Of a stretch of 64,000 nt of DNA, positions 1 through 64,000 are shown one piece after another. The number at the start of each line of letters is the position of its first letter. Position 1 is the stretch's first letter. The translations under genes were made by a program, and so were the position numbers. The DNA comes from Planctomycetota bacterium (GTDB lineage: Bacteria; Planctomycetota; Phycisphaerae; Phycisphaerales; SM1A02): positions 186,001 to 250,000 of the forward strand of contig JAIOPG010000005.1 of assembly GCA_021414025.1 (NCBI GenBank), read 5' to 3'. The notes under the pieces are model-generated. The model was not told where the DNA came from, made no database searches, and saw only the letters and a program-made list of their open reading frames with translations.

Positions 1-1
1 C

Positions 2-2074
2 AACGCCATCTTCGCGGCGGTCTACTACTCATCGCAACGCCTGCTCAAGACGCGGATGTTCAGCGATCTGCTGAGCAACATCCACTTCTGGGGGTGGCAG
101 CTCATCATCGTCGCCGCCGCACTGAGCCTGCCGCTGGGCTTCACCCAGGCCAAGGAGTACGCCGAGCTGGAGTGGCCGATCGACATCGCCGTGGTGCTGA
201 TCTGGGTGGTCTTCGCGGTGAACTTCTTCGGCACCATCGCGATGCGCCGCGAGCGCCATCTCTACGTGGCCCTCTGGTTCTACATCGCCACGGTGATCGC
301 CATTGCCGTGCTCTACATCTTCAACAACCTGGCCATGCCCGCCGATTGGCACCGCAGCTACTCGATCTACGCCGGCAGCCAGGACGCCTTCATGCAGTGG
401 TGGTATGGCCACAACGCCGTGGCGTTCTTCCTGACCACCCCCTTCCTGGGGATGATGTACTACTTCCTGCCCAAGGCCGCGGGGCGTCCGGTCTTCTCCT
501 ACCGGCTCTCCATCGTCCACTTCTGGAGCCTGGTTTTCATCTACATCTGGGCGGGCCCGCACCATCTGCACTACACCTCGATCCCCGACTGGGCCTCCAC
601 CGTCGGCATGCTTTTCAGCGTGATGCTGTGGATGCCATCGTGGGGCGGCATGATCAACGGACTGCTGACGCTGCGCGGCGCCTGGAAGCGCGTCGCCGAG
701 GATCCAGTGCTGAAGTTCTTTGTGGTGGCGATCACCTTCTACGGCATGAGCACCTTCGAGGGGCCGCTGCTGAGCGTGAAGAGCGTCAACTCGCTCAGCC
801 ACTACACCGACTGGACCATCGCGCACGTGCACGCCGGCACGCTGGGGTGGGTCGGCTTCATGGTCTTCGGCATGGTCTACTGGCTGGCGCCGCGCCTCTA
901 CCAGACGCCGATCGCCAAGCCTTCGTGGGTGAACCTGCACTTCTGGCTGGCCACGGTCGGCATCATTCTCTACATCATTCCGATCTACGCGGCGGGATTG
1001 ATGCAGGGCCTGATGTGGCGCACCTTCAACTCCGACGGCGTCCTGGAGTACGACTTTCTATCGACGGTCACGCGGCTGATTCCGCTCTACTGGATCCGCA
1101 CCGTCGGCGGCTCGCTCTACCTGGTCGCGCTGCTGATCGGCTGCTTCAACCTGGTTTTGACCTGGATGGGGCGACCGAGCCACTATGACGTGCCGGTCTA
1201 CGAGGCCGCGCCGCTGGCGAAGTCCTGGAAGCCCGAGCCGGCGCCGCCCTCCGACCTGGTCAACGTGCTCGAGCTGGGCAAGAGGATCGACCGCTTCGCC
1301 GCCCTGCGCTGGCACCGCGGACTGGAAGGCCTGCCGCTGACCTTCACCATCTGGGTGGTGATTGCCGTCGCCGTGGCGAGTCTCTTCGAGATCGTGCCGA
1401 TGTTCTCCATCCGCAGCGACATTCCGCGGATCGCCAGCGTCGAGCCCTACTCGCCGCTGGAGTGCGTGGGCCGCGACATCTACGTGAGCGAGGGCTGCGT
1501 CAACTGCCACTCGCAGATGATCCGCCCGCTGGTCGCTGAGACCGAGCGCTACGGCGAATATTCCAAGCCGGGCGAGAGTGTCTTTGACCATCCCTTCCTC
1601 TGGGGAAGCCGGCGCATCGGTCCGGACCTTGCCCGCGAAGGGGTGCGCAATCCAAGCGCGCTCTGGCATCTGCGTCACTTCAACAATCCGGTCGACACCA
1701 GCCCGGGCTCCATCATGCCCAAGTTCGCGCACCTGGTCGATCAGCCGATCGATTGGGCGCAGGCGAAAAAGGCAGTCGCCACGCTGGCCAAAGTCGGCGT
1801 GCCCTACTCGGAGAAGACCATCGCCGACGCCGAGACTTTGGCGCGGGCGCAGTCGGAGAAAGTCTTCGCCCAACTGGTTCAGGAGAATGGAACCGCCAAC
1901 GGACTCGACGGCGTCAAGAACACGAAGGTGCTGGCGGTCATCGCCTACCTGCAGAGACTGGGAACCGATCTCAACAAGCCGATCGATGTGGCGCCCGTGG
2001 CGACCGCGCCGGCTCCCGCGCCCACTCCGCCGGCTGCGCCGGCCTCGGCGGGCGCCGTGAAGGGCCTGCCATGA
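2..2074 (+). CDS. ccoNO: cbb3-type cytochrome c oxidase, fused subunits I and II (CcoN-CcoO), 5' partial
   Basis: Catalytic subunit of a high-affinity terminal oxidase in the inner membrane, reducing O2 with electrons from cytochrome c. The frame is open from base 2, so the start lies outside the window; an internal ATG at 56 is not the true start. The first ~400 visible residues are a polytopic haem-copper oxidase domain with the WWYGHNAVAFFLTTPFLG helix. They run through a linker and a TM helix (about 1330-1400) into a CcoO-like domain with one haem c site, CVNCH at 1496-1510, then the SQMIRP signature and a Met ligand candidate in SIMPKF. The C-terminus is an Ala/Pro-rich tail. CcoN and CcoO are usually separate proteins; here one uninterrupted frame joins them. 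The stop overlaps the ccoQ start (ATGA at 2071). First gene of the cco operon. Confidence 0.95.
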   Translation, partial: NAIFAAVYYSSQRLLKTRMFSDLLSNIHFWGWQLIIVAAALSLPLGFTQAKEYAELEWPIDIAVVLIWVVFAVNFFGTIAMRRERHLYVALWFYIATVIAIAVLYIFNNLAMPADWHRSYSIYAGSQDAFMQWWYGHNAVAFFLTTPFLGMMYYFLPKAAGRPVFSYRLSIVHFWSLVFIYIWAGPHHLHYTSIPDWASTVGMLFSVMLWMPSWGGMINGLLTLRGAWKRVAEDPVLKFFVVAITFYGMSTFEGPLLSVKSVNSLSHYTDWTIAHVHAGTLGWVGFMVFGMVYWLAPRLYQTPIAKPSWVNLHFWLATVGIILYIIPIYAAGLMQGLMWRTFNSDGVLEYDFLSTVTRLIPLYWIRTVGGSLYLVALLIGCFNLVLTWMGRPSHYDVPVYEAAPLAKSWKPEPAPPSDLVNVLELGKRIDRFAALRWHRGLEGLPLTFTIWVVIAVAVASLFEIVPMFSIRSDIPRIASVEPYSPLECVGRDIYVSEGCVNCHSQMIRPLVAETERYGEYSKPGESVFDHPFLWGSRRIGPDLAREGVRNPSALWHLRHFNNPVDTSPGSIMPKFAHLVDQPIDWAQAKKAVATLAKVGVPYSEKTIADAETLARAQSEKVFAQLVQENGTANGLDGVKNTKVLAVIAYLQRLGTDLNKPIDVAPVATAPAPAPTPPAAPASAGAVKGLP

Positions 2075-2268
2075 CCTGCTCCTGCACCCTGCTGCTGGCC
2101 GAGGGTGGGCTGATGCCGACGATCTCGCTCGTCGTCTTCCTGATCGTCTTCGCATCCATTGTCACCTATGTCTTCATCGTTCCCAAATCGGCGTGGCAGA
2201 AGGACGCCGAGATTCCGCTCGATCACTCGGACACTCCCCCCTCTGAAAAGGAGAACCGTCGTGGCTGA
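2071..2268 (+). CDS. ccoQ: CcoQ/FixQ-like small cbb3 oxidase subunit
   Basis: A 65-residue protein with one TM helix (about residues 17-38, rich in V/I/L/F) followed by a short charged tail (AWQKDAEIPLD). This is the size and layout of CcoQ/FixQ, which stabilises the cbb3 complex. The ATG overlaps the ccoNO stop by four bases; an in-frame ATG at 2113 would give a shorter form starting just before the TM helix. The stop lies inside the ccoP start region. The call rests on position and topology, because CcoQ sequences are poorly conserved. Confidence 0.8.
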   Translation: MTCSCTLLLAEGGLMPTISLVVFLIVFASIVTYVFIVPKSAWQKDAEIPLDHSDTPPSEKENRRG

Positions 2269-2854
2269 TTCATTCCAAACCCCAAAATTTCTCCAGGCAA
2301 AAATTCTCGAGCACGAGGCCGACGGCATCCAGGAATACGACAACCCGATGCCTTTCTGGTGGTCGGCGATCTTCTGGCTGACAATCGTCTTCGGCTACTT
2401 CTACTTCGGCTACTTCGTGGTGGGCGTCGGCGCCAGCGCCCAGCGCGACTACCAGTCGGAGCTGGCGGTCTTCTACCAGGAGCAGTTCGGCAAGCTGGGC
2501 GACATCAAACCCACCCAGGCATCCATCCTGGGACTGGCCGCCGATCCCAAGTGGATGAAGGCCGCCCAGGGCCTCTTCGCCGCCAACTGCGCCGTCTGCC
2601 ACACCGCCGACGGCGGCGGCGGAACCGGACCCAATCTCTGCGACAACAACTACATCAACGTCAAGAAGGTGGAGGACATCTACAAGGTCGTCTCCGGCGG
2701 GTTGGTCGCCAAGGGCATGCCGCAGTGGAGCGGCCGCTTTTCCGAGCCGCAACTCGTCCTGCTGTCCGGCTATGTCGCGCATCTGCGCGGCACGACGCCC
2801 GCAGTGCCCAAGGCACCGCAAGGAGAGCCGATCCCGCCATGGCCGGCAAAGTAG
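2261..2854 (+). CDS. ccoP: cbb3 oxidase subunit III, mono-haem cytochrome c (CcoP)
   Basis: Membrane-anchored cytochrome c that passes electrons to the oxidase. The GTG start at 2261 is preferred: it follows a strong AAAAGGAG at 2246-2253 and yields the CcoP_N pattern (YDNPMPFWWSAIFWLTIVFG), with the N-terminal TM at about residues 27-50. The 197-residue protein has a single CxxCH (CAVCH at 2588-2602) and a Met ligand candidate in KGMPQW. Classical CcoP proteins are about 300 residues with two haem c sites, so this is a short, mono-haem form. It overlaps ccoQ by 8 nt and ccoG by 16 nt. Confidence 0.93.
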   Translation: MADSFQTPKFLQAKILEHEADGIQEYDNPMPFWWSAIFWLTIVFGYFYFGYFVVGVGASAQRDYQSELAVFYQEQFGKLGDIKPTQASILGLAADPKWMKAAQGLFAANCAVCHTADGGGGTGPNLCDNNYINVKKVEDIYKVVSGGLVAKGMPQWSGRFSEPQLVLLSGYVAHLRGTTPAVPKAPQGEPIPPWPAK

Positions 2855-4344
2855 GAAAGTCCGTCGCGCTGCCCGTGCTCGAGGAGCGCGTGCTGTCCAC
2901 GCTCAACGCGGACGGCACACGTCGCTGGGTGACGCCGCGCGAAGTGAAGGGTCGCCTCTGGAAGGCTCGCTTCGCGGTGGCGTGGTTTCTCATCGCGCTC
3001 TTTGCGCTGCTGCCTTGGCTGCGCATCGCCGGGAAGCCGCCGATCCTGCTCGACGTGATGCTGCGGCAGTTCACTTTCTTCGGAACCACCTTCCGGCCCA
3101 CCGAGACCCTGCTGCTGGCGCTGATGTTCCTCTCAATCTTCGTGACGATCTTCCTGGTCACGGCCCTCTTCGGCCGCGTCTGGTGCGGCTGGGCCTGCCC
3201 GCAGACGGTCTATCTTGAGTTCGTCTACCGCCCGATCGAGCGGCTGCTGCTCGGCGCGGCCTACGGCAGGCGCGGCGCCCATGTGCAGGGATGGCGGCGG
3301 CTGCTGATGTACGCGGTCTTTCTTGTGCTCAGCGCGCATCTGGCCAACACCTTTCTGGCCTACTTCGTGGGCACCGACCGGCTCAGCGCGTGGATCCTGG
3401 GCTCGCCCGGCAACCATCCGGTGGCCTTCGGTGTCTTCGCCGTCACCGTCGGGATGATGATGTTCGACTTCGTCTTCTTCCGCGAGCAGCTCTGCACGCT
3501 GGTCTGTCCCTACGGGCGCTTCCAGAGCGCGCTGCTGGACAAGGATTCGATGATCATCGCCTACGACGTGGCTCGCGGCGAGCCGCGGGGCAACGCGACG
3601 GAGCGTCGCGCGATGGAGGCGCGCGGCGAGCACGCGGGCGATTGCGTTGCCTGCACGATGTGCGTGCAGGTCTGCCCCACGGCGATCGACATCCGCGACG
3701 GGCTGCAGCTGGAATGCGTCAACTGCACCCAGTGCATCGACGCCTGCAACGAGGTCATGATCAAGGTCGGCAAGCCGACGGGGCTCATTCGCTACTCCAA
3801 CCAGAACCGGATCGACGGGAAGAGCAAGCGCGGCTTCCGGTACCGCCTGGTGATCTATCCGCTGCTGCTGGTGGTCCTGCTCTCCGGGCTGGTCACGCTG
3901 CTGATGCGCCGCCCGAGCGCCTCGGTCGAGCAGGTGCGGATCATCGGCGGCAACTTCAGCAGCGCCGCCGACGGCATTCACACGCCGGTCCGGATCATGA
4001 TCGAGAACTACGGCGACGCGCCCGGCACTTTCACCATCGAGGGGCGCGGCGATGTGTCCGTGCAGCCCGCGGCTTCACTGGTGGTGGCCGCGCTGGACGC
4101 GGGATCGATTGACGTGGTGGTGGTGAGCCCGGCGGAATCCTTCAACCGGGGCAGCCGCGCCGGCGAGCTGGTGGTGCGCGGCCCGGGCGAGTTTTCCAAG
4201 CTCGTGCCCATCTCCATCGCCGGACCATTCTCCACGGGCAAGCCGATCGGTCACTCGGATGAGAAGAAGGACAAGCACTCGAAGGATTCCGACCACAGTC
4301 CGAACGGGAGCGAGAGCGATCGCGACGGAAAGGATGGCCGATGA
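2839..4344 (+). CDS. ccoG: cytochrome c oxidase accessory protein CcoG (polyferredoxin)
   Basis: Membrane polyferredoxin required for cbb3 assembly; CcoG of other bacteria is linked to Cu(II) reduction for the CuB centre. The 501-residue protein shows TM helices near 45-62, 90-112, 155-175 and 195-212. It has the hallmark GRVWCGWACPQTVYLEF (about 112-128), a second Cys motif CTLVCPYGRF (219-228), and two 4Fe-4S ligand sets: C269/C272/C275/C279 and C293/C296/C299/C303. After another TM (about 340-360) comes a C-terminal Ig-like domain and a charged Asp/Lys/Ser-rich tail. The ATG sits within the end of ccoP, preceded by AAGGAGA. Its stop overlaps the ccoH ATG (ATGA at 4341). Confidence 0.95.
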   Translation: MAGKVGKSVALPVLEERVLSTLNADGTRRWVTPREVKGRLWKARFAVAWFLIALFALLPWLRIAGKPPILLDVMLRQFTFFGTTFRPTETLLLALMFLSIFVTIFLVTALFGRVWCGWACPQTVYLEFVYRPIERLLLGAAYGRRGAHVQGWRRLLMYAVFLVLSAHLANTFLAYFVGTDRLSAWILGSPGNHPVAFGVFAVTVGMMMFDFVFFREQLCTLVCPYGRFQSALLDKDSMIIAYDVARGEPRGNATERRAMEARGEHAGDCVACTMCVQVCPTAIDIRDGLQLECVNCTQCIDACNEVMIKVGKPTGLIRYSNQNRIDGKSKRGFRYRLVIYPLLLVVLLSGLVTLLMRRPSASVEQVRIIGGNFSSAADGIHTPVRIMIENYGDAPGTFTIEGRGDVSVQPAASLVVAALDAGSIDVVVVSPAESFNRGSRAGELVVRGPGEFSKLVPISIAGPFSTGKPIGHSDEKKDKHSKDSDHSPNGSESDRDGKDGR

Positions 4345-4892
4345 CTCGCCGGTTCATCGAAAATCGCTGGGCCTATGTTCCCGTGGCCATGCTCTCCTTC
4401 ACGGTCACGGCGGCGGCGGTGGTGGTCACGCTTGCATTCTCCGACACCAATGTCACCGCGGCGGAGCCCGACTATTACCGCAAGGCCGCTTCGTGGGATG
4501 ACCACAAGCGCCAGCTCGCCCAGAACAACGCGCTGGGCTGGATCGTGACCCCGACGATCATCCCAGGCACGAACGATCCGACGCTGGCGCGGCTGGAACT
4601 GGTCGTGGCGGACAAGTACGGCATCGGCATCGAGCATGCCAGCGTGCAGGCGGAAATCATTCCGATCCTCTCGGCAAACTCCCGTGTCACGCTCAATCTC
4701 CCGGAAGGTGACGGCGGACACTATGGCGTCGATGTGCCGCTGCGGGTGAACGGCCAGTGGGAAATTCGTGCCACGGTGCAATCGAAGGGGCGGCTCTACA
4801 CGGATGATTTTCGCAGACACGTCTCATTTGGAAAGCCTGCGGCGAAGAATGCGCCTGGCGCAACGGACGCGCCGGAAAGGCCGGGATCATGA
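4341..4892 (+). CDS. ccoH: FixH/CcoH family cbb3 assembly protein
   Basis: A 183-residue membrane protein with one N-terminal TM (about residues 11-34) followed by the FixH motif PDYYRKAASWDDH and a periplasmic beta-rich domain ending in a charged tail. FixH/CcoH proteins interact with the cbb3 complex and help assemble it. The gene is fused by ATGA overlap to ccoG upstream and overlaps the next gene by 4 nt, so it is almost certainly translated from the same message. Confidence 0.9.
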   Translation: MTRRFIENRWAYVPVAMLSFTVTAAAVVVTLAFSDTNVTAAEPDYYRKAASWDDHKRQLAQNNALGWIVTPTIIPGTNDPTLARLELVVADKYGIGIEHASVQAEIIPILSANSRVTLNLPEGDGGHYGVDVPLRVNGQWEIRATVQSKGRLYTDDFRRHVSFGKPAAKNAPGATDAPERPGS

Positions 4893-5713
4893 TCGCCCTG
4901 CTCGCGAGCGTCCTGGTCGCCAGCCTGGTCGGCAGCTCGCACTGCGCGGGCATGTGCGGCGGCATCGCGGCTTTCTGCGGCGGCGCCGGCGAGTGCGGCG
5001 GGCGCCGCAGCCTCGCCGCCAGCGGCGTCTATCACTTGTCGCGCCTGGCCTCCTACGCGATCGTCGGCGCGCTGGCCGGCGCCTTTGGCGTGCTCCTGAA
5101 TTCCGGCGGAGCCCTGGTCGGCGCGCAGCAGATCGCCGCCATCGCCGCGGGAGTAGCGGTGGCGTTGGTGGGCGTCGGCATGCTGCTTCAAGCGGGCGGC
5201 ATTGACTCGGGGCGCATGCCGCTGCCGCAATGGATGAAGAAATTGCTGGGCGCCGTGCACCAGGCCGCCGCCGCGATGCGACCGATTCGGCGTGCCCTAG
5301 TCGTGGGTTTGGCCACGCCCCTACTTCCCTGCGGTTGGCTCTGGGCCTTTGCGGCCGTGGCCGCGGGTACGGCCAGCATCATGGGCGGCCTACTGGTCAT
5401 GATCGCCTTCTGGGTCGGGACGGTTCCGATTCTCACCGTGGTGGGCGTCGGCATCGCGTCGCTGGGTGGAACGCAACGGCGCGTGATGGCGGCGATCGCC
5501 GGAGCGATCATGATCGCGGTGGGCATCTACACCGCGGGCATCCGGGCACCGATGGCCCCGCGCGTGGCGCAGCAACTGGCTCAGCGCGAGCATGACGCGA
5601 ACGCGGCGGACTCGATTCATGCCGGCGCGGTGCGCGACACGAGCGATGGTGCGAATCTGAGCGCGGTGACCGATGGCCCGCCCGCGTGTTGCTCCGGAGA
5701 ACCGCCCAAGTGA
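4889..5713 (+). CDS. SafE/TauE-type (DsbD_2-like) membrane protein of the cco operon
   Basis: A 274-residue polytopic membrane protein. It begins with the GSSHCAGMCGGI motif, continues with small-residue-rich helices and carries GLATPLLPCGWLWAF near residue 145. These paired Cys/Met motifs in helices are typical of the UreH/DsbD_2 branch of the SafE/TauE proteins, which commonly sit between ccoH and ccoI and are thought to help copper handling or cytochrome maturation. The C-terminus ends with a Cys pair (ACCSG). It overlaps ccoH by 4 nt and ccoI by 4 nt. The substrate cannot be told from sequence, and a sulfite export role is unlikely in this context. Confidence 0.85.
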   Translation: MIALLASVLVASLVGSSHCAGMCGGIAAFCGGAGECGGRRSLAASGVYHLSRLASYAIVGALAGAFGVLLNSGGALVGAQQIAAIAAGVAVALVGVGMLLQAGGIDSGRMPLPQWMKKLLGAVHQAAAAMRPIRRALVVGLATPLLPCGWLWAFAAVAAGTASIMGGLLVMIAFWVGTVPILTVVGVGIASLGGTQRRVMAAIAGAIMIAVGIYTAGIRAPMAPRVAQQLAQREHDANAADSIHAGAVRDTSDGANLSAVTDGPPACCSGEPPK

Positions 5714-8214
5714 CCTCGCTCTCCGCCTCCTCCCATTTTGAATCCTCGCCCGCGGCTTCGCGCTTCCAGGCGGCGAGTGCGACCTGCGCACATTGCGGGC
5801 AGCCCGTGCCGGGCGCCGCTTCGGTGCGGAGCGAATCCTTCTGCTGCGCCGGGTGCGAGGCGGTCTGGCACATGCTGCACGAGTGCGGCCTGGAGAAGTA
5901 CTACGCGCTGCAGCGCGAGAATGGCTTCGCGGCGAACCGGCCGAACAATGAATGTTCGCTCTCCTATCTTGACCACGCCGAGTTCCAGCAGCGCCACGTG
6001 CAGCAGCTCGACGATGGCCGGCTCCGCGCCGAGCTGCGCCTTGATGGATTGAAGTGCGGCGCCTGCCTCTGGCTGCTGGAGGCGTTGCCGCGACTGCAAG
6101 GCGGACTTCTGGGCGCCCGCGTCGATCTCGGCCGGTCGGTGATTGCGCTGGAGTGGCTGCCCGGGCAAACCTCGCTCTCGGCGGTGGCACGGCGCATCGC
6201 CTCACTGGGCTACGAAGTGCGCCCGGTCGGCACGCTCGCCTCGCGCAGCGAGTGGCGCCGGCAGGATCGCAGGTGGCTGGTGCACATCGCCGTCGCCGGC
6301 GCGATCAGCGGCAATGTCATGGCGATCGCCTTCGCCCTCTACGGCGCCCATTTCGCCTGGATGGACGATCCCACGCGGCAGTTCCTGCAATGGACCAGCG
6401 TCGCGCTGGCGGGCCTCTCGGTGGCATGGCCCGGCCGGATGTTTCTGTCCAACGCGATGGGCGCGATCCGCACCCGCACTCCGCACATGGATCTGCCGAT
6501 TGCGCTGGCGCTGCTGGCGGGCCTGCTCGGCGGCGCCGCGATGACCCTGGCCAACCGACCCGGCGTCTACTTCGAGAGCGTCTCCATGCTGGTCTTTCTG
6601 CTGCTGGTCGGTCGCTTCGTGCAATTCCGTCAGCAGCGTTCGGCGCGGCACGACCTCGAGCTGATCTGCGCCCTGGTTCCCCAAAGCGCCCGTCGCCTCG
6701 CCGAGAGCGGCGCTCTGGAGGAGGTCCCGACCGAGGCGCTTCGTCCCGGCGATCTCGTCGAAATTTCCGCAGGCGGATCGGTCTGCGCCGACGGCACGCT
6801 CGAGGCCGCGGCGGCGCACTTCGACATGCAGCTGCTCACGGGCGAGTCGCGGCCGATCCGCGTGGGCCGCGGCGAGGCGGTCTATGCCGGCGTCCGGCTG
6901 CTGGATTCCTCACCCGCACGAGTGCGGGTGAGCACGCTGGGCTCCGAGACGCGCGCCGCCGCGATCGCACACATGGTGGAGAGCGCCGCAGGCGCTCGGC
7001 CCCGCGTGGTCGAGTTCGCCAACCGGATCGCCGGTTGGTTCCTGCTGTCGGTGGTGGTGGCGGCGTCGGCCACTGGAATCGCATGGTGGCTCATCGATCC
7101 CTCCCGCGCTCTCTCGGTGGTCATCGCCATGCTGGTGGTCACCTGCCCTTGCGCCCTGGGCCTGGCCACGCCGCTCACCATGGTGGCCTCGCTGGGCAGG
7201 GCGGCCCGCGCCGGAATCCTGGTCCGCGGCGGCGATGTCTTCGAGCGACTGGCGCGAAGCGGAACGCTGGTGCTGGACAAGACCGGCACCGTCACCGAGG
7301 GACGCATGCGGGTGGTGCGCGAGCTGGGCGACCGGAAAGCCATCGCACTGGCGGCGGCGCTGGAGACCCACAGCGCGCATCCGATCGCGCGGGCGATGCA
7401 CGATCATTACGGCGAGAAGCCGGGCGTCGCCCCGTCGATCGTGGGCGAGGTCGAGGAGTCGCTTGGCGCCGGCATCCGCGGAATGGTCGACGGCCATCGC
7501 GTCAAGGTCGGCAACTTCGACTTCATCAAGGGCGACATCGGTTTGCAGGACACCGGTTTCGCCACCGAGGCACGCACCATGGTCCAGGATGGCCTGACGC
7601 CGATCTACATTTCGGTGGAGGGCGCCCTCCGGAGCGTGATCGCGATGGGCGACCCGCTGCGAAGCGATGCCGGCGAACTGGTCGCGGGCTTGGCCCGTCG
7701 CGGCTGGCGCGTCTGGCTGGCTTCCGGCGACATTCCCGAGATCGCGGCGAAGGCCGGCGCCACGCTGGGCCTTGCGAAGGACCAGGTGTTTGGCGCCTGC
7801 ACGCCGGAGCGAAAACTGGAGATTGTCTCCGGACTTCAGCCAAGGCCCGTGGTGATGGTGGGCGACGGGGTGAACGATTTGCCCGCAATGGCCGCCGCCG
7901 ACGTGGGTGTCGCCGTGCGCCAAGGTGCGCGGGCCACGCTCGAATGCGCCGATGTCGCCCTGACCGGCGGCGGGCTTGGCCAGGTGGTCGCGCTGCTGGA
8001 CGGCGCGCGGCGGACCATGGCCACCATCCACGTCAATTTCGCGATCAGCCTCGCCTACAACCTGCTCGGCGGCGCGCTCGCGGCGACCGGAGTGATCAAC
8101 CCGCTGATCGCCGCGGTGCTGATGCCGCTGAGCGGCCTCACCGTCACCGCGGTGGCCCTGCGCATGCCGCGCTTCCGGTCCGATGCGGCCCCCCAAAGCG
8201 AGGCGCACCGATGA
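5710..8214 (+). CDS. ccoI: copper-translocating P1B-type ATPase CcoI
   Basis: Cation pump that supplies copper for cbb3 maturation. The GTG at 5710 overlaps the previous stop (GTGA) and is preferred over an upstream in-frame ATG at 5686. Domain order: an N-terminal zinc-ribbon-like region (CAHCG at 26-30, then FCCAGCEAVWHML); a degenerate heavy-metal-binding fold with CGACLWLLEALP; the A-domain with LLTGESRP; the ion-binding CPC motif (TCPCALGLATP, about 477-487); the phosphorylation motif DKTGTVTEG (about 522); and the hinge GDGVNDLPAM. The zinc-ribbon start and CGAC form are characteristic of CcoI/FixI rather than CopA. The stop overlaps ccoS (ATGA at 8211). Confidence 0.94.
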   Translation: MTSLSASSHFESSPAASRFQAASATCAHCGQPVPGAASVRSESFCCAGCEAVWHMLHECGLEKYYALQRENGFAANRPNNECSLSYLDHAEFQQRHVQQLDDGRLRAELRLDGLKCGACLWLLEALPRLQGGLLGARVDLGRSVIALEWLPGQTSLSAVARRIASLGYEVRPVGTLASRSEWRRQDRRWLVHIAVAGAISGNVMAIAFALYGAHFAWMDDPTRQFLQWTSVALAGLSVAWPGRMFLSNAMGAIRTRTPHMDLPIALALLAGLLGGAAMTLANRPGVYFESVSMLVFLLLVGRFVQFRQQRSARHDLELICALVPQSARRLAESGALEEVPTEALRPGDLVEISAGGSVCADGTLEAAAAHFDMQLLTGESRPIRVGRGEAVYAGVRLLDSSPARVRVSTLGSETRAAAIAHMVESAAGARPRVVEFANRIAGWFLLSVVVAASATGIAWWLIDPSRALSVVIAMLVVTCPCALGLATPLTMVASLGRAARAGILVRGGDVFERLARSGTLVLDKTGTVTEGRMRVVRELGDRKAIALAAALETHSAHPIARAMHDHYGEKPGVAPSIVGEVEESLGAGIRGMVDGHRVKVGNFDFIKGDIGLQDTGFATEARTMVQDGLTPIYISVEGALRSVIAMGDPLRSDAGELVAGLARRGWRVWLASGDIPEIAAKAGATLGLAKDQVFGACTPERKLEIVSGLQPRPVVMVGDGVNDLPAMAAADVGVAVRQGARATLECADVALTGGGLGQVVALLDGARRTMATIHVNFAISLAYNLLGGALAATGVINPLIAAVLMPLSGLTVTAVALRMPRFRSDAAPQSEAHR

Positions 8215-8423
8215 TCCTGATCTACATCGCGATTCCGGTGGCGCTGCTCATCGCCGCGGCCGCGGTGGCCGCCTTCATCTGGGCGGCGCGCTCCGACCAG
8301 TACGAGGATCTCGACACGCCGCCCTGGCGGATGCTGCTCGACGATGCCCCGATTTCCAAAGTAGGCTCACCCACGCCCGATGACTCCACCGCCTCCACCC
8401 GCGAAATCCGAGGAACTCATTGA
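8211..8423 (+). CDS. ccoS: cbb3-type oxidase assembly protein CcoS
   Basis: A 70-residue protein with one TM (about residues 3-25), then the CcoS signature RSDQYEDLDTPPWRMLLDD. CcoS is needed for cofactor insertion into cbb3 oxidases. It overlaps ccoI by 4 nt, and the downstream ABC ATPase starts inside its 3' end. The last 20 residues are an unconserved hydrophilic tail. Confidence 0.93.
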   Translation: MILIYIAIPVALLIAAAAVAAFIWAARSDQYEDLDTPPWRMLLDDAPISKVGSPTPDDSTASTREIRGTH

Positions 8424-9219
8424 GGTCGCCGTCGAGGAGCTCTGCAAGTCCTTCGGCCGGCAATCGGTCCTGACCGGAGTGAACCTGACGATCCGCCGCG
8501 GCGAGCTGGTCGCCATCGTGGGCGGCAGCGGCTGCGGCAAGACGGTGCTGCTCAAGACCATCACCGGGCACTTTCGCCCCGACTCCGGCCGCGTGCTGAT
8601 CGCCAACCACGACGTCCCCGGCTCACCCGTCTGCGATCTCTCGCGGCTCTCCGACGATGAGCTCGACCGGATGCGGGTGCACTGGGCCGTGGTCTTCCAG
8701 CGCAACGCCCTGCTCAGCGGCAGCGTCTATTTCAACCTGGCCTTCTGGCCCAAGGAAATCAAGGAGATGCAGGATGCCCAGATCATGCCGCTGGCGCGGA
8801 AGGCGCTGCTGGATGTCGGGCTCAACGCGGACGAGATCATGCACCGCGACCGCGAGGCACTCTCCGGAGGCATGGCCAAGCGGCTTGCGATCGCCCGCGC
8901 GCTGGTGATGGACCCCGTGCTCATCTTCTACGACGAGCCGACCGCCGGGCTCGACCCGGAGATGTGCGGCAACATCCACTCGCTGATCGACTCGACCCAC
9001 CGCGCCCTGCCCGCGCAGGGCGTGCCGCGGACCAGCATCGTGGTCACCCACGACACCGAGCTGCTGCGCCGGCTGGAGCCGCGCATCGTGATGCTCTTCG
9101 CGGGCAAGGTCTTCTTCGACGGCACCTACAAGGACTTCGTGGGTCGCGACGACCCGCACATCCGGCCCTACGTCCAGCAGATGCCCGCGCTGCACGCGCG
9201 GCGGCCCTCGGACTACTGA
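8380..9219 (+). CDS. ABC transporter ATP-binding protein, MlaF/Mkl-like
   Basis: A 279-residue ATPase subunit. Walker A is GGSGCGKT (about residues 47-54), the signature is LSGGMAKR, Walker B is VLIFYDEPTAGLD and the H-loop is VTHD. The sequence between (VVFQRNALLSGSVYFNLAF) resembles ATPases of phospholipid/MCE transporters such as MlaF. The ATG lies 44 bases inside ccoS in another frame with no clear Shine-Dalgarno, so it may be translated by coupling. No MlaE-type permease or MCE protein follows, which makes this an orphan ATPase whose partners must lie elsewhere. Confidence 0.88.
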   Translation: MTPPPPPAKSEELIEVAVEELCKSFGRQSVLTGVNLTIRRGELVAIVGGSGCGKTVLLKTITGHFRPDSGRVLIANHDVPGSPVCDLSRLSDDELDRMRVHWAVVFQRNALLSGSVYFNLAFWPKEIKEMQDAQIMPLARKALLDVGLNADEIMHRDREALSGGMAKRLAIARALVMDPVLIFYDEPTAGLDPEMCGNIHSLIDSTHRALPAQGVPRTSIVVTHDTELLRRLEPRIVMLFAGKVFFDGTYKDFVGRDDPHIRPYVQQMPALHARRPSDY

Positions 9220-9324
9220 CGGGCCCGCGGCGCCAACGCAGCATCACTGCCGCCCGCTTCCGTGGCCCCGCCGAACCGAGCCACACCGAAGTGGCCGGCG
9301 CGAACGGGGTCCATCCGGAAAATC

Positions 9325-9490
9325 TCAGGAGGGGCAGGGTCCGAAGTCCAGGAGCATCAGGCCGACATCGGCGCCATCCACCATGCCGTCGCCGTCCAGG
9401 TCGGCGGCACAGCCCGGGCAGGGTCCGAAGTCCAGGAGCATCAAGCCGACGTCGGCGCCATCCACCACGCCGTCGCCGTCCAGGTCGGAC
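9325..9490 (-). repeat. tandem dockerin-like calcium-loop repeat coding segment
   Basis: Two near-identical units of about 26 codons close the protease gene. Each encodes D-L-D-G-D-G, V-D-G-A-D-V-G-L-M-L-L-D-F-G-P-C-P. On the plus strand the copies read as two GGGCAGGGTCCGAAGTCCAG blocks beginning at 9334 and 9418, 84 bases apart. A divergent pair also ends the genes at 13168-14808 and 26823-27998. Confidence 0.8.
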
Positions 9491-12400
9491 GGGCAGGCCG
9501 GGGCCGCCACGATGGCGGTCAGCTCGAAGTCGTCGATGTTCCAGCCGGAATACTGCACACTGGTGTCCGTGGTCCCCATGGTCCAACGGAAGTACACCGT
9601 GGGCTGGTTGTCGGCGATCGCGGCGACACTGTAGGAAACCTTGGTCCAGGCACTTTCCGACATCGAAGCGGTGCCGTTCTGGAACACGGTGGTCCAGGTG
9701 GTGCCGTTGGTGCTGACCTTGAACGCGGCATGGTCATAGGTGGAGGACTCGACATTCAGCCGGCGCTGGAAGGCAACCTTCACACCCGAGAGCCCCGTGC
9801 AATCGAAGGCCGGTGTGGTGAGATTGCGCTCGACGAGACTGTTCTCGTAGAGACCCGAGCCGACATTGTTGTAGCCATACACCTTGGTGCCGGTGAAGCC
9901 CGAGGTGGGATCCGGGCTGCCGGAAGAGACCGCGGCGCCCGCCGGAGTTCCCCAGGCCCAGAGACCTTCGGTGGTCCAGCCGGGATTCGAGTCCATCGGC
10001 TCGGAGTACACCACGACAGGCGTCGGGCAGGTGCCCGAGTGCTGCGCGATGCGCAGCGCCCACGAATTCAGCGTGCCGGTGTCGGTGGTCGCCTGGTCGG
10101 AGACGCGCAGGCGCCACACGCCCAGCGAGGATCCGTAGTCCAGATCGGAGAGCTGCGAGAAGGGTAGCGTGCCGCCTCCATCGTCGTCATAAGTAGTGAC
10201 GATGTTGTCGGTGGTGCCGCCGGTCCGGTTGTGCAGGATGACGGTGGTTCCATTCGGCGCCCTCAACTCGATGTAAAGGTCGCCGATGTAGGTGTGGGAA
10301 ACATTGAGGTCGACATCGACGTCGGCGATGCAGAAGTCATCGTTGACGGTGATGTAGCTGTAGACCGTCGAGTTGTCCGCGACCGCGATGGGCACATCGG
10401 TCGCTGCGTAGACGCTGCGACCCACATCGAGCGAGACATTGCGAGTGGTGGTGTCGGCAGGGCCGTCGGCCTTGGAGAAGGTGACATCGCCGTTGTAGAG
10501 GCCCGCGGCGAGAGAATTCGCCGAGGCATCGATGGAGACATCAACATCCTTGAAGTCGCCCACGCCATCGAGCGTGAAGCTGACCGAGGAGGACTTGTTG
10601 ACATCGTTGATGTCGAGGTTGATGTCCACGAATCCCGCGTCGCTCTGGACCGTCACCGAAACGGGCGCAGCCTTGGTGCTCGTCACCCGATAGGTCTTGC
10701 TGCCGGTGAACGGCCCGCCCACTGGGCCGCCCGTGGCGAGACCTTCCGCCGGGGTGACGGAGAAGCCGGTCTGGCCGATCTCGACCGTGTGACGAATGGT
10801 GCGCGCCACGCCCGTGCCCAGGTCGGTGAACACAATGTCCTCGGTGTAGATGCCGGCCGGCAGGGTCGCCAGCACGGGTCCCGCGGTCACCGCCAGGATG
10901 GCGCTGCCGCCGCTGGCCGCGAGGGTTCCGGTGACATCGCTACTGCCGCCGTTGATCAGCAGGCCGATGTTGTTGGTGAGATGCACCTTGTAATTCACAG
11001 ATGATGGCGTGCTGTTGCTCAGCGTGTAGTTGTAGGGCGATGGCGTGAAGGGTCCGCCCACCAGTCCGGAGTGCGTCACAGCGCCGCTGGGCGAAACCGT
11101 GAGTCCCTTGGTGGAAAGCGTGTTCACCGACATCGTTCCGGTGTTGTCGGGGTCGAGCCAGGTCTTCAATTGCGTTGCTGCGGTTCCGCCGCCCAGCCAC
11201 GAAACGCTGAAGCGGCCGTAGTAGTCGCTGGTGATGCTCGAGCAGGAGGCGCTGCCGCCGTGAAGCTGGCCAACGACCTGGTGGTTCTGGTTGAAGAGCG
11301 GCGAGCCGGAGGATCCGCCCTCGGTGGTGCCGATCTCCCACTGGCCGATGCGGATGTGGGTGCCGTCACCCGGAATCGTCGTGCCGCTGTAGCTGGTCGT
11401 GGTGGAAGGATTCAGGTCGAAACTGATTCGCTTCTCCTCGACATTGGGATGGTGGATGCCCGTCGACGCGGTGGTCTCGACGTTGTTGGCATTCCAGCCG
11501 GCGAAGGAGACATACCACGCCGGATTCGGACTGGACGTCAGTCGCACCAGCGTGAAGTCGGACGGGGAATTGCGCGACAGGAATGTGGAGCCCGTGTTGA
11601 ACTGGGTCAGCGTGCCATCACCAGCGGCACCGCTGGCGCCGCTGCCCGGCGTGCGGCAGGTGGAGTTCTCGTAGTTCCAGAAGGCCACCAGCGACGCGGC
11701 GTTGGCCGAGGAGATCCCGCAGTGGTAGGCCGTCATGAAGAAGGGCGTCAGATCCTGGCGGACATTGTTCACCATGAAGCCGGAGCAGAAGGTGGAACCG
11801 CCGGTGCTGATCACGGCGACGGAGGAAATCTCGTCACGCCAGGCGTCGCCCTGGCTGCAGATGACGTCGACGTTGCAGGAGCCTGACTTGGCCATCTCCG
11901 CGATCTCCGAAAAGCCGAGGTATCCCGAGTTGATCGAGCCCAACGTCAGGCGGACGTCGCGCTCAAGGTCGCGCTCCACGGTCAATTCAACCACCAGCTC
12001 GCGGCCCGGGACTGGCGGTGTCCAGAGCTGGCCGTGGTCGGCGTTGTCCGCGTTGGTGAATGGGCGCATCACGAACTTCATGTCCGGCGAGTAGATGAAG
12101 AGCGAGGCGCCCTGGGGAAGCCAGAACTCCGTGAAGCCGAGGTTGATGGAGGCCGCGTTCTCGCAGGAGACGCGCAGGCGCCAGACGCTGCGCAGGGCGC
12201 CGTTCTGGTCGATCACATTTTCCCAGGTGCCGTGGGTGACCGGCGTGATGTGGACGGGGTTGGGAATGGCGTAGCGCGGCGGCTCCACCGAGGTGTCGCG
12301 ATGGGAGTCCTCGTCGGTGATCTTCATCATGTCGAGCTTGGGAACATCGATCAGCTCCACTTCCTTGATGGCCGGCATCTCGAATTGAGCGCTGGTCGGC

Positions 12401-12528
12401 TTGGAGGGCGTGCCCTGCTCAAACACCTGCGCGGCGGCGCTGCCGCCCAGCAGAAGCGAGCCTGCGGCCACCACGAGACCGAGGAAGTTGTGCGACAAGG
12501 CCTGGAACGCGTTTCGACGAATGGACAT
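9325..12528 (-). CDS. secreted modular serine protease (lysyl endopeptidase-like) with P-domain and dockerin-like tail
   Basis: A 1067-residue exported protein. The ATG at 12528 follows GGAG and starts a signal peptide with cleavage near AAA-Q (about 33). A trypsin-fold domain spans about 225-460, with triad candidates H269 (TAYHCG), D324 (SPSDFTLVRL) and S407 (EGGSSGSPLF); the pattern resembles Lysobacter/Achromobacter lysyl endopeptidases. Two BACON/Ig-like repeats follow (about 470-700, each with GLVGGPFT or GPVGGPFT). Next is a proprotein-convertase P-domain (about 705-830, HTYIGDLYIEL and GVWRLRVSD), then a jelly-roll/MAM-like domain (about 840-1005). The C-terminus has two copies of a DLDGDG-VDGADVGLMLLDFGPCP motif (1015-1067). 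Substrate and attachment are inferred only. No close operon partner. Confidence 0.88.
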   Translation of the reverse strand: MSIRRNAFQALSHNFLGLVVAAGSLLLGGSAAAQVFEQGTPSKPTSAQFEMPAIKEVELIDVPKLDMMKITDEDSHRDTSVEPPRYAIPNPVHITPVTHGTWENVIDQNGALRSVWRLRVSCENAASINLGFTEFWLPQGASLFIYSPDMKFVMRPFTNADNADHGQLWTPPVPGRELVVELTVERDLERDVRLTLGSINSGYLGFSEIAEMAKSGSCNVDVICSQGDAWRDEISSVAVISTGGSTFCSGFMVNNVRQDLTPFFMTAYHCGISSANAASLVAFWNYENSTCRTPGSGASGAAGDGTLTQFNTGSTFLSRNSPSDFTLVRLTSSPNPAWYVSFAGWNANNVETTASTGIHHPNVEEKRISFDLNPSTTTSYSGTTIPGDGTHIRIGQWEIGTTEGGSSGSPLFNQNHQVVGQLHGGSASCSSITSDYYGRFSVSWLGGGTAATQLKTWLDPDNTGTMSVNTLSTKGLTVSPSGAVTHSGLVGGPFTPSPYNYTLSNSTPSSVNYKVHLTNNIGLLINGGSSDVTGTLAASGGSAILAVTAGPVLATLPAGIYTEDIVFTDLGTGVARTIRHTVEIGQTGFSVTPAEGLATGGPVGGPFTGSKTYRVTSTKAAPVSVTVQSDAGFVDINLDINDVNKSSSVSFTLDGVGDFKDVDVSIDASANSLAAGLYNGDVTFSKADGPADTTTRNVSLDVGRSVYAATDVPIAVADNSTVYSYITVNDDFCIADVDVDLNVSHTYIGDLYIELRAPNGTTVILHNRTGGTTDNIVTTYDDDGGGTLPFSQLSDLDYGSSLGVWRLRVSDQATTDTGTLNSWALRIAQHSGTCPTPVVVYSEPMDSNPGWTTEGLWAWGTPAGAAVSSGSPDPTSGFTGTKVYGYNNVGSGLYENSLVERNLTTPAFDCTGLSGVKVAFQRRLNVESSTYDHAAFKVSTNGTTWTTVFQNGTASMSESAWTKVSYSVAAIADNQPTVYFRWTMGTTDTSVQYSGWNIDDFELTAIVAAPACPSDLDGDGVVDGADVGLMLLDFGPCPGCAADLDGDGMVDGADVGLMLLDFGPCPS

Positions 12529-12667
12529 GATCAACTCCGGAGGGAAAGCGAACGATGGCGGAATTCGGGCACGGTGGCCCGCCCGAGGAACACCACAATC
12601 TGACCGAAAACTAATTCGATGCAACCGAAAGTTCGGATTTTTGGTCGATAAGTCGGAAAAGTTTGCC

Positions 12668-12949
12668 TCAGCGGCGCACTTTCTTCATGGCTTTCCTTGA
12701 CACTTCCTTCGCTTTGATCAACCACGCTTTCGCCCAGTCGAATTCGGTGGCAAGGATGGCCAGCCCGGCGGGAATCACCACAAATGCCGGACCCGGAAGC
12801 ACGACCAGGAGGATGCCCACGATCGTGATCGTGCCTCCGACCACCAGCACAGCAATTTTGCGCGCGACTCGCCAAACGCTGTTGGAGGAATGTCCCACCC
12901 GGAAAGAGTAGTGATCGCGCGGATCCATGAGCGATTCTTTGCGACCCAT
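12668..12949 (-). CDS. PGPGW-family small membrane protein
   Basis: A 93-residue protein with two hydrophobic segments (about 27-45 and 49-66) joined by LPGPAFVVIPAGLAILATEF, the core of the PGPGW family of putative transmembrane proteins, followed by a basic tail. An alternative ATG at 12928 would remove seven residues. The function of the family is not established. It sits alone between the protease and the propeller gene. Confidence 0.75.
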   Translation of the reverse strand: MGRKESLMDPRDHYSFRVGHSSNSVWRVARKIAVLVVGGTITIVGILLVVLPGPAFVVIPAGLAILATEFDWAKAWLIKAKEVSRKAMKKVRR

Positions 12950-12988
12950 GGGGAGTCGTTTCGACGTGCCCGATGGAAATCAGGTGGT

Positions 12989-13003
12989 TGATTCAGCGAA
13001 TCA
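12989..13003. promoter_or_regulatory. short palindrome upstream of the propeller gene
   Basis: TGATTCAGCGAATCA has 6-base arms and a 3-base centre. It lies in an AT-richer stretch 165 bases before the start at 13168, close to a TTGAGA at 13014 that could be a -35 element. The -10 match is poor. It could be an operator, but chance is possible. Confidence 0.25.
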
Positions 13004-13167
13004 GGCTCCGAAATTGAGAATTTTGGCTCAAACTGCCCATTTATTTTCGGTTTTCGCTTGCCATCGCGACCGTTTGGTCCATGATGGAGCCACTTATTGG
13101 ACGACTTCAAGTAGTTTGAAGCGATTGTCGCATCTCCCACTTCGCCACCAACCCTAAAGAGCAAAAA

Positions 13168-14808
13168 ATGAAATCACCGATTCAATTTCTCGTCGCAGCA
13201 TCCTTGATCACAGTCGCCGGCATCAGCGCGCAAAGCGATGCCGCGGGAACCTGGACCACCGTGACCGCACTTGCCCCGGCCGCCAGCGGCGGCGGCATGA
13301 TCCTGATGTCGGATGGAACCGTCCTGTGCAAAACCTCCTCCGGCGGCGGCGACGGCATCGGAAATGTCTGGGTGAAACTGAAACCCAGCTCCACCGGCAG
13401 CTACCAGTCCGGAACTTGGTCCCCCTTGGCCACCGTGCCCGCCATGTCGTTCACCCGGCTCTACTTTTCATCGCAACTTCTCAAGGATGGTCGCCTCTAT
13501 GTGTGCGGTGGCGAGTATGGAACCGGCCTGACTTCCGCCGGCGAGGTCTACAACCCGCTGACCAACAGCTGGACGTTGACTCCGTCCCCAAACGGCGGCA
13601 GCAACATCAGCGACGCGAATTCGGAAATCATGCCGGACGGACGCATCATGCAGGCAGTGGTTTCGGGAACTCTTCGCAACAACAAGATCTACAACCCCAC
13701 GACCAACACCTACATCGCGGGCCCGACCTGCACCGGAATCCACAACGAGTCCGAATGGTGCAAACTGCCCGACAACAGTTTCCTGATGGTCAACCGGCTC
13801 ACGACCCAGTCCGAGCGCTGGATTCCCTCTTCCAATACCTGGGTGAATGACGCGGTCGTGCCGGTCGCCCTCTACGATTCCTTCGGCCTTGAAACCGGCG
13901 GCGGCGCACTGCTTCCCAACGGCAAGGCCTTCTTCCCCGGCGCCAACAGCGCGACGGGCATCTACACCCCGTCTGGAACCAACGCGATCGGCAGCTGGGT
14001 GGCGGGTCCAAATACCCCCAACGCCAATGGCTGCCCGGACGCGCCACTGTGCATGATGCCGGACGGCAAGGTCATTGTGGTGACATCTCCAATCCCGACA
14101 TCGGCGAATCACTTCCCCTCGCCGACCTCGTTCTATGAGTACGACTATGTGACGAATTCATACACGCAGGTCAACGGACCAACCGGCCTGACCCTGAACA
14201 CCTCGTGCTACATCTACTGCATGCTGCAGCTGCCCAACGGCCAGGTGCTTTTCTCCACACAGGGCTCGACCCGGTTCTACCTCTACACGCCGGCCGGCTC
14301 CCCCGCGGCCGCCTGGAAGCCGACCATCACCGATGTCGCTCAGAACAACTGCGGCGACTACACCCTGACGGGCACGCAGCTCAACGGCATTTCGGAAGGC
14401 GCCTCGTACGGCGATGACTGGCAGATGAACACCAACTACCCGATCATCCGTCTGACTTCGGGCGCAAACGTGTACTACTGCCGCACCTTCAACTGGAGCC
14501 ACACCGGCGTCAAGCTTGGAGCCACGGTGAACACCACCAAGTTCACCGTTCCTTCGACCGTTCCGGCAGGAACCTATTCGCTGGTGGTCACGGCCAACGG
14601 CATTCCGTCCACTGCGATTTCCTTTGATTACACGCCGACCCGCTCGTGCGACATCGACGGCGACGGCTTCGTCGACGGTGCCGACATCGGACTGGTGCTG
14701 CTGGACTTCGGTCCCTGCGCCGGCTGCTCAACCGACATCGACATGGACGGCGTGGTCGACGGAGCGGATGTTGGCCTGATGCTCCTCAGCGAAGGACCGT
14801 GCCTCTAA
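13168..14808 (+). CDS. secreted kelch/galactose-oxidase-like beta-propeller with dockerin-like tail
   Basis: A 546-residue exported protein. It has a signal peptide of about 25 residues ending near SDAAG, then repeated kelch-type blades (for example DGRLYVCGGEYGTGLTSAGE, DGRIMQAV, NGKAFFPG, DGKVIVV, NGQVLFS) with the conserved 'Y-P-TN-W' spacing. A C-terminal Ig-like (E-set) domain (about 390-490) follows, as in galactose-oxidase-like proteins, and then two D-I-D-G-D-G / D-I-D-M-D-G dockerin-like loops (about 495-546). No copper ligands of true galactose oxidase could be assigned with certainty, so an enzymatic role is open. AAAGAG precedes the ATG. A strong terminator follows at 14839. Confidence 0.8.
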   Translation: MKSPIQFLVAASLITVAGISAQSDAAGTWTTVTALAPAASGGGMILMSDGTVLCKTSSGGGDGIGNVWVKLKPSSTGSYQSGTWSPLATVPAMSFTRLYFSSQLLKDGRLYVCGGEYGTGLTSAGEVYNPLTNSWTLTPSPNGGSNISDANSEIMPDGRIMQAVVSGTLRNNKIYNPTTNTYIAGPTCTGIHNESEWCKLPDNSFLMVNRLTTQSERWIPSSNTWVNDAVVPVALYDSFGLETGGGALLPNGKAFFPGANSATGIYTPSGTNAIGSWVAGPNTPNANGCPDAPLCMMPDGKVIVVTSPIPTSANHFPSPTSFYEYDYVTNSYTQVNGPTGLTLNTSCYIYCMLQLPNGQVLFSTQGSTRFYLYTPAGSPAAAWKPTITDVAQNNCGDYTLTGTQLNGISEGASYGDDWQMNTNYPIIRLTSGANVYYCRTFNWSHTGVKLGATVNTTKFTVPSTVPAGTYSLVVTANGIPSTAISFDYTPTRSCDIDGDGFVDGADIGLVLLDFGPCAGCSTDIDMDGVVDGADVGLMLLSEGPCL

Positions 14809-14838
14809 GCTTGATTGGTTGATTCACTGACTTTGCCC

Positions 14839-14872
14839 AAGGGGCGCTCGCAAGAGCGCCCCTTGTTTTTTT
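14839..14872 (+). terminator. rho-independent terminator of the propeller gene
   Basis: An 11-base perfect stem (AAGGGGCGCTC / GAGCGCCCCTT) with a GCAA tetraloop at 14850-14853 is followed by G and seven T. It is 30 bases after the stop of the propeller gene. Confidence 0.92.
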
Positions 14873-14883
14873 GACTGGTGCGA

Positions 14884-14976
14884 AGCGATCAAGGTGCTAT
14901 CACCAAGCGAGTTTAGCGCAGGGCGAGTCTGCGGGCCCGGAGCGTTGTCTGAGCGACTGATAGCACCTTGATCGCT
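14884..14976. repeat. 19-base perfect inverted repeat with 55-base spacer
   Basis: Left arm AGCGATCAAGGTGCTATCA (14884-14902) is the exact reverse complement of 14958-14976. A second, interleaved inverted pair, CGAGTTTA (14908-14915) and TAAACTCG (14987-14994), offers an alternative fold that ends 36 bases before the amidohydrolase start. It could be a mobile-element relic (MITE/REP-like), a leader RNA or an operator pair. Confidence 0.7.
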
Positions 14977-15029
14977 GAGCCATCGGTAAACTCGTGTGCC
15001 CGCTCGAATCAAACCCCGGAGGCTCGCCC

Positions 15030-16307
15030 ATGTCAATTCGCTCAATCGCATTTGCCACGCTGCTTGCCGCCGGCGCGGCGAACGCAGACACCCTGATCCA
15101 TGCCGGCAAGCTGATCGACACTGAGCAGGGCGCCGTGCGCGAGCAGGTTTCGATCGTCATCAAGGATGGTCGTATCGCCGAGGTCAAGTCGGGCTACGTC
15201 GATCCGCAGGGCTACGCCCCCTACCACGACCTGAAGCAATGCACGGTCATGCCGGGGCTGATCGACATGCACGTGCACATGGCCGGCCAAAGCAGCCCGA
15301 CCGCGTACACCGAGGAGTTTTTCATGAACCCCTCCGACTTCGCCCTGCGCGCCACGCAATATCTGCGGCGCACGCTCGACGCGGGCTTCACCACCGTGCG
15401 TGATCTCGGCGCGGCCGACGGATTGAACCTGAGCCTGCGCGACGCTGTGAACAAGGGCTGGGTGGTCGGTCCGCGCATGTTCGCGGCGGGCAAGGCCATC
15501 GGCACGACCGGCGGACACGCCGATCCCACCAACGGCGTCAACATCGGGCTGCGCGGCAATCCTGGCCCGGACGAAGGCGTGATCAATGGGGTCGATGACG
15601 CCCGCAAGGCGGTTCGCCAGCGCTACAAGGAAGGCGCCGATGTCATCAAGATCACCGCCACCGGCGGCGTGCTCAGCCTGGCCAAGAATGGTCAGAACCC
15701 GCAGTTCATGGATGACGAGCTGAAGGCGATCGTCGACACCGCCAAGGACTACGGCTTCGCGGTCGCCGTGCACGCCCACGGCAAGGAAGGCATGTTGCGC
15801 GCGGTCAAGGCGGGCGTCGATTCCATCGAGCATGGCACCTTCATGGACGACGAGGTGATCGAGGAGATGAAGAAGCGCGGCACCTGGTATGTGCCGACCA
15901 TCTCAGCCGGTAAATTCGTCGCCGAGAAGGCCAAGCAGGAGGGATATTTTCCCGCAGTGGTGCGGCCCAAGGCGGCGGCGATCGGCGCGGAGATCCAGAA
16001 GACCTTTGCCAAGGCCTACAAATCCGGCGTCAAGATCGCCTTCGGCACTGACTCCGGCGTGGGGCCGCACGGCAGCAACGCCGAGGAATTTGTTTATATG
16101 GTCGAGGCCGGCATGACGCCGATGGATGCCATCAAGTCCGCCACCATCAACGCCGCGACGCTGCTGCGCCAGGAAAAGGAATTGGGAAGCATCAGCCCCG
16201 GCAAGCTGGCCGATGTGGTGGCCGTCAAGGGCGATCCGCTGCACGACATCACGCTGATGCGTCACGTGGACTTCGTCATGAAAGACGGAGTGGCTTGCAA
16301 GCCCTAG
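15030..16307 (+). CDS. secreted metal-dependent amidohydrolase (prolidase/imidazolonepropionase-like)
   Basis: A 425-residue enzyme. The ATG at 15030 follows GGAGG (15018-15022) and begins a signal peptide cleaved near NA-D20, so it acts in the periplasm or outside. Amidohydrolase metal-site residues are visible: H81 and H83 (DMHVHM), K207 (VIKITATGG, candidate carboxylated Lys), H248/H250 (VHAHG), H268 (IEHGT) and the Asp of GTDSG near the C-terminus. The pattern matches the Xaa-Pro dipeptidase-like amidohydrolases and imidazolonepropionase relatives, so a dipeptidase acting on small peptides is the most likely activity. The substrate is not certain. Confidence 0.88.
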
Positions 16308-17969
16308 TCAGCGAATGAATCGCATCGAGCCGAAGTTCGGCACGATGTTGGGGCTCTTCGCCGCTGGATCTTGCATGTCCAGACCGCCTGCCAGCGGATA
16401 GGTGGCGGGGAAGTAGACGCACCACGCCTTGCCGACGATCATTTCGCGCGGCACGAGGAAGGGCTTCTCGAATCCGATCACGCGCTGAAGAATGGGATGG
16501 GGCCGGCCCCAGAAGCGTCCGTCGCGGCTCGCGGGGCTGTTGTCGCCGAGCATCAGGTAGTCGTCGGGGCCAAGGCGCGCCGGATCGTCGATGTCGGTGG
16601 CATAGGCCTTGCCCATGATGATCGAGCCGTTGACCGCGGTCTGGTTGCCCGGCAGCAGGATGCCCGGCTGGTAATAGAGGTCGCGGTCGAGCTCCATGTT
16701 GCGGATGGTGACCGGCGAGCCGGAGAAATTCATCGAGAGCGACTGCATCGGCGCGGGCTTGGCGGCGACGGGGTCGTTGCGGTAGTGCGCCGGGTCGATG
16801 CCGGAGGCGACTAGTCGCATTTCGGGCGTGGTGCCCGAGGCAGCGAATTCATAGGGAAGGCAGGCGATTTTGGTGCCGTTGACGAAGAGCCACACCGCCT
16901 GGTCAACATGCCAGAACTCGAGGTCGAGATGGCGGTCGGCGGTGGCGAGCGCGGATTTCTGCTGGGCGAGCACCCGCGGAGGCTCGGTCGCGCTGCCATT
17001 GGTCTTCACGGAAATCTCGATCGACTTCGCGGCGTTGTCCACCGCGGCCTCGATCCGCAAGCCGCGCGTGTTGAGCGTCACATTCGCCGCGGCCTTCTCG
17101 GGCTGGTCGAACTCCAGCGCCGCCGAAAGGCGAATGTCGCTCATGGGGAATTCAAAGGAGCGCCGCCAGACGTTGTAGGCGTTCCAGTCGCTGACGGGGA
17201 AATTCTCCGAGCTCCACTCGAGCTGCGTCGCCGCGGAGTCGGGCCAGCGCCAGATGCGGGTGTCCCCCGCCGTCCATGCCGACTTCTTCTCGCCGGAGGG
17301 CAGGAAGGCGGGACCGGGCCACGCATGCTTCCAGTTGGACTCGAGTTTTTTCAGTTCGATCGGCGCCCAGTCGTTGCGCCAGACCGGCTGCCAGACGGCG
17401 CGCTGGGCCATCTCCGTCTTCCGCTGGATGCGCAGCGCGTCCGGCGCGGCGTCCGGTGCGCCCGTGAAGACATCGCCATCGACCAGCACCAGTGACTCCG
17501 AGGGCAGGCCGACCATGCGCTTGATGTAGTTCTGCGAAATGCCGATCGGATCGGGCGGATTCTTGAAGACCGCCACGTCCCAGCGCTGGGGCTCGAAGAT
17601 CCACGGGACATATTTCAGCACCAGAACGCGGTCGCCGCCAACCACCTGCTGGCGGAGCCTGCCGAGCTCCATCTCCCCCATGGGAAACTGCCGCGTGACC
17701 ATCGGGTCGATCATTGGAGCCCGCGCGGTCGGCGGCGCGCCGTTGTCGAAGACGGATCCGCCATCGACGGTGTAGGCATAGCCGGTCGCGTCGCTTCGGA
17801 CGCGCACGTGGTCGCCCAGCAGGGTCGGTCCCATCGAGCCGGTCGGAATGACGAAGCCCTCGAGGATGAATCCGCGGAAGGCCATGGCGAGCGTGAAGGC
17901 GACGATCAAGCCCTGGATCGTGTCGACGGCGGTCGAGCGGGTCGGGGATGGCGTTGCGGAATCGCTCAT
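16308..17969 (-). CDS. lepB: signal peptidase I with a large internal insertion
   Basis: Cleaves signal peptides of exported proteins at the outer face of the inner membrane. The 553-residue protein has an N-terminal TM (about 18-38), the catalytic Ser in IPTGSMGPTLLGDHV (about 41-55), the catalytic Lys region NYIKRMVGLPSESLVL (about 147-162) and the C-terminal box YLMLGDNSPASRDGRFWG. Typical enzymes are about 200-350 residues; here roughly 290 residues separate the Lys box from GDNS. The insert contains a beta-rich, LamG/concanavalin-like stretch (WHVDQAVWLFVNGTKI). Possibly an elaborated substrate-binding domain. The stop abuts the convergent amidohydrolase. Confidence 0.9.
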   Translation of the reverse strand: MSDSATPSPTRSTAVDTIQGLIVAFTLAMAFRGFILEGFVIPTGSMGPTLLGDHVRVRSDATGYAYTVDGGSVFDNGAPPTARAPMIDPMVTRQFPMGEMELGRLRQQVVGGDRVLVLKYVPWIFEPQRWDVAVFKNPPDPIGISQNYIKRMVGLPSESLVLVDGDVFTGAPDAAPDALRIQRKTEMAQRAVWQPVWRNDWAPIELKKLESNWKHAWPGPAFLPSGEKKSAWTAGDTRIWRWPDSAATQLEWSSENFPVSDWNAYNVWRRSFEFPMSDIRLSAALEFDQPEKAAANVTLNTRGLRIEAAVDNAAKSIEISVKTNGSATEPPRVLAQQKSALATADRHLDLEFWHVDQAVWLFVNGTKIACLPYEFAASGTTPEMRLVASGIDPAHYRNDPVAAKPAPMQSLSMNFSGSPVTIRNMELDRDLYYQPGILLPGNQTAVNGSIIMGKAYATDIDDPARLGPDDYLMLGDNSPASRDGRFWGRPHPILQRVIGFEKPFLVPREMIVGKAWCVYFPATYPLAGGLDMQDPAAKSPNIVPNFGSMRFIR

Positions 17970-17995
17970 GAATCAGCCAATGTATCGCATGGGGA

Positions 17996-19006
17996 TCAAT
18001 TCGGATTTGGTGGCGGCACGTCGGGGAGCAATTCCTCGAAGGGAAACGCGACTTCCTTGCCGTCGGCGTCCAGCCGCACCAGCACCAGCTGCACCAGGAT
18101 CTTGCCGTCGATCACGGTGCCCGGCCCATCGGTGGTCATGACGCGGGAGTTTTTCTTGGGCAGGCGCTTGGAGAGCTCCTCGTAGGTCTTGTCCTCGTAG
18201 CGAAGGCAGCACATCAGGCGCCCGCAGCGGCCGCTGATCTTCAGCGGATCGAGCGTGGCCTTCTGGATCTTGGCGCTCTTCATGCTTACGGGCTTGAGCA
18301 CCTTCAAGAAATTCTTGCAGCAGCAATGCTGGCCGCACTTCTCGTAGTCGGCGGTCAGGCGGGCCTCGTCGCGGGCGCCGATCTGACGCTCCGCCACACG
18401 CACGCCGTAGTGATGCTCGAGCTTGTGGACCACGGCGGAGACGTCGGGACGCGGCGCGGCCTCTTGTTGTTGGTGTTGGTTGGTCTCCGGCGCCATCCAC
18501 AACATGGTCACGGTCTCGCCGCCCAGGATCACCTCGACCTCGACCACTTTGATGTCCAGGTTGCATTGAGTGGCGATCTCGCGGGCGTGATCACGACGAT
18601 CCTTGGCCGCGGATTGAAAAGCATTCCAGCGCGACATGTCATCCGGCGTGGCCAGGCGCAGGATTTCACCCTCCTGCGAGAAGGGATAGTCGCGGCCGCC
18701 GGAATTCTCGATGAACTTGAGCATCTCGGAGCGGCTCACGCTCTTGGAGCAGCTGCCGTTGGCGCAGGTGGTGGTGAGCATCTCGGCGATCTCGGTGCCT
18801 CGCACCGTGCGCACCACCAGGCGCGAGCCGCAGCCGGGCTTGGCGTCTCCCTTGTAGGGGAACTCGCCGACAAGGCGCATGGCGCCGTACTTCACCACGA
18901 TGCTGGTCGGCGGCTTCAGCCGTGCGTAGATCTCCTCGTCGCTCATCGCGTCGCGGCGCGATGGATCAGCGTCCTGTTCGAAGATTGGGAGCGGCATGAT
19001 CGGCAT
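17996..19006 (-). CDS. PSP1 C-terminal domain protein (YaaT/RicT-like)
   Basis: A 336-residue cytoplasmic protein. The PSP1 domain lies in the C-terminal half (about 120-250) with its Cys cluster: CGQHCCCKNFL followed by SGRCGRLMCCLRYE, which in RicT relatives binds Fe-S clusters. The N-terminal half has a further Cys-containing stretch (CANGSC). In Bacillus the homologue works in the Ric complex that affects RNA processing; its role in planctomycetes is not known. An alternative ATG at 18949 (MSDEEIYARL) fits homologues well. It lies between der and lepB on the same strand, 23 and 26 bases apart. Confidence 0.85.
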   Translation of the reverse strand: MPIMPLPIFEQDADPSRRDAMSDEEIYARLKPPTSIVVKYGAMRLVGEFPYKGDAKPGCGSRLVVRTVRGTEIAEMLTTTCANGSCSKSVSRSEMLKFIENSGGRDYPFSQEGEILRLATPDDMSRWNAFQSAAKDRRDHAREIATQCNLDIKVVEVEVILGGETVTMLWMAPETNQHQQQEAAPRPDVSAVVHKLEHHYGVRVAERQIGARDEARLTADYEKCGQHCCCKNFLKVLKPVSMKSAKIQKATLDPLKISGRCGRLMCCLRYEDKTYEELSKRLPKKNSRVMTTDGPGTVIDGKILVQLVLVRLDADGKEVAFPFEELLPDVPPPNPN

Positions 19007-19029
19007 GAATCTGCCGCATGGTAGCCGCG

Positions 19030-20430
19030 TTACTTGCGGGCCGGTCGCTCGGTGCGCTTGCGCTCGCTGAACTTCAGGCGGATCGGCACTTCGCTAAAGG
19101 GCAGCATCTCGCGCAGACGATTGAGCAGGTAGCGCTCGTACTGGCCCTTGAAGAGGTCCGGCTTGTTCACGACCATCGCGATGGTGGGCGGATTGATCGA
19201 GATCTGGCTGACATAGAGCACCTTGGCGATCTTGCCCAGCTTCGAGCTTGGCCCGCGCTCGGTCAGGATCGCCTTGATCGCGGCGTTGAGCTTGCCGGTG
19301 CCCTCGCGGTGCGCGGCCTGCTCCTGCATGGAGAAGCTCAGGGCGAGCGAGTTGCGCAGGCCCTTGCCGGTCTTCGCGCTGACGAAGGAGATCGGCGCGT
19401 AGGAAAGCTGCGGGAACTCCTGGGTGAGATATTCCTGGTAGTCGGCGGGCTTGAGTTCTTTTTGAACGAGGTCGAGCTTGTTGACCACGATCATCGTCGG
19501 CTTGAAGGAGTCGGCCAGCTGCATCGCGAGGGTCTTCTCGATCTGCGTGCTCTTCTCGGTGGCGTCCAGCAGCAGCCATGCCACATCGCAGCGCGCGATC
19601 GCGTCGGTGGTGCGGGTGTTGGCGTAGAACTCGATGTCGCCATCCCAGCTTTTCTTCTTGCGCACGCCGGCGGTGTCGATGAGCGTGATGATGCGGCCCT
19701 CTTTTTCGATGCGGACGTCCACGCTGTCGCGCGTGGTGCCCGCGATCTCGCTGACGATCACGCGCGGCTCGCCCGCGAGCCAGTTCACGATGCTGCTCTT
19801 GCCGGCGTTGCGGCGGCCGACGATGGCGATGCGAATCTCGGGCAGCGGCGGTTTCTCGTCGGGCGCGTCATCCGCGACGTCGGGCAGCTTGCTCACGATC
19901 AGGTTGCGCAGGTAGGCCAGGCCAAGACCGGAGTTGGCGCTGACGCAGGTCGGGGCGCCGAATCCAAGACGGGCCACTTCCTGGGCGGCGGCCTCAAGGC
20001 TGCGGTCATCCACTTTGTTGGCGACGGGGATCACCTTCGGCGTGAGCCCGCGGCGACGCATCAGCGAAGCAACTGTGCGGTCCAATGCCATCACGCCGTC
20101 GCGCGCGTCGGTGACGAAGAGAATGATGTCCGCTTCCTTGGCCGCGGCCATGATCTGCGTCTCGATGCTCGGCGTGAGCGGCGTCAGGTCGACGCCCGCG
20201 TCATCCTTGCGGTTCTTCTCGGTGGTGTAGATGCCCCAGCCGCCGGTGTCGATCACCTGAATCGCGCGGGCCGGACCCTTGCTCGGCTTGAGCGAAATCT
20301 CCGCGGAGATGCGGTCGCGCGTCACGCCCGGCGTGGGGTCGACGATCGAGATGCGGCGGCCAGCGAGCCGGTTGAAAAGGCTGCTTTTGCCGACGTTCGG
20401 GCGGCCGATGATGGCGAGCTTGGGAAGCAT
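19030..20430 (-). CDS. der: ribosome biogenesis GTPase Der (EngA)
   Basis: Double-Era GTPase for 50S subunit maturation. The 466-residue protein has two G domains. The first has GRPNVGKSS (about 9-17), PGVTRD and NKVD; the second has GRRNAGKSS (about 203-211), the switch DTAGVRKKKS and NKLD. A C-terminal KH-like domain carries the conserved RYLLNRLREMLPFSEVPIR. Length and order match the family. It heads the der-PSP1-lepB minus-strand run and is divergent from the AT-rich gene at 20632. Confidence 0.97.
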   Translation of the reverse strand: MLPKLAIIGRPNVGKSSLFNRLAGRRISIVDPTPGVTRDRISAEISLKPSKGPARAIQVIDTGGWGIYTTEKNRKDDAGVDLTPLTPSIETQIMAAAKEADIILFVTDARDGVMALDRTVASLMRRRGLTPKVIPVANKVDDRSLEAAAQEVARLGFGAPTCVSANSGLGLAYLRNLIVSKLPDVADDAPDEKPPLPEIRIAIVGRRNAGKSSIVNWLAGEPRVIVSEIAGTTRDSVDVRIEKEGRIITLIDTAGVRKKKSWDGDIEFYANTRTTDAIARCDVAWLLLDATEKSTQIEKTLAMQLADSFKPTMIVVNKLDLVQKELKPADYQEYLTQEFPQLSYAPISFVSAKTGKGLRNSLALSFSMQEQAAHREGTGKLNAAIKAILTERGPSSKLGKIAKVLYVSQISINPPTIAMVVNKPDLFKGQYERYLLNRLREMLPFSEVPIRLKFSERKRTERPARK

Positions 20431-20631
20431 GACAGCCCCACATACTAGGGCATAATCACGGCGCTCATATTAGAGTTTGCTTTGGTAATTCGTGTGCAAC
20501 GAGCGCGTACCAATCCACTTGGCGTACGAACACATCCCAAGCATGTACGATCAATACCGCCCAATCTGACTCGCGTGCTCTGAATCTTTCGCGATACATA
20601 CCACCTTACTTTTGGGGGGCGAAGGAACTGC

Positions 20632-23600
20632 GTGACCAACACCACCAAAGAACTCAGCAATTCGTTCTCGACCGGCAATGGCGGTGGAGATTTTGAGGCC
20701 CATGTTCAAGCATCGTTTGTTGCACTCATGCTGACCGGTGGATACTCCCCGTGTTTACCGTGCTGGCCAATCAAAAAGGTCAAACTCCAAGGCAAATTTC
20801 TTGACTACAACACTGATGATCTCATTGTTTTTGTGGAAAGTGAGGATGGCCAACAAAAGCGCAAACTCCTTGGACAGATCAAGCACTCGATCGGTATTAC
20901 CGAGCAACACTCCAAATTTGGGGAAGTAATTCAGGCAGCGTGGAATGATTTCAACAATCCAACAATATTCACACACGGCCAAGATGCGATTGCGCTTATC
21001 ACTGGCCCGCTGAGTACAACCGACATCAACGATGTAAGACCTCTTCTAGAACGAGCACGACATGTCGAAAATTTTGTTGAGTTCTTCAAGAGCATGGAGC
21101 TCGCTAGATTTGTCAGCAATGGACAGCGAACAAAGTTAAAGGCGTTTCGAACGCACTTGCAAAAAGCGAACAAGAATGAGGAGGTGTCTGAGGAAAGAGT
21201 CTTTGAGTTTTTGAGACATTTTCACCTCCTTGGTTATGACCTGGATATCAAGGCGGGCGTGACCCTCTCACTGCTTCACTCGTTAATCGGACAAAATTCG
21301 CAAGAGAGTGTGCCTGGGTTGTGGGCACTGCTAGTTAATGCGGTTCGATCGTCAAACAAGAACGCGGGTACCTTGACAAATGAGTCTCTTTCGGATGATC
21401 TGCGAACCGCATTCACAAAGCGAGTTCATCAATCCATTCCGGCCGAATATGCCGTGCCCCTGCTCCCTGTAGTTCAACCCGAACTGAGCAAACTTACCTA
21501 CGCGACCGAGTTGTCAATCGCCTGTGTTCTGGGTTCATGGAACGAAAAAACAAATGCGGACCGTATCATTGTTGAAAAACTTTCTAAAGAAGACTTTTCT
21601 ACATGGATTCGTAAACTTCGGGAGTCACTGCAACAACCCGAGAGCATCCTCTCATTAAAAGATGGGAAATGGTGGGTAATTGATCGGCTCCGATCATGGC
21701 AAGTACTAGGACCAAAACTCTTCGACGAAAACTTGGATGTCTTCAAAGATTGCGCCGTTTCTGTTCTAACCGAGCGCGACCCCAAATTTGATTTGGCTTT
21801 GGAAGAACGCCATGCGGCCAGCATTCACAATAAAGTAATAAAGCACTCAAAACATTTGCGAAAGGGTTTTGCAGAAACCCTGGCACTTCTTGGCACTCAC
21901 CATCAAACACTAACTTTCTGTAGCCCCCACAAACCAGAATTAACAGCGGTTCTTGCCATCCGCGAAATTCTCAACGACGCCGACTGGTCACGCTGGGCCA
22001 GCTTGAACAATCTGCTTCCGCTCCTTGCGGAGGCTGCTCCCGGTGAGTTTCTCGATGCGTTCGAGGCAACACTCGAGAGAGATCCTTGTCCGTTTGATGA
22101 AATATTTGCGCAGGAAAGTGGTGGATTTCTGGGAGGCAACTACATGACCGGTGTGCTTTGGGCGTTAGAGACACTGGCTTGGGATGCGAATCATCTCAGC
22201 CGCGTGGTGATTTGCTTGGGAGAACTTGCCTTGCACGATCCTGGCGGTCGTTGGGCCAATCGTCCAGTCAACTCTCTTACCGCCATCCTGTTGCCATGGT
22301 TGCCACAAACATGCGCCTCGGCTACGAAGCGTTATGCGGCGGTGTCAACGTTACTTAAGGAACTTCCAGATATTGGCTGGAAATTGCTTATGAGGCTTCT
22401 ACCCAATTCAGACTCCACAACATCCGACACGCACAGACCAGCATGGCGAAAAACAATTCCCGATGATTGGAAGAAGGGTGTTTCGCATGGCGAATACCGG
22501 GAACAGATTGAACACTATTCAGAAATGGCGTTCACCGCCGCTAAGGGCAACAGTAAAAGGTTGGCTGTACTCATCCAACACATGGACAACCTGTCACCAC
22601 CCACGCGCAAACAACTTTTAGTGTATCTCGGGTCTGAAGCGGTGATCACAATGATAGAAGTCAACAGACTGGACCCGTGGACCGAGCTCATTAAGCTGGT
22701 AGCAAAACATAGAAAATTTTCGGACGCTAAATGGGCGATGAAACCAGAACAGATCGACGCAATTGACGCTCTCGCCAAACAATTGGCGCCGACGAATCCC
22801 GCATTCCGTCACCTTCGTCTCTTTACCGAACACGATTTTGACTTATTCGAAATGAAGGACGACTACGAAGGGCAACAAAAAGAACTGGAAGAACGTCGCC
22901 AAAAGGCCATAGAAGAAATTTTTGCAACCGGGGGGGCGCTGTCGGTACTTGATTTCGCCAAGACCGTCCCATCACCCTGGCGCGTAGGTGTGGCATTGGG
23001 ATGCATAACAGACAAAGAAGTTGATGGCGTGATCTTGCCTGAACTGCTTGAGTCCGAACAGAAAGCGCTTGTTCAGTTTACGGGTGGGTTCGTACGAGGA
23101 AAACTTCGTTGCCACGGTTGGCAATGGCTTGATGACATCGACACTTCGCAATGGAGTCCTGTGCAAATCGGGCAGCTTCTCGCTTTCTTGCCATTTACGG
23201 CAGATACATGGGATCGCTCGAAACGTCTTCTTGGGAGAAATGACTTTGCGTACTGGAGCAAGACGAATGCTGATCCTTACGGTGATGAGGCGGAACTCGA
23301 AACTGCTATCGATCAATTGATAGTACACAACAGGCCGGATGCGGCATTGCGATGTCTCTATGCGATGCTCGACAAAAAGCCATTTGACAGTAGCCGAGCA
23401 GTACAAGTGCTGTTTGCTGTGCTTAAGTCACCAGAAAGCGTGCATTCGATGTATCACCCCATCATTGAGATCATCAAGGCGCTTCAGAACGACAAGGGTA
23501 CGAATCCCGATGATCTCTTCAAAATTGAATGGGCGTACCTTCCGCTATTAGATCGTCACCGCGGCGCTTCTCCCAAATTAATTGAGCATCGACTAGCGAA

Positions 23601-24162
23601 GGAGCCAAAATTCTTCTGTGAAGTCATTCGATTTGCTTTTCGTTCAAAAAAAGAAGAGCGCCCAACCGAGGAGCTCCCCAAAGAAAAACAAAACATTGCA
23701 GAAAATGCCTATCGCCTATTGAGCGAGTGGCAAACTCCGCCCGGCTATCAGGCGGACGATACATACGATGGTGACGCTTTTGCAGGCTGGCTAGAAGCGG
23801 TGAAGAAAGAGTGCGCGGAAACCGGTCATCTGGAAGTTGCAATGTCAATGGTGGGTCATGTGCTCGTCTATGCACCGCCAGACCCAGGCGGATTGTGGAT
23901 CCATCGCTCAGCTGCGGAGGCGCTCAACGCCAAAGACGCTGAAGAAATGAGAAGTGGATTTGGATCCGAGTTATTCAACTCACGAGGCTTCCACTGGGTC
24001 GACCCTACTGGGAAGCCTGAGAGAGAACTTGCAAGCAAGTATCGGGAGCAGGCCGAAGCCGTTGAAGTCGCTGAATACCACCGGTTAGCGATTACGCTCC
24101 GAGAACTAGCCGCGTCTTATGAACGAGAAGCCGATGGGCTGCTGTTGAGAGCCCCGCGATAA
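20632..24162 (+). CDS. candidate defence protein: Cap4/DUF4297-like nuclease domain with long helical-repeat region
   Basis: An 1176-residue protein of unknown function. The GTG start is set by GAAGGA at 20621-20626. Residues 15-90 carry a PD-(D/E)xK-type pattern as in Cap4/Avs N-terminal nucleases: GGGDFE (E22), TDDLIVF (D62/D63) and GQIKH (Q82, K84). About 1000 residues of predominantly helical sequence follow, with repeated Leu/Trp-rich stretches (LWALETLAW, ILLPWLPQ, GWKLLMRLLP). There is no Walker A that I can find, so it does not look like a STAND NTPase as in Avs. Base composition is visibly AT-richer and codon use differs from der and the following operon, which suggests transfer. It has no same-strand partner: it appears as a one-gene insert. 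Function is inferred, not shown. Confidence 0.75.
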   Translation: MTNTTKELSNSFSTGNGGGDFEAHVQASFVALMLTGGYSPCLPCWPIKKVKLQGKFLDYNTDDLIVFVESEDGQQKRKLLGQIKHSIGITEQHSKFGEVIQAAWNDFNNPTIFTHGQDAIALITGPLSTTDINDVRPLLERARHVENFVEFFKSMELARFVSNGQRTKLKAFRTHLQKANKNEEVSEERVFEFLRHFHLLGYDLDIKAGVTLSLLHSLIGQNSQESVPGLWALLVNAVRSSNKNAGTLTNESLSDDLRTAFTKRVHQSIPAEYAVPLLPVVQPELSKLTYATELSIACVLGSWNEKTNADRIIVEKLSKEDFSTWIRKLRESLQQPESILSLKDGKWWVIDRLRSWQVLGPKLFDENLDVFKDCAVSVLTERDPKFDLALEERHAASIHNKVIKHSKHLRKGFAETLALLGTHHQTLTFCSPHKPELTAVLAIREILNDADWSRWASLNNLLPLLAEAAPGEFLDAFEATLERDPCPFDEIFAQESGGFLGGNYMTGVLWALETLAWDANHLSRVVICLGELALHDPGGRWANRPVNSLTAILLPWLPQTCASATKRYAAVSTLLKELPDIGWKLLMRLLPNSDSTTSDTHRPAWRKTIPDDWKKGVSHGEYREQIEHYSEMAFTAAKGNSKRLAVLIQHMDNLSPPTRKQLLVYLGSEAVITMIEVNRLDPWTELIKLVAKHRKFSDAKWAMKPEQIDAIDALAKQLAPTNPAFRHLRLFTEHDFDLFEMKDDYEGQQKELEERRQKAIEEIFATGGALSVLDFAKTVPSPWRVGVALGCITDKEVDGVILPELLESEQKALVQFTGGFVRGKLRCHGWQWLDDIDTSQWSPVQIGQLLAFLPFTADTWDRSKRLLGRNDFAYWSKTNADPYGDEAELETAIDQLIVHNRPDAALRCLYAMLDKKPFDSSRAVQVLFAVLKSPESVHSMYHPIIEIIKALQNDKGTNPDDLFKIEWAYLPLLDRHRGASPKLIEHRLAKEPKFFCEVIRFAFRSKKEERPTEELPKEKQNIAENAYRLLSEWQTPPGYQADDTYDGDAFAGWLEAVKKECAETGHLEVAMSMVGHVLVYAPPDPGGLWIHRSAAEALNAKDAEEMRSGFGSELFNSRGFHWVDPTGKPERELASKYREQAEAVEVAEYHRLAITLRELAASYEREADGLLLRAPR

Positions 24163-24277
24163 TTGAGGTGTAATAAACCCTGTTGTCCAGCGAGATGAAT
24201 CCTTGGATGAATTCTTCTCGAAAATGCTTTGGTTCGAGCAACTATTAGACTCCTTGCCACAATCAAATTGCGCTGAT

Positions 24278-25111
24278 TCACTTACTCACTGCATCTCGTG
24301 CCACACGGAAGCCGACCGTTCCCTCGCGAGAAGTCGGCTCACTCACGCACCGCCCCGTGTTCTTGCAGCAAGTGGCGCAGTTGAACCAGCTTCCGCCGCG
24401 CATCGGCTGCGGGCCGCCGACCTTCGACTCGGGATTCCAGCACCACTCCCACACGTTGCCGGCCATGTCGTGGAAGCCCCACGCGTTTGGAAGCTTGGTC
24501 GCCACGGGCTTGCTCTCGCCGCTGGATTCCGCCTTCCACCAGGCGAACTTGCCCACCGAGGCCTCGTCGTCTCCGTGACTCCAGCCCGCCGTCGATCCGG
24601 CACGCGCCGCGTATTCCCATTCGGCTTCGGTCGGCAGCCGGTATCCCGCGCCGCCCGCATCCTTCACGATGGCGAACGAAATCGAGCCGTCCGCGGCGCG
24701 CGTCGCTTTCTCAAGCGTGTAGCGCGGCGTCATCTTCTCGGCGAGCGAGAGCGCGTTGCAATATTCGATCGCGTCGTAGAAGCAGACATTCTCCACGGGC
24801 AACCGCCCCGCGTCGGCGGCCTTCGTGTGTACCGACGGATTGCGTCCAAGCACGGAGGCAAACTCCGCCTGCGTGACCTCGGTTCGCCCGAGCTGGAACG
24901 GCTTCTCAAATGTGACCTTGGTGCCGGGCCGCAGCGTCTTGCCGTCGGCTTCGTATTGCTGCGTGCCAAAATCCAGCGCGCTCATGGTGTAAGTGCCCGC
25001 AGTCACGACGATCATTGTGGGCTTGATCGGCGCGGTGCGGACGGCTTGCACGAGCGGCATGAACAATGCCAAAGCAAGCATGCCGGAAACGACTTGCCTC
25101 TTATTTGCCAT
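24278..25111 (-). CDS. formylglycine-generating enzyme (FGE/SUMF1) fold protein, exported
   Basis: A 277-residue protein. The ATG at 25111 is chosen because GGAAGGA precedes it and it begins a signal peptide/TM (VVSGMLALALFMPLVQAV). The FGE-sulfatase fold spans about 30-275: LGRTEVTQAEFASVLG, PVENVCFYDAIEYCNAL, YRLPTEAEWEYAARAG, GFHDMAGNVWEW, RGGSWFNCATCC and TVGFRVARD. Several Cys cluster in the GGSW loop where true FGE binds copper, though the spacing differs. It may be a modifying enzyme or, as often in planctomycetes, only a binding or scaffold fold. It overlaps the upstream anti-sigma-like gene by 11 nt. Confidence 0.85.
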   Translation of the reverse strand: MANKRQVVSGMLALALFMPLVQAVRTAPIKPTMIVVTAGTYTMSALDFGTQQYEADGKTLRPGTKVTFEKPFQLGRTEVTQAEFASVLGRNPSVHTKAADAGRLPVENVCFYDAIEYCNALSLAEKMTPRYTLEKATRAADGSISFAIVKDAGGAGYRLPTEAEWEYAARAGSTAGWSHGDDEASVGKFAWWKAESSGESKPVATKLPNAWGFHDMAGNVWEWCWNPESKVGGPQPMRGGSWFNCATCCKNTGRCVSEPTSREGTVGFRVARDAVSK

Positions 25112-26246
25112 GTGATTCCTTCCCATAGATGGCCATCTGTTTCTCGGGCGTGAACCACGCCGCGTCAAAGGTGATCGGGGGCTCGACCATCAGGATCAGC
25201 TTGCTGGGCGGACCCATGGGGACTGTCTGCTTCGGGTCTTGATGTTGCGGACGATCGCGATCCATTCCGCCCCGGGCTGGTGGCGGTGGTCGATCGCCAT
25301 CACGCATGCCGCCTTCTGGGGGTGGCGGTGGTCGATCGCCATCTCGCATGTCGCCTTCGGGGGGTGGCGGATGACGATCGTCCTCCATGTCGCCTTCAGG
25401 TGGTGGTGGTCGATCACCACGCATCTCGCCCCCGGGTCTACCGTCAGACCCGCGCCGCTCTTGATTGTCCGGCCACTCCATTTCGATCTTCGTGGCCAGG
25501 CCCGTCGCGGGATTGATCCGCAGATCGATCTTGTTCGGCTCGCCAGGCTTCTCCTGCTCGCGCACCGCAACCAGATGCATGCCCGGAGTGGCGGCGCCGC
25601 TGTCGCCCTCAACGCGGCTCCATTTCCATCCGTCGCCCAAGCCCTGCTCAAGGGCCTCGGCCATGTCCACCAGCAATCCGCCGCCGGGCGACTGGATCCA
25701 TGTCGGCCACGGCATGTCGCTGGGAAGATCGATGAGCTCCGGCCCCGGGCCGATCTTCCAGAAGTGGTCGCTATCGCGGCCGCGAATCTCGATGAAGCCG
25801 TTGGGCTGCTGCAACATGAGCACCAGATGCCGGGAATCGCGGATATCCAGCATGCCCACCAGTGGCTGGCCGTTGTTGCGGTCCCTCGGCGGCATAAGTT
25901 GGAACAGAACGCGACGGTCACGAGTCTGCCGCTCGGCGGCGAACACGGCGCGCGCCTGGGCGCCGGCCTCCACCTCGCGCGGAATGATGAGGAACATGAA
26001 GGCAATCACTGCGGCGGTGGCGACAATCGCTCCAACCCTGTGAACAACCCGCTTCCAGCTTCGCGTCAAAGTGCTTACCGATTCACGCGTGGAAGTTTTC
26101 CGCGGCTCACCGATGGCCTTGAGCACCCGGTCGATGCGCCGCTCGCGCTCCAGCGGCTTTTGAAAAAGAGACTCAAGCAGCCCCTCCACGAAGAAGTCGG
26201 TGCCGTTGTGCTCCTCGCTCGCGTCCGGTCCGTGCTGCTCGCTCAT
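25101..26246 (-). CDS. anti-sigma-factor-like single-pass membrane protein with Pro-rich repeats
   Basis: A 381-residue protein. The ATG at 26246 overlaps the sigma-factor stop (ATGA), a coupling typical of ECF/anti-sigma pairs. The N-terminal ~90 residues are cytoplasmic and hydrophilic (DFFVEGLLESLFQKPLERER), followed by a TM (about 92-112, VGAIVATAAVIAFMFLIIP). An extracytoplasmic domain of about 170 residues follows (ending near EMEWPD), then a Pro/Asp-rich repeat region (about 280-335, unit GDRPPPPPEGGMRD) and a short conserved-looking end. No zinc-finger anti-sigma motif (HxxxCxxC) is visible, so the anti-sigma role rests on gene order and topology. No family is recognised for the outer domain. 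Confidence 0.65.
   Translation of the reverse strand: MSEQHGPDASEEHNGTDFFVEGLLESLFQKPLERERRIDRVLKAIGEPRKTSTRESVSTLTRSWKRVVHRVGAIVATAAVIAFMFLIIPREVEAGAQARAVFAAERQTRDRRVLFQLMPPRDRNNGQPLVGMLDIRDSRHLVLMLQQPNGFIEIRGRDSDHFWKIGPGPELIDLPSDMPWPTWIQSPGGGLLVDMAEALEQGLGDGWKWSRVEGDSGAATPGMHLVAVREQEKPGEPNKIDLRINPATGLATKIEMEWPDNQERRGSDGRPGGEMRGDRPPPPEGDMEDDRHPPPPEGDMRDGDRPPPPPEGGMRDGDRPPPPARGGMDRDRPQHQDPKQTVPMGPPSKLILMVEPPITFDAAWFTPEKQMAIYGKESHGK
25271..25435 (-). repeat. 42-base tandem repeat encoding GDRPPPPPEGGMRD
   Basis: GGTGGCGG-containing units begin at 25279, 25321 and 25363 (42-base period), with a shortened fourth near 25399. They encode a proline-rich acidic/basic linker in the anti-sigma-like protein. 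Copy number may vary between strains. Confidence 0.75.
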
Positions 26247-26764
26247 GTCAGCAGCCCCTTCCGCGCCAGGCACTCGGCGATCATGGCGCGGGCCCGCTGC
26301 AATCGCTTCTTCACGGCCTCGGTGTTGCTGGAAACCTGCTCGGCGATCCGCTCGATCGACAGGCCGCCGCGATAGGTCATCTCGATCGTCTCCGCGTAGG
26401 GCCGGGTCAGCGCCGCGATGCATTCCTCCAGCACTTCCAGCTGCTCGCGGAACTCGGTGCCCTGGGTTCCATCGAAACGATCCGCCTGCGCCGCGACCAC
26501 ATTCAGCACCGCGTCATCGACGGTGCGCATGCTCTTGCGGAACAGCTCGTAGGCGGTGTTGCGGGCGATGCCGCGAAGCCACGCGCCGAAAGGCCGCGCC
26601 CGGTCGTATTCTTCCAGTCCCTTCCATGCGCGCAGCAGCGTCTCCTGGAAGAGATCGTCGGCGGCGGCGCGGTCGCGGCAGACCGCGCAGGCGAATGCCA
26701 TCAGCCGGTCCGCGTGCTCGCGGATCAGAATCTCGAACACCTGTTTCGCGTCGGGAGTGGTCAT
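26243..26764 (-). CDS. ECF RNA polymerase sigma factor
   Basis: A 173-residue sigma-70 family protein. The ATG at 26764 follows GGCGGAG; the frame is open upstream, but that part overlaps the 3' end of the preceding gene. Region 2 lies at about 10-80 (AAADDLFQETLLRAWKGL, FGAWLRGIARNTAYELFRKS). Region 4 lies at about 115-165 (ALTRPYAETIEMTYRGG, then the helix-turn-helix LSIERIAEQVSSNTEAVKKR). Together with the following membrane protein and FGE-like gene it forms a three-gene operon, likely a signal-responsive unit that may regulate itself. Confidence 0.92.
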   Translation of the reverse strand: MTTPDAKQVFEILIREHADRLMAFACAVCRDRAAADDLFQETLLRAWKGLEEYDRARPFGAWLRGIARNTAYELFRKSMRTVDDAVLNVVAAQADRFDGTQGTEFREQLEVLEECIAALTRPYAETIEMTYRGGLSIERIAEQVSSNTEAVKKRLQRARAMIAECLARKGLLT

Positions 26765-26822
26765 CGTGCTCGCTCCGCCAGCATCCCACAAACTTGTTTC
26801 GCGTTCCGGTTGGCCATGGCGC

Positions 26823-27998
26823 TCACATCGCCAGCAGCATGATGCCAAGGTCTCCGCCATCGACCTCGCCTGAACCGTCGAAGTCGCCCGGGCCGTAGGT
26901 GCCGAAGTTGAGCAGCAGCAATCCAATGTCACCGCCATCAACGTCGCCCGACTCATCCAGGTCTATGGGATTGAACGCGACCGCGTCGGCGGGAATCGTG
27001 ACGTGTCCGCTGCTGTTGGCGGTGTCGACCACGCCGTGATAGGAGGGACCGATCATGTAGGGATAGGCCGGCGTCCCCGTCGCACTGAGCGTGACGAAGT
27101 AGGCGTAGGTTCCCTCGGGATATTCCGGCGTCACGCAGAAGCGCACGTTGTTTAGATCAAGATCGCCGTTGGCGGCGATGTACTGGTAGTCCTCCGCGAA
27201 GTAGCCCAGCGGATAGGTCGCCGAGACCGCGGGGCCATAGTTCGCGGCGGTCAACACGGTACCGTTGGGAAGCGTGGTGCGAGTGGTGATGTTGCGCAGC
27301 GAGTAGCCGCTGCGGATCCGCCGCACGCCGCCCGTGCCGTCGGCGTTGGCATATCCATACGGGCCGTACACGGGATAACCGTCGAAGGCAAAGCCCATGA
27401 TGGGCGAGTGCACCGTCGGTGCCTCGTTGTACATGCACGACGCGTTCTGGTGGTTGTGATACTCGCTGCTGGGCGAGGGATGACCTCCGCAGGAATCGAA
27501 ACTCGGCCCCTCGACCTTGATGGCGTCGTTGTGCCAGATGTTCTTGTTGTTGTAGCTGCGGCCGTCGGAATAGTTGAACATGCCCACGCCATTGGCCCAC
27601 ACGCCGATGTTGCCCAGACCGGTGGCAGTCTTGGTGCCGCTCTTCACCACGGGATTGCGCGTGATGCGGAAAGTGAAGCTCTGATTGGTGGCGGTGTTGG
27701 GGCTGCCGACCCACGGCCCGATGGAGTAGGAAGGAATGGAAGTGCAGCTGACATAGGCGTAGCTGCCGTTGTACTTCACGCTCTGCACGTCGGCGTCGAT
27801 GTTGTTGAAGCCGGTGGCGCCGGTCAGGTTGAAACGCCACGCGTTCATGGGAGGGTCGGCGGCCGGCGCGACGGCCGTGAACGCGACAAGCGTGGCCAGG
27901 CATGTGGTAGTGATTGTGCGGGTTGTTCCGGTTATTCCGCTTGGGCGGTCCGTGCGGGCCGAAAGGACGCTGGATGATCTATCTATAGGTGTGGTCAT
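26823..27998 (-). CDS. secreted YHYH-domain protein with dockerin-like tail
   Basis: A 391-residue exported protein. A long N-region signal peptide precedes a hydrophobic stretch (TTTCLATLVAFTAVAPAA) with cleavage near residue 47. The YHYH domain covers about 60-330: NNKNIWHNDAIKVEG, the histidine motif SSEYHNHQNASCMYN and GFAFDGYPVYGPYGYA. The C-terminus has two loops, DLDESGDVDGGDIGLLLLNF and DFDGSGEVDGGDLGIMLLAM. YHYH proteins are widespread in marine bacteria without an agreed function. It lies just upstream of the ECF gene (58 bases) on the same strand, so it could share its regulation. Confidence 0.83.
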   Translation of the reverse strand: MTTPIDRSSSVLSARTDRPSGITGTTRTITTTCLATLVAFTAVAPAADPPMNAWRFNLTGATGFNNIDADVQSVKYNGSYAYVSCTSIPSYSIGPWVGSPNTATNQSFTFRITRNPVVKSGTKTATGLGNIGVWANGVGMFNYSDGRSYNNKNIWHNDAIKVEGPSFDSCGGHPSPSSEYHNHQNASCMYNEAPTVHSPIMGFAFDGYPVYGPYGYANADGTGGVRRIRSGYSLRNITTRTTLPNGTVLTAANYGPAVSATYPLGYFAEDYQYIAANGDLDLNNVRFCVTPEYPEGTYAYFVTLSATGTPAYPYMIGPSYHGVVDTANSSGHVTIPADAVAFNPIDLDESGDVDGGDIGLLLLNFGTYGPGDFDGSGEVDGGDLGIMLLAM

Positions 27999-28000
27999 GG

Positions 28001-28020
28001 CGTCACTTGTTGCAGTGACG
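28001..28020. promoter_or_regulatory. inverted repeat immediately upstream of the YHYH gene
   Basis: CGTCACTTGTTGCAGTGACG has 7-base arms around a 6-base centre and ends two bases before the start codon (27998, minus strand). In the mRNA it would put a hairpin across the ribosome-binding region; as DNA it could be an operator. Confidence 0.35.
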
Positions 28021-28087
28021 GGGTGCTTCGGGGACAGAAATTTCGCGAGTCAGGATTTTATTTTCACAATGCGGTCGTCAGCGTCAC

Positions 28088-28552
28088 CTAGGCGCGAATT
28101 TCCAGGCCGTATCGCCGCGCGGCCTCCATCAGCCTCTTGATGTCGGAGGGGGTCGGTTCGATGGCCGCGGCCTGCGGCGAGGCGAGCGGCGTGCCGACTT
28201 CGGCGAAGAATTTTTCCAGTCCCGCCGGCGAGAGAAGCAGGATCATGCGCCCGGTCGTGCTGCCGGTGTTCTTGAATGTGTGCGGCACATTCCGTTTGCC
28301 AAAGATCGTCTGGCCGGCCTTGACGAGCATGGTCAACCCGGCAACGGTGAAAGTGAACTCGCCTTCGAGAACATGGAACACTTCGTCCTCGTTGTGATGG
28401 ACATGGAGCGGCGGGCCATGCAGGGGCGGAACATACGCGTCGATCATGGCGAACGCCCCGTTGCTTTCTTCGCCCGTGACCAGAAAGTGGTAGCGGTCGC
28501 CGACGACGGAATAGACGCGGCACGATGTGCTTGTATTGGAAGGTGCACTCAT
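28088..28552 (-). CDS. cupin-domain protein (quercetin dioxygenase-like)
   Basis: A 154-residue single-domain cupin. Motif 1 is PPLHVHHNEDEVFHVLEGEF (about 47-66) with the metal-binding HxH...E...H pattern. Motif 2 is GKRNVPHTFKNTG (about 84-96). These are the residues of bicupin-like, metal-binding quercetin-dioxygenase relatives. Substrate unknown. Its start is 134 bases from the divergent deaminase-fusion gene, so the two may share a regulatory region. Confidence 0.85.
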   Translation of the reverse strand: MSAPSNTSTSCRVYSVVGDRYHFLVTGEESNGAFAMIDAYVPPLHGPPLHVHHNEDEVFHVLEGEFTFTVAGLTMLVKAGQTIFGKRNVPHTFKNTGSTTGRMILLLSPAGLEKFFAEVGTPLASPQAAAIEPTPSDIKRLMEAARRYGLEIRA

Positions 28553-28685
28553 GGAGCCACCATTTAACCCGGCATCCCAAGTTGTGGGCGGGCATCTGGT
28601 GACTCAAGCTGAAATTTTCGAATGCCTGGCGAGGAAATGGCGGGAATCCGCCTGTTCGTTGATTTGGATCTATAGACTGCAATTC

Positions 28686-30188
28686 ATGCCGCCACCGCGG
28701 ATGGCTCAATTCAATCCGAGAGAATTCATGGACGATGCTGTCGTGGCCATGCACCGTTCCGTCCCCGAACCGCGCGCGGACGGGAAGGTGAGCCCATTGG
28801 TCGGAGCGGTTCTTTGGAAGCCGGACGGAACCACAGACTCCGCGTGCCGGGGCGAATTGCGAGATGGTGATCACGCCGAGTACGCGCTGCTGGAACGAAA
28901 GAATCGCGATAAGAAACTTGACGGCGCGAGGCTTTTCGTGACGCTCGAACCTTGCTCTCCCGGTTCACGCAGTCATCCGAAGTCGAGCTGCGCGGAACGG
29001 ATCGTTCGCGCACGGATCAAGGAAGTCTGGGTCGGCATCGAGGACCCCGACCCGACGGTGGATCGCAAGGGAATCAAGTACCTGCAGGACAGCGGCGTGA
29101 CGGTCACCATGTTCGATCGCGATTTGCAGGAGCGCATTCGCTCGATGAACAAGGCGTTCATCGCGCAGGCGATGGAAAGGGCAGCGGCAGCCCACGAAGA
29201 CGAAATACCGAAGGCGGTCACGCTGTCGCCGCTGGAAGACGCCTTCACCGCTGCCGAGACGAAGGATTTTTCAACCGAAGCCCTCATGCGGTATCAGGCC
29301 GACGGCCGCATCGGCGAGGCGGTGGATTCGCCCGCCTTCAATCGTCGACTGGTCCAACAGGGCTTGCTCAAGCAGGAAAATGGGAAATCGGTTCCGACCG
29401 GATTCGGACTTCTGCTCTTCGGCAAGGAGCCGAGAACGGCCATGCCGCAGGCCGGGCTTTTGGGCACGATTCACTTTGCTGACGGAACCGAAGAACTGAA
29501 AGACTTTGACGGCCCGCAGGTGCTTGCGCCCGCGCAGGCGCTTCAGTGGCTGCGCGACAAGCTGCCCAATCCGATTGATCGCTCAGCAGCGCGTCGGACG
29601 CTGACGAATGATCCGCTCTTTGAACTCGTGCGCGAAGGCATTGTCAATGCGCTCGTGCATCGTGATTACTCGATCGCCGGTGCAAAGTGCCAGCTGATCG
29701 TCACGCCGGACACCATCATGGTCAAGAGCCCCGGCAGGCCGGTGGACCCGATTTCGGTGGAACAGATGCAGAGTTTCAATGCTCCAATGCTGAGTCGAAA
29801 TCCGATCCTGCATCACGTCTTTGCCCGGATGGAGCTGGCCGAAGAGCGCGGGCTGGGGTTGAAATCCATGAAAGCAAATGCCGAAGTCATGGGATTGCCG
29901 CTGCCAAAATATGCGTGGGAGGATCCCTATTTGGTGCTGACGCTCTACCGCAGTTCCGCCGCCGCGGTGAAGGGACTTGGAGTTGACGTCTCGGAAGCAT
30001 TGACCAATGCCGAGCGGCTGGGATGGAAATGGTTAGCCACCAAAGACACAATCACGACGGCGGAGTACCAGTTGTCGCTGCATGTGCCAAACCGCACGGC
30101 CAAGAATCATCTGAAGAAGTTCACCGACTTGGGCTTGCTCAAGATGGTTGGTGCCGGCCGTGCGACTCGTTACAAAGTGATTCGGTAG
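28686..30188 (+). CDS. nucleoside-deaminase / GHKL ATPase / winged-helix fusion
   Basis: A 500-residue protein with three parts. Residues 10-150 are a RibD/dCMP-deaminase-like zinc domain: the catalytic HAE motif (H63-E65), EPC (C90) and a second ligand Cys at C102, with VWVGIEDPDP after. Residues 230-425 resemble the C-terminal ATPase of AlbA_2/COG2865 'RecG-like' regulators: GLLLFGKEP, the Bergerat N-box REGIVNALVHRDYS (E317, N321), VKSPGRP and the ERGLGLKSM loop. Residues 435-500 form a winged helix (TTAEYQLSLHVPNRTAKNHL). The AlbA_2 domain that normally leads such proteins is replaced by the deaminase. Starts at 28701 or 28728 are possible. It could be a nucleotide-sensing regulator or a defence protein; no function is established. 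Confidence 0.8.
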   Translation: MPPPRMAQFNPREFMDDAVVAMHRSVPEPRADGKVSPLVGAVLWKPDGTTDSACRGELRDGDHAEYALLERKNRDKKLDGARLFVTLEPCSPGSRSHPKSSCAERIVRARIKEVWVGIEDPDPTVDRKGIKYLQDSGVTVTMFDRDLQERIRSMNKAFIAQAMERAAAAHEDEIPKAVTLSPLEDAFTAAETKDFSTEALMRYQADGRIGEAVDSPAFNRRLVQQGLLKQENGKSVPTGFGLLLFGKEPRTAMPQAGLLGTIHFADGTEELKDFDGPQVLAPAQALQWLRDKLPNPIDRSAARRTLTNDPLFELVREGIVNALVHRDYSIAGAKCQLIVTPDTIMVKSPGRPVDPISVEQMQSFNAPMLSRNPILHHVFARMELAEERGLGLKSMKANAEVMGLPLPKYAWEDPYLVLTLYRSSAAAVKGLGVDVSEALTNAERLGWKWLATKDTITTAEYQLSLHVPNRTAKNHLKKFTDLGLLKMVGAGRATRYKVIR

Positions 30189-30230
30189 TCGTCACGGCGA
30201 GTCCAAGAAACCCATCAAGTAGCCGAATTA

Positions 30231-30324
30231 GGCCATGAATCGGGCCCCAATGGCCCGATTCGACGGAATTTTGCATGTTTGTGTTGAATCGGGCCATGAA
30301 TCGGGCCTTGGTGGCCCGATTTTT
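30231..30324. terminator. duplicated hairpin block; distal copy is a rho-independent terminator
   Basis: Two copies of GGCCATGAATCGGGCC (30231-30246 and 30292-30307), 61 bases apart, each run into a hairpin. The first is GAATCGGGCC / GGCCCGATTC (30237-30246, 30252-30261). The second is AATCGGGCC / GGCCCGATT (30299-30307, 30313-30321) followed by Ts to 30324. It lies between convergent genes, so it probably stops the deaminase-fusion transcript. Confidence 0.7.
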
Positions 30325-30401
30325 GCGGCCTGGCGGCAACAAATGCAAATTCGAAAATGACCAGGTGTTTGCCTCATCCCAGCCTGTTTCGCCAATTGTT
30401 C

Positions 30402-31622
30402 TCAATGTGCGTTCTTCGATGCCTGTTCCATCGTCCAACGCGAGGCGCCGATTTGCGCCGCGAGCCGGTCGAGCGCATCGCCGAAGCGGCGATTGCGTGC
30501 CGCGTCGCTCTTGAAGCCGGGCGACCACCACGGGCCGCGCACGACAAGCGTGCCGCTGGCCCGGTCGAACTTCGGATCGATGCGCCCGATGAGCTGGTCG
30601 CCTTCGAGCATCGGCAGGACGTAGTAGCCGTACTTTCTTTTCGCGGCGGGAGTGAAGGCCTCGAAGCGATAGTCGAAGTCGAAGAGCCGCTCGACTCGCG
30701 AGCGCTCACGCACTACCGGATCAAAGGGCGACAGCAGAAGGATGCGATCGCGCTGTGGAGTTCGTCGCAGCGATTTCCAGTTCGGCAGAGCGACGCCGCT
30801 CACCGGCTTGCCGCCACGCTCGGGAGTCACGGCCACTTCCACCAGATCGCCGCGGCGGATCGCGGCGGCGCACCACTTCCGCGCCTGGGCCGGCGTGATC
30901 GCGTTGAAGAATCGTGAAATCTCCGACGGATTGGCGATGCCCAGACGGTCAATCGCCTCGCGGCAGGCCCACTCGACGTGCTTGCTCTCGGAGCTCCGCG
31001 GCCCCATGTGCTCGCCCGGCAGCACGCGCTCCACCAGGTCGTAGACCTTTTCGAAGCGCTCGCGCCGCGCAATGGCGAGGCGACCGGAGCGCCAGAGATA
31101 TTCCAGCGCCGCCTTCTCCGGGTGCCACTCCCACCACCCCTCGCTGCGATGGTCCTCCGGCGGCTCAAAGTCGCGCGCCCGCAGCGGACCCTCGCGTCGG
31201 ACCCGCGCGAGCGTGCGGCGGATCGTCCGATCCGAGTCGTTGCCGATCTGCGAGCGCCACCACGCACTGCGCGGCACGCGCTCCTTGTAGCGGATGAAGC
31301 GGTGCTTCCAGTGCGGAAACCACTTCGTCGGAATCACGCAGGCGTCGTGGGTCCAGTGCTCCCAGAGGGCCCGGGTCTTTTCGACCGCGTGGGAGAGATG
31401 CTCGTGTCGGTAGCCCTCCAGCCGCGTGCCCAGGATCATGTGGTGGGCGCGCTCGAGCACATTGATCGAATCGAGCTGCACGTAGCCCAGCCGCTCAACC
31501 GTGTCTTGCACCGACTTGGCGCTCGACCGGGCCGGCGGCTCCGCGAGCCCCTGCAGGTGAAGCAGCACGCGCCGCGCGTCGGCGGCGGAGATGACTTCGG
31601 GCGTGGCGGCGCTGCGCGGCAT
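30402..31622 (-). CDS. YcaQ/AlkZ-like winged-helix DNA glycosylase (HTH_42)
   Basis: A 406-residue protein of the HTH_42 superfamily. The catalytic-type QLD motif (Q49-L50-D51 in YVQLDSINVLERAHHM) is of the Q-x-D kind seen in YcaQ-type crosslink-repair glycosylases rather than the Q-x-Q of Streptomyces AlkZ. Other conserved parts are HWTHDACVIP, GRLAIARRERFEKVYDL and LLSPFDPVVRER. The likely role is removal of alkylated or crosslinked bases. It lies 50 bases upstream (in transcription) of the terminator block and next to a Cdd1-like protein that is also DNA-repair-associated. Confidence 0.87.
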   Translation of the reverse strand: MPRSAATPEVISAADARRVLLHLQGLAEPPARSSAKSVQDTVERLGYVQLDSINVLERAHHMILGTRLEGYRHEHLSHAVEKTRALWEHWTHDACVIPTKWFPHWKHRFIRYKERVPRSAWWRSQIGNDSDRTIRRTLARVRREGPLRARDFEPPEDHRSEGWWEWHPEKAALEYLWRSGRLAIARRERFEKVYDLVERVLPGEHMGPRSSESKHVEWACREAIDRLGIANPSEISRFFNAITPAQARKWCAAAIRRGDLVEVAVTPERGGKPVSGVALPNWKSLRRTPQRDRILLLSPFDPVVRERSRVERLFDFDYRFEAFTPAAKRKYGYYVLPMLEGDQLIGRIDPKFDRASGTLVVRGPWWSPGFKSDAARNRRFGDALDRLAAQIGASRWTMEQASKNAH

Positions 31623-31671
31623 GGAGCATCATCCTATGAAGTGCGGGATGCGCATTTCGAGGCCGCGCCGG

Positions 31672-32046
31672 TCAGAGACGCGGCTCGGCGCGTGCGCCCA
31701 GCTTCGCCTGCATCGCCTTGCGCTTGGGAGTGAAATCCCACCATGGGCAGGGCGCATCACCCCTGGCCTGCGAGATGGCCGACATGAAAACATCGATCAC
31801 GCAAGGGTCGTGACGCTGGCCGGTGCGCTTGCAGAGGTCGCGCCACAATTCGAACGCCTCGCGCCTGGCAAGCTGCGGCAACGTGCTGATGCCCAGCACC
31901 ACAAAATCCTTCAGCATCGCGGGGCCGATGTTCTCCAGGTCCGCCAGCGACTGCGGCGGCGATTTCCTGGACTTCGATGTTTTGATCGTGGTCGCCTTCG
32001 ACGCTGCAGCCGCTGTCTTCTTCGTCGCTGTGATTCGTCCGGGCAT
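31672..32046 (-). CDS. helix-hairpin-helix Cdd1-like protein
   Basis: A 124-residue protein with a basic, Lys/Ala/Thr-rich N-terminus (about 1-40). An HhH-type domain follows: SLADLENIGPAMLKDFVVLG (about 47-66), ELWRDLCKRTGQRHDPCVID and WWDFTPKRKA near the end. This is the pattern of the 'pathogenicity locus' Cdd1 / mitomycin-resistance-like family, thought to bind DNA. Start is uncertain: ATG at 32046 is used, and 32085 adds 13 residues. Divergent from the kinase gene. Confidence 0.75.
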   Translation of the reverse strand: MPGRITATKKTAAAASKATTIKTSKSRKSPPQSLADLENIGPAMLKDFVVLGISTLPQLARREAFELWRDLCKRTGQRHDPCVIDVFMSAISQARGDAPCPWWDFTPKRKAMQAKLGARAEPRL

Positions 32047-32130
32047 GCGCGAAGTATAAGTGTCGCCGATGCGATCCTCGCGCATCCCGGCCGCGGGTTG
32101 CGTGCGCCCAGTGCTAGTCTTGAATTCCGA

Positions 32131-35100
32131 ATGGCCGACGATGAACCCACGATTCAGCCACCGAATGATCCGCTGGCCGAAACAGTTGTTCCGGGCGGAC
32201 CGCGCGATCGCGCCGCTGCCGCATCGCCCGCGCCCTGGAGCGGACTTGAAAACTCGTCGCTCGAGAAGCCCGGCGACGAAATCGGCCCCTACCACCTGAT
32301 CTCGAAGATCGGCGAGGGCGGCTTCGGCACGGTGTGGAAAGCCGAGCGGCGCACTCCCTTCGTGCAGCGCGTGGCGCTCAAAGTCATCAAAGCCGGCATG
32401 GATTCCAGCAGCGTGCTCGCCCGCTTCGAGCAGGAGCGCCAGGCGCTGGCCGTGATGAGCCACCCCAACATCGCCCGAGTGCTCGACGGCGGCATGACCG
32501 CGGCGGGACGCCCCTACTTTGCCATGGAATTCGTGGAGGGTGAGCCGATCACGGCGCATTGCGACCGGCACAAGCTTTCGCTGAAGGATCGACTCCTCCT
32601 CTTCGCGCAAGTGTGCGACGCGATCCAGCACGCCCACACGAAGGGAGTCATTCACCGCGACCTGAAGCCGGGAAACATTCTCGTCGCCGCGGGCGAGCAC
32701 GACGCGGCGCAGGCCAAGGTGATCGACTTCGGAATCGCCAAGGCGCTCACCAACACCATGAGCGGCCACACCGTCTTCACCGAGGTCAGCCAGACCATCG
32801 GCACGCCGGAATACATGAGCCCCGAGCAGGCGGATCCGGGCTCGAGCGACATCGACACCCGCGCCGACGTCTATTCGCTGGGAGTGATCCTCTACGAGCT
32901 GCTCACCGGCGCGCCGCCCTTCGACTCGCTGGAGCTTCGATGCAAGCCGCTGCGCGAGATCCAGCGCATCATCCGCGAGGTGGATCCGCCGACGCCGACC
33001 GCCCGGCTCGCGGCGATCGCGAAGGGAGAGCGGAGGCTCGCCGACCGCATCGCCGCGTCGCGCCAGGAGCAGCCGGAGTCGCTGCTGCGCGTGCTCGGGC
33101 GCGAACTCGAGTGGATCCCGCTCATGGCGATGCGCAAGGAGCGCGGCGAGCGATACGCCACGCCCAACGACCTGGCCAAGGATCTCCAGAACTATCTCGG
33201 CGGCCGGCCGCTGATCGCGGCGCCGGAGTCCACGGCTTACCGCGTCCGAAAGTATGTGCGGCGCAACCGCGGACTGGTCATTGCCGCCAGTGCGGTCGCA
33301 TCGGCGCTGGTGATCGGCCTGGGCATCGCCACCTGGCAGTGGAGCGAGGCGAAGATGCAGGCGTGGCTGGCCTCCGAGGCGAACACCAAATTGCGGCAAT
33401 CGCTGCTCGAAACAAAACGCACCGCGTACATCGGCTCCATCCGGCGGGCCTCCAGCGCCAACAACGCGGCGGACCTGACGGTGCTGCGCGAGGAGTTGCG
33501 GCTGATTCAGGCGCTGGAACTTCCAGGAGCGATGGATGGGTTTGCCTTCCGCTATCTCAACGCCCAGGCGCACCCTGAGCGGGCGGTGTTCAATGGGCAC
33601 GGGGATCACGTGCGCTGTCTCGCAATCAGTCCGGATGGCCGGACACTCGCATCGGCCAGTGCGGACAAGTCGATCCGACTTTGGGACATGGCCAACGGAA
33701 AGCAACTCGCCGATCTCGAGGGACATGCCAGTGTCGTGAACAGCGTCGCCTTCAGCCCCGACGGCCGGACGCTCGCATCGGCGAGCGATGACAAAACTGT
33801 CCGGCTTTGGGAAGTGGCCGGCGGCAAGCAACTTGTCGAACTTGGAGAACATGAAATTTGGGTGAATGGCGTCGCCTTCAGTCCGGATGGTCGGACGCTT
33901 GCTTCGGCGGGCAACAAGTCGATCAAACTTTGGGATGTGGCCGGCAGAAAATTGCTCGCCGAACTCGAGGGGCGCAAGAGCGGCGTGGAGTGCGTCGCCT
34001 TCAGCCCCGACGGACGGACGCTCGCTGCGGCGTATTACGACAAATCGATCGGTCTCTGGGACATCGCCAGCGGCAAGCAGCGCTTCTCGCTCGCGGGACA
34101 CGAGGGTCCCGTGATGTGCGTCGCCTTCAGCCCGGATGGCAAGATGCTCGCCTCGGCGAGTCGGGACAAGTCGATCCGGATCTGGGATGTGGCCGCCGGC
34201 AAGCAACTCGCCGAACTCAAAGGGAGCGAAGGCTTGGTGAATTGCGTCGCCTTCAGCCCCGATGGCAAGACGGTCGCTTCGGCAAGTCACGACAAGTCGA
34301 TTCGACTCTGGGATGTGGGCGGCGGCAAACAACTCGCCGAGCTCAAGGGCCACGAAGACATTTCGTTTTGGGTCGCCTTCAGTCCGGATGGACGATCGCT
34401 CGCTTCGGCGGGCGCCGACAAATCGATCCGTCTCTGGGATGTCTCCGGCGAAAAGCAACTTCCCGAACTCCGTGGGCACGTGGATCGTGTGACCTGCGTC
34501 GCCTTCAGTCCCGATGGTCGGACGATCGCATCGGCAAGCGAGGACAAATCAATCCGTCTCTGGGATGCTGCAAGCGGCAAGCAACTCTTCGAGCTCGACG
34601 GCCATGAGGACCGTGTGACTTGGGTCGCCTTCAGTCCGGACAGCCGAACGCTAGCATCGGCCGGCAACGACAAGTCGATCCGGCTCTGGGATGTCTCCAA
34701 TGGAAAGTCGCTCGCGCTTCTGAATGGAAATGAAGATTGGGTGGACTGCGTCGCGTTCAGTCCTGATGGACGGACCCTGGCGTCGGCGGGATCGGATCGA
34801 ACGATCCGTCTCTGGGAAGTGCTTGGCGGCAAGTTGATCGGTGAGCTCAAGGGACATGAAGATCGCGTCTCCAGCGTCGCCTTCAGTCACGACGGACGGA
34901 CCATCGCTTCGGCTGGTCACGACAAATCGATCCGGCTCTGGGATGTGGCGAGCGCGAAACAAATCGCCAGACTCGACGGACATGATGACCGGGTGGCGTG
35001 CGTCGCCTTCAGTCCCGATGGTCGGACGGTCGCCTCGGCGAGCGACGACAAATCGATCCGACTCTGGGATGTGGCCAGCGCGAAGCAAATCGCACGGCTC

Positions 35101-35343
35101 GACGGGCATGATGACCGGGTGACCTGTGTCGCCTTCAGCCCCGATGGACGGACGCTCGCTTCGTCCAGCCAGGACAAATCGATCCGGCTCTGGGATGTCG
35201 ACAGCGGCAGGCAGCTTGCCGCGCTTGTGGGCAACGAGAGCGCCCTGTTCTGCGTCGCCTTCAGTCCCGACGGTGCGTCGCTCGCCTCGACGAGCTATGA
35301 CAAGACGGTCAAGCTCTGGCGCGGCACGGCGGCGAAACCCTGA
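32131..35343 (+). CDS. transmembrane Ser/Thr protein kinase with 14 WD40 repeats
   Basis: A 1070-residue planctomycete-type signalling protein. The Hanks kinase domain (about 52-350) has the G-loop GEGGFGTV (61-68), K84 (VALKV), HRDLKPGN (175-182), DFG (199-201) and SPE (230-232), so it should be active. A TM helix lies at about 381-400, then a helical linker. From about residue 485 to the end there are 14 WD40 repeats of 42 residues (the third is one residue shorter), each with VAFSPDGRTLASAS-DKSIRLWD, enough for two seven-bladed propellers outside the membrane or as a sensor face. No clear ribosome-binding site precedes the ATG, and the frame is open upstream. Confidence 0.95.
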   Translation: MADDEPTIQPPNDPLAETVVPGGPRDRAAAASPAPWSGLENSSLEKPGDEIGPYHLISKIGEGGFGTVWKAERRTPFVQRVALKVIKAGMDSSSVLARFEQERQALAVMSHPNIARVLDGGMTAAGRPYFAMEFVEGEPITAHCDRHKLSLKDRLLLFAQVCDAIQHAHTKGVIHRDLKPGNILVAAGEHDAAQAKVIDFGIAKALTNTMSGHTVFTEVSQTIGTPEYMSPEQADPGSSDIDTRADVYSLGVILYELLTGAPPFDSLELRCKPLREIQRIIREVDPPTPTARLAAIAKGERRLADRIAASRQEQPESLLRVLGRELEWIPLMAMRKERGERYATPNDLAKDLQNYLGGRPLIAAPESTAYRVRKYVRRNRGLVIAASAVASALVIGLGIATWQWSEAKMQAWLASEANTKLRQSLLETKRTAYIGSIRRASSANNAADLTVLREELRLIQALELPGAMDGFAFRYLNAQAHPERAVFNGHGDHVRCLAISPDGRTLASASADKSIRLWDMANGKQLADLEGHASVVNSVAFSPDGRTLASASDDKTVRLWEVAGGKQLVELGEHEIWVNGVAFSPDGRTLASAGNKSIKLWDVAGRKLLAELEGRKSGVECVAFSPDGRTLAAAYYDKSIGLWDIASGKQRFSLAGHEGPVMCVAFSPDGKMLASASRDKSIRIWDVAAGKQLAELKGSEGLVNCVAFSPDGKTVASASHDKSIRLWDVGGGKQLAELKGHEDISFWVAFSPDGRSLASAGADKSIRLWDVSGEKQLPELRGHVDRVTCVAFSPDGRTIASASEDKSIRLWDAASGKQLFELDGHEDRVTWVAFSPDSRTLASAGNDKSIRLWDVSNGKSLALLNGNEDWVDCVAFSPDGRTLASAGSDRTIRLWEVLGGKLIGELKGHEDRVSSVAFSHDGRTIASAGHDKSIRLWDVASAKQIARLDGHDDRVACVAFSPDGRTVASASDDKSIRLWDVASAKQIARLDGHDDRVTCVAFSPDGRTLASSSQDKSIRLWDVDSGRQLAALVGNESALFCVAFSPDGASLASTSYDKTVKLWRGTAAKP
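33585..35334 (+). repeat. 14 tandem 126-base WD40-coding repeats
   Basis: The period is 126 bases (42 codons). Every unit contains a near-constant GTCGCCTTCAG core followed by GA(C/T)GG. Units 11-13 (about 34848-35225) are the most alike, sharing GTCGCCTTCAG, GGATGTGG and CATGATGACCGGGTG blocks. This suggests recent unequal exchange and possible length variation. Confidence 0.9.
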
Positions 35344-35386
35344 TTCAGACGATCAGGCCTCGACCGGTCACCTCTCGGGGCTTGGA

Positions 35387-36793
35387 TTACTTGTCGTCTT
35401 CAAACGAAGGAGCGGTCGCGGGATCGACGGCTTGAATGGAGGTTGCTCCCTTGGGAGCGATCTCAATGATTACATAATCCCAGTCCGGATTCCATACGGG
35501 TTGCATCTCCACTGTATTGCCCTTGCCATCATCGGCAAGGGTGATCCCCGCATTCCCGTAGGAAGAGGGCTTGTTCGTGTCGTATACGATCATGCTGAAT
35601 TGCCTTTGATTCATTCTTCGATCCGCGACAACGCCGTTCCCGCCAGCCATCGATGCGACTCCCATTTCGGTAACAACGCGCAATCGCGTGTCGGGGTAGG
35701 GCTGTGGGTCGTCTCCGCCCCAATTCCGGACGACCTGCGGCCCCAGCCGATCGACGCGAAACCAGATGATTCCATCGGGTCGCTCCACGCGAACAAAACC
35801 GCCGGCTTTGACAATGACACGATCGACGTGCAGTTCGGCGGCGCCTGGATTGAACACACCGAGGAAGAGCAGGGAGAATTCGCGGGTCCAGCGAGGCGTC
35901 GCGATGAGCAGCGCGAACACGCCGAGCAAGACTGTTGCGATCGTTGCTTGAAACGATCGCGAATACGTTCGCCGTCGACTCGAATAGGTCGAACTGCAAT
36001 GTCCGCACTCCGGGCAACGCACCGCTTCGGGAAGCTCTGTCGATTTTGAATTGAGTGAGTGTCCGCATCGGCCGCACCGACTGCACCAACGCTGGATCAC
36101 ATTGGTATCAAGTCGGACCCGACGGACTGCGACTGTTCGAACAAGGACGATGGGAACAACAATCGCCATGCAAAGAAGCGGCGGTATTTCTATCGGAAGC
36201 GGCATGAAACCCTCAAAGAACCAATACCCAGGCTCCGTCCGGCTCAGCAGGATTGCGACATCGCCAAGGATGACGATTGCAAGCCCGACCAAGAACGCAA
36301 CTCCAAGAACGAACGGCGAGCCGAGGCTTGCTGTCGATTCCCTCAGGATCTTTTTCCAGATCTCCTTGACAAGAGCGCCTTCGGAACCGCTCGCGGCCAA
36401 CCGAATCGGCCGTGGGGCGATCCGTGTTGAAGCAAGGCAAAGGCATTCCCGACTCATCAACACGGCAAGCCACATTCCGGCGCACAGAACGAACCATGCG
36501 GGAGGATTCCATGATTCGTCCGGCCAATAAGTCCCCCGGTAAATCCCTGAGCTGCCCGAGGTGTCGCGCACGCCGGTATGCCCCCAAAACCAATAGCGCG
36601 CCGGATTCAACTGTTCGACGCCAACGACTCCCCCGTCGATTGCGTATTGGAGATTGGATCCCGTATCCGCTCGCCAGAGCAGAAGGGCGATGCCCGTTGC
36701 GTAGCCGGCGACAATCGCCGCCGCATACACGGCTGTGTGGAAGGCGGTTGTCGAGAATATTTGCCGCCTGGTGTTGTCCGTTGATCGTTGCAT
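35387..36793 (-). CDS. unknown multi-pass membrane protein with zinc ribbon
   Basis: A 468-residue protein with no recognised family. About five TM segments are visible: AVYAAAIVAGYATGIALLLW (near 22-41), AWFVLCAGMWLAVL, FVLGVAFLVGLAIVILGDV, IPPLLCMAIVVPIVLV and ATIATVLLGVFALLIA. A zinc-ribbon-like Cys set sits between helices four and five (CSRCGRCGHSL ... CPECGHC), and a soluble C-terminal region of about 150 residues follows. ATG at 36793 is preferred; a GTG at 36814 is possible. GC content is somewhat below that of the neighbours. Convergent with the kinase gene, 43 bases apart. Confidence 0.6.
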   Translation of the reverse strand: MQRSTDNTRRQIFSTTAFHTAVYAAAIVAGYATGIALLLWRADTGSNLQYAIDGGVVGVEQLNPARYWFWGHTGVRDTSGSSGIYRGTYWPDESWNPPAWFVLCAGMWLAVLMSRECLCLASTRIAPRPIRLAASGSEGALVKEIWKKILRESTASLGSPFVLGVAFLVGLAIVILGDVAILLSRTEPGYWFFEGFMPLPIEIPPLLCMAIVVPIVLVRTVAVRRVRLDTNVIQRWCSRCGRCGHSLNSKSTELPEAVRCPECGHCSSTYSSRRRTYSRSFQATIATVLLGVFALLIATPRWTREFSLLFLGVFNPGAAELHVDRVIVKAGGFVRVERPDGIIWFRVDRLGPQVVRNWGGDDPQPYPDTRLRVVTEMGVASMAGGNGVVADRRMNQRQFSMIVYDTNKPSSYGNAGITLADDGKGNTVEMQPVWNPDWDYVIIEIAPKGATSIQAVDPATAPSFEDDK

Positions 36794-36859
36794 TGATTGA
36801 ACCGCACACCTCACATTTCAAATGGGCAATCGGGGTCGCGATCACCCCGGCGAATCATC

Positions 36860-38467
36860 TCACGCAATCAGGCTTTGGCCGGTCATCTCCGGGGGCTTGG
36901 GCAGACCCAACAGTTGCAGCAGCGTCGGCGCGATGTCGGCAAGGCGGCCATCCTTTCGCAGCTTTGCGTTCTTGAATTTCTCCGAGACCACGAACAGCGG
37001 GACATCGAAATTAGTGTGAGCTGTTTGCGGCGCGCCCGTCACCGGATCCTTCATTTGCTCGGCGTTGCCGTGGTCGGCGGTGATGACCAACTGTCCGCCG
37101 CGGAGCAACGTGGCATCGAGAATTTTCTGAACGCAGGCATCGGTCACCTCGCAGGCCTTGATGGCCGCGGGCAGCGAGCCGGTGTGCCCGACCATGTCCG
37201 GGTTGGCGAAGTTGACCACAATCAGCGATTCGCAATCCGGCGCCGCCAGCCGCGCCAGCACCGCGTCACGCACCCCCGCCGCACTCATTTCCGGCTTCAG
37301 GTCGTAGGTGGGAATGTCGCGCGGACTCGGAATGATCTCGCGCTTCTCGCCGGTGAAGGGCTCTTCGCGGTAGTCGTTGAAGAAGAAGGTGACGTGTGGA
37401 AATTTCTCCGTCTCGGCGCAGCGGAACTGCGTCAAGCCCGCCGTGGAGACGACCTCGCCCAGGATGTGCTCCATTTTCGTCGGGCGGGTGAACATGACTT
37501 TCGTCGGCAGGCCTCGCTCATATTCCGACATGGTGAGGAAGAACAATTGCGTCGGGCGCGGCGCGCGATCGAATCCGCCGCCCTGAACGACCTTCCACGC
37601 ATCATCATTGAGCGTGAACGCCTTGCACAACTCGCGCGGCCGGTCGCCGCGGAAGTTGAAGAAGATCACCGAGTCGCCATCGCAAATCACGCCATCCTTC
37701 AGAAGCCGCGTGGGAGGCATGAACTCGTCGCCGCGCTCGGTCTTGCTCAATGGATGCGCGATATGCCCGCGGATCGCCGAGAGTGCATCGCCCGGGCATG
37801 GCGCGGAGGGTTTGGTCAACAGGTCGTAGGCCTTCTTCACTCGCTCCCATCGATGGTCGCGATCCATGGCGAAAAATCGTCCGCACAGGGTCGCCAATCG
37901 CCCGCCCGTCTTCTGCAACACATACTGCAATCGAGGCACATACTTGAGCGATCCTTCGGCGGGTGTGTCGCGGCCGTCAAGAAAGGCGTGGACAAAAAGC
38001 TTGTCGCTGATCACGCCATGTGCCTTGGCCGTCTCCAGGATTGCCTCAAGATGAGAAAGATCGCTGTGCACCTGCCCGTCACTTAAAAGGCCCATCACGT
38101 GCACGCACTTGCCGCTCTTGTTGGCATGCTCGAAAGCCGCCAGCAACTGCGGATTTCTTGCGAATTCTCCCGATCGAATCGCCCGGGTGATGCGCATCAG
38201 CTCCTGATCCACGATCCGGCCGGCGCCGATGTTCTGGTGCCCCACTTCGCTGTTGCCCATCACCGGGCCGTCGGGTCCGATCGGCAGGCCGACATCCTCG
38301 CCACTGGTCTTGATGAGCGTGCGCGGCCAACTCTTCGCAAGCATGTCCGCACAGGGAGTGCTTGCCAGCTTCACTGCGTTGTAACTGTCCTGCTCCGGAT
38401 GCGGATTCTCCCCCCAGCCGTCGCGGATGATCAGGACAACCGGAGCTTTTCTACTTTGCGGAGGCAT
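36860..38467 (-). CDS. gpmI: 2,3-bisphosphoglycerate-independent phosphoglycerate mutase
   Basis: Glycolytic enzyme interconverting 3- and 2-phosphoglycerate with two Mn ions. The 535-residue length fits the family. The ATG at 38467 starts MPPQSRKAPVVLIIRDGWGE, with the conserved metal-site Asp in RDGWG; the nucleophile Ser is S73 in GPVMGNSEVGHQ. Other conserved parts are HVMGLLSDGQVHSD, FLDGRDTP, VIFFNFRGDRPRE, NFANPDMVGHTG and ITADHGNAE. A GGTGAG stretch lies before the ATG. It is divergent from yggS with 85 bases between starts. Confidence 0.96.
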   Translation of the reverse strand: MPPQSRKAPVVLIIRDGWGENPHPEQDSYNAVKLASTPCADMLAKSWPRTLIKTSGEDVGLPIGPDGPVMGNSEVGHQNIGAGRIVDQELMRITRAIRSGEFARNPQLLAAFEHANKSGKCVHVMGLLSDGQVHSDLSHLEAILETAKAHGVISDKLFVHAFLDGRDTPAEGSLKYVPRLQYVLQKTGGRLATLCGRFFAMDRDHRWERVKKAYDLLTKPSAPCPGDALSAIRGHIAHPLSKTERGDEFMPPTRLLKDGVICDGDSVIFFNFRGDRPRELCKAFTLNDDAWKVVQGGGFDRAPRPTQLFFLTMSEYERGLPTKVMFTRPTKMEHILGEVVSTAGLTQFRCAETEKFPHVTFFFNDYREEPFTGEKREIIPSPRDIPTYDLKPEMSAAGVRDAVLARLAAPDCESLIVVNFANPDMVGHTGSLPAAIKACEVTDACVQKILDATLLRGGQLVITADHGNAEQMKDPVTGAPQTAHTNFDVPLFVVSEKFKNAKLRKDGRLADIAPTLLQLLGLPKPPEMTGQSLIA

Positions 38468-38552
38468 CGAACTCACCGCGTCAGGATACAAGGTGGACGA
38501 TTGGGAATTTTCTGCTCCCGATTCCTGCGCGATGCTGTTAGCCTTCACCTCA

Positions 38553-39350
38553 ATGGGAGAAACCGCCGCATCCATTCCGCTTGACGCCGCCCACGTCACC
38601 GCACTGCGCGAGCGACTGAATTCCGTCCGCCAGCGCGTCGACGCCGCGGTGAAGAAGTCCGGGCAGAAGCCGGGCAGCGTGGTGCTGATCGTGGTCACCA
38701 AGACCGCCAGCATCGAGCAGATCCGCGAGATGGTGAACATGGGCCAGGTCGATTTCGGCGAGAACCGCGTGCAGCAGCTCTCGCAGCGCGCCGCCACCAT
38801 CGGCGAGTGGCTCTCGCGCCGCAAGGAGATGGACCCGCAGGTCACGCTGCCGACGGTGCGCTGGCACATGGTGGGATCGCTGCAGCGCAACAAGGTCAAG
38901 AAGTGCGTGGAGGTCTCCCGACTCATCCACTCGATCGATTCGCTGCGCATCGCCGAGGAGGTGCAGGAGGCCTCGACGCGCCGCCCCGCCCGCACCGAGG
39001 TGCTGCTGGAGGTGAATGTCTCCGGCGACAGCAACAAGCACGGCATCTCGCCGCCGGCCGTGAAGCACATGGTTGATCAGCTTTCCACCATGCCCAACCT
39101 GAAGCCGCGCGGCTTGATGTGCATGGGTCCGCTCGAAGGCGGAGTCGCCGCGGCCCGCGAAACTTTTCTGCGCTGCCGCGAACTCTTCGAGGAGGTGCGC
39201 GGCTCGGGCGCAGGCGGCGACCGCTTCGACATTCTCTCCATGGGCATGAGCGGCGACTTCGAGATGGCCATCGAGTGCGGCAGCAACATGGTCCGCGTCG
39301 GCTCGGCCGTCATCGGCGAGCCGCAGGTCTCCGAGTCCGGCGAAGATTGA
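38553..39350 (+). CDS. yggS: YggS/PROSC family PLP homeostasis protein
   Basis: A 265-residue alanine-racemase-fold protein that binds pyridoxal phosphate and buffers its level. The PLP Lys is K50 in LIVVTKTAS. Other family motifs are DFGENRVQQL, WHMVGSLQRNKVK, LLEVNVSGDSNKHGI, LMCMGPLE and LSMGMSGDFEMAIECGSNMVRVG. An upstream in-frame ATG at 38532 is possible; neither has a good ribosome-binding site. The stop is two bases before tmk. Confidence 0.95.
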   Translation: MGETAASIPLDAAHVTALRERLNSVRQRVDAAVKKSGQKPGSVVLIVVTKTASIEQIREMVNMGQVDFGENRVQQLSQRAATIGEWLSRRKEMDPQVTLPTVRWHMVGSLQRNKVKKCVEVSRLIHSIDSLRIAEEVQEASTRRPARTEVLLEVNVSGDSNKHGISPPAVKHMVDQLSTMPNLKPRGLMCMGPLEGGVAAARETFLRCRELFEEVRGSGAGGDRFDILSMGMSGDFEMAIECGSNMVRVGSAVIGEPQVSESGED

Positions 39351-39352
39351 TC

Positions 39353-40012
39353 ATGGGCTCGAATTGGTGGGATCGGCTCCGCGGAAAATTCCTGGCCTTT
39401 GAGGGCGCGGATGGAAGCGGCAAGTCCACGCAGATCGCGCGGCTGGAGCGTTTCTGCCGCGACAAGAACCTCAAGATGCTCACGGTGCGCGAGCCGGGCG
39501 GCACCGTCATCGGTGAGCGCATCCGCGACGTGCTGCTCGATCCGCGCCACACCGAGATGGATGTGCGCAGCGAAATGCTGCTCTACATGGCCAGCCGCGC
39601 CCAGCTGGTGCGGGAGTGCATTGAGCCCGCGCTGCGCAAGGGAATCTTCGTGCTCAGCGACCGCTTCGTGGCCAGCACGCTGGCCTACCAAGGCACGGCG
39701 GGCGGCCTTCCGCCGCACGAGATCCGCGCCGTCGCCGAAGTGGCGATCAGCGGGCGCTGGCCCGACCTGAACGTGCTCTTCGACGTGGACACCGCCGTCG
39801 CCATGTCGCGGCTGAGTCCGCTGATGGATCGCATGGAGGGCAAGGGCGCCCAGTTCCACGCCCGCGTCCGCCAGGGCTACCTGCGCCAGGTGCAGCAGAA
39901 CCCCAAGGATTTCCTGGTGGTCGACGCGGGCCGCTCGCCCGATGAGGTCTATGCGCAATTGATGGATGGGCTTGAGCGTTGGTGCGCCACGACCGTCGCA
40001 GTCGCGCCGTAA
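39353..40012 (+). CDS. tmk: thymidylate kinase
   Basis: Phosphorylates dTMP to dTDP. The 219-residue length is normal. The P-loop is FEGADGSGKST (about 16-26); LTVREPGGTVIGERIRDVLL and the DRF motif (LSDRFVASTLAYQG) are characteristic. The lid region is MDRMEGKGAQFHARVRQGY. The ATG follows the yggS stop by two bases, so the pair is likely cotranscribed. Confidence 0.96.
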   Translation: MGSNWWDRLRGKFLAFEGADGSGKSTQIARLERFCRDKNLKMLTVREPGGTVIGERIRDVLLDPRHTEMDVRSEMLLYMASRAQLVRECIEPALRKGIFVLSDRFVASTLAYQGTAGGLPPHEIRAVAEVAISGRWPDLNVLFDVDTAVAMSRLSPLMDRMEGKGAQFHARVRQGYLRQVQQNPKDFLVVDAGRSPDEVYAQLMDGLERWCATTVAVAP

Positions 40013-40061
40013 TACTTTCCACTTCTGAGAGCACGAGAAAATTTGAACCGGTCGAAAGACC

Positions 40062-40856
40062 CTACGAGCGCCGTCGTCGCGCCACCGGCATCGCCTGCGC
40101 GGGCGGCATCTCGCCGCGCATCCGCGCGTTCATGCCCACGATGCGCTGGTGCATCTGCTCGATCTGCTGCGGATCGAATCCCTGCAGGTAGGCGATGGCG
40201 CAGGCATTGGCCTCGCTGAAGCCCTCGATCGTGATGCTCTTGCCCGGGATGTCGTAGGAGAGCGCAGAGACCGAGCAATCCGCCAGCACGTGCACGGCGG
40301 TCTGGATCTCCTTCGAGTCGTCGGCATGGCCTGCCTCGACCATCTTGAGAAAATATTTCGCCGCCGTCGCGGGCACATCCTCGCCGGCGAGGCGCGACTG
40401 CGTCACCGCTTGGTTGACCTGCTTCATCGCCTCGAGGGGCTGCGGCACCACGGGCCGCACCACGTTGTTGATGCGGATCGAACGGTTGGTGAAATAAAGC
40501 AGCGTGGCCACCAGGGCGCGGCCGGTGGCAATGTTGCCCTGCGTGAAGTGCGACTCGAAGGGCTGCTTCTCGAATTCGGTGGACTTCTCCGTGCGCAGGT
40601 CGGCGTTGTTGGTCTCCAAATTGATCCGCACGCCGCGCACGCCGATCTGGTGCATCGCCCAGAGCGACGCCTGGAAAGTCGGATGGGTCGCCTCGACGCC
40701 GCGCTTCGACCCCTCGGCGACGACGCTGCAGAGAAGCTCGATGATCTTCTTGCCCGCGATCATGCCCGGCAGCAGCGTGTTGGCGAGCTGGGCGAAGCTC
40801 TGCCGCTCCTGCGGTTTCAATTCGACGGCGACGTTGTTGACTTCGATCTGGGTCAC
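40062..40856 (-). CDS. conserved-looking protein of unknown function downstream of an ABC ATPase
   Basis: A 264-residue protein not assigned to a family. It has no signal peptide or TM; it looks mixed alpha/beta with an Arg-rich last stretch (PVARRRRS). The GTG at 40856 follows CGGAG and is only one base after the ABC ATPase stop, so the two are almost certainly cotranslated. A link to that ATPase is inferred from position alone. Confidence 0.7.
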   Translation of the reverse strand: MTQIEVNNVAVELKPQERQSFAQLANTLLPGMIAGKKIIELLCSVVAEGSKRGVEATHPTFQASLWAMHQIGVRGVRINLETNNADLRTEKSTEFEKQPFESHFTQGNIATGRALVATLLYFTNRSIRINNVVRPVVPQPLEAMKQVNQAVTQSRLAGEDVPATAAKYFLKMVEAGHADDSKEIQTAVHVLADCSVSALSYDIPGKSITIEGFSEANACAIAYLQGFDPQQIEQMHQRIVGMNARMRGEMPPAQAMPVARRRRS

Positions 40857-40857
40857 T

Positions 40858-41907
40858 TCAATTCTCCGAAAGAACCACGACGGCCTCGGGCGGAACGTGC
40901 AGCGACAACTGCTGACCGGCGCGGGTCGTCTCGCGCGGATCGAGCTCGAACACTTTCAAAATTCCGGCGGGAGTCTCCACCTGGTGCTGCGACATCTCGC
41001 CAAGATACATGCTGCTGCGGCAGCCGCCGCGCATGGCGTTGGGGCCCGCGCCGATCCGCAGCGCCTCGGGGCGGATGCTCAGGGTGACCCTCGCCCCGGT
41101 CGGGGCCGATCCTGCGGTGCTGTTGAGGAAGCCCACGGCGGTCTCGATCTCGCAGCCGCCGGCGTCGCTGCGCCGGACCGTGCCGGGAATGAAATTGGTC
41201 TCGCCCATGAACTCGGCGACGAATTTGTTGAGCGGCCGCTGGTAAAGATCCTTGGGTCCACCGGTCTGCTCGACGCGGCCGTCGCGCAGCACCGCCATGC
41301 CGTCGGCCAGGCTGAGGGCCTCCTTCTGGTCGTGCGTGACGTAGACCGTGGTCATGCGGATCTCGTCACAGATGCGGCGGATCTCGCCGCGCATTTCAAG
41401 CCGCAATTTTGCGTCAAGGTTGGAGAGAGGCTCGTCCAGCAGAAGCACCTCTGGGTTGAAGACGATCGCCCGGGCCAGGGCCACCCGCTGCTGCTGACCG
41501 CCCGATAGCTGGTTGGGCCTGCGCGCGGCCAAATTGCCCATGCGAACCATCTCCAGGGCCGCGCCAACGCGCTTCTTTTGTTCGCCGGCGGAGACGCCGC
41601 GCACCTGCAGGCCGAAGGCGACGTTGTCGGCGACGCTCATGTGCGGCCAGAGCGCATAACTCTGAAAGACCATGCCGGCATTGCGCTTCTCCGGCGGAGT
41701 GGCGGTGACGTCGCGATCGCCGAAGAAGACTTTTCCGCTGGTCGGCTCCTGAAACCCGGCGATCATCCGCAGCAAAGTTGTCTTGCCGCACCCGGATGGC
41801 CCGAGCATGAAGAAGAGCGACCCTTTGGGGATGAGCAGGTCGACCGAATCCACGGCGATGGTCGAGCCGAACTCGCGCCGCAACTTTTCAAGCCGGATCG
41901 GAAGCAT
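40858..41907 (-). CDS. ABC transporter ATP-binding protein with TOBE domain (UgpC/PotA-like)
   Basis: A 349-residue importer-type ATPase. Walker A GPSGCGKTT (about 36-44), Q-loop VFQSYALWPHM, signature LSGGQQQRVALARA, Walker B VLLLDEPLSNLDA and H-loop VYVTHDQKEAL are all intact. A C-terminal TOBE domain follows (about 240-349, with VTLSIRPEALRIG). The subfamily serves sugar, polyamine, phosphonate or iron importers. No permease or binding protein is next to it; it is followed by an unknown gene. Confidence 0.9.
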   Translation of the reverse strand: MLPIRLEKLRREFGSTIAVDSVDLLIPKGSLFFMLGPSGCGKTTLLRMIAGFQEPTSGKVFFGDRDVTATPPEKRNAGMVFQSYALWPHMSVADNVAFGLQVRGVSAGEQKKRVGAALEMVRMGNLAARRPNQLSGGQQQRVALARAIVFNPEVLLLDEPLSNLDAKLRLEMRGEIRRICDEIRMTTVYVTHDQKEALSLADGMAVLRDGRVEQTGGPKDLYQRPLNKFVAEFMGETNFIPGTVRRSDAGGCEIETAVGFLNSTAGSAPTGARVTLSIRPEALRIGAGPNAMRGGCRSSMYLGEMSQHQVETPAGILKVFELDPRETTRAGQQLSLHVPPEAVVVLSEN

Positions 41908-41964
41908 CTCGGCGGAGGATACTCACGACCCGCGAAACCGAACGCGAAGTTCGGAATGAGCGGA

Positions 41965-42069
41965 CTATCCCCTCTTCAGAACCACGATGACGACCAAGAC
42001 AATCGCCACAAATATTCCGCCAATGATGAACTTGGATGCGGACCCGCTCTTTTCTTTCTTTGCCTGCAT
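41965..42069 (-). CDS. 34-residue single-TM microprotein
   Basis: A very short frame that starts at ATG 42069 behind a good AGAGGA ribosome-binding site. It codes for a Lys/Ser-rich head (MQAKKEKSGSASK), one strong TM helix (FIIGGIFVAIVLVVIVVL) and a KRG end. Spacing, site and clean TM support a real gene, but no family is recognised. It lies 57 bases before the ABC ATPase start on the same strand and may belong to that transcript. Confidence 0.6.
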   Translation of the reverse strand: MQAKKEKSGSASKFIIGGIFVAIVLVVIVVLKRG

Positions 42070-42250
42070 AGGTTCTTCCTCTTTGATTCGCTTCTTGCCG
42101 GCATCGGTGATGCCAGGCGAAATGCCACCCCCGACACCAGACAATTCTAGCGGATGGCCGGTGGTTTTGAATGGATTCCCCCACCATTCAAGCTGCGGCA
42201 CCGCCCGAAATGTGGATTCCACCCCGCCATCGAACCGATAGGATGCCTGC

Positions 42251-42601
42251 GTGAATCTGCTCGAACACAAGCTTCAGAAGCTCGGCCAATGGCGCGCGTG
42301 GCGCGAGCCCGACCGCTCCATCGGCAAGGACTGCTCGCTGATGGCGAAGCAGTTGGTCCGCACGGAGAAATCCATCGGCGCCGCCAGCGACGCCTGGATG
42401 CAGCTGGCGCCGCTCGGGCTGCAGCAGGTCGCCGCGGTGGAATCGCTGCGCGGAGGCACGCTCACGCTGATGGTGGAGAGTTCCGCCGCCGCCTTCGAGG
42501 TGGATCGCTCACTGCGCGAGGGCCTGCAGAGCGACTTGATGAACGCGGTGCCGGGATTGCTGCGCGTGCGGACGCGCGTGGGCAAGTTCCAGGAAGTTTA
42601 G
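42251..42601 (+). CDS. DUF721/DciA-like protein
   Basis: A 116-residue protein starting with GTG. The DUF721 pattern is visible: a basic N-terminal stretch, then WMQLAPLGLQ and GGTLTLMVESSAAAFEVDRS, and a C-terminal VRTRVG. DciA-type DUF721 proteins help load the replicative helicase in bacteria lacking DnaC. The DciA role here is inferred from family and length. Confidence 0.7.
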   Translation: MNLLEHKLQKLGQWRAWREPDRSIGKDCSLMAKQLVRTEKSIGAASDAWMQLAPLGLQQVAAVESLRGGTLTLMVESSAAAFEVDRSLREGLQSDLMNAVPGLLRVRTRVGKFQEV

Positions 42602-42708
42602 AGTTTGGGGGGTACCCATAAGCAATGCTGGGTGCATTACGCTGGCAAAGAACCAGGTTTTGCAGCCACGTAGATTTACGAAATTGTCGCTAGCCACCAA
42701 GGAGAAAG

Positions 42709-43416
42709 ATGGAACTCTGCTACGCGTGTGCCAACCCCGCAACATCGCGGGAACATGTTCCACCCAAGTGCCTTTTCCCAGAACAAAAGGATGCTGCTGG
42801 TGGCGCAGACTTTCGACATAACTTGATCACGGTTCCATCTTGTGCAGACCACAATTTCCGTAAATCGCGGGATGACGAGTATTTTCTGTATGTTCTCGTC
42901 ACAACTATCACATCAAACCAGACTGCACTAGAGCACTTTCAAACCAAGCTGGCCCGGACAATCATTCGACGCCCCGCGCTGGCCAACACCATTGTCAAGA
43001 GCGGTAAAGAGTGTCACATAGTTGATAGCGCGAACGGCAAGACGCACAATGCGGTGCAGGTTGATTTGGATGGAGAACGGTTTCAAAACACACTTGAACT
43101 AATAGCACGTGGTATTTTTTATCACCACTTCAAAAAGCGATGGATGGGTGGGCTGCGAACACATGCGGACTGGATTGTGTTTCCATCAGAACTAAATTCG
43201 GCAGAGATCGATGCAAATAGAGTTGCCCTTGCAAACAGTGTTGATGCTTTGTTGGCGAACGTACCGAAGCAAGCATCTAGTCCCAATGTCTTCTGGTATC
43301 AGGTAGGCGAGCTGCCCCCCCTTCGCTGCTTGATTCGCCTCGGGTTTTATGGGGGCAGCAAGGCAACCGCTTTCTTCGGTGACATTGACATCCTCAATAA
43401 GCAGCCCGATTTTTAG
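42709..43416 (+). CDS. AT-rich orphan with HNH-like N-terminus
   Basis: A 235-residue protein. Residues 1-55 look like a small zinc/HNH module: C4-x2-C7, EHVPPKCLF (H16, C21), NLITVPSCADHN (C45, H48, N49). The remainder has no recognised domain. The ATG follows AAGGAG. Composition is clearly AT-richer than its neighbours, and it stands alone between the dciA-like gene and a thioesterase, which suggests recent acquisition. HNH modules of this kind occur in nucleases and in defence loci, but catalytic activity cannot be inferred safely. Confidence 0.65.
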   Translation: MELCYACANPATSREHVPPKCLFPEQKDAAGGADFRHNLITVPSCADHNFRKSRDDEYFLYVLVTTITSNQTALEHFQTKLARTIIRRPALANTIVKSGKECHIVDSANGKTHNAVQVDLDGERFQNTLELIARGIFYHHFKKRWMGGLRTHADWIVFPSELNSAEIDANRVALANSVDALLANVPKQASSPNVFWYQVGELPPLRCLIRLGFYGGSKATAFFGDIDILNKQPDF

Positions 43417-43464
43417 AGGCTAGTTGCAGATGGTTTCGCGCCGACTTACAAACTGTGCAATTTA

Positions 43465-43845
43465 TTATTTTACAAACAGGTCCACAGGCAATGTCCGGGC
43501 CTTGCCCTCGCGGTCGACGCACGCCAGCGTGGTCGAGGCGGTGCAGAGCAGCTCGTCGCCGCGGAACAACTCATAGGTGTGCTCGATCTTCACATGACCG
43601 ATGTCGGTCATCGTCGTCTCCAGGCGCACCTCGTCGTCGTACTTGGCCGGCCGCTTGTAGCTCACCTGCAACCGGACAATGACCAGAAAGACGCCGGCTT
43701 CCTCAAGCTCGCGGTAGTTTTTCCCGGTGGTGCGCAACAGTTCCGTGCGCCCCATCTCGAACCAGACCGGATAGACCGCGTGATGCACGACTCCCATCGG
43801 GTCGCATTCGCAGTAGCGCACTCGCACGGTCAGGGTGCCCTTCAT
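43465..43845 (-). CDS. acyl-CoA thioesterase, YbgC/4-hydroxybenzoyl-CoA type
   Basis: A 126-residue hot-dog-fold enzyme hydrolysing acyl-CoA. The catalytic signature is RYCECDPMGVVHHAVYPVWFE with D15. Conserved strands VIVRLQVSYKRPAKYDDEV and IEHTYELFRGDELLCTAST follow. ATG 43845 is used; the frame continues upstream into mnmE in another frame. Length and motif match the family. It directly follows mnmE in transcription, 19 bases away. Confidence 0.88.
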   Translation of the reverse strand: MKGTLTVRVRYCECDPMGVVHHAVYPVWFEMGRTELLRTTGKNYRELEEAGVFLVIVRLQVSYKRPAKYDDEVRLETTMTDIGHVKIEHTYELFRGDELLCTASTTLACVDREGKARTLPVDLFVK

Positions 43846-43864
43846 GGCGGCAAGGTAGCGTGGC

Positions 43865-45250
43865 TTACTTGCCCACGCAGAATCGGGAAAAAATCCGGCC
43901 GAGGATGTCGTCGGGCGCCATGCGGCCGGCGATGCCGCCGAGATGCTCGATCGCGGAGTGCATCGCGCTGGCAACCAGTTCCGGCAACGCGAGGTGCCGC
44001 TTGGCTTCATCGGCCTTCGCCGCGTCGAGCGCCTGGCGCAAATCCCCGGCGCAGGCCGCGAGCAGCGCGCGGTGCCGCTGCGCCAGTGCCATCCCCTCGC
44101 CCGCGGTCGAGAGCGCGCTGGAGGCGAGCGCCGAGCCGACCGCCCGGGCCAGCTCCTCCAGGCCGGTTCCATTCTTGGCGCTGGTCTTGACCGCTGCCGG
44201 AATCGCGATCGAATGCGGCAGATCGCACTTGGTCAGCACGAGAATTTCGTTGGCCGCGGCGGGCATCGAATTGCTCGCATCCCCTACCGCTTTCGCATTC
44301 ACAATCCCTCGTGCATTCCCCTCATCCACAGTCTGGCAGCGCAGAATAAGCGTGGCGTGCTCGATCGCCCTCGCCCTAGCCTCTTGCCCGAGTTGATCCA
44401 GAAGCGTGGTTTCATCCGACAAACCCGGCGAATCCACCAGCAGCACTTCCAAGGTGCCGCCGGGAACCGGCACCTTCCACGGCTCGGCGAGTGCGTCGCG
44501 GGTGGTGCCGGCCTGATCGGCAACGACGGCCCGCTCCTGCCGCAGCAGCGCATTGAGCAGGGCGCTCTTGCCCGCATTGGGCTTTCCCGAAAGCACGACC
44601 CACGGCGCCGCCTCGAGCCGCTCCATGGGAATGCTGGAATCCAAAATGCCCGTCACCTCCGCAAGCGCGGCGCGAAGGCCGGCGCAAAGGGCGCTCGGCG
44701 CGATCGCCACCACATCCTCCTGGTCGGTGAAGTCGATGCCCGCCTCGACCAGCGCCAGCATGTCAGCCAGCGCCTCCAGCAGGCGCGCGGCGATAAGCCC
44801 AAGCGTTCCCTTGCGCAGATGTTCGGCGGCGCGGAGCTCGGCATCGGTCCGCGCCGCGATCGACGCGGCCACTCCCTCGGCCTGCTCCAGCGTGAGGCGC
44901 CCCCGCGCAAAGGCTCGCAGTGAATATTCGCCCGGGCCCGCGCGGCGGACTCGCGCATCGGCGGCGACCATCTCGGCGATCATCATCTCGATCAGGTCGG
45001 GATTGCCCGGCACGAGCAGCTCGAAGGAATCCTCGCCGGTGTAGGAGGCCGGTCCGGGCGACGCGACCACAAGAGCCGGAAGCTCGCCGAATGAAAAGTG
45101 GAGTCGGCCGCGATGGATGCCGCGCGATCGCGGCGCCGGAGTTCGCTCGATTTTTCGCAACACATCAAGAGCGCCGCTACCGGAAACACGAATCGCCGCC
45201 CGCGCGGCGCGGCCCGGCGGCGAAGACGCGGCGACGATGACATCGTCCAT
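43865..45250 (-). CDS. mnmE: tRNA modification GTPase MnmE
   Basis: With MnmG it modifies U34 of certain tRNAs. The ATG at 45250 gives the family start MDDVIVAASSPPGRAARAAI; a GTG at 45298 would add 16 residues. The N-terminal tetrahydrofolate-binding domain is followed by helices with GPGEYSLRAFARGRLTLEQAE. The G domain has SGKPNAGKSALLNALL, the switch AGTTRD, DSPGLSDET and LTKCD. The C-terminus is SRFCVGK, carrying the essential Cys of the family FC(I/V)GK end. Confidence 0.95.
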   Translation of the reverse strand: MDDVIVAASSPPGRAARAAIRVSGSGALDVLRKIERTPAPRSRGIHRGRLHFSFGELPALVVASPGPASYTGEDSFELLVPGNPDLIEMMIAEMVAADARVRRAGPGEYSLRAFARGRLTLEQAEGVAASIAARTDAELRAAEHLRKGTLGLIAARLLEALADMLALVEAGIDFTDQEDVVAIAPSALCAGLRAALAEVTGILDSSIPMERLEAAPWVVLSGKPNAGKSALLNALLRQERAVVADQAGTTRDALAEPWKVPVPGGTLEVLLVDSPGLSDETTLLDQLGQEARARAIEHATLILRCQTVDEGNARGIVNAKAVGDASNSMPAAANEILVLTKCDLPHSIAIPAAVKTSAKNGTGLEELARAVGSALASSALSTAGEGMALAQRHRALLAACAGDLRQALDAAKADEAKRHLALPELVASAMHSAIEHLGGIAGRMAPDDILGRIFSRFCVGK

Positions 45251-45350
45251 GCGCCACGGATCGCGCGCGGCTTCCGCAGGCTCGGCCTCAGGATTCACGC
45301 CAGCCCCATCTCATGGGAATCGATTTTAGTTTCACGGGCGGCCCGCGGGT

Positions 45351-47627
45351 TCAGTCGCGGTCCTTGAACTTCTTCGGCGGCTCGCGCTTGCTCCGCGCCC
45401 GCTCCATTGCCTTCTCGTAGAAGCGGCCGATGCGGTCCTGCTTGGCGGGATCGCGCGGCTTGGGCGTGAAGTCCATCTTGTCCATCTGGGCCCGGATCCG
45501 CTTGCCCTCGAAGATGCCGATGGTGGTGCTGGTCATGATGTAGAGCGTCAATCCACTCGGTGCGTTGTAGAGCATCACCGGAAAGAGCACCACGGTCATC
45601 CACTTCATCATCTTCTGCTGCTGCAGCTGCTCGGCGGTCATGGTGGCCGTGGGCGGCGGCGTCATGTACTTCTGCTGCAGGAAGAAAAGCGCGCCCATCA
45701 AAATCGGAATCAGGTTGATGGAGGCGAACTCAAAGGGCCACTTGATCAGCGGCGCGGGGAAGCGGATGAAATGATCCGCGGCGCTGAGGTCGCCCAGGAA
45801 TTCCCATCCGCCAAAGAGCTGGAAGACCCCGAAGAACGCCGGCTGCTGCCGCAGCGCAAAGGCGAAGTAGAGCACCGCGTAGAGCGCGATCCAGATCGGC
45901 GTCTGCAGGAAGGTCGGCAGCATGCCGCCCACGCAGCCCACGGGGTTGATCCCCTTCTCGCGGTAGAGCCGCATCTGCTCCGCCTGCAATTTCTTGGTGT
46001 CGCCGGCGTAGCGCTTCTGCAGCGCCTCCAGCTCCGGCTTGATCGCCGCCATGCCGCGGGTCACTTTGGTCATGGAGATCTGGCTGCGCTTGGTGACCGG
46101 ATGCAGCAGGAAACGCACCACCATCACCAGCACCATGATCGCCAGCGCCCAATCGAACACGACATGGTCGTGCAGGAATGTCAGCATGATCACGATGAGA
46201 TCGGCGAGCCAGCTGAAGGTGCAGAAACTGCAGCAGCCGCCCATCAGATAGAGGATCAGTCCATCCATCCGCAGCGAGGGATAGGGCTCGACCACATCGA
46301 GGATCTTGGGATTGAGCGGCCCGGCGTAGACGCCCAGGTCGAAGCGCGCGGTCTGCCCCGGCGCCACCTGCACCAGGGCGCTGCGCAACTCGCACACGAT
46401 GGTTTGCGCGGCTCCCGCGCCGGCATCGGCCAGGGCGAAGACGCTCTCCACCGCGGTCAGGATCTTGGAGTTGTTGGTCGGCGGCGCGTACGGAGCGTGC
46501 GCGGCCAGGGCGAAGTAGCGGTTGGTGGTGCCATACCAGCTCAGCTCGAATCCCTGCGCCTTCTGGTCGGGCTGCGGCCAGAGCAGCGGCGTGCCGCTGG
46601 TCACCTTCTTCAGCGCGTCGGAGCGCTCGAACATGGCGCCGTGCACGACCACGTTGGCCCGGCTCGGGTCGCGCTGCGCGTTGTAGAGATAGCCGAACTG
46701 GAAGCGGCGGATGTCCATCATGCCGCCCTGATCCATGGAGAGGTCACCCGGTCCGTACTGGATCCAGCGGATCGAGTGGGGCTGCGAGGAAACGTTCTCG
46801 ACGCTCTGCTCCAGACCCAGGTCGTATGAGTCCTTCGCCAGCGTGAAGCGGCGCGTCACTTTCAGAACGACGCTGCCGGATTCGTCGACAACTTCGGTCT
46901 CGAAGACGCCCGCGGATCGCTCCGCCCACACCGCACCGAAGAGGCTCGCGGCGCTGCCGTCGATCTCCACGCCACGGGCGCCCAGCAGCGGCACCTGGTA
47001 ACCCTGCAGCGTCTGCACGGTCTGCAGCTCATAGCGGTGCGAATCCGCGGGCGGCGCGGCGAAGGACTGGTGGTCATCGCCGCGAGCGATCGCCTGTTGA
47101 TACCGCTTCGCTGCCTGCGCGCTGGCCGCGTCGTTCCAGTAGTCGCTGAAAATGATGCGCGAGAATCCCGCGCTGGTCTGGGCGAACTGGATCTGATACT
47201 TGAAGGCAGTCGGATCGAGCGAGCCCAGCGGCGCGGGGGCGGTCGGCGCGGTGGTGCCGGCGGGCAATCGCGCCTTGTATTTCTGCGATGGAGCCGGAGC
47301 GACCGCTGGCGTTTCCGCCGGTGGAGCCTGAGCGCTGGTCGTCGACGCCGCGGTCTGCGGATTCGAAGGCGTTGCGTTGAGTGGCGGAGTGGCCGCAGTT
47401 GAAGCGGCGCTCCCGGCGGGCGGATTCGTTGGCGGAGTGCTGGCTGTCCCGGGCGTCGCAGGCGCCGCGTCTTTCGCGGCCTGCGTCGTTGCCGCGGGCA
47501 TCGACGGATCAATGCCGCCGGATTTCTTGGCGCCAGGCCCCCAGATGGCCAGCGCGATCACGCCGCCGGTGGCCAGGAATGCCGCAAGCGTGAGCGGCCA
47601 GCGCGGTCGTTTCTTGTGCTCGCTCAA
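45351..47627 (-). CDS. yidC: membrane protein insertase YidC
   Basis: Inserts and folds inner-membrane proteins, alone or with Sec. The 758-residue protein has an N-terminal TM (about 13-30). A long Ala/Pro/Thr-rich linker (about 35-125) is followed by the periplasmic beta domain (about 140-430). The conserved 60K insertase core (about 490-700) has VTKRSQISMTKVTRGMAAIKPEL, the YREKGINPVGC motif and LPTFLQTPIWIALYAVL; a basic tail (KREPPKKFKDRD) contacts ribosomes in homologues. It follows the phosphoesterase by only four bases. Confidence 0.95.
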   Translation of the reverse strand: MSEHKKRPRWPLTLAAFLATGGVIALAIWGPGAKKSGGIDPSMPAATTQAAKDAAPATPGTASTPPTNPPAGSAASTAATPPLNATPSNPQTAASTTSAQAPPAETPAVAPAPSQKYKARLPAGTTAPTAPAPLGSLDPTAFKYQIQFAQTSAGFSRIIFSDYWNDAASAQAAKRYQQAIARGDDHQSFAAPPADSHRYELQTVQTLQGYQVPLLGARGVEIDGSAASLFGAVWAERSAGVFETEVVDESGSVVLKVTRRFTLAKDSYDLGLEQSVENVSSQPHSIRWIQYGPGDLSMDQGGMMDIRRFQFGYLYNAQRDPSRANVVVHGAMFERSDALKKVTSGTPLLWPQPDQKAQGFELSWYGTTNRYFALAAHAPYAPPTNNSKILTAVESVFALADAGAGAAQTIVCELRSALVQVAPGQTARFDLGVYAGPLNPKILDVVEPYPSLRMDGLILYLMGGCCSFCTFSWLADLIVIMLTFLHDHVVFDWALAIMVLVMVVRFLLHPVTKRSQISMTKVTRGMAAIKPELEALQKRYAGDTKKLQAEQMRLYREKGINPVGCVGGMLPTFLQTPIWIALYAVLYFAFALRQQPAFFGVFQLFGGWEFLGDLSAADHFIRFPAPLIKWPFEFASINLIPILMGALFFLQQKYMTPPPTATMTAEQLQQQKMMKWMTVVLFPVMLYNAPSGLTLYIMTSTTIGIFEGKRIRAQMDKMDFTPKPRDPAKQDRIGRFYEKAMERARSKREPPKKFKDRD

Positions 47628-47631
47628 TGCT

Positions 47632-48411
47632 CTATCGCCCCTCGAGCAGCCGGTCGCCCAGCCAGTTGGTCAACTGGGGAATCGCGTGGATCTTGTCGAC
47701 CACGGGCTGGATCGGATACTCCAGCCGGTAGAAGTGCACCCGCTCCGCTTTGGTGTCATCCTTCATCTCCACGATGGCATAGGCGGCGCGCGGATCCAGG
47801 TCGCGCGGCTGGCCGACGGATCCGGGGTTGATGATCGCCTTCTCCTCGTCGTTGAACTCGTAGACGTTGTTCAACTCGGCGGGGCGGTAGAACTCGTTGT
47901 CGCCGGTGAAGACGCCGGGCACATGCGTGTGGCCGACGAAGCAGAACTTGTCGATGCGCTCGAAGATCTGCGTCATCTTGTTGGGGCTGTTCTCCGCGTC
48001 CTCGGGGAACATGTATTCATTGATCGGCCGCCGCGGCGAACCGTGCACGCAGAGGAAGGGTCCCATCGCCACGCGCACCCGCAGCTTGCCAAGGAACTCC
48101 CAGCGCTTGGTGGCTTCCTTGCGGTCGCGCTTGGCCTCCTCCTCGAATTGGGCGCGGGTCCAGTAGGCGGCGGCCTCGGCGGCGGCGTTGAAGTTGGTCG
48201 GCTCGTAGAGCACGCCGAAATCGTGGTTGCCCATCAGGCTCCACTTGCAGCGCTTGGCGACCAGGTCCACGCAGGCCACCGGATCGGGCCCGTAGCCGAT
48301 GATGTCGCCCAGCGAAATGATGCCGTCCACCCCCTGGCGGTCGATGTCCGCCAGCACTGCTTCCAGGGCTTCGAAGTTTCCATGGATGTCGCTGATGATG
48401 CCTATGCGCAC
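47632..48411 (-). CDS. metallophosphoesterase (YfcE/ApaH-like)
   Basis: A 259-residue calcineurin-like phosphoesterase. The metal-site motifs are in order: IISDIHGN (D-x-H), GDIIGYGPDP, GNHD, a VHGSP and GHTH. GTG at 48411 (VRIGIISDIHG) is preferred because AGGGA lies eight bases upstream; GTG at 48432 adds seven residues. It is cotranscribed with yidC. Substrate unknown; nucleotides or phosphodiesters are the usual ones. Confidence 0.88.
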   Translation of the reverse strand: MRIGIISDIHGNFEALEAVLADIDRQGVDGIISLGDIIGYGPDPVACVDLVAKRCKWSLMGNHDFGVLYEPTNFNAAAEAAAYWTRAQFEEEAKRDRKEATKRWEFLGKLRVRVAMGPFLCVHGSPRRPINEYMFPEDAENSPNKMTQIFERIDKFCFVGHTHVPGVFTGDNEFYRPAELNNVYEFNDEEKAIINPGSVGQPRDLDPRAAYAIVEMKDDTKAERVHFYRLEYPIQPVVDKIHAIPQLTNWLGDRLLEGR

Positions 48412-48504
48412 TGCGTTTTCCCTAAGGGGCACCGATGCTACGGCGGGGCCGCGGATGCGTCAAAAACGCATTTCATTTGAGCGGATTCGCCGGACGAAAC
48501 GAGG

Positions 48505-50283
<1,779 letters not shown>

Positions 50284-50427
50284 AAGTGCCGCATTTCTGG
50301 AACACCGGGAATCCGCCGCTCAACGCCCCAACCATCGCTACGATAACTTCTCACGCGATTCCCGTTTCATTTCCCGGTTGTTCCGGGAATTTGCGGGAGC
50401 GATCCGGTTCGACCTGAGGAGTGAGCG

Positions 50428-51915
50428 ATGGCCCTGAAACGATTTGACCTGGTGGTGATTGGCGGCGGTCCGGGCGGCTATGTCGGCGCGATCCGCGCCG
50501 CGCAGATGGGCCAGAAGGTCGCCTGCATCGAGCGCGACAAGCTCGGCGGCGTCTGCCTGAACTGGGGCTGCATTCCCACCAAGGCGCTGCTGCACAACGC
50601 CGAGCTCTACCGCGAGGCGATCACCCACGGGGCCGAGTGGGGCTTTCAGAAAACAGCGGAGGTCGGCGTGGACTGGACCAAGGTGGTCGGCCGCAGCCGC
50701 GACATCGCCGGGAAACTGAATAACGGCATCGCCTTTCTCTTCAAGAAGAACAAGATCGAGCACATCGCAGGTCACGCGAAGATTCTTTCGGGAAAGACAG
50801 CCGGCGGCCCATGCAAGATTCTGGTGGGCAAGGCAACCGGCGCCTATTACGGCGGTTCGGGCGATGCGGCAGGTGAGACCATCGAAGCCGATCGGATCAT
50901 GATCGCCACCGGTGCCCAGCCGGTGCAACTCCCCTTCGCGCCCAACGACGGCAAGATCGTCATCTCCAGCTACGAGGCGATGAACCTTCCCAAGAGGCCT
51001 TCGAGCATGGTGATCATCGGCTCCGGCGCCATCGGCATGGAGTTCGCCTACTTCTTCAACGCCTTCGGCACCAAGGTGACCGTGGTCGAGATGCTGGAGC
51101 GGATCCTTCCCGTGGAGGACGACGACATCAGCGCCGCCGCGCAGAAATCATTCGAGAAGCAAGGCATCCAGTTTCTCACCGCACACAAGGCGGCGTCGGT
51201 GGACAAGGGCGCCAGCGGCGCGAAGGTGACCGTGGAGAGCGTGAAGGATGGAAGCAAGAAGACGCTGGAGTGCGAGGTGGTGCTGGTGGCCGCCGGCGTG
51301 CGCGCCCGCGTCGAGGGTCTGTGCGATGCGTCGCTCGGCCTGAAGATGTGGGACGCGGGCCCGGCGCGCGGACACATCTGGACGGACTACGTCGACAAGC
51401 CGGAGCCCACCTATCAGACCAGCATTCCCGGCATCTACGCGATCGGAGATGTGATCGGACCGCCGTGGCTGGCCCATGTCGCGAGCGAAGAGGCGGTCGC
51501 CTGCGTCGAGCGCTTCATGGGTCATCACACGCTGGGCGTGGACTACCAAAGCATTCCCGGCGCCACCTACTGCAATCCGCAAGTGGCCAGCGTGGGCATG
51601 ACCGAGCGCGACGCAAAGTCCAAGGGCATTGCGTACACCGTCGGCAAGTATCCGCTCAAGGCCCACGGCAAGGCGATCGCGGTCGGCGCCACCGAAGGAC
51701 TGGTGAAGCTGATCACCAGCAAGCCGCACGGCGAGATCCTGGGCGCGCACATCTTCGGCGAGGACGCCAGCGAGCTGATCCACGAGATCTGCGTGGCCAA
51801 GCGCCTGGAGGCGACGGTCGAGGACATCATCTCGACGGTGCACGCGCATCCGACCATGGCCGAGAGCATCCACGAGGCCGCGCTCGCGACCGAAGGCCGG
51901 ATGATTCACGGCTGA
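50428..51915 (+). CDS. lpdA: dihydrolipoyl dehydrogenase
   Basis: E3 component of 2-oxoacid dehydrogenase complexes, reoxidising dihydrolipoamide with NAD. The 495-residue protein has the FAD motif VIGGGPGGYVGAIRAAQ, the redox pair GGVCLNWGCIPTK (C43, C48), a second dinucleotide fold VIIGSGAIGMEFAY, the FAD Asp in YAIGDVIG and the catalytic His-Glu pair in VHAHPTMAES. GAGGAG lies 13 to 8 bases before the ATG. No E1 or E2 gene is nearby. Confidence 0.95.
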   Translation: MALKRFDLVVIGGGPGGYVGAIRAAQMGQKVACIERDKLGGVCLNWGCIPTKALLHNAELYREAITHGAEWGFQKTAEVGVDWTKVVGRSRDIAGKLNNGIAFLFKKNKIEHIAGHAKILSGKTAGGPCKILVGKATGAYYGGSGDAAGETIEADRIMIATGAQPVQLPFAPNDGKIVISSYEAMNLPKRPSSMVIIGSGAIGMEFAYFFNAFGTKVTVVEMLERILPVEDDDISAAAQKSFEKQGIQFLTAHKAASVDKGASGAKVTVESVKDGSKKTLECEVVLVAAGVRARVEGLCDASLGLKMWDAGPARGHIWTDYVDKPEPTYQTSIPGIYAIGDVIGPPWLAHVASEEAVACVERFMGHHTLGVDYQSIPGATYCNPQVASVGMTERDAKSKGIAYTVGKYPLKAHGKAIAVGATEGLVKLITSKPHGEILGAHIFGEDASELIHEICVAKRLEATVEDIISTVHAHPTMAESIHEAALATEGRMIHG

Positions 51916-52175
51916 GCTCTGGCGCCCCATCTCCTGCTGGTCAACGGTTTGTCCACCGATTTTGCGCGGCAATTCGCTCTCGGATCGAAGTCGTTTGTTG
52001 ATGGTGGGTGGGCGACCGCAGCCACGATGGCCTTCTATTGCATTCCATTGACCAATCCGGAATAAACCCCTGAAAATTTTGCGAGCCGCCGCGAGCCCCG
52101 ACATCTTCTGTCAAGATTCAAGCGTGTAGATGCGGGGTGTCGGCCACGTGGGGCCGGCTGCAAGGACTGTGCTCT

Positions 52176-53420
52176 ATGCGGACTGCCGACGATCGGCGCG
52201 AGCGGTTGGCGAAATTCATCGATTTAGCCAAGGTCTACCGGGGTTGGTCGCGCGGTGAAGTCGCCCGCGCGCTGGGCCGTGATCCCGGCAAGCTTCTGCC
52301 GCAGAGCGGAAATCCAAAATTGGACCTTGTCGTCGGCCTTGCCGACGCGCTGGACTGGACCGTGGGCGACATCGTCGAGGGGGTCTGGACCGCGGATGAC
52401 GCGGGCGCGCTGGGGAGCGATTTTCCCGAGCTGGACTCGAAAGCTCTCGCGGCGCATCGCGCCGGCGACTACCGCCTGATGTCCTGCGTGGCGCGGCAGA
52501 TGATCGCGATCGCCAAGACTCCGGGCGAGCGTGCGCTGGCCTGCAATCGGCTGGCCGGCGCCCACGACGGACTCGGCCAGTACACCCGCAGCGTCCCCTG
52601 CCTGCAGTCGGCCCTCTCGGAGCAGGGCATCGCCGCAGGCCTGCGACTCATGCTGACGGTCAACCTGGCCAACGCCCACTACGCGGTGTGGAATCTCACC
52701 GAGAGCCGCGCCGCGGCGCGCGAGGTCATCGAGATGCTCGACGGGAGCGCCCTGACCGAGCGGCGCGAGCGCGTCTGCCACGCCTTTGCGCACTACGTCC
52801 GCGGCAACAGCTTTCGCCGGCTGATCCGCGTCGAGGAGGACCTTGCCTGCGCCCACGCCAAGCGCGCCCGCGCCGATCTCTCGCAAGCACTCAAGGAGTA
52901 CGAGGATCTCGCCGACACCTTCGGCGACGATCGCTACGCCGCCATCGCCAACACCTGCCGCGGCGGGCTGCTCGAAGTGGAGGCGGTGCTTGGCGATCTC
53001 TCGCCGCGCGACGCGATCGAGCGCCTGATGGTGGCGCTGGACCGCGTCGTCGACGTGCAGGCGCATCCCCCGGGCGACTGGCTCGAAAGCTGGGGGTGGT
53101 GGTGCATCTTCGGCTGCAACGTGGCGCTGCGCCACTTTGACGAGGAGGAGAACGCCCTGCGCATGGCGGTCTTCACCAACAAGGCGATGGAGATCGCGGA
53201 TCGGCTGGAGAATTGGAGCCTGCGCGAGCGCGCCTTCCAGATGGACCTGGAGCGGCATCAGCGCGCTACGGATGAGCCTTGGGTTCTGGATGACGAGGAA
53301 GTGCGGATTCTGGCGGGCACCATGGGGCGCTTCCCGAACTTCCGGCCCTCCGGGTGGCGGATCCTGCAGGAAGCCCGCTTCGTCGATGCGGAAGGAGGCG
53401 CCCGATGGCTCGGAGCCTGA
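52176..53420 (+). CDS. XRE-like helix-turn-helix protein with TPR-like region
   Basis: A 414-residue protein. The N-terminal ~60 residues resemble a small helix-turn-helix (LAKVYRGWSRGEVARALGRDPGKLL). The rest is alpha-helical with TPR-like spacing (NRLAGAHDGLGQYTRSVPCL, NLANAHYAVWNLTESRAAAREV), the layout of transcriptional regulators that sense through TPRs. ATG 52176 is used; upstream ATG 52137 is also in frame. The downstream 107-residue gene starts inside its 3' end. Confidence 0.65.
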   Translation: MRTADDRRERLAKFIDLAKVYRGWSRGEVARALGRDPGKLLPQSGNPKLDLVVGLADALDWTVGDIVEGVWTADDAGALGSDFPELDSKALAAHRAGDYRLMSCVARQMIAIAKTPGERALACNRLAGAHDGLGQYTRSVPCLQSALSEQGIAAGLRLMLTVNLANAHYAVWNLTESRAAAREVIEMLDGSALTERRERVCHAFAHYVRGNSFRRLIRVEEDLACAHAKRARADLSQALKEYEDLADTFGDDRYAAIANTCRGGLLEVEAVLGDLSPRDAIERLMVALDRVVDVQAHPPGDWLESWGWWCIFGCNVALRHFDEEENALRMAVFTNKAMEIADRLENWSLRERAFQMDLERHQRATDEPWVLDDEEVRILAGTMGRFPNFRPSGWRILQEARFVDAEGGARWLGA

Positions 53421-53728
53421 ACATCCCACCGCACGTACCGAAGCGCGCTCGCATTTTTCTGCTCGCGTTCCTCTGCGCCGCCGGCGCCGTCGCCGGCAGC
53501 GTGGCGACCCGGCCTTCGGGCGCGGCGTCATCGATCAATAGCATCGGCACCCACGCGGCCACCGGACTGCCCTGGTGGAAGAAGACGCTTTCGCACACCG
53601 TCCAGGAGGAGTGGGCTTTCGCCCAGATGATGGAGCAGCAGTATGGGCCGCGCTGGAGGACGGCGCTCCCGGACAAGGTGGTGCTGAAGCTCTATCAGGA
53701 ATTCTGCGCCGAATTGCCGCACCCCTGA
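53405..53728 (+). CDS. small exported or membrane-anchored protein of unknown function
   Basis: A 107-residue protein. The ATG at 53405 lies 16 bases inside the preceding gene and follows a perfect GGAGG (53393-53397). One N-terminal hydrophobic helix (RARIFLLAFLCAAGAVAGSV, about 14-33) is followed by a soluble region (EEWAFAQMMEQQYGPRW). No family is recognised. Overlap implies translation with the HTH/TPR gene. Confidence 0.65.
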   Translation: MARSLNIPPHVPKRARIFLLAFLCAAGAVAGSVATRPSGAASSINSIGTHAATGLPWWKKTLSHTVQEEWAFAQMMEQQYGPRWRTALPDKVVLKLYQEFCAELPHP

Positions 53729-53827
53729 CGTGTCCGCGGACTCCTCCGAGGCGTGGTGTGATTTCCGCAAGGATCCCTCGCGAAGCCCCGCGTTTCCCGC
53801 CGGAGGTGGTTTCAGTAGCATCGTCCC

Positions 53828-54421
53828 ATGGCAGCAGGATTGCTACTGGTTCTCAGCGGTCCCTCGGGCGTGGGCAAGACCACCATCGCCCATGAATTGC
53901 TGCGGCGCTTCGGCGGCCACTTCAGCGTCAGCGCCACCACGCGATCGCCCGCCAACGACGAGAAGGACGGCGTGGACTACTCCTTCGTCACACCGGAAAC
54001 TTTTCAGCGCATGATCGACCAGAAGCTCTTCATCGAGTTCGCCCAGGTCTTCGGCCGAAGCTGGTACGGCACGCCGAAGCAACCTGTCGACCAGGCACTG
54101 GCCCGCGGAGAACTGGTTGTGCTCGACATCGACGTGCAGGGCGCCGAAATGGTGCACAGCCTCTATCCCGACATGCTCGGCATCTTCATTCTGCCGCCCA
54201 CCGAGGATTCGCTGCTGGTGCGCCTGCGGCAGCGCGGCCGCGAGGATGAGTCCGCGATCCAGCGGCGCTTCCGCGAGTCCACCAAGGAGATGCAGCGAGC
54301 CCGCGACAACGGCATCTACAACGCCTTCGTGATCAACGACGACCTGGCCGCCGCGACCGAGGAAGTTGCCGGACTGGTCGCCGCCCGCCTGATGGTGCCC
54401 GCGAGCGGTCGCAAGGCATAA
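53828..54421 (+). CDS. gmk: guanylate kinase
   Basis: Converts GMP to GDP. The 197-residue length is standard. The P-loop is LSGPSGVGKTTI (about 9-20). The GMP-binding residues lie in FSVSATTRSPANDEKDGVDYSFV; the strand VVLDIDVQGAEM and REDESAIQRRF follow the family order. The ATG at 53828 is 99 bases from the previous stop, with no strong ribosome-binding site. Confidence 0.96.
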   Translation: MAAGLLLVLSGPSGVGKTTIAHELLRRFGGHFSVSATTRSPANDEKDGVDYSFVTPETFQRMIDQKLFIEFAQVFGRSWYGTPKQPVDQALARGELVVLDIDVQGAEMVHSLYPDMLGIFILPPTEDSLLVRLRQRGREDESAIQRRFRESTKEMQRARDNGIYNAFVINDDLAAATEEVAGLVAARLMVPASGRKA

Positions 54422-54456
54422 GTCCCGCCCGCAAAAGTGGGCATAATGCGGCCTCA

Positions 54457-55065
54457 ATGAACTCCTCCTCCTGGGCTCTCTCCGGACTTTTCATCGCCAT
54501 CGCGGTCGCGGCGTTCGTCGTGCTCGTGGTCATCGTGATCCTCTACAACGGGCTGGCGGTGCGGCGCGTGCGCATGGCCAACGCCTTCAGCCAGATCGAC
54601 GTGCAATTGCGCCGACGCTCCGACCTGATTCCAAATCTGATCGAGACCGTGAAGGGCTACATGCAGCATGAGCGCGGGACGCTTGAAGCCGTCATCAAGG
54701 CCCGCGGCGAAGTGGATGCCGCGTCGGGCAACGTCGCGGCGGGCAATCTGGGCGCGATCGGCGCCTTGTCGACCGCCTCGGCGGCGCTGGGCAGCGCGCT
54801 GGGCGGACTCTTCGCCCGCGTCGAGGCCTACCCCGACCTCAAGGCCAACGCGCAGTTCCTCTCGCTGCAGGAGCAACTGGTCTCCACCGAGAATCGCGTC
54901 GCTTTCGCGCGGCAGGCCTTCAACGACTCGGTGATGCGCTACAACGAGGCGGTGGTCACCTTTCCGGGCAATCTGATCGCCGGCGTCTTTCGCTTCCAGC
55001 GCGCCGAGCAGTGGACGACCACGGAGGAATCCCGGGCGCTGCCCACCGTGCGCGTTTCCGGCTGA
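54457..55065 (+). CDS. LemA family protein
   Basis: A 202-residue membrane protein with one N-terminal TM (about 8-30) and the LemA signature YNGLAVRRVRMANAFSQIDVQ, followed by RRSDLIPNLIETVKGYM and the C-terminal NDSVMRYNEAVVTFPGNLIA. A helical coil is expected for the soluble part. LemA proteins often sit beside HtpX-type proteases, as here. No function is agreed. Confidence 0.93.
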   Translation: MNSSSWALSGLFIAIAVAAFVVLVVIVILYNGLAVRRVRMANAFSQIDVQLRRRSDLIPNLIETVKGYMQHERGTLEAVIKARGEVDAASGNVAAGNLGAIGALSTASAALGSALGGLFARVEAYPDLKANAQFLSLQEQLVSTENRVAFARQAFNDSVMRYNEAVVTFPGNLIAGVFRFQRAEQWTTTEESRALPTVRVSG

Positions 55066-55120
55066 GATCGATCCATGAACTTTGTCGGGAGCAAGCCGTG
55101 AATTCTGTCGAAACCGTTTC

Positions 55121-57022
55121 ATGAATTTCTTTGAGCAACAGGATCGGGCCCGTCGGCGCACCGTGTGGCTGGTGCTGCTCTTTCTGCTGGCGATTCTGTG
55201 CGTCGCCATCAGTTTCTACGGACTCGCCCTGATGGCGGTCGCCGCCAAGCACCCCGACCCCAAGGCGACCGGCGCCGCGGTCTGGTGGAAGCCGGAACTT
55301 TTCCTCCAGGTTTTCGGCGGCACCTGTCTGATCATTTTTCTCGGCGCGGGATCGCAGCGCATCCGGCTCGGTGGCACGGGGAAGTCCGTCGCCGAGGCGC
55401 TGGGCGGCCAGCCGCTGCAGGGCTCGACGGTCGATCCCGACGAGCAGAAGCTGCGCGACGTCGTGAGCGAGATGGCAATCGCCAGCGGCATGCCCGTGCC
55501 TCCCATCTATCTCCTGGAGGAAGAGGGCATCAACGCCTTTGCGGCAGGCAACAATCCGCAGACCGCGATCCTGGGATTCACGCGCGGCGCCGTCGCGAGA
55601 TTGAACCGCGACGAGCTGCAGGGAGTGGCCGGCCACGAGTTCAGCCATGTTGCCCACCGCGACACCCTGATCAACATGCGGCTCTCCTGCGCCGTGGCGG
55701 GCGTGATGCTGATCGCCCTGATCGGCCGCGTCATGCTGCAGGTGGCCGGGCGCGTCGCGACTTCCCCCGTCGTCTCCAGGGGAAAGAATGACAAGGGCGG
55801 TGCGGCGGCCGGATTCCTCGCGATCGGACTCGCACTGCTGGTCGTCGGCGGCATCGGCGCCTTCTTCGGACGCATCCTGCAGGCCGCGGTCAGCCGCCAG
55901 CGCGAGTTCCTCGCCGACGCCTCCGCGGTGCAGTATTCGCGGAACCCCGCGGGCATCGCCGCGGCGCTGAGGAAAATAGGCTCGCTCCCCTTCGCGCCGA
56001 TCAAGGCGACCAGCGCCTCCGGACTGAACCACTTCTTCTTCTCCAAGTCGATTCATTCCTGGCTCTCCTCCCATCCGCCGCTGGCGGAGCGCATCCGGCG
56101 GATCGAGCAGACGGGTTTCGTCGACGAAATCTCCGGCGCGCGATCGCAGCCCTCGCCGATCGCTTCGGCGGCCCAGACCGCCACGGCGCAGAGCGCGTCG
56201 CTTGTCGGAGGAAGCGCCGTCACCATCGCGAGAATCCACGACGCCGTCGCCGCCAGCGCCATTCCCAAGGAATCGCTTGACCGGGCCCGCACATTGATGG
56301 GGCAGATTCCCGCCGGCCTGCGCGATGCGGCCCGCGAACCGCTCGATGTCCAGGCGGTGCTTCTGCTGCTGGTCACCGGTTCCGCCGCACGCTCGAAAAT
56401 TCGATCGCTGGTGCAGAAGCAGCTCGGCGATCCCATGGCCGAGTGCTGGGACCGGATCGCGCCGCTGATGGCCAATCTTCCCGACGAGATCCGCCTCGTC
56501 GTGCTGGATCTCTGCGTGCCCACGCTGACGCACCTCTCCAAGCAGCAGTATCTGGCCTTTCGCGCGGCGCTCACCGAAGCGATTCGCTCCGACGGCCAGA
56601 TCGACCTCTTCGAGTGGATGCTGCAGGCCGTGCTCACCCGCAGGATCGAGACTCGATTCGGCGCCCTCCCCTCAAGGCCGGGGCGCTACTCGCTGGCGAA
56701 TTGTTCCAAGGAAATACGGATCGCGCTGGGCACGCTGGCCAACGCCGGTGGCGCCGCACAGGCGCCGCAGGCCTTCGCCCGCGGCATCGCCGAGTGCGAT
56801 CTGGAGGGAATGTCGTTTCCGAATGCCTCCGAGTGCACGCTCGATGCGCTGCATCTTTCACTTGAGCGGCTGGACGAAGTCGCGCCGCACGACCGCGAAA
56901 TGCTCGCCCGGGCCTTGATCTCCACCGCCACCTCCGATGGCACGTTCACCACGCAGGAACTGCTCCTGCTGCGGGCCTTCTCGGCGCGGCTGGATGTGCC
57001 CCTGCCGATGCTCTCGCCGTAA
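55121..57022 (+). CDS. M48 family zinc metalloprotease (HtpX-like) with C-terminal extension
   Basis: A membrane protease acting in envelope quality control. The 633-residue protein has TM helices near 14-40 and 58-76. The zinc motif is VAGHEFSHVAHRD (H172, E173, H176) with further TM helices and a third ligand in REFLADASAVQYSRNP. About 280 additional C-terminal residues beyond the HtpX core have a helical DnaJ/TerB-like look (EAIRSDGQIDLFEWMLQ, RALISTATSDGTFTTQELLL). ATG 55121 is used because the earlier in-frame start has no support. It follows lemA by 55 bases. Confidence 0.9.
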   Translation: MNFFEQQDRARRRTVWLVLLFLLAILCVAISFYGLALMAVAAKHPDPKATGAAVWWKPELFLQVFGGTCLIIFLGAGSQRIRLGGTGKSVAEALGGQPLQGSTVDPDEQKLRDVVSEMAIASGMPVPPIYLLEEEGINAFAAGNNPQTAILGFTRGAVARLNRDELQGVAGHEFSHVAHRDTLINMRLSCAVAGVMLIALIGRVMLQVAGRVATSPVVSRGKNDKGGAAAGFLAIGLALLVVGGIGAFFGRILQAAVSRQREFLADASAVQYSRNPAGIAAALRKIGSLPFAPIKATSASGLNHFFFSKSIHSWLSSHPPLAERIRRIEQTGFVDEISGARSQPSPIASAAQTATAQSASLVGGSAVTIARIHDAVAASAIPKESLDRARTLMGQIPAGLRDAAREPLDVQAVLLLLVTGSAARSKIRSLVQKQLGDPMAECWDRIAPLMANLPDEIRLVVLDLCVPTLTHLSKQQYLAFRAALTEAIRSDGQIDLFEWMLQAVLTRRIETRFGALPSRPGRYSLANCSKEIRIALGTLANAGGAAQAPQAFARGIAECDLEGMSFPNASECTLDALHLSLERLDEVAPHDREMLARALISTATSDGTFTTQELLLLRAFSARLDVPLPMLSP

Positions 57023-57031
57023 GATGCCGCC

Positions 57032-57520
57032 GTGATGCGCCGCACACTTCTCGCGACAACGATGTTCCTGCTGCTGGTCGCCTGCGCCTCGGCGCGGCCC
57101 AAGCCGGTCGAGGCTGTCGAGGGCCGCATGCCCCAGCTTGTGGGCCGCTGGATCTTCTCTCCCGGCGACAGCACGCTGTCGCACGATTCCAAGGCCGCCG
57201 AGGGCGAGGAGGCGATCGAGAGCCCGATCGGCGCCACGCTCTCTCTGGGCGAGGGTGGAGTCATGACGGCCCGCGCCGGCGAATTCGTGCGCCGCGGCAC
57301 CTGGAAAATTGTCAATGGCATGCTCCGGATGATCATCGATCCCCCGCCGGAGCGGCGCGAATTGTCGATGACTCCGCTGGTCGAGGTCGACCGGCTCACG
57401 CTGACGGGCTCCGACGGCGCCATCCTGGTCTATCAGCGCGATCCCTTTGTGGCGATTCCAGGCGCCGCAATGCCTGCAGCCACAGTTCCCGCTGCCGCCG
57501 CGACTCCGCACGCCAAATGA
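57032..57520 (+). CDS. putative lipoprotein of unknown function
   Basis: A 162-residue protein. A short signal peptide ends in a lipobox LLVAC (C at about 18), so it is probably lipid-anchored. A beta-rich segment (LVGRWIFSPGDS, RRGTWKIVNGMLRMII) resembles lipocalin-like domains only in general pattern. The GTG at 57032 and ATG at 57035 are both possible starts. Located 9 bases after the protease gene. Confidence 0.65.
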   Translation: MMRRTLLATTMFLLLVACASARPKPVEAVEGRMPQLVGRWIFSPGDSTLSHDSKAAEGEEAIESPIGATLSLGEGGVMTARAGEFVRRGTWKIVNGMLRMIIDPPPERRELSMTPLVEVDRLTLTGSDGAILVYQRDPFVAIPGAAMPAATVPAAAATPHAK

Positions 57521-57535
57521 AAGACCGATTCGAAC

Positions 57536-58138
57536 ATGCGAATTGATCCCCGTCCGCAGATCTGGGTCATTCGACACGCCGAGACGGAATGGAGCCTCAA
57601 CGGCCGGCACACCGGGCGCACCGACATTCCGCTGACCGCGCGCGGCGACGAGGCGGCGCGAGAGTTGAAACCCTGGATCGACAAGGTTGCGTTTGGAACC
57701 GTCCTGTCCAGTCCGCGCGCCCGCGCCCTGCGCACCGCCGATCTCTGCGGGCTGGGCAAGCAGGTTGCGATCGAACCTCTGCTGGCCGAGTGGGACTATG
57801 GCGACTTCGAGGGATGGACCTCGCTGGAGATCGCCGCCAAGAATCCCGGCTGGGATCTCTGGCACAATGGCTGCCCCGGCGGCGAGCAGCTGTCCGATGT
57901 TCATGATCGCGCCGAACAATTGCTGGATCGCTGCAGGGACATGACGGGAAACATCGCCCTCTTCACCCACGGCCACTTCGCGCGGGTGCTCATCGCCACC
58001 TGGCTTGAATTGCCCGTCACCCGCGGCCGCAGCTTCGCCATCCGCGCCGGCAGCGTGAACGTGCTCGGCTGGGAGCACATCAACAAAGTCATCTGGAGCA
58101 TGGGCGCCGTTCCCTCGGGACCGGGAGTCGGGCGATGA
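57536..58138 (+). CDS. histidine phosphatase family protein (acid-phosphatase/PGM-like)
   Basis: A 200-residue member of the branch-1 histidine phosphatases. The catalytic motif is WVIRHAETEWSLNGRHTGRTD (H14) and the second site is LFTHGHFARVL. Arg residues typical of the pocket are in SSPRARALRTA. The stop overlaps the next enoyl-CoA hydratase-like gene by four bases (ATGA at 58135). Substrate unknown. Confidence 0.88.
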   Translation: MRIDPRPQIWVIRHAETEWSLNGRHTGRTDIPLTARGDEAARELKPWIDKVAFGTVLSSPRARALRTADLCGLGKQVAIEPLLAEWDYGDFEGWTSLEIAAKNPGWDLWHNGCPGGEQLSDVHDRAEQLLDRCRDMTGNIALFTHGHFARVLIATWLELPVTRGRSFAIRAGSVNVLGWEHINKVIWSMGAVPSGPGVGR

Positions 58139-58995
58139 GTCCGGATGCGCGAGATCCGCTGCGGCTGGAGTATTCGAATGGCGGCGTTGTGGGGGCTTCG
58201 GATAATTCCGTGGCCGCGATCACCCTGAATGATCCCGACCGACACAACGCGCTGGGTCGCTCCATGTTCGACGCGCTCGAGCGGGCATTGGCGGATGTCC
58301 AGAGGAATTGCGGAATGACTCTGGGCGATCTCGCCGCAAATCCGGATTTTTCCGCGGACGCGCCGACGCGCGTCGTGGTGCTCTGCGCCAAGGGTCTTTC
58401 CTTCTGCTCCGGATTCGACCTTCGCACCGTGGCAAACGACGCGGATCCCGCCCAACCCGTGCTGGCGGACTTTCTGAGCAGGCTCAATCGCTGCATTGAA
58501 ACCTTGTCCCAGCTTCCCGCAATCACCATCGCCGCTGTCCAGGGCGTGGCGCTGGCGGGCGGCTGCGCATTGGTTTCCGCCTGCGATTTCGTCATCGCCA
58601 CACCGAACGCTCAATTCGGATATCCGACTCATGCCATCGGCCTGTCGCCGGCCGTCAGCGGCCCGACGCTCGCCTCGCGCGTGGGTCTTGGCCCGGCGCG
58701 CCGACTGATGCTGGGCGGACAGCTGGTCGACGGCACGCGGGCTTTCGAGATTGGACTCGCTTCCCAGTTGGTCGCGACCACGCTCGAAAAGGAAACCGAG
58801 GCGCTCACGGGTGCGCTTCTCAGCAAGGGGCCACACGCGCTTCGGGCGACCAAGTGGTGGCTGCGGCAACTCGATCCCCTGGTTCAAAAATCGCATCGGG
58901 CCAACTCACTGGCGGCGAGCCTTTCCGGAGTTGGTGGAAGCGAGAGCATCGATCGCGTTGCCGCCATCTGGAAGAAGCGCGCGTCGGACGCGTAG
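58135..58995 (+). CDS. enoyl-CoA hydratase/isomerase family protein 1
   Basis: A 286-residue crotonase-fold protein. The oxyanion-hole regions are FCSGFDLR (about 90-97) and VQGVALAGGCALVSACDF (about 137-154). The Glu positions used by true hydratases are not clearly present, so hydration cannot be assumed; isomerase or hydrolase activity is possible. It overlaps the phosphatase by four bases and precedes a second paralogue by 34 bases. Confidence 0.85.
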   Translation: MSPDARDPLRLEYSNGGVVGASDNSVAAITLNDPDRHNALGRSMFDALERALADVQRNCGMTLGDLAANPDFSADAPTRVVVLCAKGLSFCSGFDLRTVANDADPAQPVLADFLSRLNRCIETLSQLPAITIAAVQGVALAGGCALVSACDFVIATPNAQFGYPTHAIGLSPAVSGPTLASRVGLGPARRLMLGGQLVDGTRAFEIGLASQLVATTLEKETEALTGALLSKGPHALRATKWWLRQLDPLVQKSHRANSLAASLSGVGGSESIDRVAAIWKKRASDA

Positions 58996-59029
58996 CAGAT
59001 CGCCCCGGGCATTCGCTACTCTTTCACGC

Positions 59030-59791
59030 ATGGGCGAGCTGGTCAAGAGCAACTTCACTGCGGGCGCGGGCATTGTTGAGCTCACCCTGAATCGCCCCGA
59101 CGCCCGCAACGCGCTGAGCTTTGAACTGGTCCAGGAGCTCGAGGCCGCCGTCGCTGCGGTCGCCTCCAATGCCGCGGCGCGAGTTCTCATTCTGCGCGGC
59201 GAGGGAAAGTCATTCTGCGCCGGCATGGATCTGCGCGGCGTGCTTGACGACGCCAAGAAGATGGGCCTGATGCTGCATGGGCTGGCCCGCATCGAGCTCG
59301 CACTTCGCAAGCTTTCCATTCCGGTGATCGCAGCCGTGCAAGGCGCGGCGATCGGTGGTGGATGCGGTCTGGTGGTCGCCGCTGATTTCGCCATCACGCA
59401 CGCGGAGGCGAAGCTGGGCTACCCCGAGGTCGGTTTGGGCGTCTGCCCCGCGGTGGTCGCACCCTTCCTGATCTCGAAGATCGGCGCCGGCCGCGCCCGC
59501 GCGATGCTGCTCGCGGGCGGCCTGATCAACGGCACCGAAGCGGTGCGCATCGGACTGGCAACCCATCTGGCCCCGACTGATCAGATTGACGCAACGGCGC
59601 GCGAGCTTGCAACCAAGCTGGCCGGCGGTGGACCCAAAGCGATGGGCGCGACCAAGCGCAGCCTGCACGAGCTCGACGAATTGCTCAACGACACCGTCCT
59701 CTCCAAGGCCGCGGAACTTTCCGCCAGCCTCATCGCCGGACGCGAGGCCCAGGAGCGGCTGCGCGCCCGATTCGCCCCCGCCCCGAAGTGA
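59030..59791 (+). CDS. enoyl-CoA hydratase/isomerase family protein 2
   Basis: A 253-residue crotonase. The ATG at 59030 is used. Oxyanion-hole segments are SFCAGMDLRG (about 63-72) and VQGAAIGGGCGLVVAADF (about 104-121). EAKLGYPEVGLGVCPAVVAP has a Glu where the catalytic Glu of hydratases lies, so a methylglutaconyl-CoA or short-chain enoyl-CoA hydratase is plausible. It is close to the next paralogue (four bases apart). Confidence 0.88.
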   Translation: MGELVKSNFTAGAGIVELTLNRPDARNALSFELVQELEAAVAAVASNAAARVLILRGEGKSFCAGMDLRGVLDDAKKMGLMLHGLARIELALRKLSIPVIAAVQGAAIGGGCGLVVAADFAITHAEAKLGYPEVGLGVCPAVVAPFLISKIGAGRARAMLLAGGLINGTEAVRIGLATHLAPTDQIDATARELATKLAGGGPKAMGATKRSLHELDELLNDTVLSKAAELSASLIAGREAQERLRARFAPAPK

Positions 59792-59794
59792 ACC

Positions 59795-60676
59795 ATGGAT
59801 CAGACTCCGCTTCCCGTTGAAATTCGTCCGGACCAGATTGCCGTGCTGTCGCTCATTCCCAATCCCGCGAAGCCGCGCGGCGGCGTGGTGGTGCTCGACC
59901 GCTGGCTGATCGATGCGCTGGACCACTCACTGCAGAGCCTGGCCAAGCAACCGCTGCGCGGACTGGTCCTTCGCAGCGCCAGCGATCGCGTCTTCGTCGC
60001 CGGCGCGGACCTCGCGGAAATCGACGCCCTCAACGACGCCGACCTCGACGGCTATCTGCGGGCGGGTTCGGTGGCCTTCGGCCGGATCAACAAGCTACCC
60101 TTCGCCAGCGCCGCTCTCATTCACAAGGCGGCCCTTGGCGGCGGTCTCGAGCTGGCCATGCATTGCGACGCGCTGGTCGGCGCGACTCCCGCGGCCGGCG
60201 AAAAAAGCTGGAAGGTCGGGCTGCCCGAATGCGGTCTGGGCATTTGTCCGGGCTGGGGCGGCACGATGATGCTCGCGGCCCGCATCGACGCCGCGAAGGC
60301 GATCCCGGCCACCTGTGCCGGCGCGCCCTTCGATGCCGCGGACATTCCCCCCGGCCTTTTCGCTGCGCACTATGCGGCGAATGAAAATGGAGTCGAAGCC
60401 GCCGCATCCTGGATCCGCGCCCATCCGCGAACAACGCCCCGCGCCACGCCGATCTCCGTCGCCGATCCCGCGCTGCGCGACCGCGCTAGCGCCGCGCTGC
60501 AAAGCGTCGCAAATGATCTTCCCAAGACCGCCGCCTCCCGCGCCGTGGTCGACTCCATCGAGGCAGGAATCCATGGCGGCTTCGACGCCGGCGTGGCGCG
60601 CGAGCAGAAGCACTTGATTGCGTTGCGGCATACTCCCGAGGCCCGCGCCAAGCTCGAAGCCTTTTTGAAGCGATAA
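59795..60676 (+). CDS. enoyl-CoA hydratase/isomerase family protein 3
   Basis: A 293-residue protein of the same superfamily but more divergent. VFVAGADLAEID and HKAALGGGLELAMHCDALVG are the two oxyanion-hole regions, closer to the FadB/FadJ hydratase half. SWKVGLPECGLGICPGWGGT follows. Activity on a specific acyl-CoA cannot be inferred. Third of three consecutive crotonases, likely one transcript. Confidence 0.85.
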   Translation: MDQTPLPVEIRPDQIAVLSLIPNPAKPRGGVVVLDRWLIDALDHSLQSLAKQPLRGLVLRSASDRVFVAGADLAEIDALNDADLDGYLRAGSVAFGRINKLPFASAALIHKAALGGGLELAMHCDALVGATPAAGEKSWKVGLPECGLGICPGWGGTMMLAARIDAAKAIPATCAGAPFDAADIPPGLFAAHYAANENGVEAAASWIRAHPRTTPRATPISVADPALRDRASAALQSVANDLPKTAASRAVVDSIEAGIHGGFDAGVAREQKHLIALRHTPEARAKLEAFLKR

Positions 60677-60808
60677 GCGCTGCCGCCTCCGCCGGCTGCA
60701 TGCATATTTATGAATTCCTTGCATTACGCGCACATTCCGGGGTTGATCCCCCACTCCGACGCGTGTTGAATAGGCTTCCCGCCGCCGCACCATTCCAGGA
60801 GATCGATC

Positions 60809-62749
60809 ATGACCGCCACCAATCTTGCCAAAGACCTGAAGAACCTCTCCGAGAAGGATCGCAAGCAGATCGAGCAGGCGCAGGAAATGATCGGGCCCGA
60901 TCCCACCAAGATGGGGCTGGTCAAGAACTATTTCTGGGGAAATTTCCGCGAGAGCGTCGCCTTCCCCTACCCCGAGAGCTCCGCCGAGGAGACCGCCCGC
61001 TGCGACCAGCTGCTGGCGGCGCTTGAGCAATACCTCAAGAGCGAGCATCCCGCGATCGAGATCGACCAGAAGCAGGAGATCCCGGAGTGGGTGGTGCGCA
61101 AACTCTTCGAGCTCGGCGCGCTGGGCATGACCATCCCCAAGAACCACGGCGGCGGTGGCTTCGGCATCACCAGCTACAACCGCTCGCTCGAGCTCATTGG
61201 CCGCTACTGCGGCAGCACGGCCGTCATGGTCAGCGCCCACCAGAGCATCGGCTGCAAGGCGCTCATGCTCTTCGGCAACGAGAAGCAGAAGGCCACCTTC
61301 CTGCCGCGCATGGCCAAGGACACCCTCTCGGCGTTCTGCCTGAGCGAGCCCAACGTCGGCTGCGACGCGGGCGGCCAGGAGACGCACTGCGAGATCAGCC
61401 CCTGCGGAAACTTCTACATCCTCAACGGCGAAAAGAAGTGGGCCACCAGCGCCGCCCTCGCCGGCTTCTTCACCGTGATGACCAAGCAGCGCATCAAGGA
61501 CCCGAAGTCTGGAAAAGAAAAAGACGCGGTGACCGCCCTCATCTGCACCCCCGACATGGATGGCGTGGAGATCTTCAGCCGCAACCGCTCCAAGTGCGGC
61601 ATCCGCGGCACCTGGCAGGCCCGCATCCGATTCACCAACGTCAAGGTTCCCAAGGAGAATCTGCTCCACAAGGAGGGCGGCGGCCTGAAGGTGGCGCTCT
61701 CCTGCCTGAACTACGGCCGCTGCACGCTCAGTGCCGGCATGCTCGGCGGCGCCGCTTACTCCTACGAGCAGGCCTGCAAGTGGGCGAAGTACCGCTACCA
61801 GTTCGACCGGCCCATCGGTGAATTCGACCTGATCCAGGAAAAGATCGCCCGCATGGGCGCGCGGCTCTACGCCATGGATGCGATCCTCTACATGACCACC
61901 GGATTCCTGGACCGCCACGACGAGGACATCATGCTGGAGACCGCGATGTGCAAGGTCTTCTGCAGCGAGATGGGCTTCCGCATCGTCGACGACACCATGC
62001 AGATCATGGGCGGCGAGAGCTACATCAGCGAGAACGGCGTGGAGCGCATCTGGCGCGACTCGCGCATCAACATCATCGTGGAAGGCGCCAACGAGGTCAT
62101 GCACAGCTTCATCTTCGCCTACGGCTCGAAGCAGTTGGGCGAGTGGATGCTCTCCGTCCGCTCCAACCCCTTCAAGGCGATCGGCAGCGCCATGAAGATC
62201 GGCAGCGAGGTCTATCTTGGCGTCCGCGGCGGCCTTCCCAAGATCGAGAAGCTGCACCCGCGCCTGCGCCGCTTCGGCTACGCCGTCATGCAGCGCATCC
62301 GCGAGCATGGCCACCAGGTCAAGCTGGCCTTCAAGGAGCACGAGGAGAAGCTGGTCTCCAACCAGACCGTGCAGATGCGCCTCTCCATGTGCGCTCTGTG
62401 GATCCACGCCATGGTCTGCTCGCTCAGCAAGCTCGACCGCGCCCTGCGCCACGGCCTGGAGGGCGAGGCGCTGCAGCACGACCTGGCCATGGTTGAGCAT
62501 CTGGTGGCGATGGCGGAGCTGGAGATCGACGCGGAAATCCGCGCCCTGCACCACAACACCGACCAGACCATGAAGCGGGCGGCCGCGGCGGCGATGAAGC
62601 GCTCCGATCTGCTGCCCAACGGCGCCTACTCCATCCCCGAGCGCACGCTTGACCTGAAGGCACGCGGCACCGGACAGAAATTCAACCAGACCCACATCCC
62701 GCAGTTCGGCTCGGGAAGCACTTTCAAGGGCCAGAAGATCGGCTCGTAA
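60809..62749 (+). CDS. acyl-CoA dehydrogenase, long (VLCAD/ACAD9-like) form
   Basis: FAD enzyme that makes the first double bond in acyl-CoA oxidation. The 646-residue protein has the N-terminal helical domain (EIPEWVVRKLFELGALGMTI), FAD-contact FCLSEPNVGCDAGG, a beta domain, and the C-terminal helical domain with the catalytic Glu candidate in INIIVEGANEVM (about residue 427). About 180 more C-terminal residues make it longer than the usual 380, as in VLCAD/ACAD9 types. GGAG precedes the ATG. Confidence 0.93.
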   Translation: MTATNLAKDLKNLSEKDRKQIEQAQEMIGPDPTKMGLVKNYFWGNFRESVAFPYPESSAEETARCDQLLAALEQYLKSEHPAIEIDQKQEIPEWVVRKLFELGALGMTIPKNHGGGGFGITSYNRSLELIGRYCGSTAVMVSAHQSIGCKALMLFGNEKQKATFLPRMAKDTLSAFCLSEPNVGCDAGGQETHCEISPCGNFYILNGEKKWATSAALAGFFTVMTKQRIKDPKSGKEKDAVTALICTPDMDGVEIFSRNRSKCGIRGTWQARIRFTNVKVPKENLLHKEGGGLKVALSCLNYGRCTLSAGMLGGAAYSYEQACKWAKYRYQFDRPIGEFDLIQEKIARMGARLYAMDAILYMTTGFLDRHDEDIMLETAMCKVFCSEMGFRIVDDTMQIMGGESYISENGVERIWRDSRINIIVEGANEVMHSFIFAYGSKQLGEWMLSVRSNPFKAIGSAMKIGSEVYLGVRGGLPKIEKLHPRLRRFGYAVMQRIREHGHQVKLAFKEHEEKLVSNQTVQMRLSMCALWIHAMVCSLSKLDRALRHGLEGEALQHDLAMVEHLVAMAELEIDAEIRALHHNTDQTMKRAAAAAMKRSDLLPNGAYSIPERTLDLKARGTGQKFNQTHIPQFGSGSTFKGQKIGS

Positions 62750-62797
62750 GATCGCGGCGGCATTGTTGTCTCACCACCCCACACAGAGGAATCGCTC

Positions 62798-63880
62798 ATG
62801 AAACTTTTCGAAATGCTCGAGGCTCACGGACACGAACGGCTGACCTTCCACCACGATCCGGCCACGGGCCTCCGCGCCATCATCGCGATCCACAGCACCG
62901 TGCTGGGCAACGCCCTGGGCGGGACGCGCCGCTGGGCCTACGCCGACGAGGCTGAGGCGATCCGCGACGTGCTGCGCCTCTCCGAGGGCATGACCTACAA
63001 GTCCGCCGCCGCCGACCTGCCGATGGGCGGCGCCAAGAGCGTGATCCTGGCCAAGCCGGGGCAGACCGCGACTCGGGCCGAGGGGCTCGCCATGGGCCGC
63101 TTCGTCGACACCATGAACGGCACCTACATCGCCGCTGAAGATGTCGGCGTGACGCCGCAGTTCTGCGACTGGATGGCCGAGGAGAGCCAGCATGTGATGG
63201 GCGGCGAGACCGTCAGCCACGGCGGAGACCCGAGTCCCTACACGGCGCAGGGCTGCTTCAACGCGATGAAGGCCTGCCTCAAGCACCTGGGCCGCAAGGT
63301 CGATTTCGCCGGCCTGACCGTCGGCGTGCAGGGTGTCGGCGCCACCGGCTACCGCGTGGCCAAGCTCTGCAAGGAAGCCGGCGCCAAGGTCATCGCCAGC
63401 GATGTCAATCGCGGCGCGCTGGAGAAGGCCGTCAAGGAGTTGGGCATCTCCGCCGTCGGCGAGAGCGAAAACATCTTCAACACCAAGGTGGACATCCTCG
63501 CCCCCTGCGCCCTGGGCGGCGTGCTGGATGACCGCACCATCACGCACCTGAAGTGTGAAATGGTCTGCGGCACCGCCAACAACCAGTTGCTCCACGCGAT
63601 CGACGATGGCGCCCGCCTGAAGAAGTGCGGCATCCTCTACGGGCCGGACTTTGTGGTGAACGCGGGCGGCCTGATCCGCCTGGCCGGCCTCTACCTCGGC
63701 ATGACCGAATCGCAGATCAACCAGAAGATCGAGCAGATCGAGCACACCACGACCTCCGTGTTCAAGGAGGCCGCCCACGCCCACAGCACCCACGAGGCCG
63801 CCGTCTCCTACGCCAAGCGCCGCATCGAGCAGGGACGCAAGACTCCCACGACACCCAAGCGGGTCGCCACCACCGCATGA
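62798..63880 (+). CDS. leucine dehydrogenase-type Glu/Leu/Phe/Val dehydrogenase
   Basis: NAD-linked oxidative deamination of branched-chain amino acids. The 360-residue protein has the substrate/catalytic Lys region EGMTYKSAAADLPMGGAKSV with K68 and K80, ETVSHGGDPSPYTAQG, and a Rossmann motif VGVQGVGATGYRVAKL. Size and motifs fit leucine dehydrogenase rather than glutamate dehydrogenase. GAGGA precedes the ATG. It follows the acyl-CoA dehydrogenase by 48 bases, consistent with branched-chain amino-acid catabolism. Confidence 0.9.
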   Translation: MKLFEMLEAHGHERLTFHHDPATGLRAIIAIHSTVLGNALGGTRRWAYADEAEAIRDVLRLSEGMTYKSAAADLPMGGAKSVILAKPGQTATRAEGLAMGRFVDTMNGTYIAAEDVGVTPQFCDWMAEESQHVMGGETVSHGGDPSPYTAQGCFNAMKACLKHLGRKVDFAGLTVGVQGVGATGYRVAKLCKEAGAKVIASDVNRGALEKAVKELGISAVGESENIFNTKVDILAPCALGGVLDDRTITHLKCEMVCGTANNQLLHAIDDGARLKKCGILYGPDFVVNAGGLIRLAGLYLGMTESQINQKIEQIEHTTTSVFKEAAHAHSTHEAAVSYAKRRIEQGRKTPTTPKRVATTA

Positions 63881-63961
63881 GGAACGCAGCGACGCCCGGT
63901 ACACTTTTCACCTAAGCCGCGGTTGCCTTCGCAACACGCCGCCCGTCTCGAGGACATCGCC

Positions 63962-64000
63962 ATGCCGATCAAGAGTGCTTTCACCACCTCCATTGACCAC
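63962..64000 (+). CDS. start of a gene cut by the window end
   Basis: An ATG at 63962 with GAGGA (63950-63954) eight bases upstream opens a frame of 13 codons to the end (MPIKSAFTTSIDH). Too little is visible to identify it. Confidence 0.4.
   Translation, partial: MPIKSAFTTSIDH

What the first reader, a model, noticed from the sequence alone, without database searches (positions are those of the whole stretch)
20632..24162. Single-gene AT-rich insert: nuclease-signature plus giant helical protein, possible new defence system
Seen: an 1176-residue protein whose first 90 residues show the GG-x-x-FE, DD-x-I-V and Q-x-K spacing (E22, D62/63, Q82-K84). The remainder is long and mostly helical without a Walker A. 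The gene is AT-rich between GC-rich housekeeping genes and has no partner. Known: Cap4 and Avs proteins use this N-terminal nuclease type (DUF4297), but Avs add a STAND NTPase and CBASS Cap4 adds a nucleotide sensor. Inference: the helical part could be the phage sensor, making a one-protein abortive-infection system without an NTPase.
Basis: partly seen in the sequence, partly recalled or inferred. Interest (0 to 1): 0.82.

Follow-up and report, generated by a model that had tools for sequence, protein, structure and literature searches.

The report
Nuclease–solenoid phage-defence protein lacking ATPase
This lone, foreign-looking gene very probably makes a one-piece bacterial immune protein, a DNA-cutting domain of a known defence type joined to a large helical sensor borrowed from another defence family, and unlike its closest relatives it has no energy-using switch domain between them.

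Summary
Window 20632-24162 encodes 1176 aa (GC 0.49 and GC3 0.50, against 0.65 and 0.90 in neighbouring der), a single gene with no partner and no Walker A. No Pfam, PADLOC, NCBIfam or PDB sequence match exists. AlphaFold2 (pLDDT 86) gives an N-terminal PD-(D/E)xK domain whose best PDB folds are Cap4, Lamassu LmuA, Avs3 and HerA-DUF4297, followed by an importin-like alpha-solenoid. E22, D62, D63, Q82 and K84 are invariant in 37 full-length homologues (39-56% identity) from many phyla, archaea included.

The protein is a domain-swap hybrid. Residues 1-270 are 43-50% identical to the N-terminus of PADLOC Avs4-type STAND proteins. Residues 280-1171 are the sensor of another nuclease family, related by profile to PD-Lambda-4_A (E 5e-14). 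There the P-loop is intact; in the sister architecture it is degenerate; here it is gone. Homologues sit inside type I R-M and BREX operons, next to PD-Lambda-4_A, at prophage cargo sites in E. coli, and on plasmids.

Best reading: a one-protein, NTPase-free, probably abortive nuclease defence triggered by an unidentified phage signal. Defence function is inferred, not shown. Novelty: new variant of a known kind.

The parts
20632..24162 (+). Single-gene candidate defence protein, 1176 aa, GTG start preceded by an AAGGAA-like ribosome-binding site
   Evidence: start agrees with the starts of homologues
20683..21444 (+). PD-(D/E)xK nuclease unit (about residues 18-271): helix 18-34 holding E22, strands 46-52, 64-69 and 76-84 holding D62/D63 and Q82-x-K84, helix 94-107 with the QAAWNDFN motif, then a helical second half
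   Evidence: AF2 pLDDT 87, pTM 0.83; Foldseek to Cap4, LmuA, Avs3 and HerA-DUF4297; invariant residues
20695..20697 (+). E22, predicted metal-site glutamate in helix A
   Evidence: invariant in 37 of 37
20815..20820 (+). D62-D63, predicted catalytic aspartates
   Evidence: invariant in 37 of 37
20875..20883 (+). Q82-I-K84, the (D/E/Q)xK half of the motif
   Evidence: Q82 and K84 invariant in 37 of 37
21424..21477 (+). Low-confidence linker, residues 265-282, at the junction of the two modules; the place where Avs4-type and PD-Lambda-4-type relatives carry their P-loop NTPase
   Evidence: pLDDT below 50 at 265-282; module limits
21469..24144 (+). C-module (about residues 280-1171): alpha-solenoid, the inferred sensor, shared with REase-type, rhizobial HTH-type and PD-Lambda-4_A proteins
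   Evidence: HMM hits, hhalign with reversed and Avs4 controls, solenoid folds in Foldseek
22138..22302 (+). Most conserved C-module block, residues 503-557 (NYxTGxLWALExLAW...DPGGxWANRPxNSLxxIxLPW), also the stretch weakly hit by the PD-Lambda-4_A model

Best explanation
A horizontally acquired, single-gene anti-phage protein. Steps shown by comparison: (1) residues 18-271 are a Cap4/Avs-type PD-(D/E)xK nuclease domain with an intact catalytic set; (2) residues 280-1171 are an alpha-solenoid module homologous to the C-terminal part of PD-Lambda-4_A-type nuclease-STAND proteins; (3) the STAND/P-loop domain that joins effector and sensor in both parent families is absent. Steps inferred: the solenoid holds the protein in an inactive assembly and binds a phage-made (or infection-made) ligand; binding re-arranges or oligomerises the protein, pairs the nuclease domains, and double-stranded DNA (host and phage) is degraded, ending the infection by cell death or arrest. 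The on-switch is binding energy and geometry, not ATP-driven STAND oligomerisation.
For: Fold: the nuclease unit gives Cap4 (E 5.6e-6, prob 1.00), LmuA and Avs3 as all 18 PDB matches with E<=0.001, and HerA-DUF4297 at rank 20. Catalytic residues are invariant across phyla. The same N-domain (43-50% id) is the effector of STAND proteins that PADLOC calls Avs4 (E 2e-193). C-module: profile match to PD-Lambda-4_A C-termini, prob 98.2, E 5e-14 over 660 columns, against 0.2 for reversed sequence and 0.1 for Avs4 C-termini; the sister architecture B aligns with PD-Lambda-4_A over 1022 columns, E 3e-24. Walker A: present in 8 of 8 PD-Lambda-4_A-like and 8 of 8 Avs4-type proteins, absent in 8 of 8 B and in the window. 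Context: HsdM-HsdS-X-HsdR with 4-bp overlaps on both sides (L038), HsdS-X-(AlbA/Fic-like)-HsdR (L066), HsdS-X-PDC-S05-HsdR (L090), X near HsdR (L044, L039), HsdS-X (L035), PglX-X (L056), Eco57I-like methylase-X (L049), PD-Lambda-4_A 121 bp upstream (L043). In E. coli, 7 of 5426 genomes; a lone gene in all 5 loci read, beside prophage tail-fibre-assembly genes in 4 and in a prophage remnant in the fifth. On a Shewanella conjugative plasmid it follows an Abi family gene and a superinfection-exclusion gene. Seven full-length copies on viral contigs. Patchy, phylogeny-defying spread.
Against: No experiment. The sequence does not hit any defence model in PADLOC or the Pfam Cap4/DUF4297 family. Foldseek TM-scores to Cap4 are modest (about 0.44 of the query). 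In the window itself the neighbours are housekeeping genes, not defence genes. No trigger is known, and abortive action is taken from the nuclease type.
Confidence: 0.72

Rival explanations
1. A restriction-like accessory: the protein recognises DNA directly (modification state, ends or replication structures) through its solenoid and cuts phage or plasmid DNA selectively, working together with the R-M or BREX system in whose operon it often lies.
For: Translationally coupled positions inside type I R-M operons and directly after BREX pglX.
Against: The window and E. coli prophage copies stand alone with no R-M or BREX genes beside them, so no partner is obligatory. HEAT/importin-like solenoids mostly bind protein (established knowledge).
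Confidence: 0.15
2. Inter-phage or anti-plasmid exclusion rather than general abortive defence: prophage or plasmid cargo that blocks competing elements, with a non-lethal outcome.
For: Prophage cargo position beside tail-fibre-assembly genes in E. coli, conjugative plasmid copies, viral-contig copies.
Against: Also chromosomal, in R-M/BREX operons and alone in a 2.8-Mb genome. Known relatives of the nuclease degrade both host and phage DNA (PMC11291478).
Confidence: 0.12
3. Decayed remnant of a STAND protein in which the NTPase was lost and function with it, or a housekeeping nuclease unrelated to defence.
For: The same-family genome G368 holds a copy broken by stop codons; the NTPase is missing in the whole clade.
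Against: Full-length open frames at 39-56% identity across phyla with all five catalytic residues invariant show purifying selection on an NTPase-free form. Presence in only 14 of 392 phylum genomes excludes housekeeping.
Confidence: 0.03

Closest known systems
Avs4-type proteins (AVAST type IV; PADLOC PDLC02169) carrying the same N-domain (L061, L062, L065, L091)
   Same: N-terminal unit 43-50% identical over about 265 aa with the same five invariant residues; effector-first single-protein layout
   Different: They have an nSTAND3-type NTPase with Walker A and an unrelated C-terminal sensor (hhalign prob 0.2); the window protein has neither
PD-Lambda-4_A (Vassallo et al. 2022, PMC9519451; PADLOC PDLC03990/PDLC03991)
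   Same: C-terminal module homologous by profile (prob 98.2, E 5e-14); nuclease + sensor layout; a PD-Lambda-4_A gene lies right beside a window homologue in Paenibacillus polymyxa (L043)
   Different: Its REase is a different one (GG[VI]D... Q[IV]K) and its P-loop is intact; the window protein has a Cap4-like nuclease and no P-loop
Architecture B proteins (REase 'PGWDG...WE.G' + degenerate P-loop + same C-module; L003, L050, L141, rhizobial and Thalassospira plasmids, often annotated 'helix-turn-helix transcriptional regulator')
   Same: Same C-module, up to 55% identical (L050); also without Walker A
   Different: Different nuclease and a relic NTPase domain; B is the grade from which, or next to which, the window clade arose
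Cap4 of CBASS (6wan, 6vm6)
   Same: Nuclease fold, best Foldseek hits
   Different: Cap4 is switched on by a cyclic nucleotide through a SAVED domain; here the rest is an alpha-solenoid and no cyclase is present
DSR2 (SIR2 + HEAT solenoid; PMC11263360)
   Same: Works-like model: one protein, enzyme at the N-terminus, helical-repeat sensor at the C-terminus, no NTPase, activated by binding a phage tail tube protein
   Different: Enzyme is a Sir2 NADase; no homology shown
HerA-DUF4297 and Lamassu LmuA
   Same: Same nuclease fold class
   Different: Need a HerA ATPase or an SMC-like partner, absent here

Membership tests
Avs / AVAST | STAND NTPase with Walker A between effector and sensor | tested here: not met
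   No Walker A in the window protein; no NTPase fold or insert between residues 265 and 290; no PADLOC Avs hit
Avs / AVAST | N-terminal effector domain of an Avs type | tested here: met
   43-50% identity to the N-domain of PADLOC Avs4-positive proteins; Avs3 among the top folds
Avs / AVAST | Avs C-terminal sensor homology | tested here: not met
   hhalign C-module vs Avs4 C-termini: prob 0.2
Cap4 / CBASS | Cap4-type PD-(D/E)xK nuclease fold with intact catalytic residues | tested here: met
   Foldseek E 5.6e-6, prob 1.00; invariant E22, D62, D63, Q82, K84
Cap4 / CBASS | Pfam Cap4/DUF4297 sequence-model match | tested here: not met
   No hit in any of 32 N-domains at E<=1
Cap4 / CBASS | SAVED sensor domain and a neighbouring CD-NTase | tested here: not met
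   C-terminal part all helical; neighbours are der and a sulfatase-modifying-type gene
PD-Lambda-4 | PD-Lambda-4_A C-terminal module | tested here: met
   Profile-profile prob 98.2, E 5e-14; reversed control 0.2. Direct model hits only weak, 3 of 37 members
PD-Lambda-4 | Its own REase and intact P-loop NTPase | tested here: not met
   N-domain not homologous (hhalign prob 0.2); no Walker A
PD-Lambda-4 | Second gene (B component) | tested here: not met
   No co-directional partner in the window or beside the E. coli copies; no comparison with a PD-Lambda-4_B model was made
HerA-DUF4297 | HerA ATPase partner | tested here: not met
   No such gene adjacent
DSR2-like (works-like comparison only) | N-terminal enzyme + HEAT-type solenoid without NTPase | tested here: met
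   AF2 topology and Foldseek importin/HEAT hits; the enzyme differs, so not a DSR2 member
Anti-phage defence (function) | Reduces phage plating when expressed | not testable with these tools
   Needs the bench

The most novel reading that the evidence does not exclude
The C-module is a portable phage sensor that needs no NTPase: one recognition unit used in at least four set-ups. These are fused to a REase plus working STAND (PD-Lambda-4_A), to a REase plus dead P-loop (B), to a Cap4-type nuclease alone (the window family), and, in two loci (L070, L114), standing free behind a small gene that shares a short 'HSGxGxN' motif, i.e. an effector in trans. The window family would then be a natural experiment showing that a STAND-derived sensor can switch a nuclease without ATP.
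Probability: 0.45. Interest if true: 0.75.

Novelty: new variant of a known kind. Interest (0 to 1): 0.62.

Why it matters
If true, it is a widespread (archaea to E. coli prophages), uncatalogued one-gene immune protein. It shows a step by which STAND immune receptors lose their ATPase switch while keeping effector and sensor, making it testable whether the NTPase of Avs-like receptors is dispensable. It also identifies a sensor module swapped among several effectors, and explains a group of plasmid proteins now annotated only as transcriptional regulators.

Tried and rejected
Single-sequence scans of Pfam, PADLOC, NCBIfam and PDB gave nothing useful; the DNMT1 and BON-domain PDB hits at E 0.17-0.9 were rejected as chance. 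A profile of the full-length family against PDB sequences also found nothing; a profile of the N-domain gave only chance hits at E about 0.6. The phage genome collection held no match. Flank comparison with same-family genomes to find an empty site was inconclusive: der is conserved, but the gene on the far side is not next to der in relatives. No flanking repeats mark the insert. Promoter and terminator scans were below chance expectation. The viral structure library gave no meaningful hit. A Salmonella Gifsy-prophage defence protein (PMC12724215) was checked as a possible relative and rejected (ParA-like ATPase). No paper in the library mentions the E. coli or Shewanella accessions.

Full report
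Observation. The ORF at 20632-24162 (+) is real: 1176 aa, GTG start. It is compositionally foreign: GC 0.494 and GC3 0.498, against 0.649 and 0.895 in der to the left and 0.634 and 0.785 in the gene to the right; only 5 of 605 equal-sized windows are as AT-rich. It is a lone gene between minus-strand der and a minus-strand formylglycine-generating-enzyme-like gene. The 2.80-Mb host genome holds one copy. Of 392 genomes of the phylum 14 hold a match, the window's own included; one other genome of the same family, G368, has a copy broken by several stops.

No library knows it. The sequence matches no Pfam, PADLOC or NCBIfam family at E<=1 and no PDB chain convincingly. Whole-family and N-domain profiles add no real PDB hit.

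A broad family. A scan of one genome per species found 50 relatives. Many are full-length, 39-56% identical, in Pseudomonadota, Thermodesulfobacteriota, Nitrospirota, Chlorobiota, Chloroflexota, Cyanobacteriota, Bacillota, Bacteroidota, Verrucomicrobiota, Planctomycetota and archaea.

Structure. AlphaFold2 on A2 gives mean pLDDT 85.6. The N-terminus shows helix 18-34 (E22), strands 46-52, 64-69 (D62/D63 at its start) and 76-84 (Q82-x-K84), and helix 94-107: the alpha-beta-beta-beta-alpha core of PD-(D/E)xK enzymes. The N-unit alone (pLDDT 86.8, pTM 0.83) searched against the PDB gives Cap4, LmuA and Avs3 for all 18 matches with E<=0.001, and HerA-DUF4297 at rank 20. TM-scores are modest (about 0.44 of query), so this is same-fold evidence, not close kinship. 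The rest is a long alpha-solenoid whose best folds are importins, CAND1 and other HEAT proteins. The module arrangement is uncertain (pTM 0.52; linker 265-282 has pLDDT below 50). No NTPase fold is present.

Two halves, two origins. Other proteins share only one half. The N-unit recurs at 43-50% identity in 1600-1720-aa proteins where it is followed by an nSTAND3-type NTPase and repeats; PADLOC calls these Avs4 (E 2e-193; Pfam nSTAND3). The C-module recurs, at up to 55% identity (L050), in proteins with another REase-like N-terminus (PGWDG...WE.G) and a degenerate P-loop domain: architecture B, frequent on rhizobial plasmids as 'helix-turn-helix transcriptional regulator'. Architecture B aligns over 1022 columns with PD-Lambda-4_A-like proteins (E 3e-24). 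The combined window+B C-module profile matches PD-Lambda-4_A C-termini with prob 98.2, E 5e-14 over 660 columns; controls with reversed sequence and with Avs4 C-termini give 0.2 and 0.1. Walker A is present in 8 of 8 PD-Lambda-4_A-like and 8 of 8 Avs4-type proteins, and absent in 8 of 8 B and in the window family apart from one chance regex hit.

Tree. In a quick maximum-likelihood tree of C-modules the window-type and D rows form one side of a branch (SH-aLRT 86) next to L050, with B as a grade or clade on the other side. The window is the first branch of the window-type side. D-type stand-alone modules lie inside. The simplest history is one replacement of REase plus relic NTPase by an Avs4-type nuclease unit. 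The root is a midpoint, the careful search did not finish, and some B branches are long, so direction is inferred. The order of rows ignores species phylogeny, as expected for horizontally moving genes.

Context. Among the 141 nearest neighbours in 38 loci, PADLOC finds type I restriction (5), type I methylase (5) and specificity subunits (4) most often; Pfam adds RhuM, YhcG, BrxL, HindVP and Eco57I. Individually checked: L038 reads HsdM-HsdS-X-HsdR with ATGA overlaps on both sides of X; L066 HsdS-X-(AlbA/Fic-like)-HsdR; L090 HsdS-X-PDC-S05-HsdR; L044 and L039 carry HsdR downstream; L035 HsdS-X; L056 PglX-X; L049 Eco57I-like methylase-X; L043 has a full-length PD-Lambda-4_A gene about 120 bp upstream. 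A random draw of 141 bacterial proteins would hold almost no HsdR (estimate from general knowledge; no matched control was run). In E. coli 7 of 5426 genomes carry it; in the five loci read it is a lone 1180-aa hypothetical protein, beside a prophage tail-fibre-assembly gene in four and in a prophage remnant near tRNA-Thr/proA in the fifth; in one genome a P4-like element with DRT3 is nearby. On Shewanella plasmid pSBAL11702 it follows an Abi family gene and superinfection exclusion protein B. Seven full-length copies lie on viral contigs (L108-L113, L115).

Mechanism. From papers: HerA-DUF4297, SeAvs3 and EcCap4 share this nuclease class; Avs3 nuclease domains are activated when tetramerisation pairs them; DUF4297-HerA degrades host and phage DNA and acts by abortive infection (PMC11291478). 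DSR2 shows that an N-terminal enzyme on a HEAT solenoid can be switched by a phage tail tube protein with no NTPase (PMC11263360). By inference the window protein works like DSR2 in layout and like Avs3/Cap4 in output: solenoid binds a phage ligand, nuclease domains pair, DNA is destroyed. Shown: domains, catalytic residues, absent NTPase, defence contexts. Inferred: ligand, activation, abortive outcome.

Comparison and novelty. It is not an Avs (no STAND domain, unrelated sensor), not CBASS Cap4 (no SAVED, no cyclase), and not PD-Lambda-4 (different nuclease, no P-loop, no partner), though it shares one half with each of two of these lineages. No paper found in the held library describes it, but bioRxiv and most subscription papers are not held, so prior description elsewhere cannot be excluded. 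Filed as a new variant of a known kind.

Noticed in passing
L114:7920-10715 and L070:9908-12682, with the small genes just upstream of each: The C-module stands alone (931 and 924 aa) with an N-terminal motif THSGAGHNIARD / NHTGTGHNVAGD, and the ~105-aa gene directly upstream (M[EG]FL..ILSG..YD..K) ends in the matching NHSGTGDN[IV]G: an apparent effector-sensor pair joined by a shared short motif, perhaps amyloid-like signalling.
   Followed up: partly
window 28527-30188 (+): 553-aa fusion of a RibD-like deaminase domain (PDB RibD hits E 1e-10, residues about 87-213) with a C-terminal part weakly like PDB 3lmm and, by eye, a RecG/HATPase-like region; GC about 0.59. Possible defence-type gene.
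   Followed up: partly
window 42709-43416 (+): A second lone AT-rich gene (local GC 0.51), 235 aa, starting with a C-x2-C ... EHVPPKC HNH-like motif, between GC-rich housekeeping genes.
   Followed up: no
plasmid hits H7-H15 and L071:8645-12682: Large rhizobial, Thalassospira and other plasmid proteins annotated 'helix-turn-helix transcriptional regulator' share the C-module; the Thalassospira copy is a B-type nuclease + sensor protein with an added HTH and sits among SIR2, Abi and RES/Xre genes.
   Followed up: partly
L102 (genome G368, 278149-281620): Same-family genome carries a decayed, multiply interrupted copy of the window gene.
   Followed up: no
L093:975-15563: An Avs4-variant-like protein with the same N-unit (1705 aa) lies at the end of a tight run of three large genes (1198, 1009 and 945 aa); possible multi-gene defence operon.
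   Followed up: no

What the first reader, a model, noticed from the sequence alone, without database searches (positions are those of the whole stretch)
28686..30188. Deaminase fused to GHKL ATPase and winged helix in place of AlbA_2
Seen: an intact HAE and two-Cys zinc deaminase site (H63, E65, C90, C102), then the N-box with E317/N321 of COG2865-type ATPases, then a C-terminal winged helix. Known: COG2865 proteins normally start with an AlbA_2 (Schlafen-like) domain. Several anti-phage systems rely on deaminases that deplete or edit nucleotides. Inference: a nucleotide-deaminating effector gated by ATPase and DNA-binding parts, or a pyrimidine-sensing regulator.
Basis: partly seen in the sequence, partly recalled or inferred. 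Interest (0 to 1): 0.7.

Follow-up and report, generated by a model that had tools for sequence, protein, structure and literature searches.

The report
Deaminase-armed relative of bacterial Schlafen proteins
This gene encodes an apparently working nucleotide-type deaminase joined to the regulatory body normally attached to bacterial Schlafen RNases; relatives across many bacterial phyla often sit inside restriction-modification operons, so it is probably an undescribed anti-virus enzyme, though no activity has been measured.

Summary
Window 28686-30188 (+) encodes 500 aa: a zinc deaminase (closest fold RibD), the middle, GHKL-like and winged-helix regions of COG2865 proteins, and no AlbA_2 domain. 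A well-scored AlphaFold model and profile comparison support this. About 42 homologues with the same architecture occur in roughly 15 bacterial phyla. The zinc and catalytic residues and the N-box Glu/Asn are invariant in all of them, down to about 35% identity. The gene is absent from the other 180 genomes searched in its own family, so it was probably acquired horizontally. Relatives lie within 10 kb of restriction-modification (R-M) genes in 21 of 44 loci, against 0 of 27 RibD loci from the same set of host genomes. Many sit inside operons, often between hsdS and hsdR or between a type III-like helicase and methylase. Neighbours there include known suicide-effector types (SIR2, OLD, PrrC-like, Schlafen, caspase-like). 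Host genomes keep a separate true RibD, and RibD's signature substrate residues are replaced, so this is not a riboflavin enzyme. Best reading: an R-M-associated back-up effector in which a small-molecule (probably nucleotide) deaminase replaces the Schlafen RNase. Substrate, trigger and anti-phage activity are untested. The window copy itself stands alone.

The parts
28686..30188 (+). Deaminase-HATPase-winged helix gene, 500 aa (P0001); start either 28686 or 28701
   Evidence: translation; family N-terminus
28713..29189 (+). RibD-like zinc deaminase domain, residues ~10-168
   Evidence: Pfam, phmmer to RibD chains, AlphaFold model and VIA-align Z 20.4 to 2b3z
28872..28880 (+). H63-A64-E65, zinc ligand and catalytic Glu
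   Evidence: invariant in 40-41 homologues
28953..28991 (+). C90...C102 zinc ligands with family-specific loop R95/P98/K99
   Evidence: C90 41/41, C102 42/42, R95 42/42, K99 40/42
29232..29609 (+). COG2865-type middle region, residues ~183-308
   Evidence: hhalign to AlbA_2-HATPase proteins, E 1e-51
29610..29957 (+). GHKL-like HATPase_c_4 domain, residues ~309-424; N-box E317/N321 at 29631-29669, G2-like E386..G391 at 29841-29858
   Evidence: Pfam; invariance; 3lmm Z 22.6
29982..30179 (+). C-terminal winged helix, residues ~433-498
   Evidence: secondary structure of the model; alignment to the COG2865 C-terminus; weak PF22168

Best explanation
It is a horizontally moving, restriction-modification-associated accessory effector. 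The GHKL-like plus winged-helix chassis of the bacterial Schlafen (AlbA_2-HATPase-wHTH) proteins holds a RibD-derived zinc deaminase in check. On a trigger linked to infection, such as foreign or damaged DNA, R-M inhibition or a nucleotide signal, the deaminase is released and deaminates a small phosphate-bearing substrate, most likely a nucleotide. That would starve phage replication or make the cell abort, as a second line behind R-M. Shown by computation: architecture, invariant catalytic residues, R-M operon placement, absence of riboflavin linkage, horizontal spread. Inferred: gating by the chassis, nucleotide substrate, anti-phage outcome. The window copy has no R-M partner beside it, so there it would act alone or be a relic.
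For: R-M genes within 10 kb in 21/44 loci against 0/27 RibD control loci from the same set of host genomes, Fisher p 6e-6; 16/39 against 0/27, p 6e-5, without the loci that supplied the search seeds. Operonic slots: hsdS-[gene]-hsdR in L025, L035, L042, L053; helicase-[gene]-methylase in L014, L033; HmaA-HmaB-[gene]-HmaB-like in L030. Start/stop overlaps with the upstream gene in L014, L017, L025, L033, L034, L053. The window protein's closest relative (L025, 71-72%) lies between hsdS and hsdR. Adjacent genes in the same operons include SIR2_2, OLD TOPRIM, AAA_13 (PrrC/RloC type), SLFN_AlbA_2, RhuM, caspase and YhcG nuclease. Catalytic residues invariant at ~35-72% identity. Patchy spread: 1 of 181 genomes of the own family, 12 of 392 in the phylum, Planctomycetota not one clade. 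A 2026 paper (PMC12839542) describes the parent architecture, Schlafen RNase + minimal histidine kinase + wHTH, as a back-up suicidal effector of BREX in at least 1017 taxa.
Against: About half of the loci, the window among them, have no R-M gene within 10 kb (some contigs are short). No enzymatic or phage data. A winged helix, and an XRE domain fused in frame in L017, also suit a regulator. The G1 Asp of canonical GHKL ATPases is replaced by Ser. PADLOC has no model for the family.
Confidence: 0.58

Rival explanations
1. Transcriptional regulator of the R-M operon or of other genes: the winged helix binds DNA, the HATPase and deaminase domains sense ATP and a pyrimidine-like ligand, and the deaminase turns over or merely binds the ligand.
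For: C-terminal winged helix; XRE domain fused at the N-terminus of L017; COG2865 is traditionally labelled a predicted transcriptional regulator (own knowledge).
Against: Catalytic Glu and all zinc ligands invariant over 40+ divergent sequences, which a binding-only sensor would not need. The gene lies mid-operon, downstream of hsdS or the helicase, in many loci. No shared neighbour among the solitary copies.
Confidence: 0.2
2. Nucleic-acid deaminase: the chassis recruits it to unmodified or unwound foreign DNA (or RNA) handled by the R-M helicase, where it edits bases of the invader.
For: Association with translocating type I, type III-like and Hma helicases. Family-only conserved basic residues R55, R59, K72, R95, K99, R105, R110. 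DNA-binding winged helix.
Against: The closest fold is RibD, a small-molecule deaminase (Z 20.4), above TadA (about 14.7). No family-wide nucleic-acid binding insert was recognised.
Confidence: 0.12
3. Metabolic enzyme of riboflavin, folate or pyrimidine salvage, fused to a regulatory domain.
For: RibD is the nearest enzyme by sequence and fold.
Against: A separate full RibD in 27 of 30 host genomes and in this one. RibD-wide Asn (NPxVG), His (GxH) and Thr of G(K/R)TPPC are replaced. The TIGR00326 score of 58 is far below its cut-off of 156. No reductase domain. 0/27 RibD loci are near R-M genes, unlike this family.
Confidence: 0.04

Closest known systems
Bacterial Schlafen proteins (AlbA_2-HATPase_c_4-wHTH, COG2865; PDB 3LMM DIP2311)
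   Same: Middle region, GHKL-like domain and winged helix, profile E 1e-51 and Z 22.6. Described as back-up effectors of BREX (PMC12839542); 8 of 42 AlbA_2-type loci sampled here lie near R-M genes.
   Different: The N-terminal AlbA_2 RNase is replaced by a zinc deaminase. R-M linkage is higher (21/44 against 8/42, p 0.006).
RibD / RibG deaminase domain
   Same: Fold and zinc centre (HAE...PC...C) and the DPxP..G...L strand-helix.
   Different: No reductase domain, RibD signature substrate residues replaced, longer C-C loop with R95 and K99, R-M rather than riboflavin context.
Deaminase anti-phage systems (AvcD dCTP deaminase, RADAR)
   Same: Would work similarly if the substrate is a nucleotide (inference).
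   Different: No convincing profile match (PADLOC dCTPase E 0.023 over 50 residues); different partner domains; R-M operon setting.
PrrC/RloC, OLD and SIR2 effectors embedded in R-M operons
   Same: Same kind of operon, sometimes adjacent genes (L037, L038, L019).
   Different: Different enzyme chemistry and chassis.

Membership tests
COG2865 / bacterial Schlafen (AlbA_2-HATPase-wHTH) | HATPase_c_4 domain with the NALxHRDY N-box | tested here: met
   33/33 homologues match PF13749; E317, N321, H325, R326, Y328 invariant
COG2865 / bacterial Schlafen (AlbA_2-HATPase-wHTH) | C-terminal winged helix | tested here: met
   model secondary structure; hhalign covers it
COG2865 / bacterial Schlafen (AlbA_2-HATPase-wHTH) | N-terminal AlbA_2 (Schlafen) nuclease domain | tested here: not met
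   no PF04326 among the families listed for any A2 member, against 38/40 comparison proteins
GHKL ATPases | N-box Glu and Asn | tested here: met
   42/42
GHKL ATPases | G1-box Asp (DxGxG) | tested here: not met
   S348-P-G350 in its place, S 41/41; the COG2865 comparison set has the same SPGG consensus
GHKL ATPases | ATP binding or hydrolysis | not testable with these tools
   needs purified protein
RibD riboflavin deaminase-reductase | zinc deaminase centre | tested here: met
   shared columns H63 A64 E65 P89 C90 C102
RibD riboflavin deaminase-reductase | RibD-wide residues Asn of NPxVG, His of GxH, Thr of G(K/R)TPPC | tested here: not met
   N 25/25 in RibD against 4/40; H 25/25 against none among the listed family residues (G 37/40); T 24/25 against none among the listed family residues
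RibD riboflavin deaminase-reductase | family score over cut-off, reductase domain | tested here: not met
   58 against 156 bits, model positions 18-135 only
R-M-embedded accessory effector | encoded in or next to R-M operons more than chance | tested here: met
   21/44 against 0/27
R-M-embedded accessory effector | toxic or anti-phage activity | not testable with these tools
   bench assay needed
AvcD-type dCTP deaminase defence | match to the known profile and dCTP deaminase activity | tested here: inconclusive
   only a weak partial profile match, E 0.023

The most novel reading that the evidence does not exclude
The Schlafen-type HATPase-wHTH body is a general sensor chassis that accepts different N-terminal effectors. 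The deaminase version defines a new class of R-M-coupled defence that deaminates a nucleotide or edits invading DNA when restriction is breached.
Probability: 0.4. Interest if true: 0.85.

Novelty: new variant of a known kind. Interest (0 to 1): 0.66.

Why it matters
It would add a deaminase to the enzymes carried as second-line effectors by restriction systems. It would also show that the widespread Schlafen HATPase-wHTH body, whose role is poorly understood, is a reusable control module: one trigger mechanism could be studied with two chemically distinct read-outs. The substrate question is directly testable with one purified protein and an active-site mutant.

Tried and rejected
Riboflavin role: rejected on separate RibD, substituted residues and context. 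Phage origin: no phage record matches the deaminase domain, and viral contigs gave only chassis matches. Plasmid carriage: no plasmid record covers the whole protein. Empty-site comparison with family genomes failed because neighbouring genes are not syntenic. Known-system label: no PADLOC model fits; the hits to pAgo-associated (Aga) models lie over parts of residues 138-361, up to the HATPase region. Literature: searches of the open library for deaminase combined with AlbA_2/HATPase_c_4, GHKL/Schlafen/restriction-modification, RibD/defence and anticodon nuclease found no description of this architecture; subscription papers and the deaminase-fold survey by Iyer et al. 2011 are not held, so an earlier mention there cannot be excluded. 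Phylum labels rest largely on metagenome bins, some evidently mislabelled (L035 titled Klebsiella, L025 a 3.9-kb contig). Some R-M search seeds came from the loci tested; the result holds without those loci.

Full report
Observation. The frame 28686-30188 + reads 500 aa without a stop. Homologues begin near the window's MAQFNPRE, so the ATG at 28701 is a likely alternative start. Pfam gives dCMP_cyt_deam_1 and HATPase_c_4. NCBIfam gives a sub-threshold RibD match over the deaminase part, and phmmer finds RibD chains and 3LMM in the PDB. An AlphaFold2 model on 33 sequences has mean pLDDT 86.5 and pTM 0.85. In structural comparison residues 9-167 match RibD (2b3z, Z 20.4) ahead of Rib2 (15.2) and TadA (about 14.7), and 149-456 match DIP2311 3LMM (Z 22.6).

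The swap. Forty COG2865 relatives from the genome scan (L063-L104) all carry HATPase_c_4, and 38 carry SLFN_AlbA_2. Profile comparison of the deaminase group (A2) with this group (A3) aligns 311 columns, P0001 183-500, at E 1e-51 and leaves the N-termini unaligned. All 33 members of A2 match HATPase_c_4, 32 match dCMP_cyt_deam_1, and AlbA_2 is not among the families listed. One body, two different N-terminal enzymes.

Family and conservation. Full-length homologues: eight others in 392 Planctomycetota genomes and more than thirty further loci in GTDB genomes of many phyla. In up to 42 sequences H63, E65, C90, C102, R95, E317, N321, H325, R326, Y328, S348, G350 and G391 are invariant wherever the sequence covers them. 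Against 25 RibD proteins the zinc centre is shared. The RibD-wide Asn of NPxVG, the His two residues after Gly, and the Thr of G(K/R)TPPC are replaced, and family-only residues appear (R55, E57, L58, R59, D62, K72, K99, R105, R110). That pattern suits a working enzyme with a different, probably phosphate-bearing, substrate (inference).

Spread. The gene is in 1 of 181 genomes of its own family. In the tree Planctomycetota rows need at least five changes on starred branches, and the window protein groups with a 'Bacillota' bin, a Myxococcota contig and another planctomycete bin. This indicates frequent horizontal transfer, with the caveat that several contigs are metagenome bins.

Neighbourhoods. 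A uniform phmmer search of flanks (up to 10 kb each side) found R-M proteins in 21 of 44 loci. The control was 27 RibD loci, fetched with similar flanks from the same set of host genomes, and gave none (Fisher 6e-6); without seed loci it is 16/39 against 0/27 (6e-5). Two further loci (L046, L049) have type IIG R-M genes by PADLOC. Pfam and PADLOC confirm HsdM, HsdS, HsdR, type III-like ResIII with N6_N4_Mtase, and HmaA/HmaB. Order is typically hsdS-[gene]-hsdR (L025, L035, L042, L053), with an extra effector inserted in L019 (SIR2), L037 (AAA_13) and L038 (OLD TOPRIM), and AlbA_2 plus RhuM in L017; L054 has a caspase-like protein next door. Start-stop overlaps occur in L014, L017, L025, L033, L034 and L053. 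The AlbA_2-type comparison loci show R-M in 8 of 42.

Window context. The window gene lies between a cupin and an AlkZ-like gene, both on the other strand. No R-M gene was recognised among the neighbours scanned, although its nearest relative L025 is inside a type I operon. The genome has a separate RibD at C7:421289 (290 bits) and a probable N6 methylase elsewhere (C7:150260). Whether the solitary copy is active is unknown.

Interpretation. A January 2026 survey of BREX describes Schlafen RNases fused to a minimal histidine kinase and wHTH as back-up suicidal effectors in at least 1017 taxa (PMC12839542). The present family has the same body with a deaminase in the enzyme position and a stronger R-M link. 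The simplest reading is a back-up effector whose deaminase is gated by the body. A regulator is the main rival; invariant catalysis and mid-operon position speak against it, while the winged helix and the XRE fusion in L017 keep it alive. DNA editing is possible but RibD-like folds normally act on small molecules (own knowledge). The canonical G1 Asp is missing (Ser instead, as in the comparison set), so ATP hydrolysis should not be assumed.

Novelty. No PADLOC model fits, and literature searches found no report of this fusion in the library held. It is a new variant of a known kind: a Schlafen-type R-M/BREX accessory protein with an exchanged effector.

Noticed in passing
window 20632-24162 (+): 1176-aa protein with no Pfam, NCBIfam, PADLOC or PDB sequence match in a stretch of 47-51% GC against 60-65% around it: looks like another recently acquired gene, possibly a nuclease-type defence protein by its N-terminal motifs (own reading).
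   Followed up: partly
L061:9980-12748: Pedobacter isolate copy is interrupted: the deaminase part and the ATPase part are separated by reverse-strand ORFs that look like an insertion sequence.
   Followed up: partly
L017:8866-10542: Homologue with an XRE-type helix-turn-helix fused in frame before the deaminase, in an operon that also holds a separate AlbA_2 protein and RhuM between hsdM and hsdR.
   Followed up: partly
L022:9000-10859: Related deaminase domain (R.HPK..C loop) fused instead to TPR repeats, so this deaminase clade is found on more than one partner.
   Followed up: partly
L186 (reverse strand, 319-aa ORF): Shortened relative: deaminase joined directly to the second half of HATPase_c_4 and the winged helix, without the N-box.
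   Followed up: no
L054:4214-11479: Methylase, helicase, caspase-like protein and the deaminase gene in one apparent operon.
   Followed up: no
L035:2525-5773 and L042:2204-5366: HsdR is split into two frames in both loci, downstream of the deaminase gene; frameshift, phase variation or assembly error not resolved.
   Followed up: no
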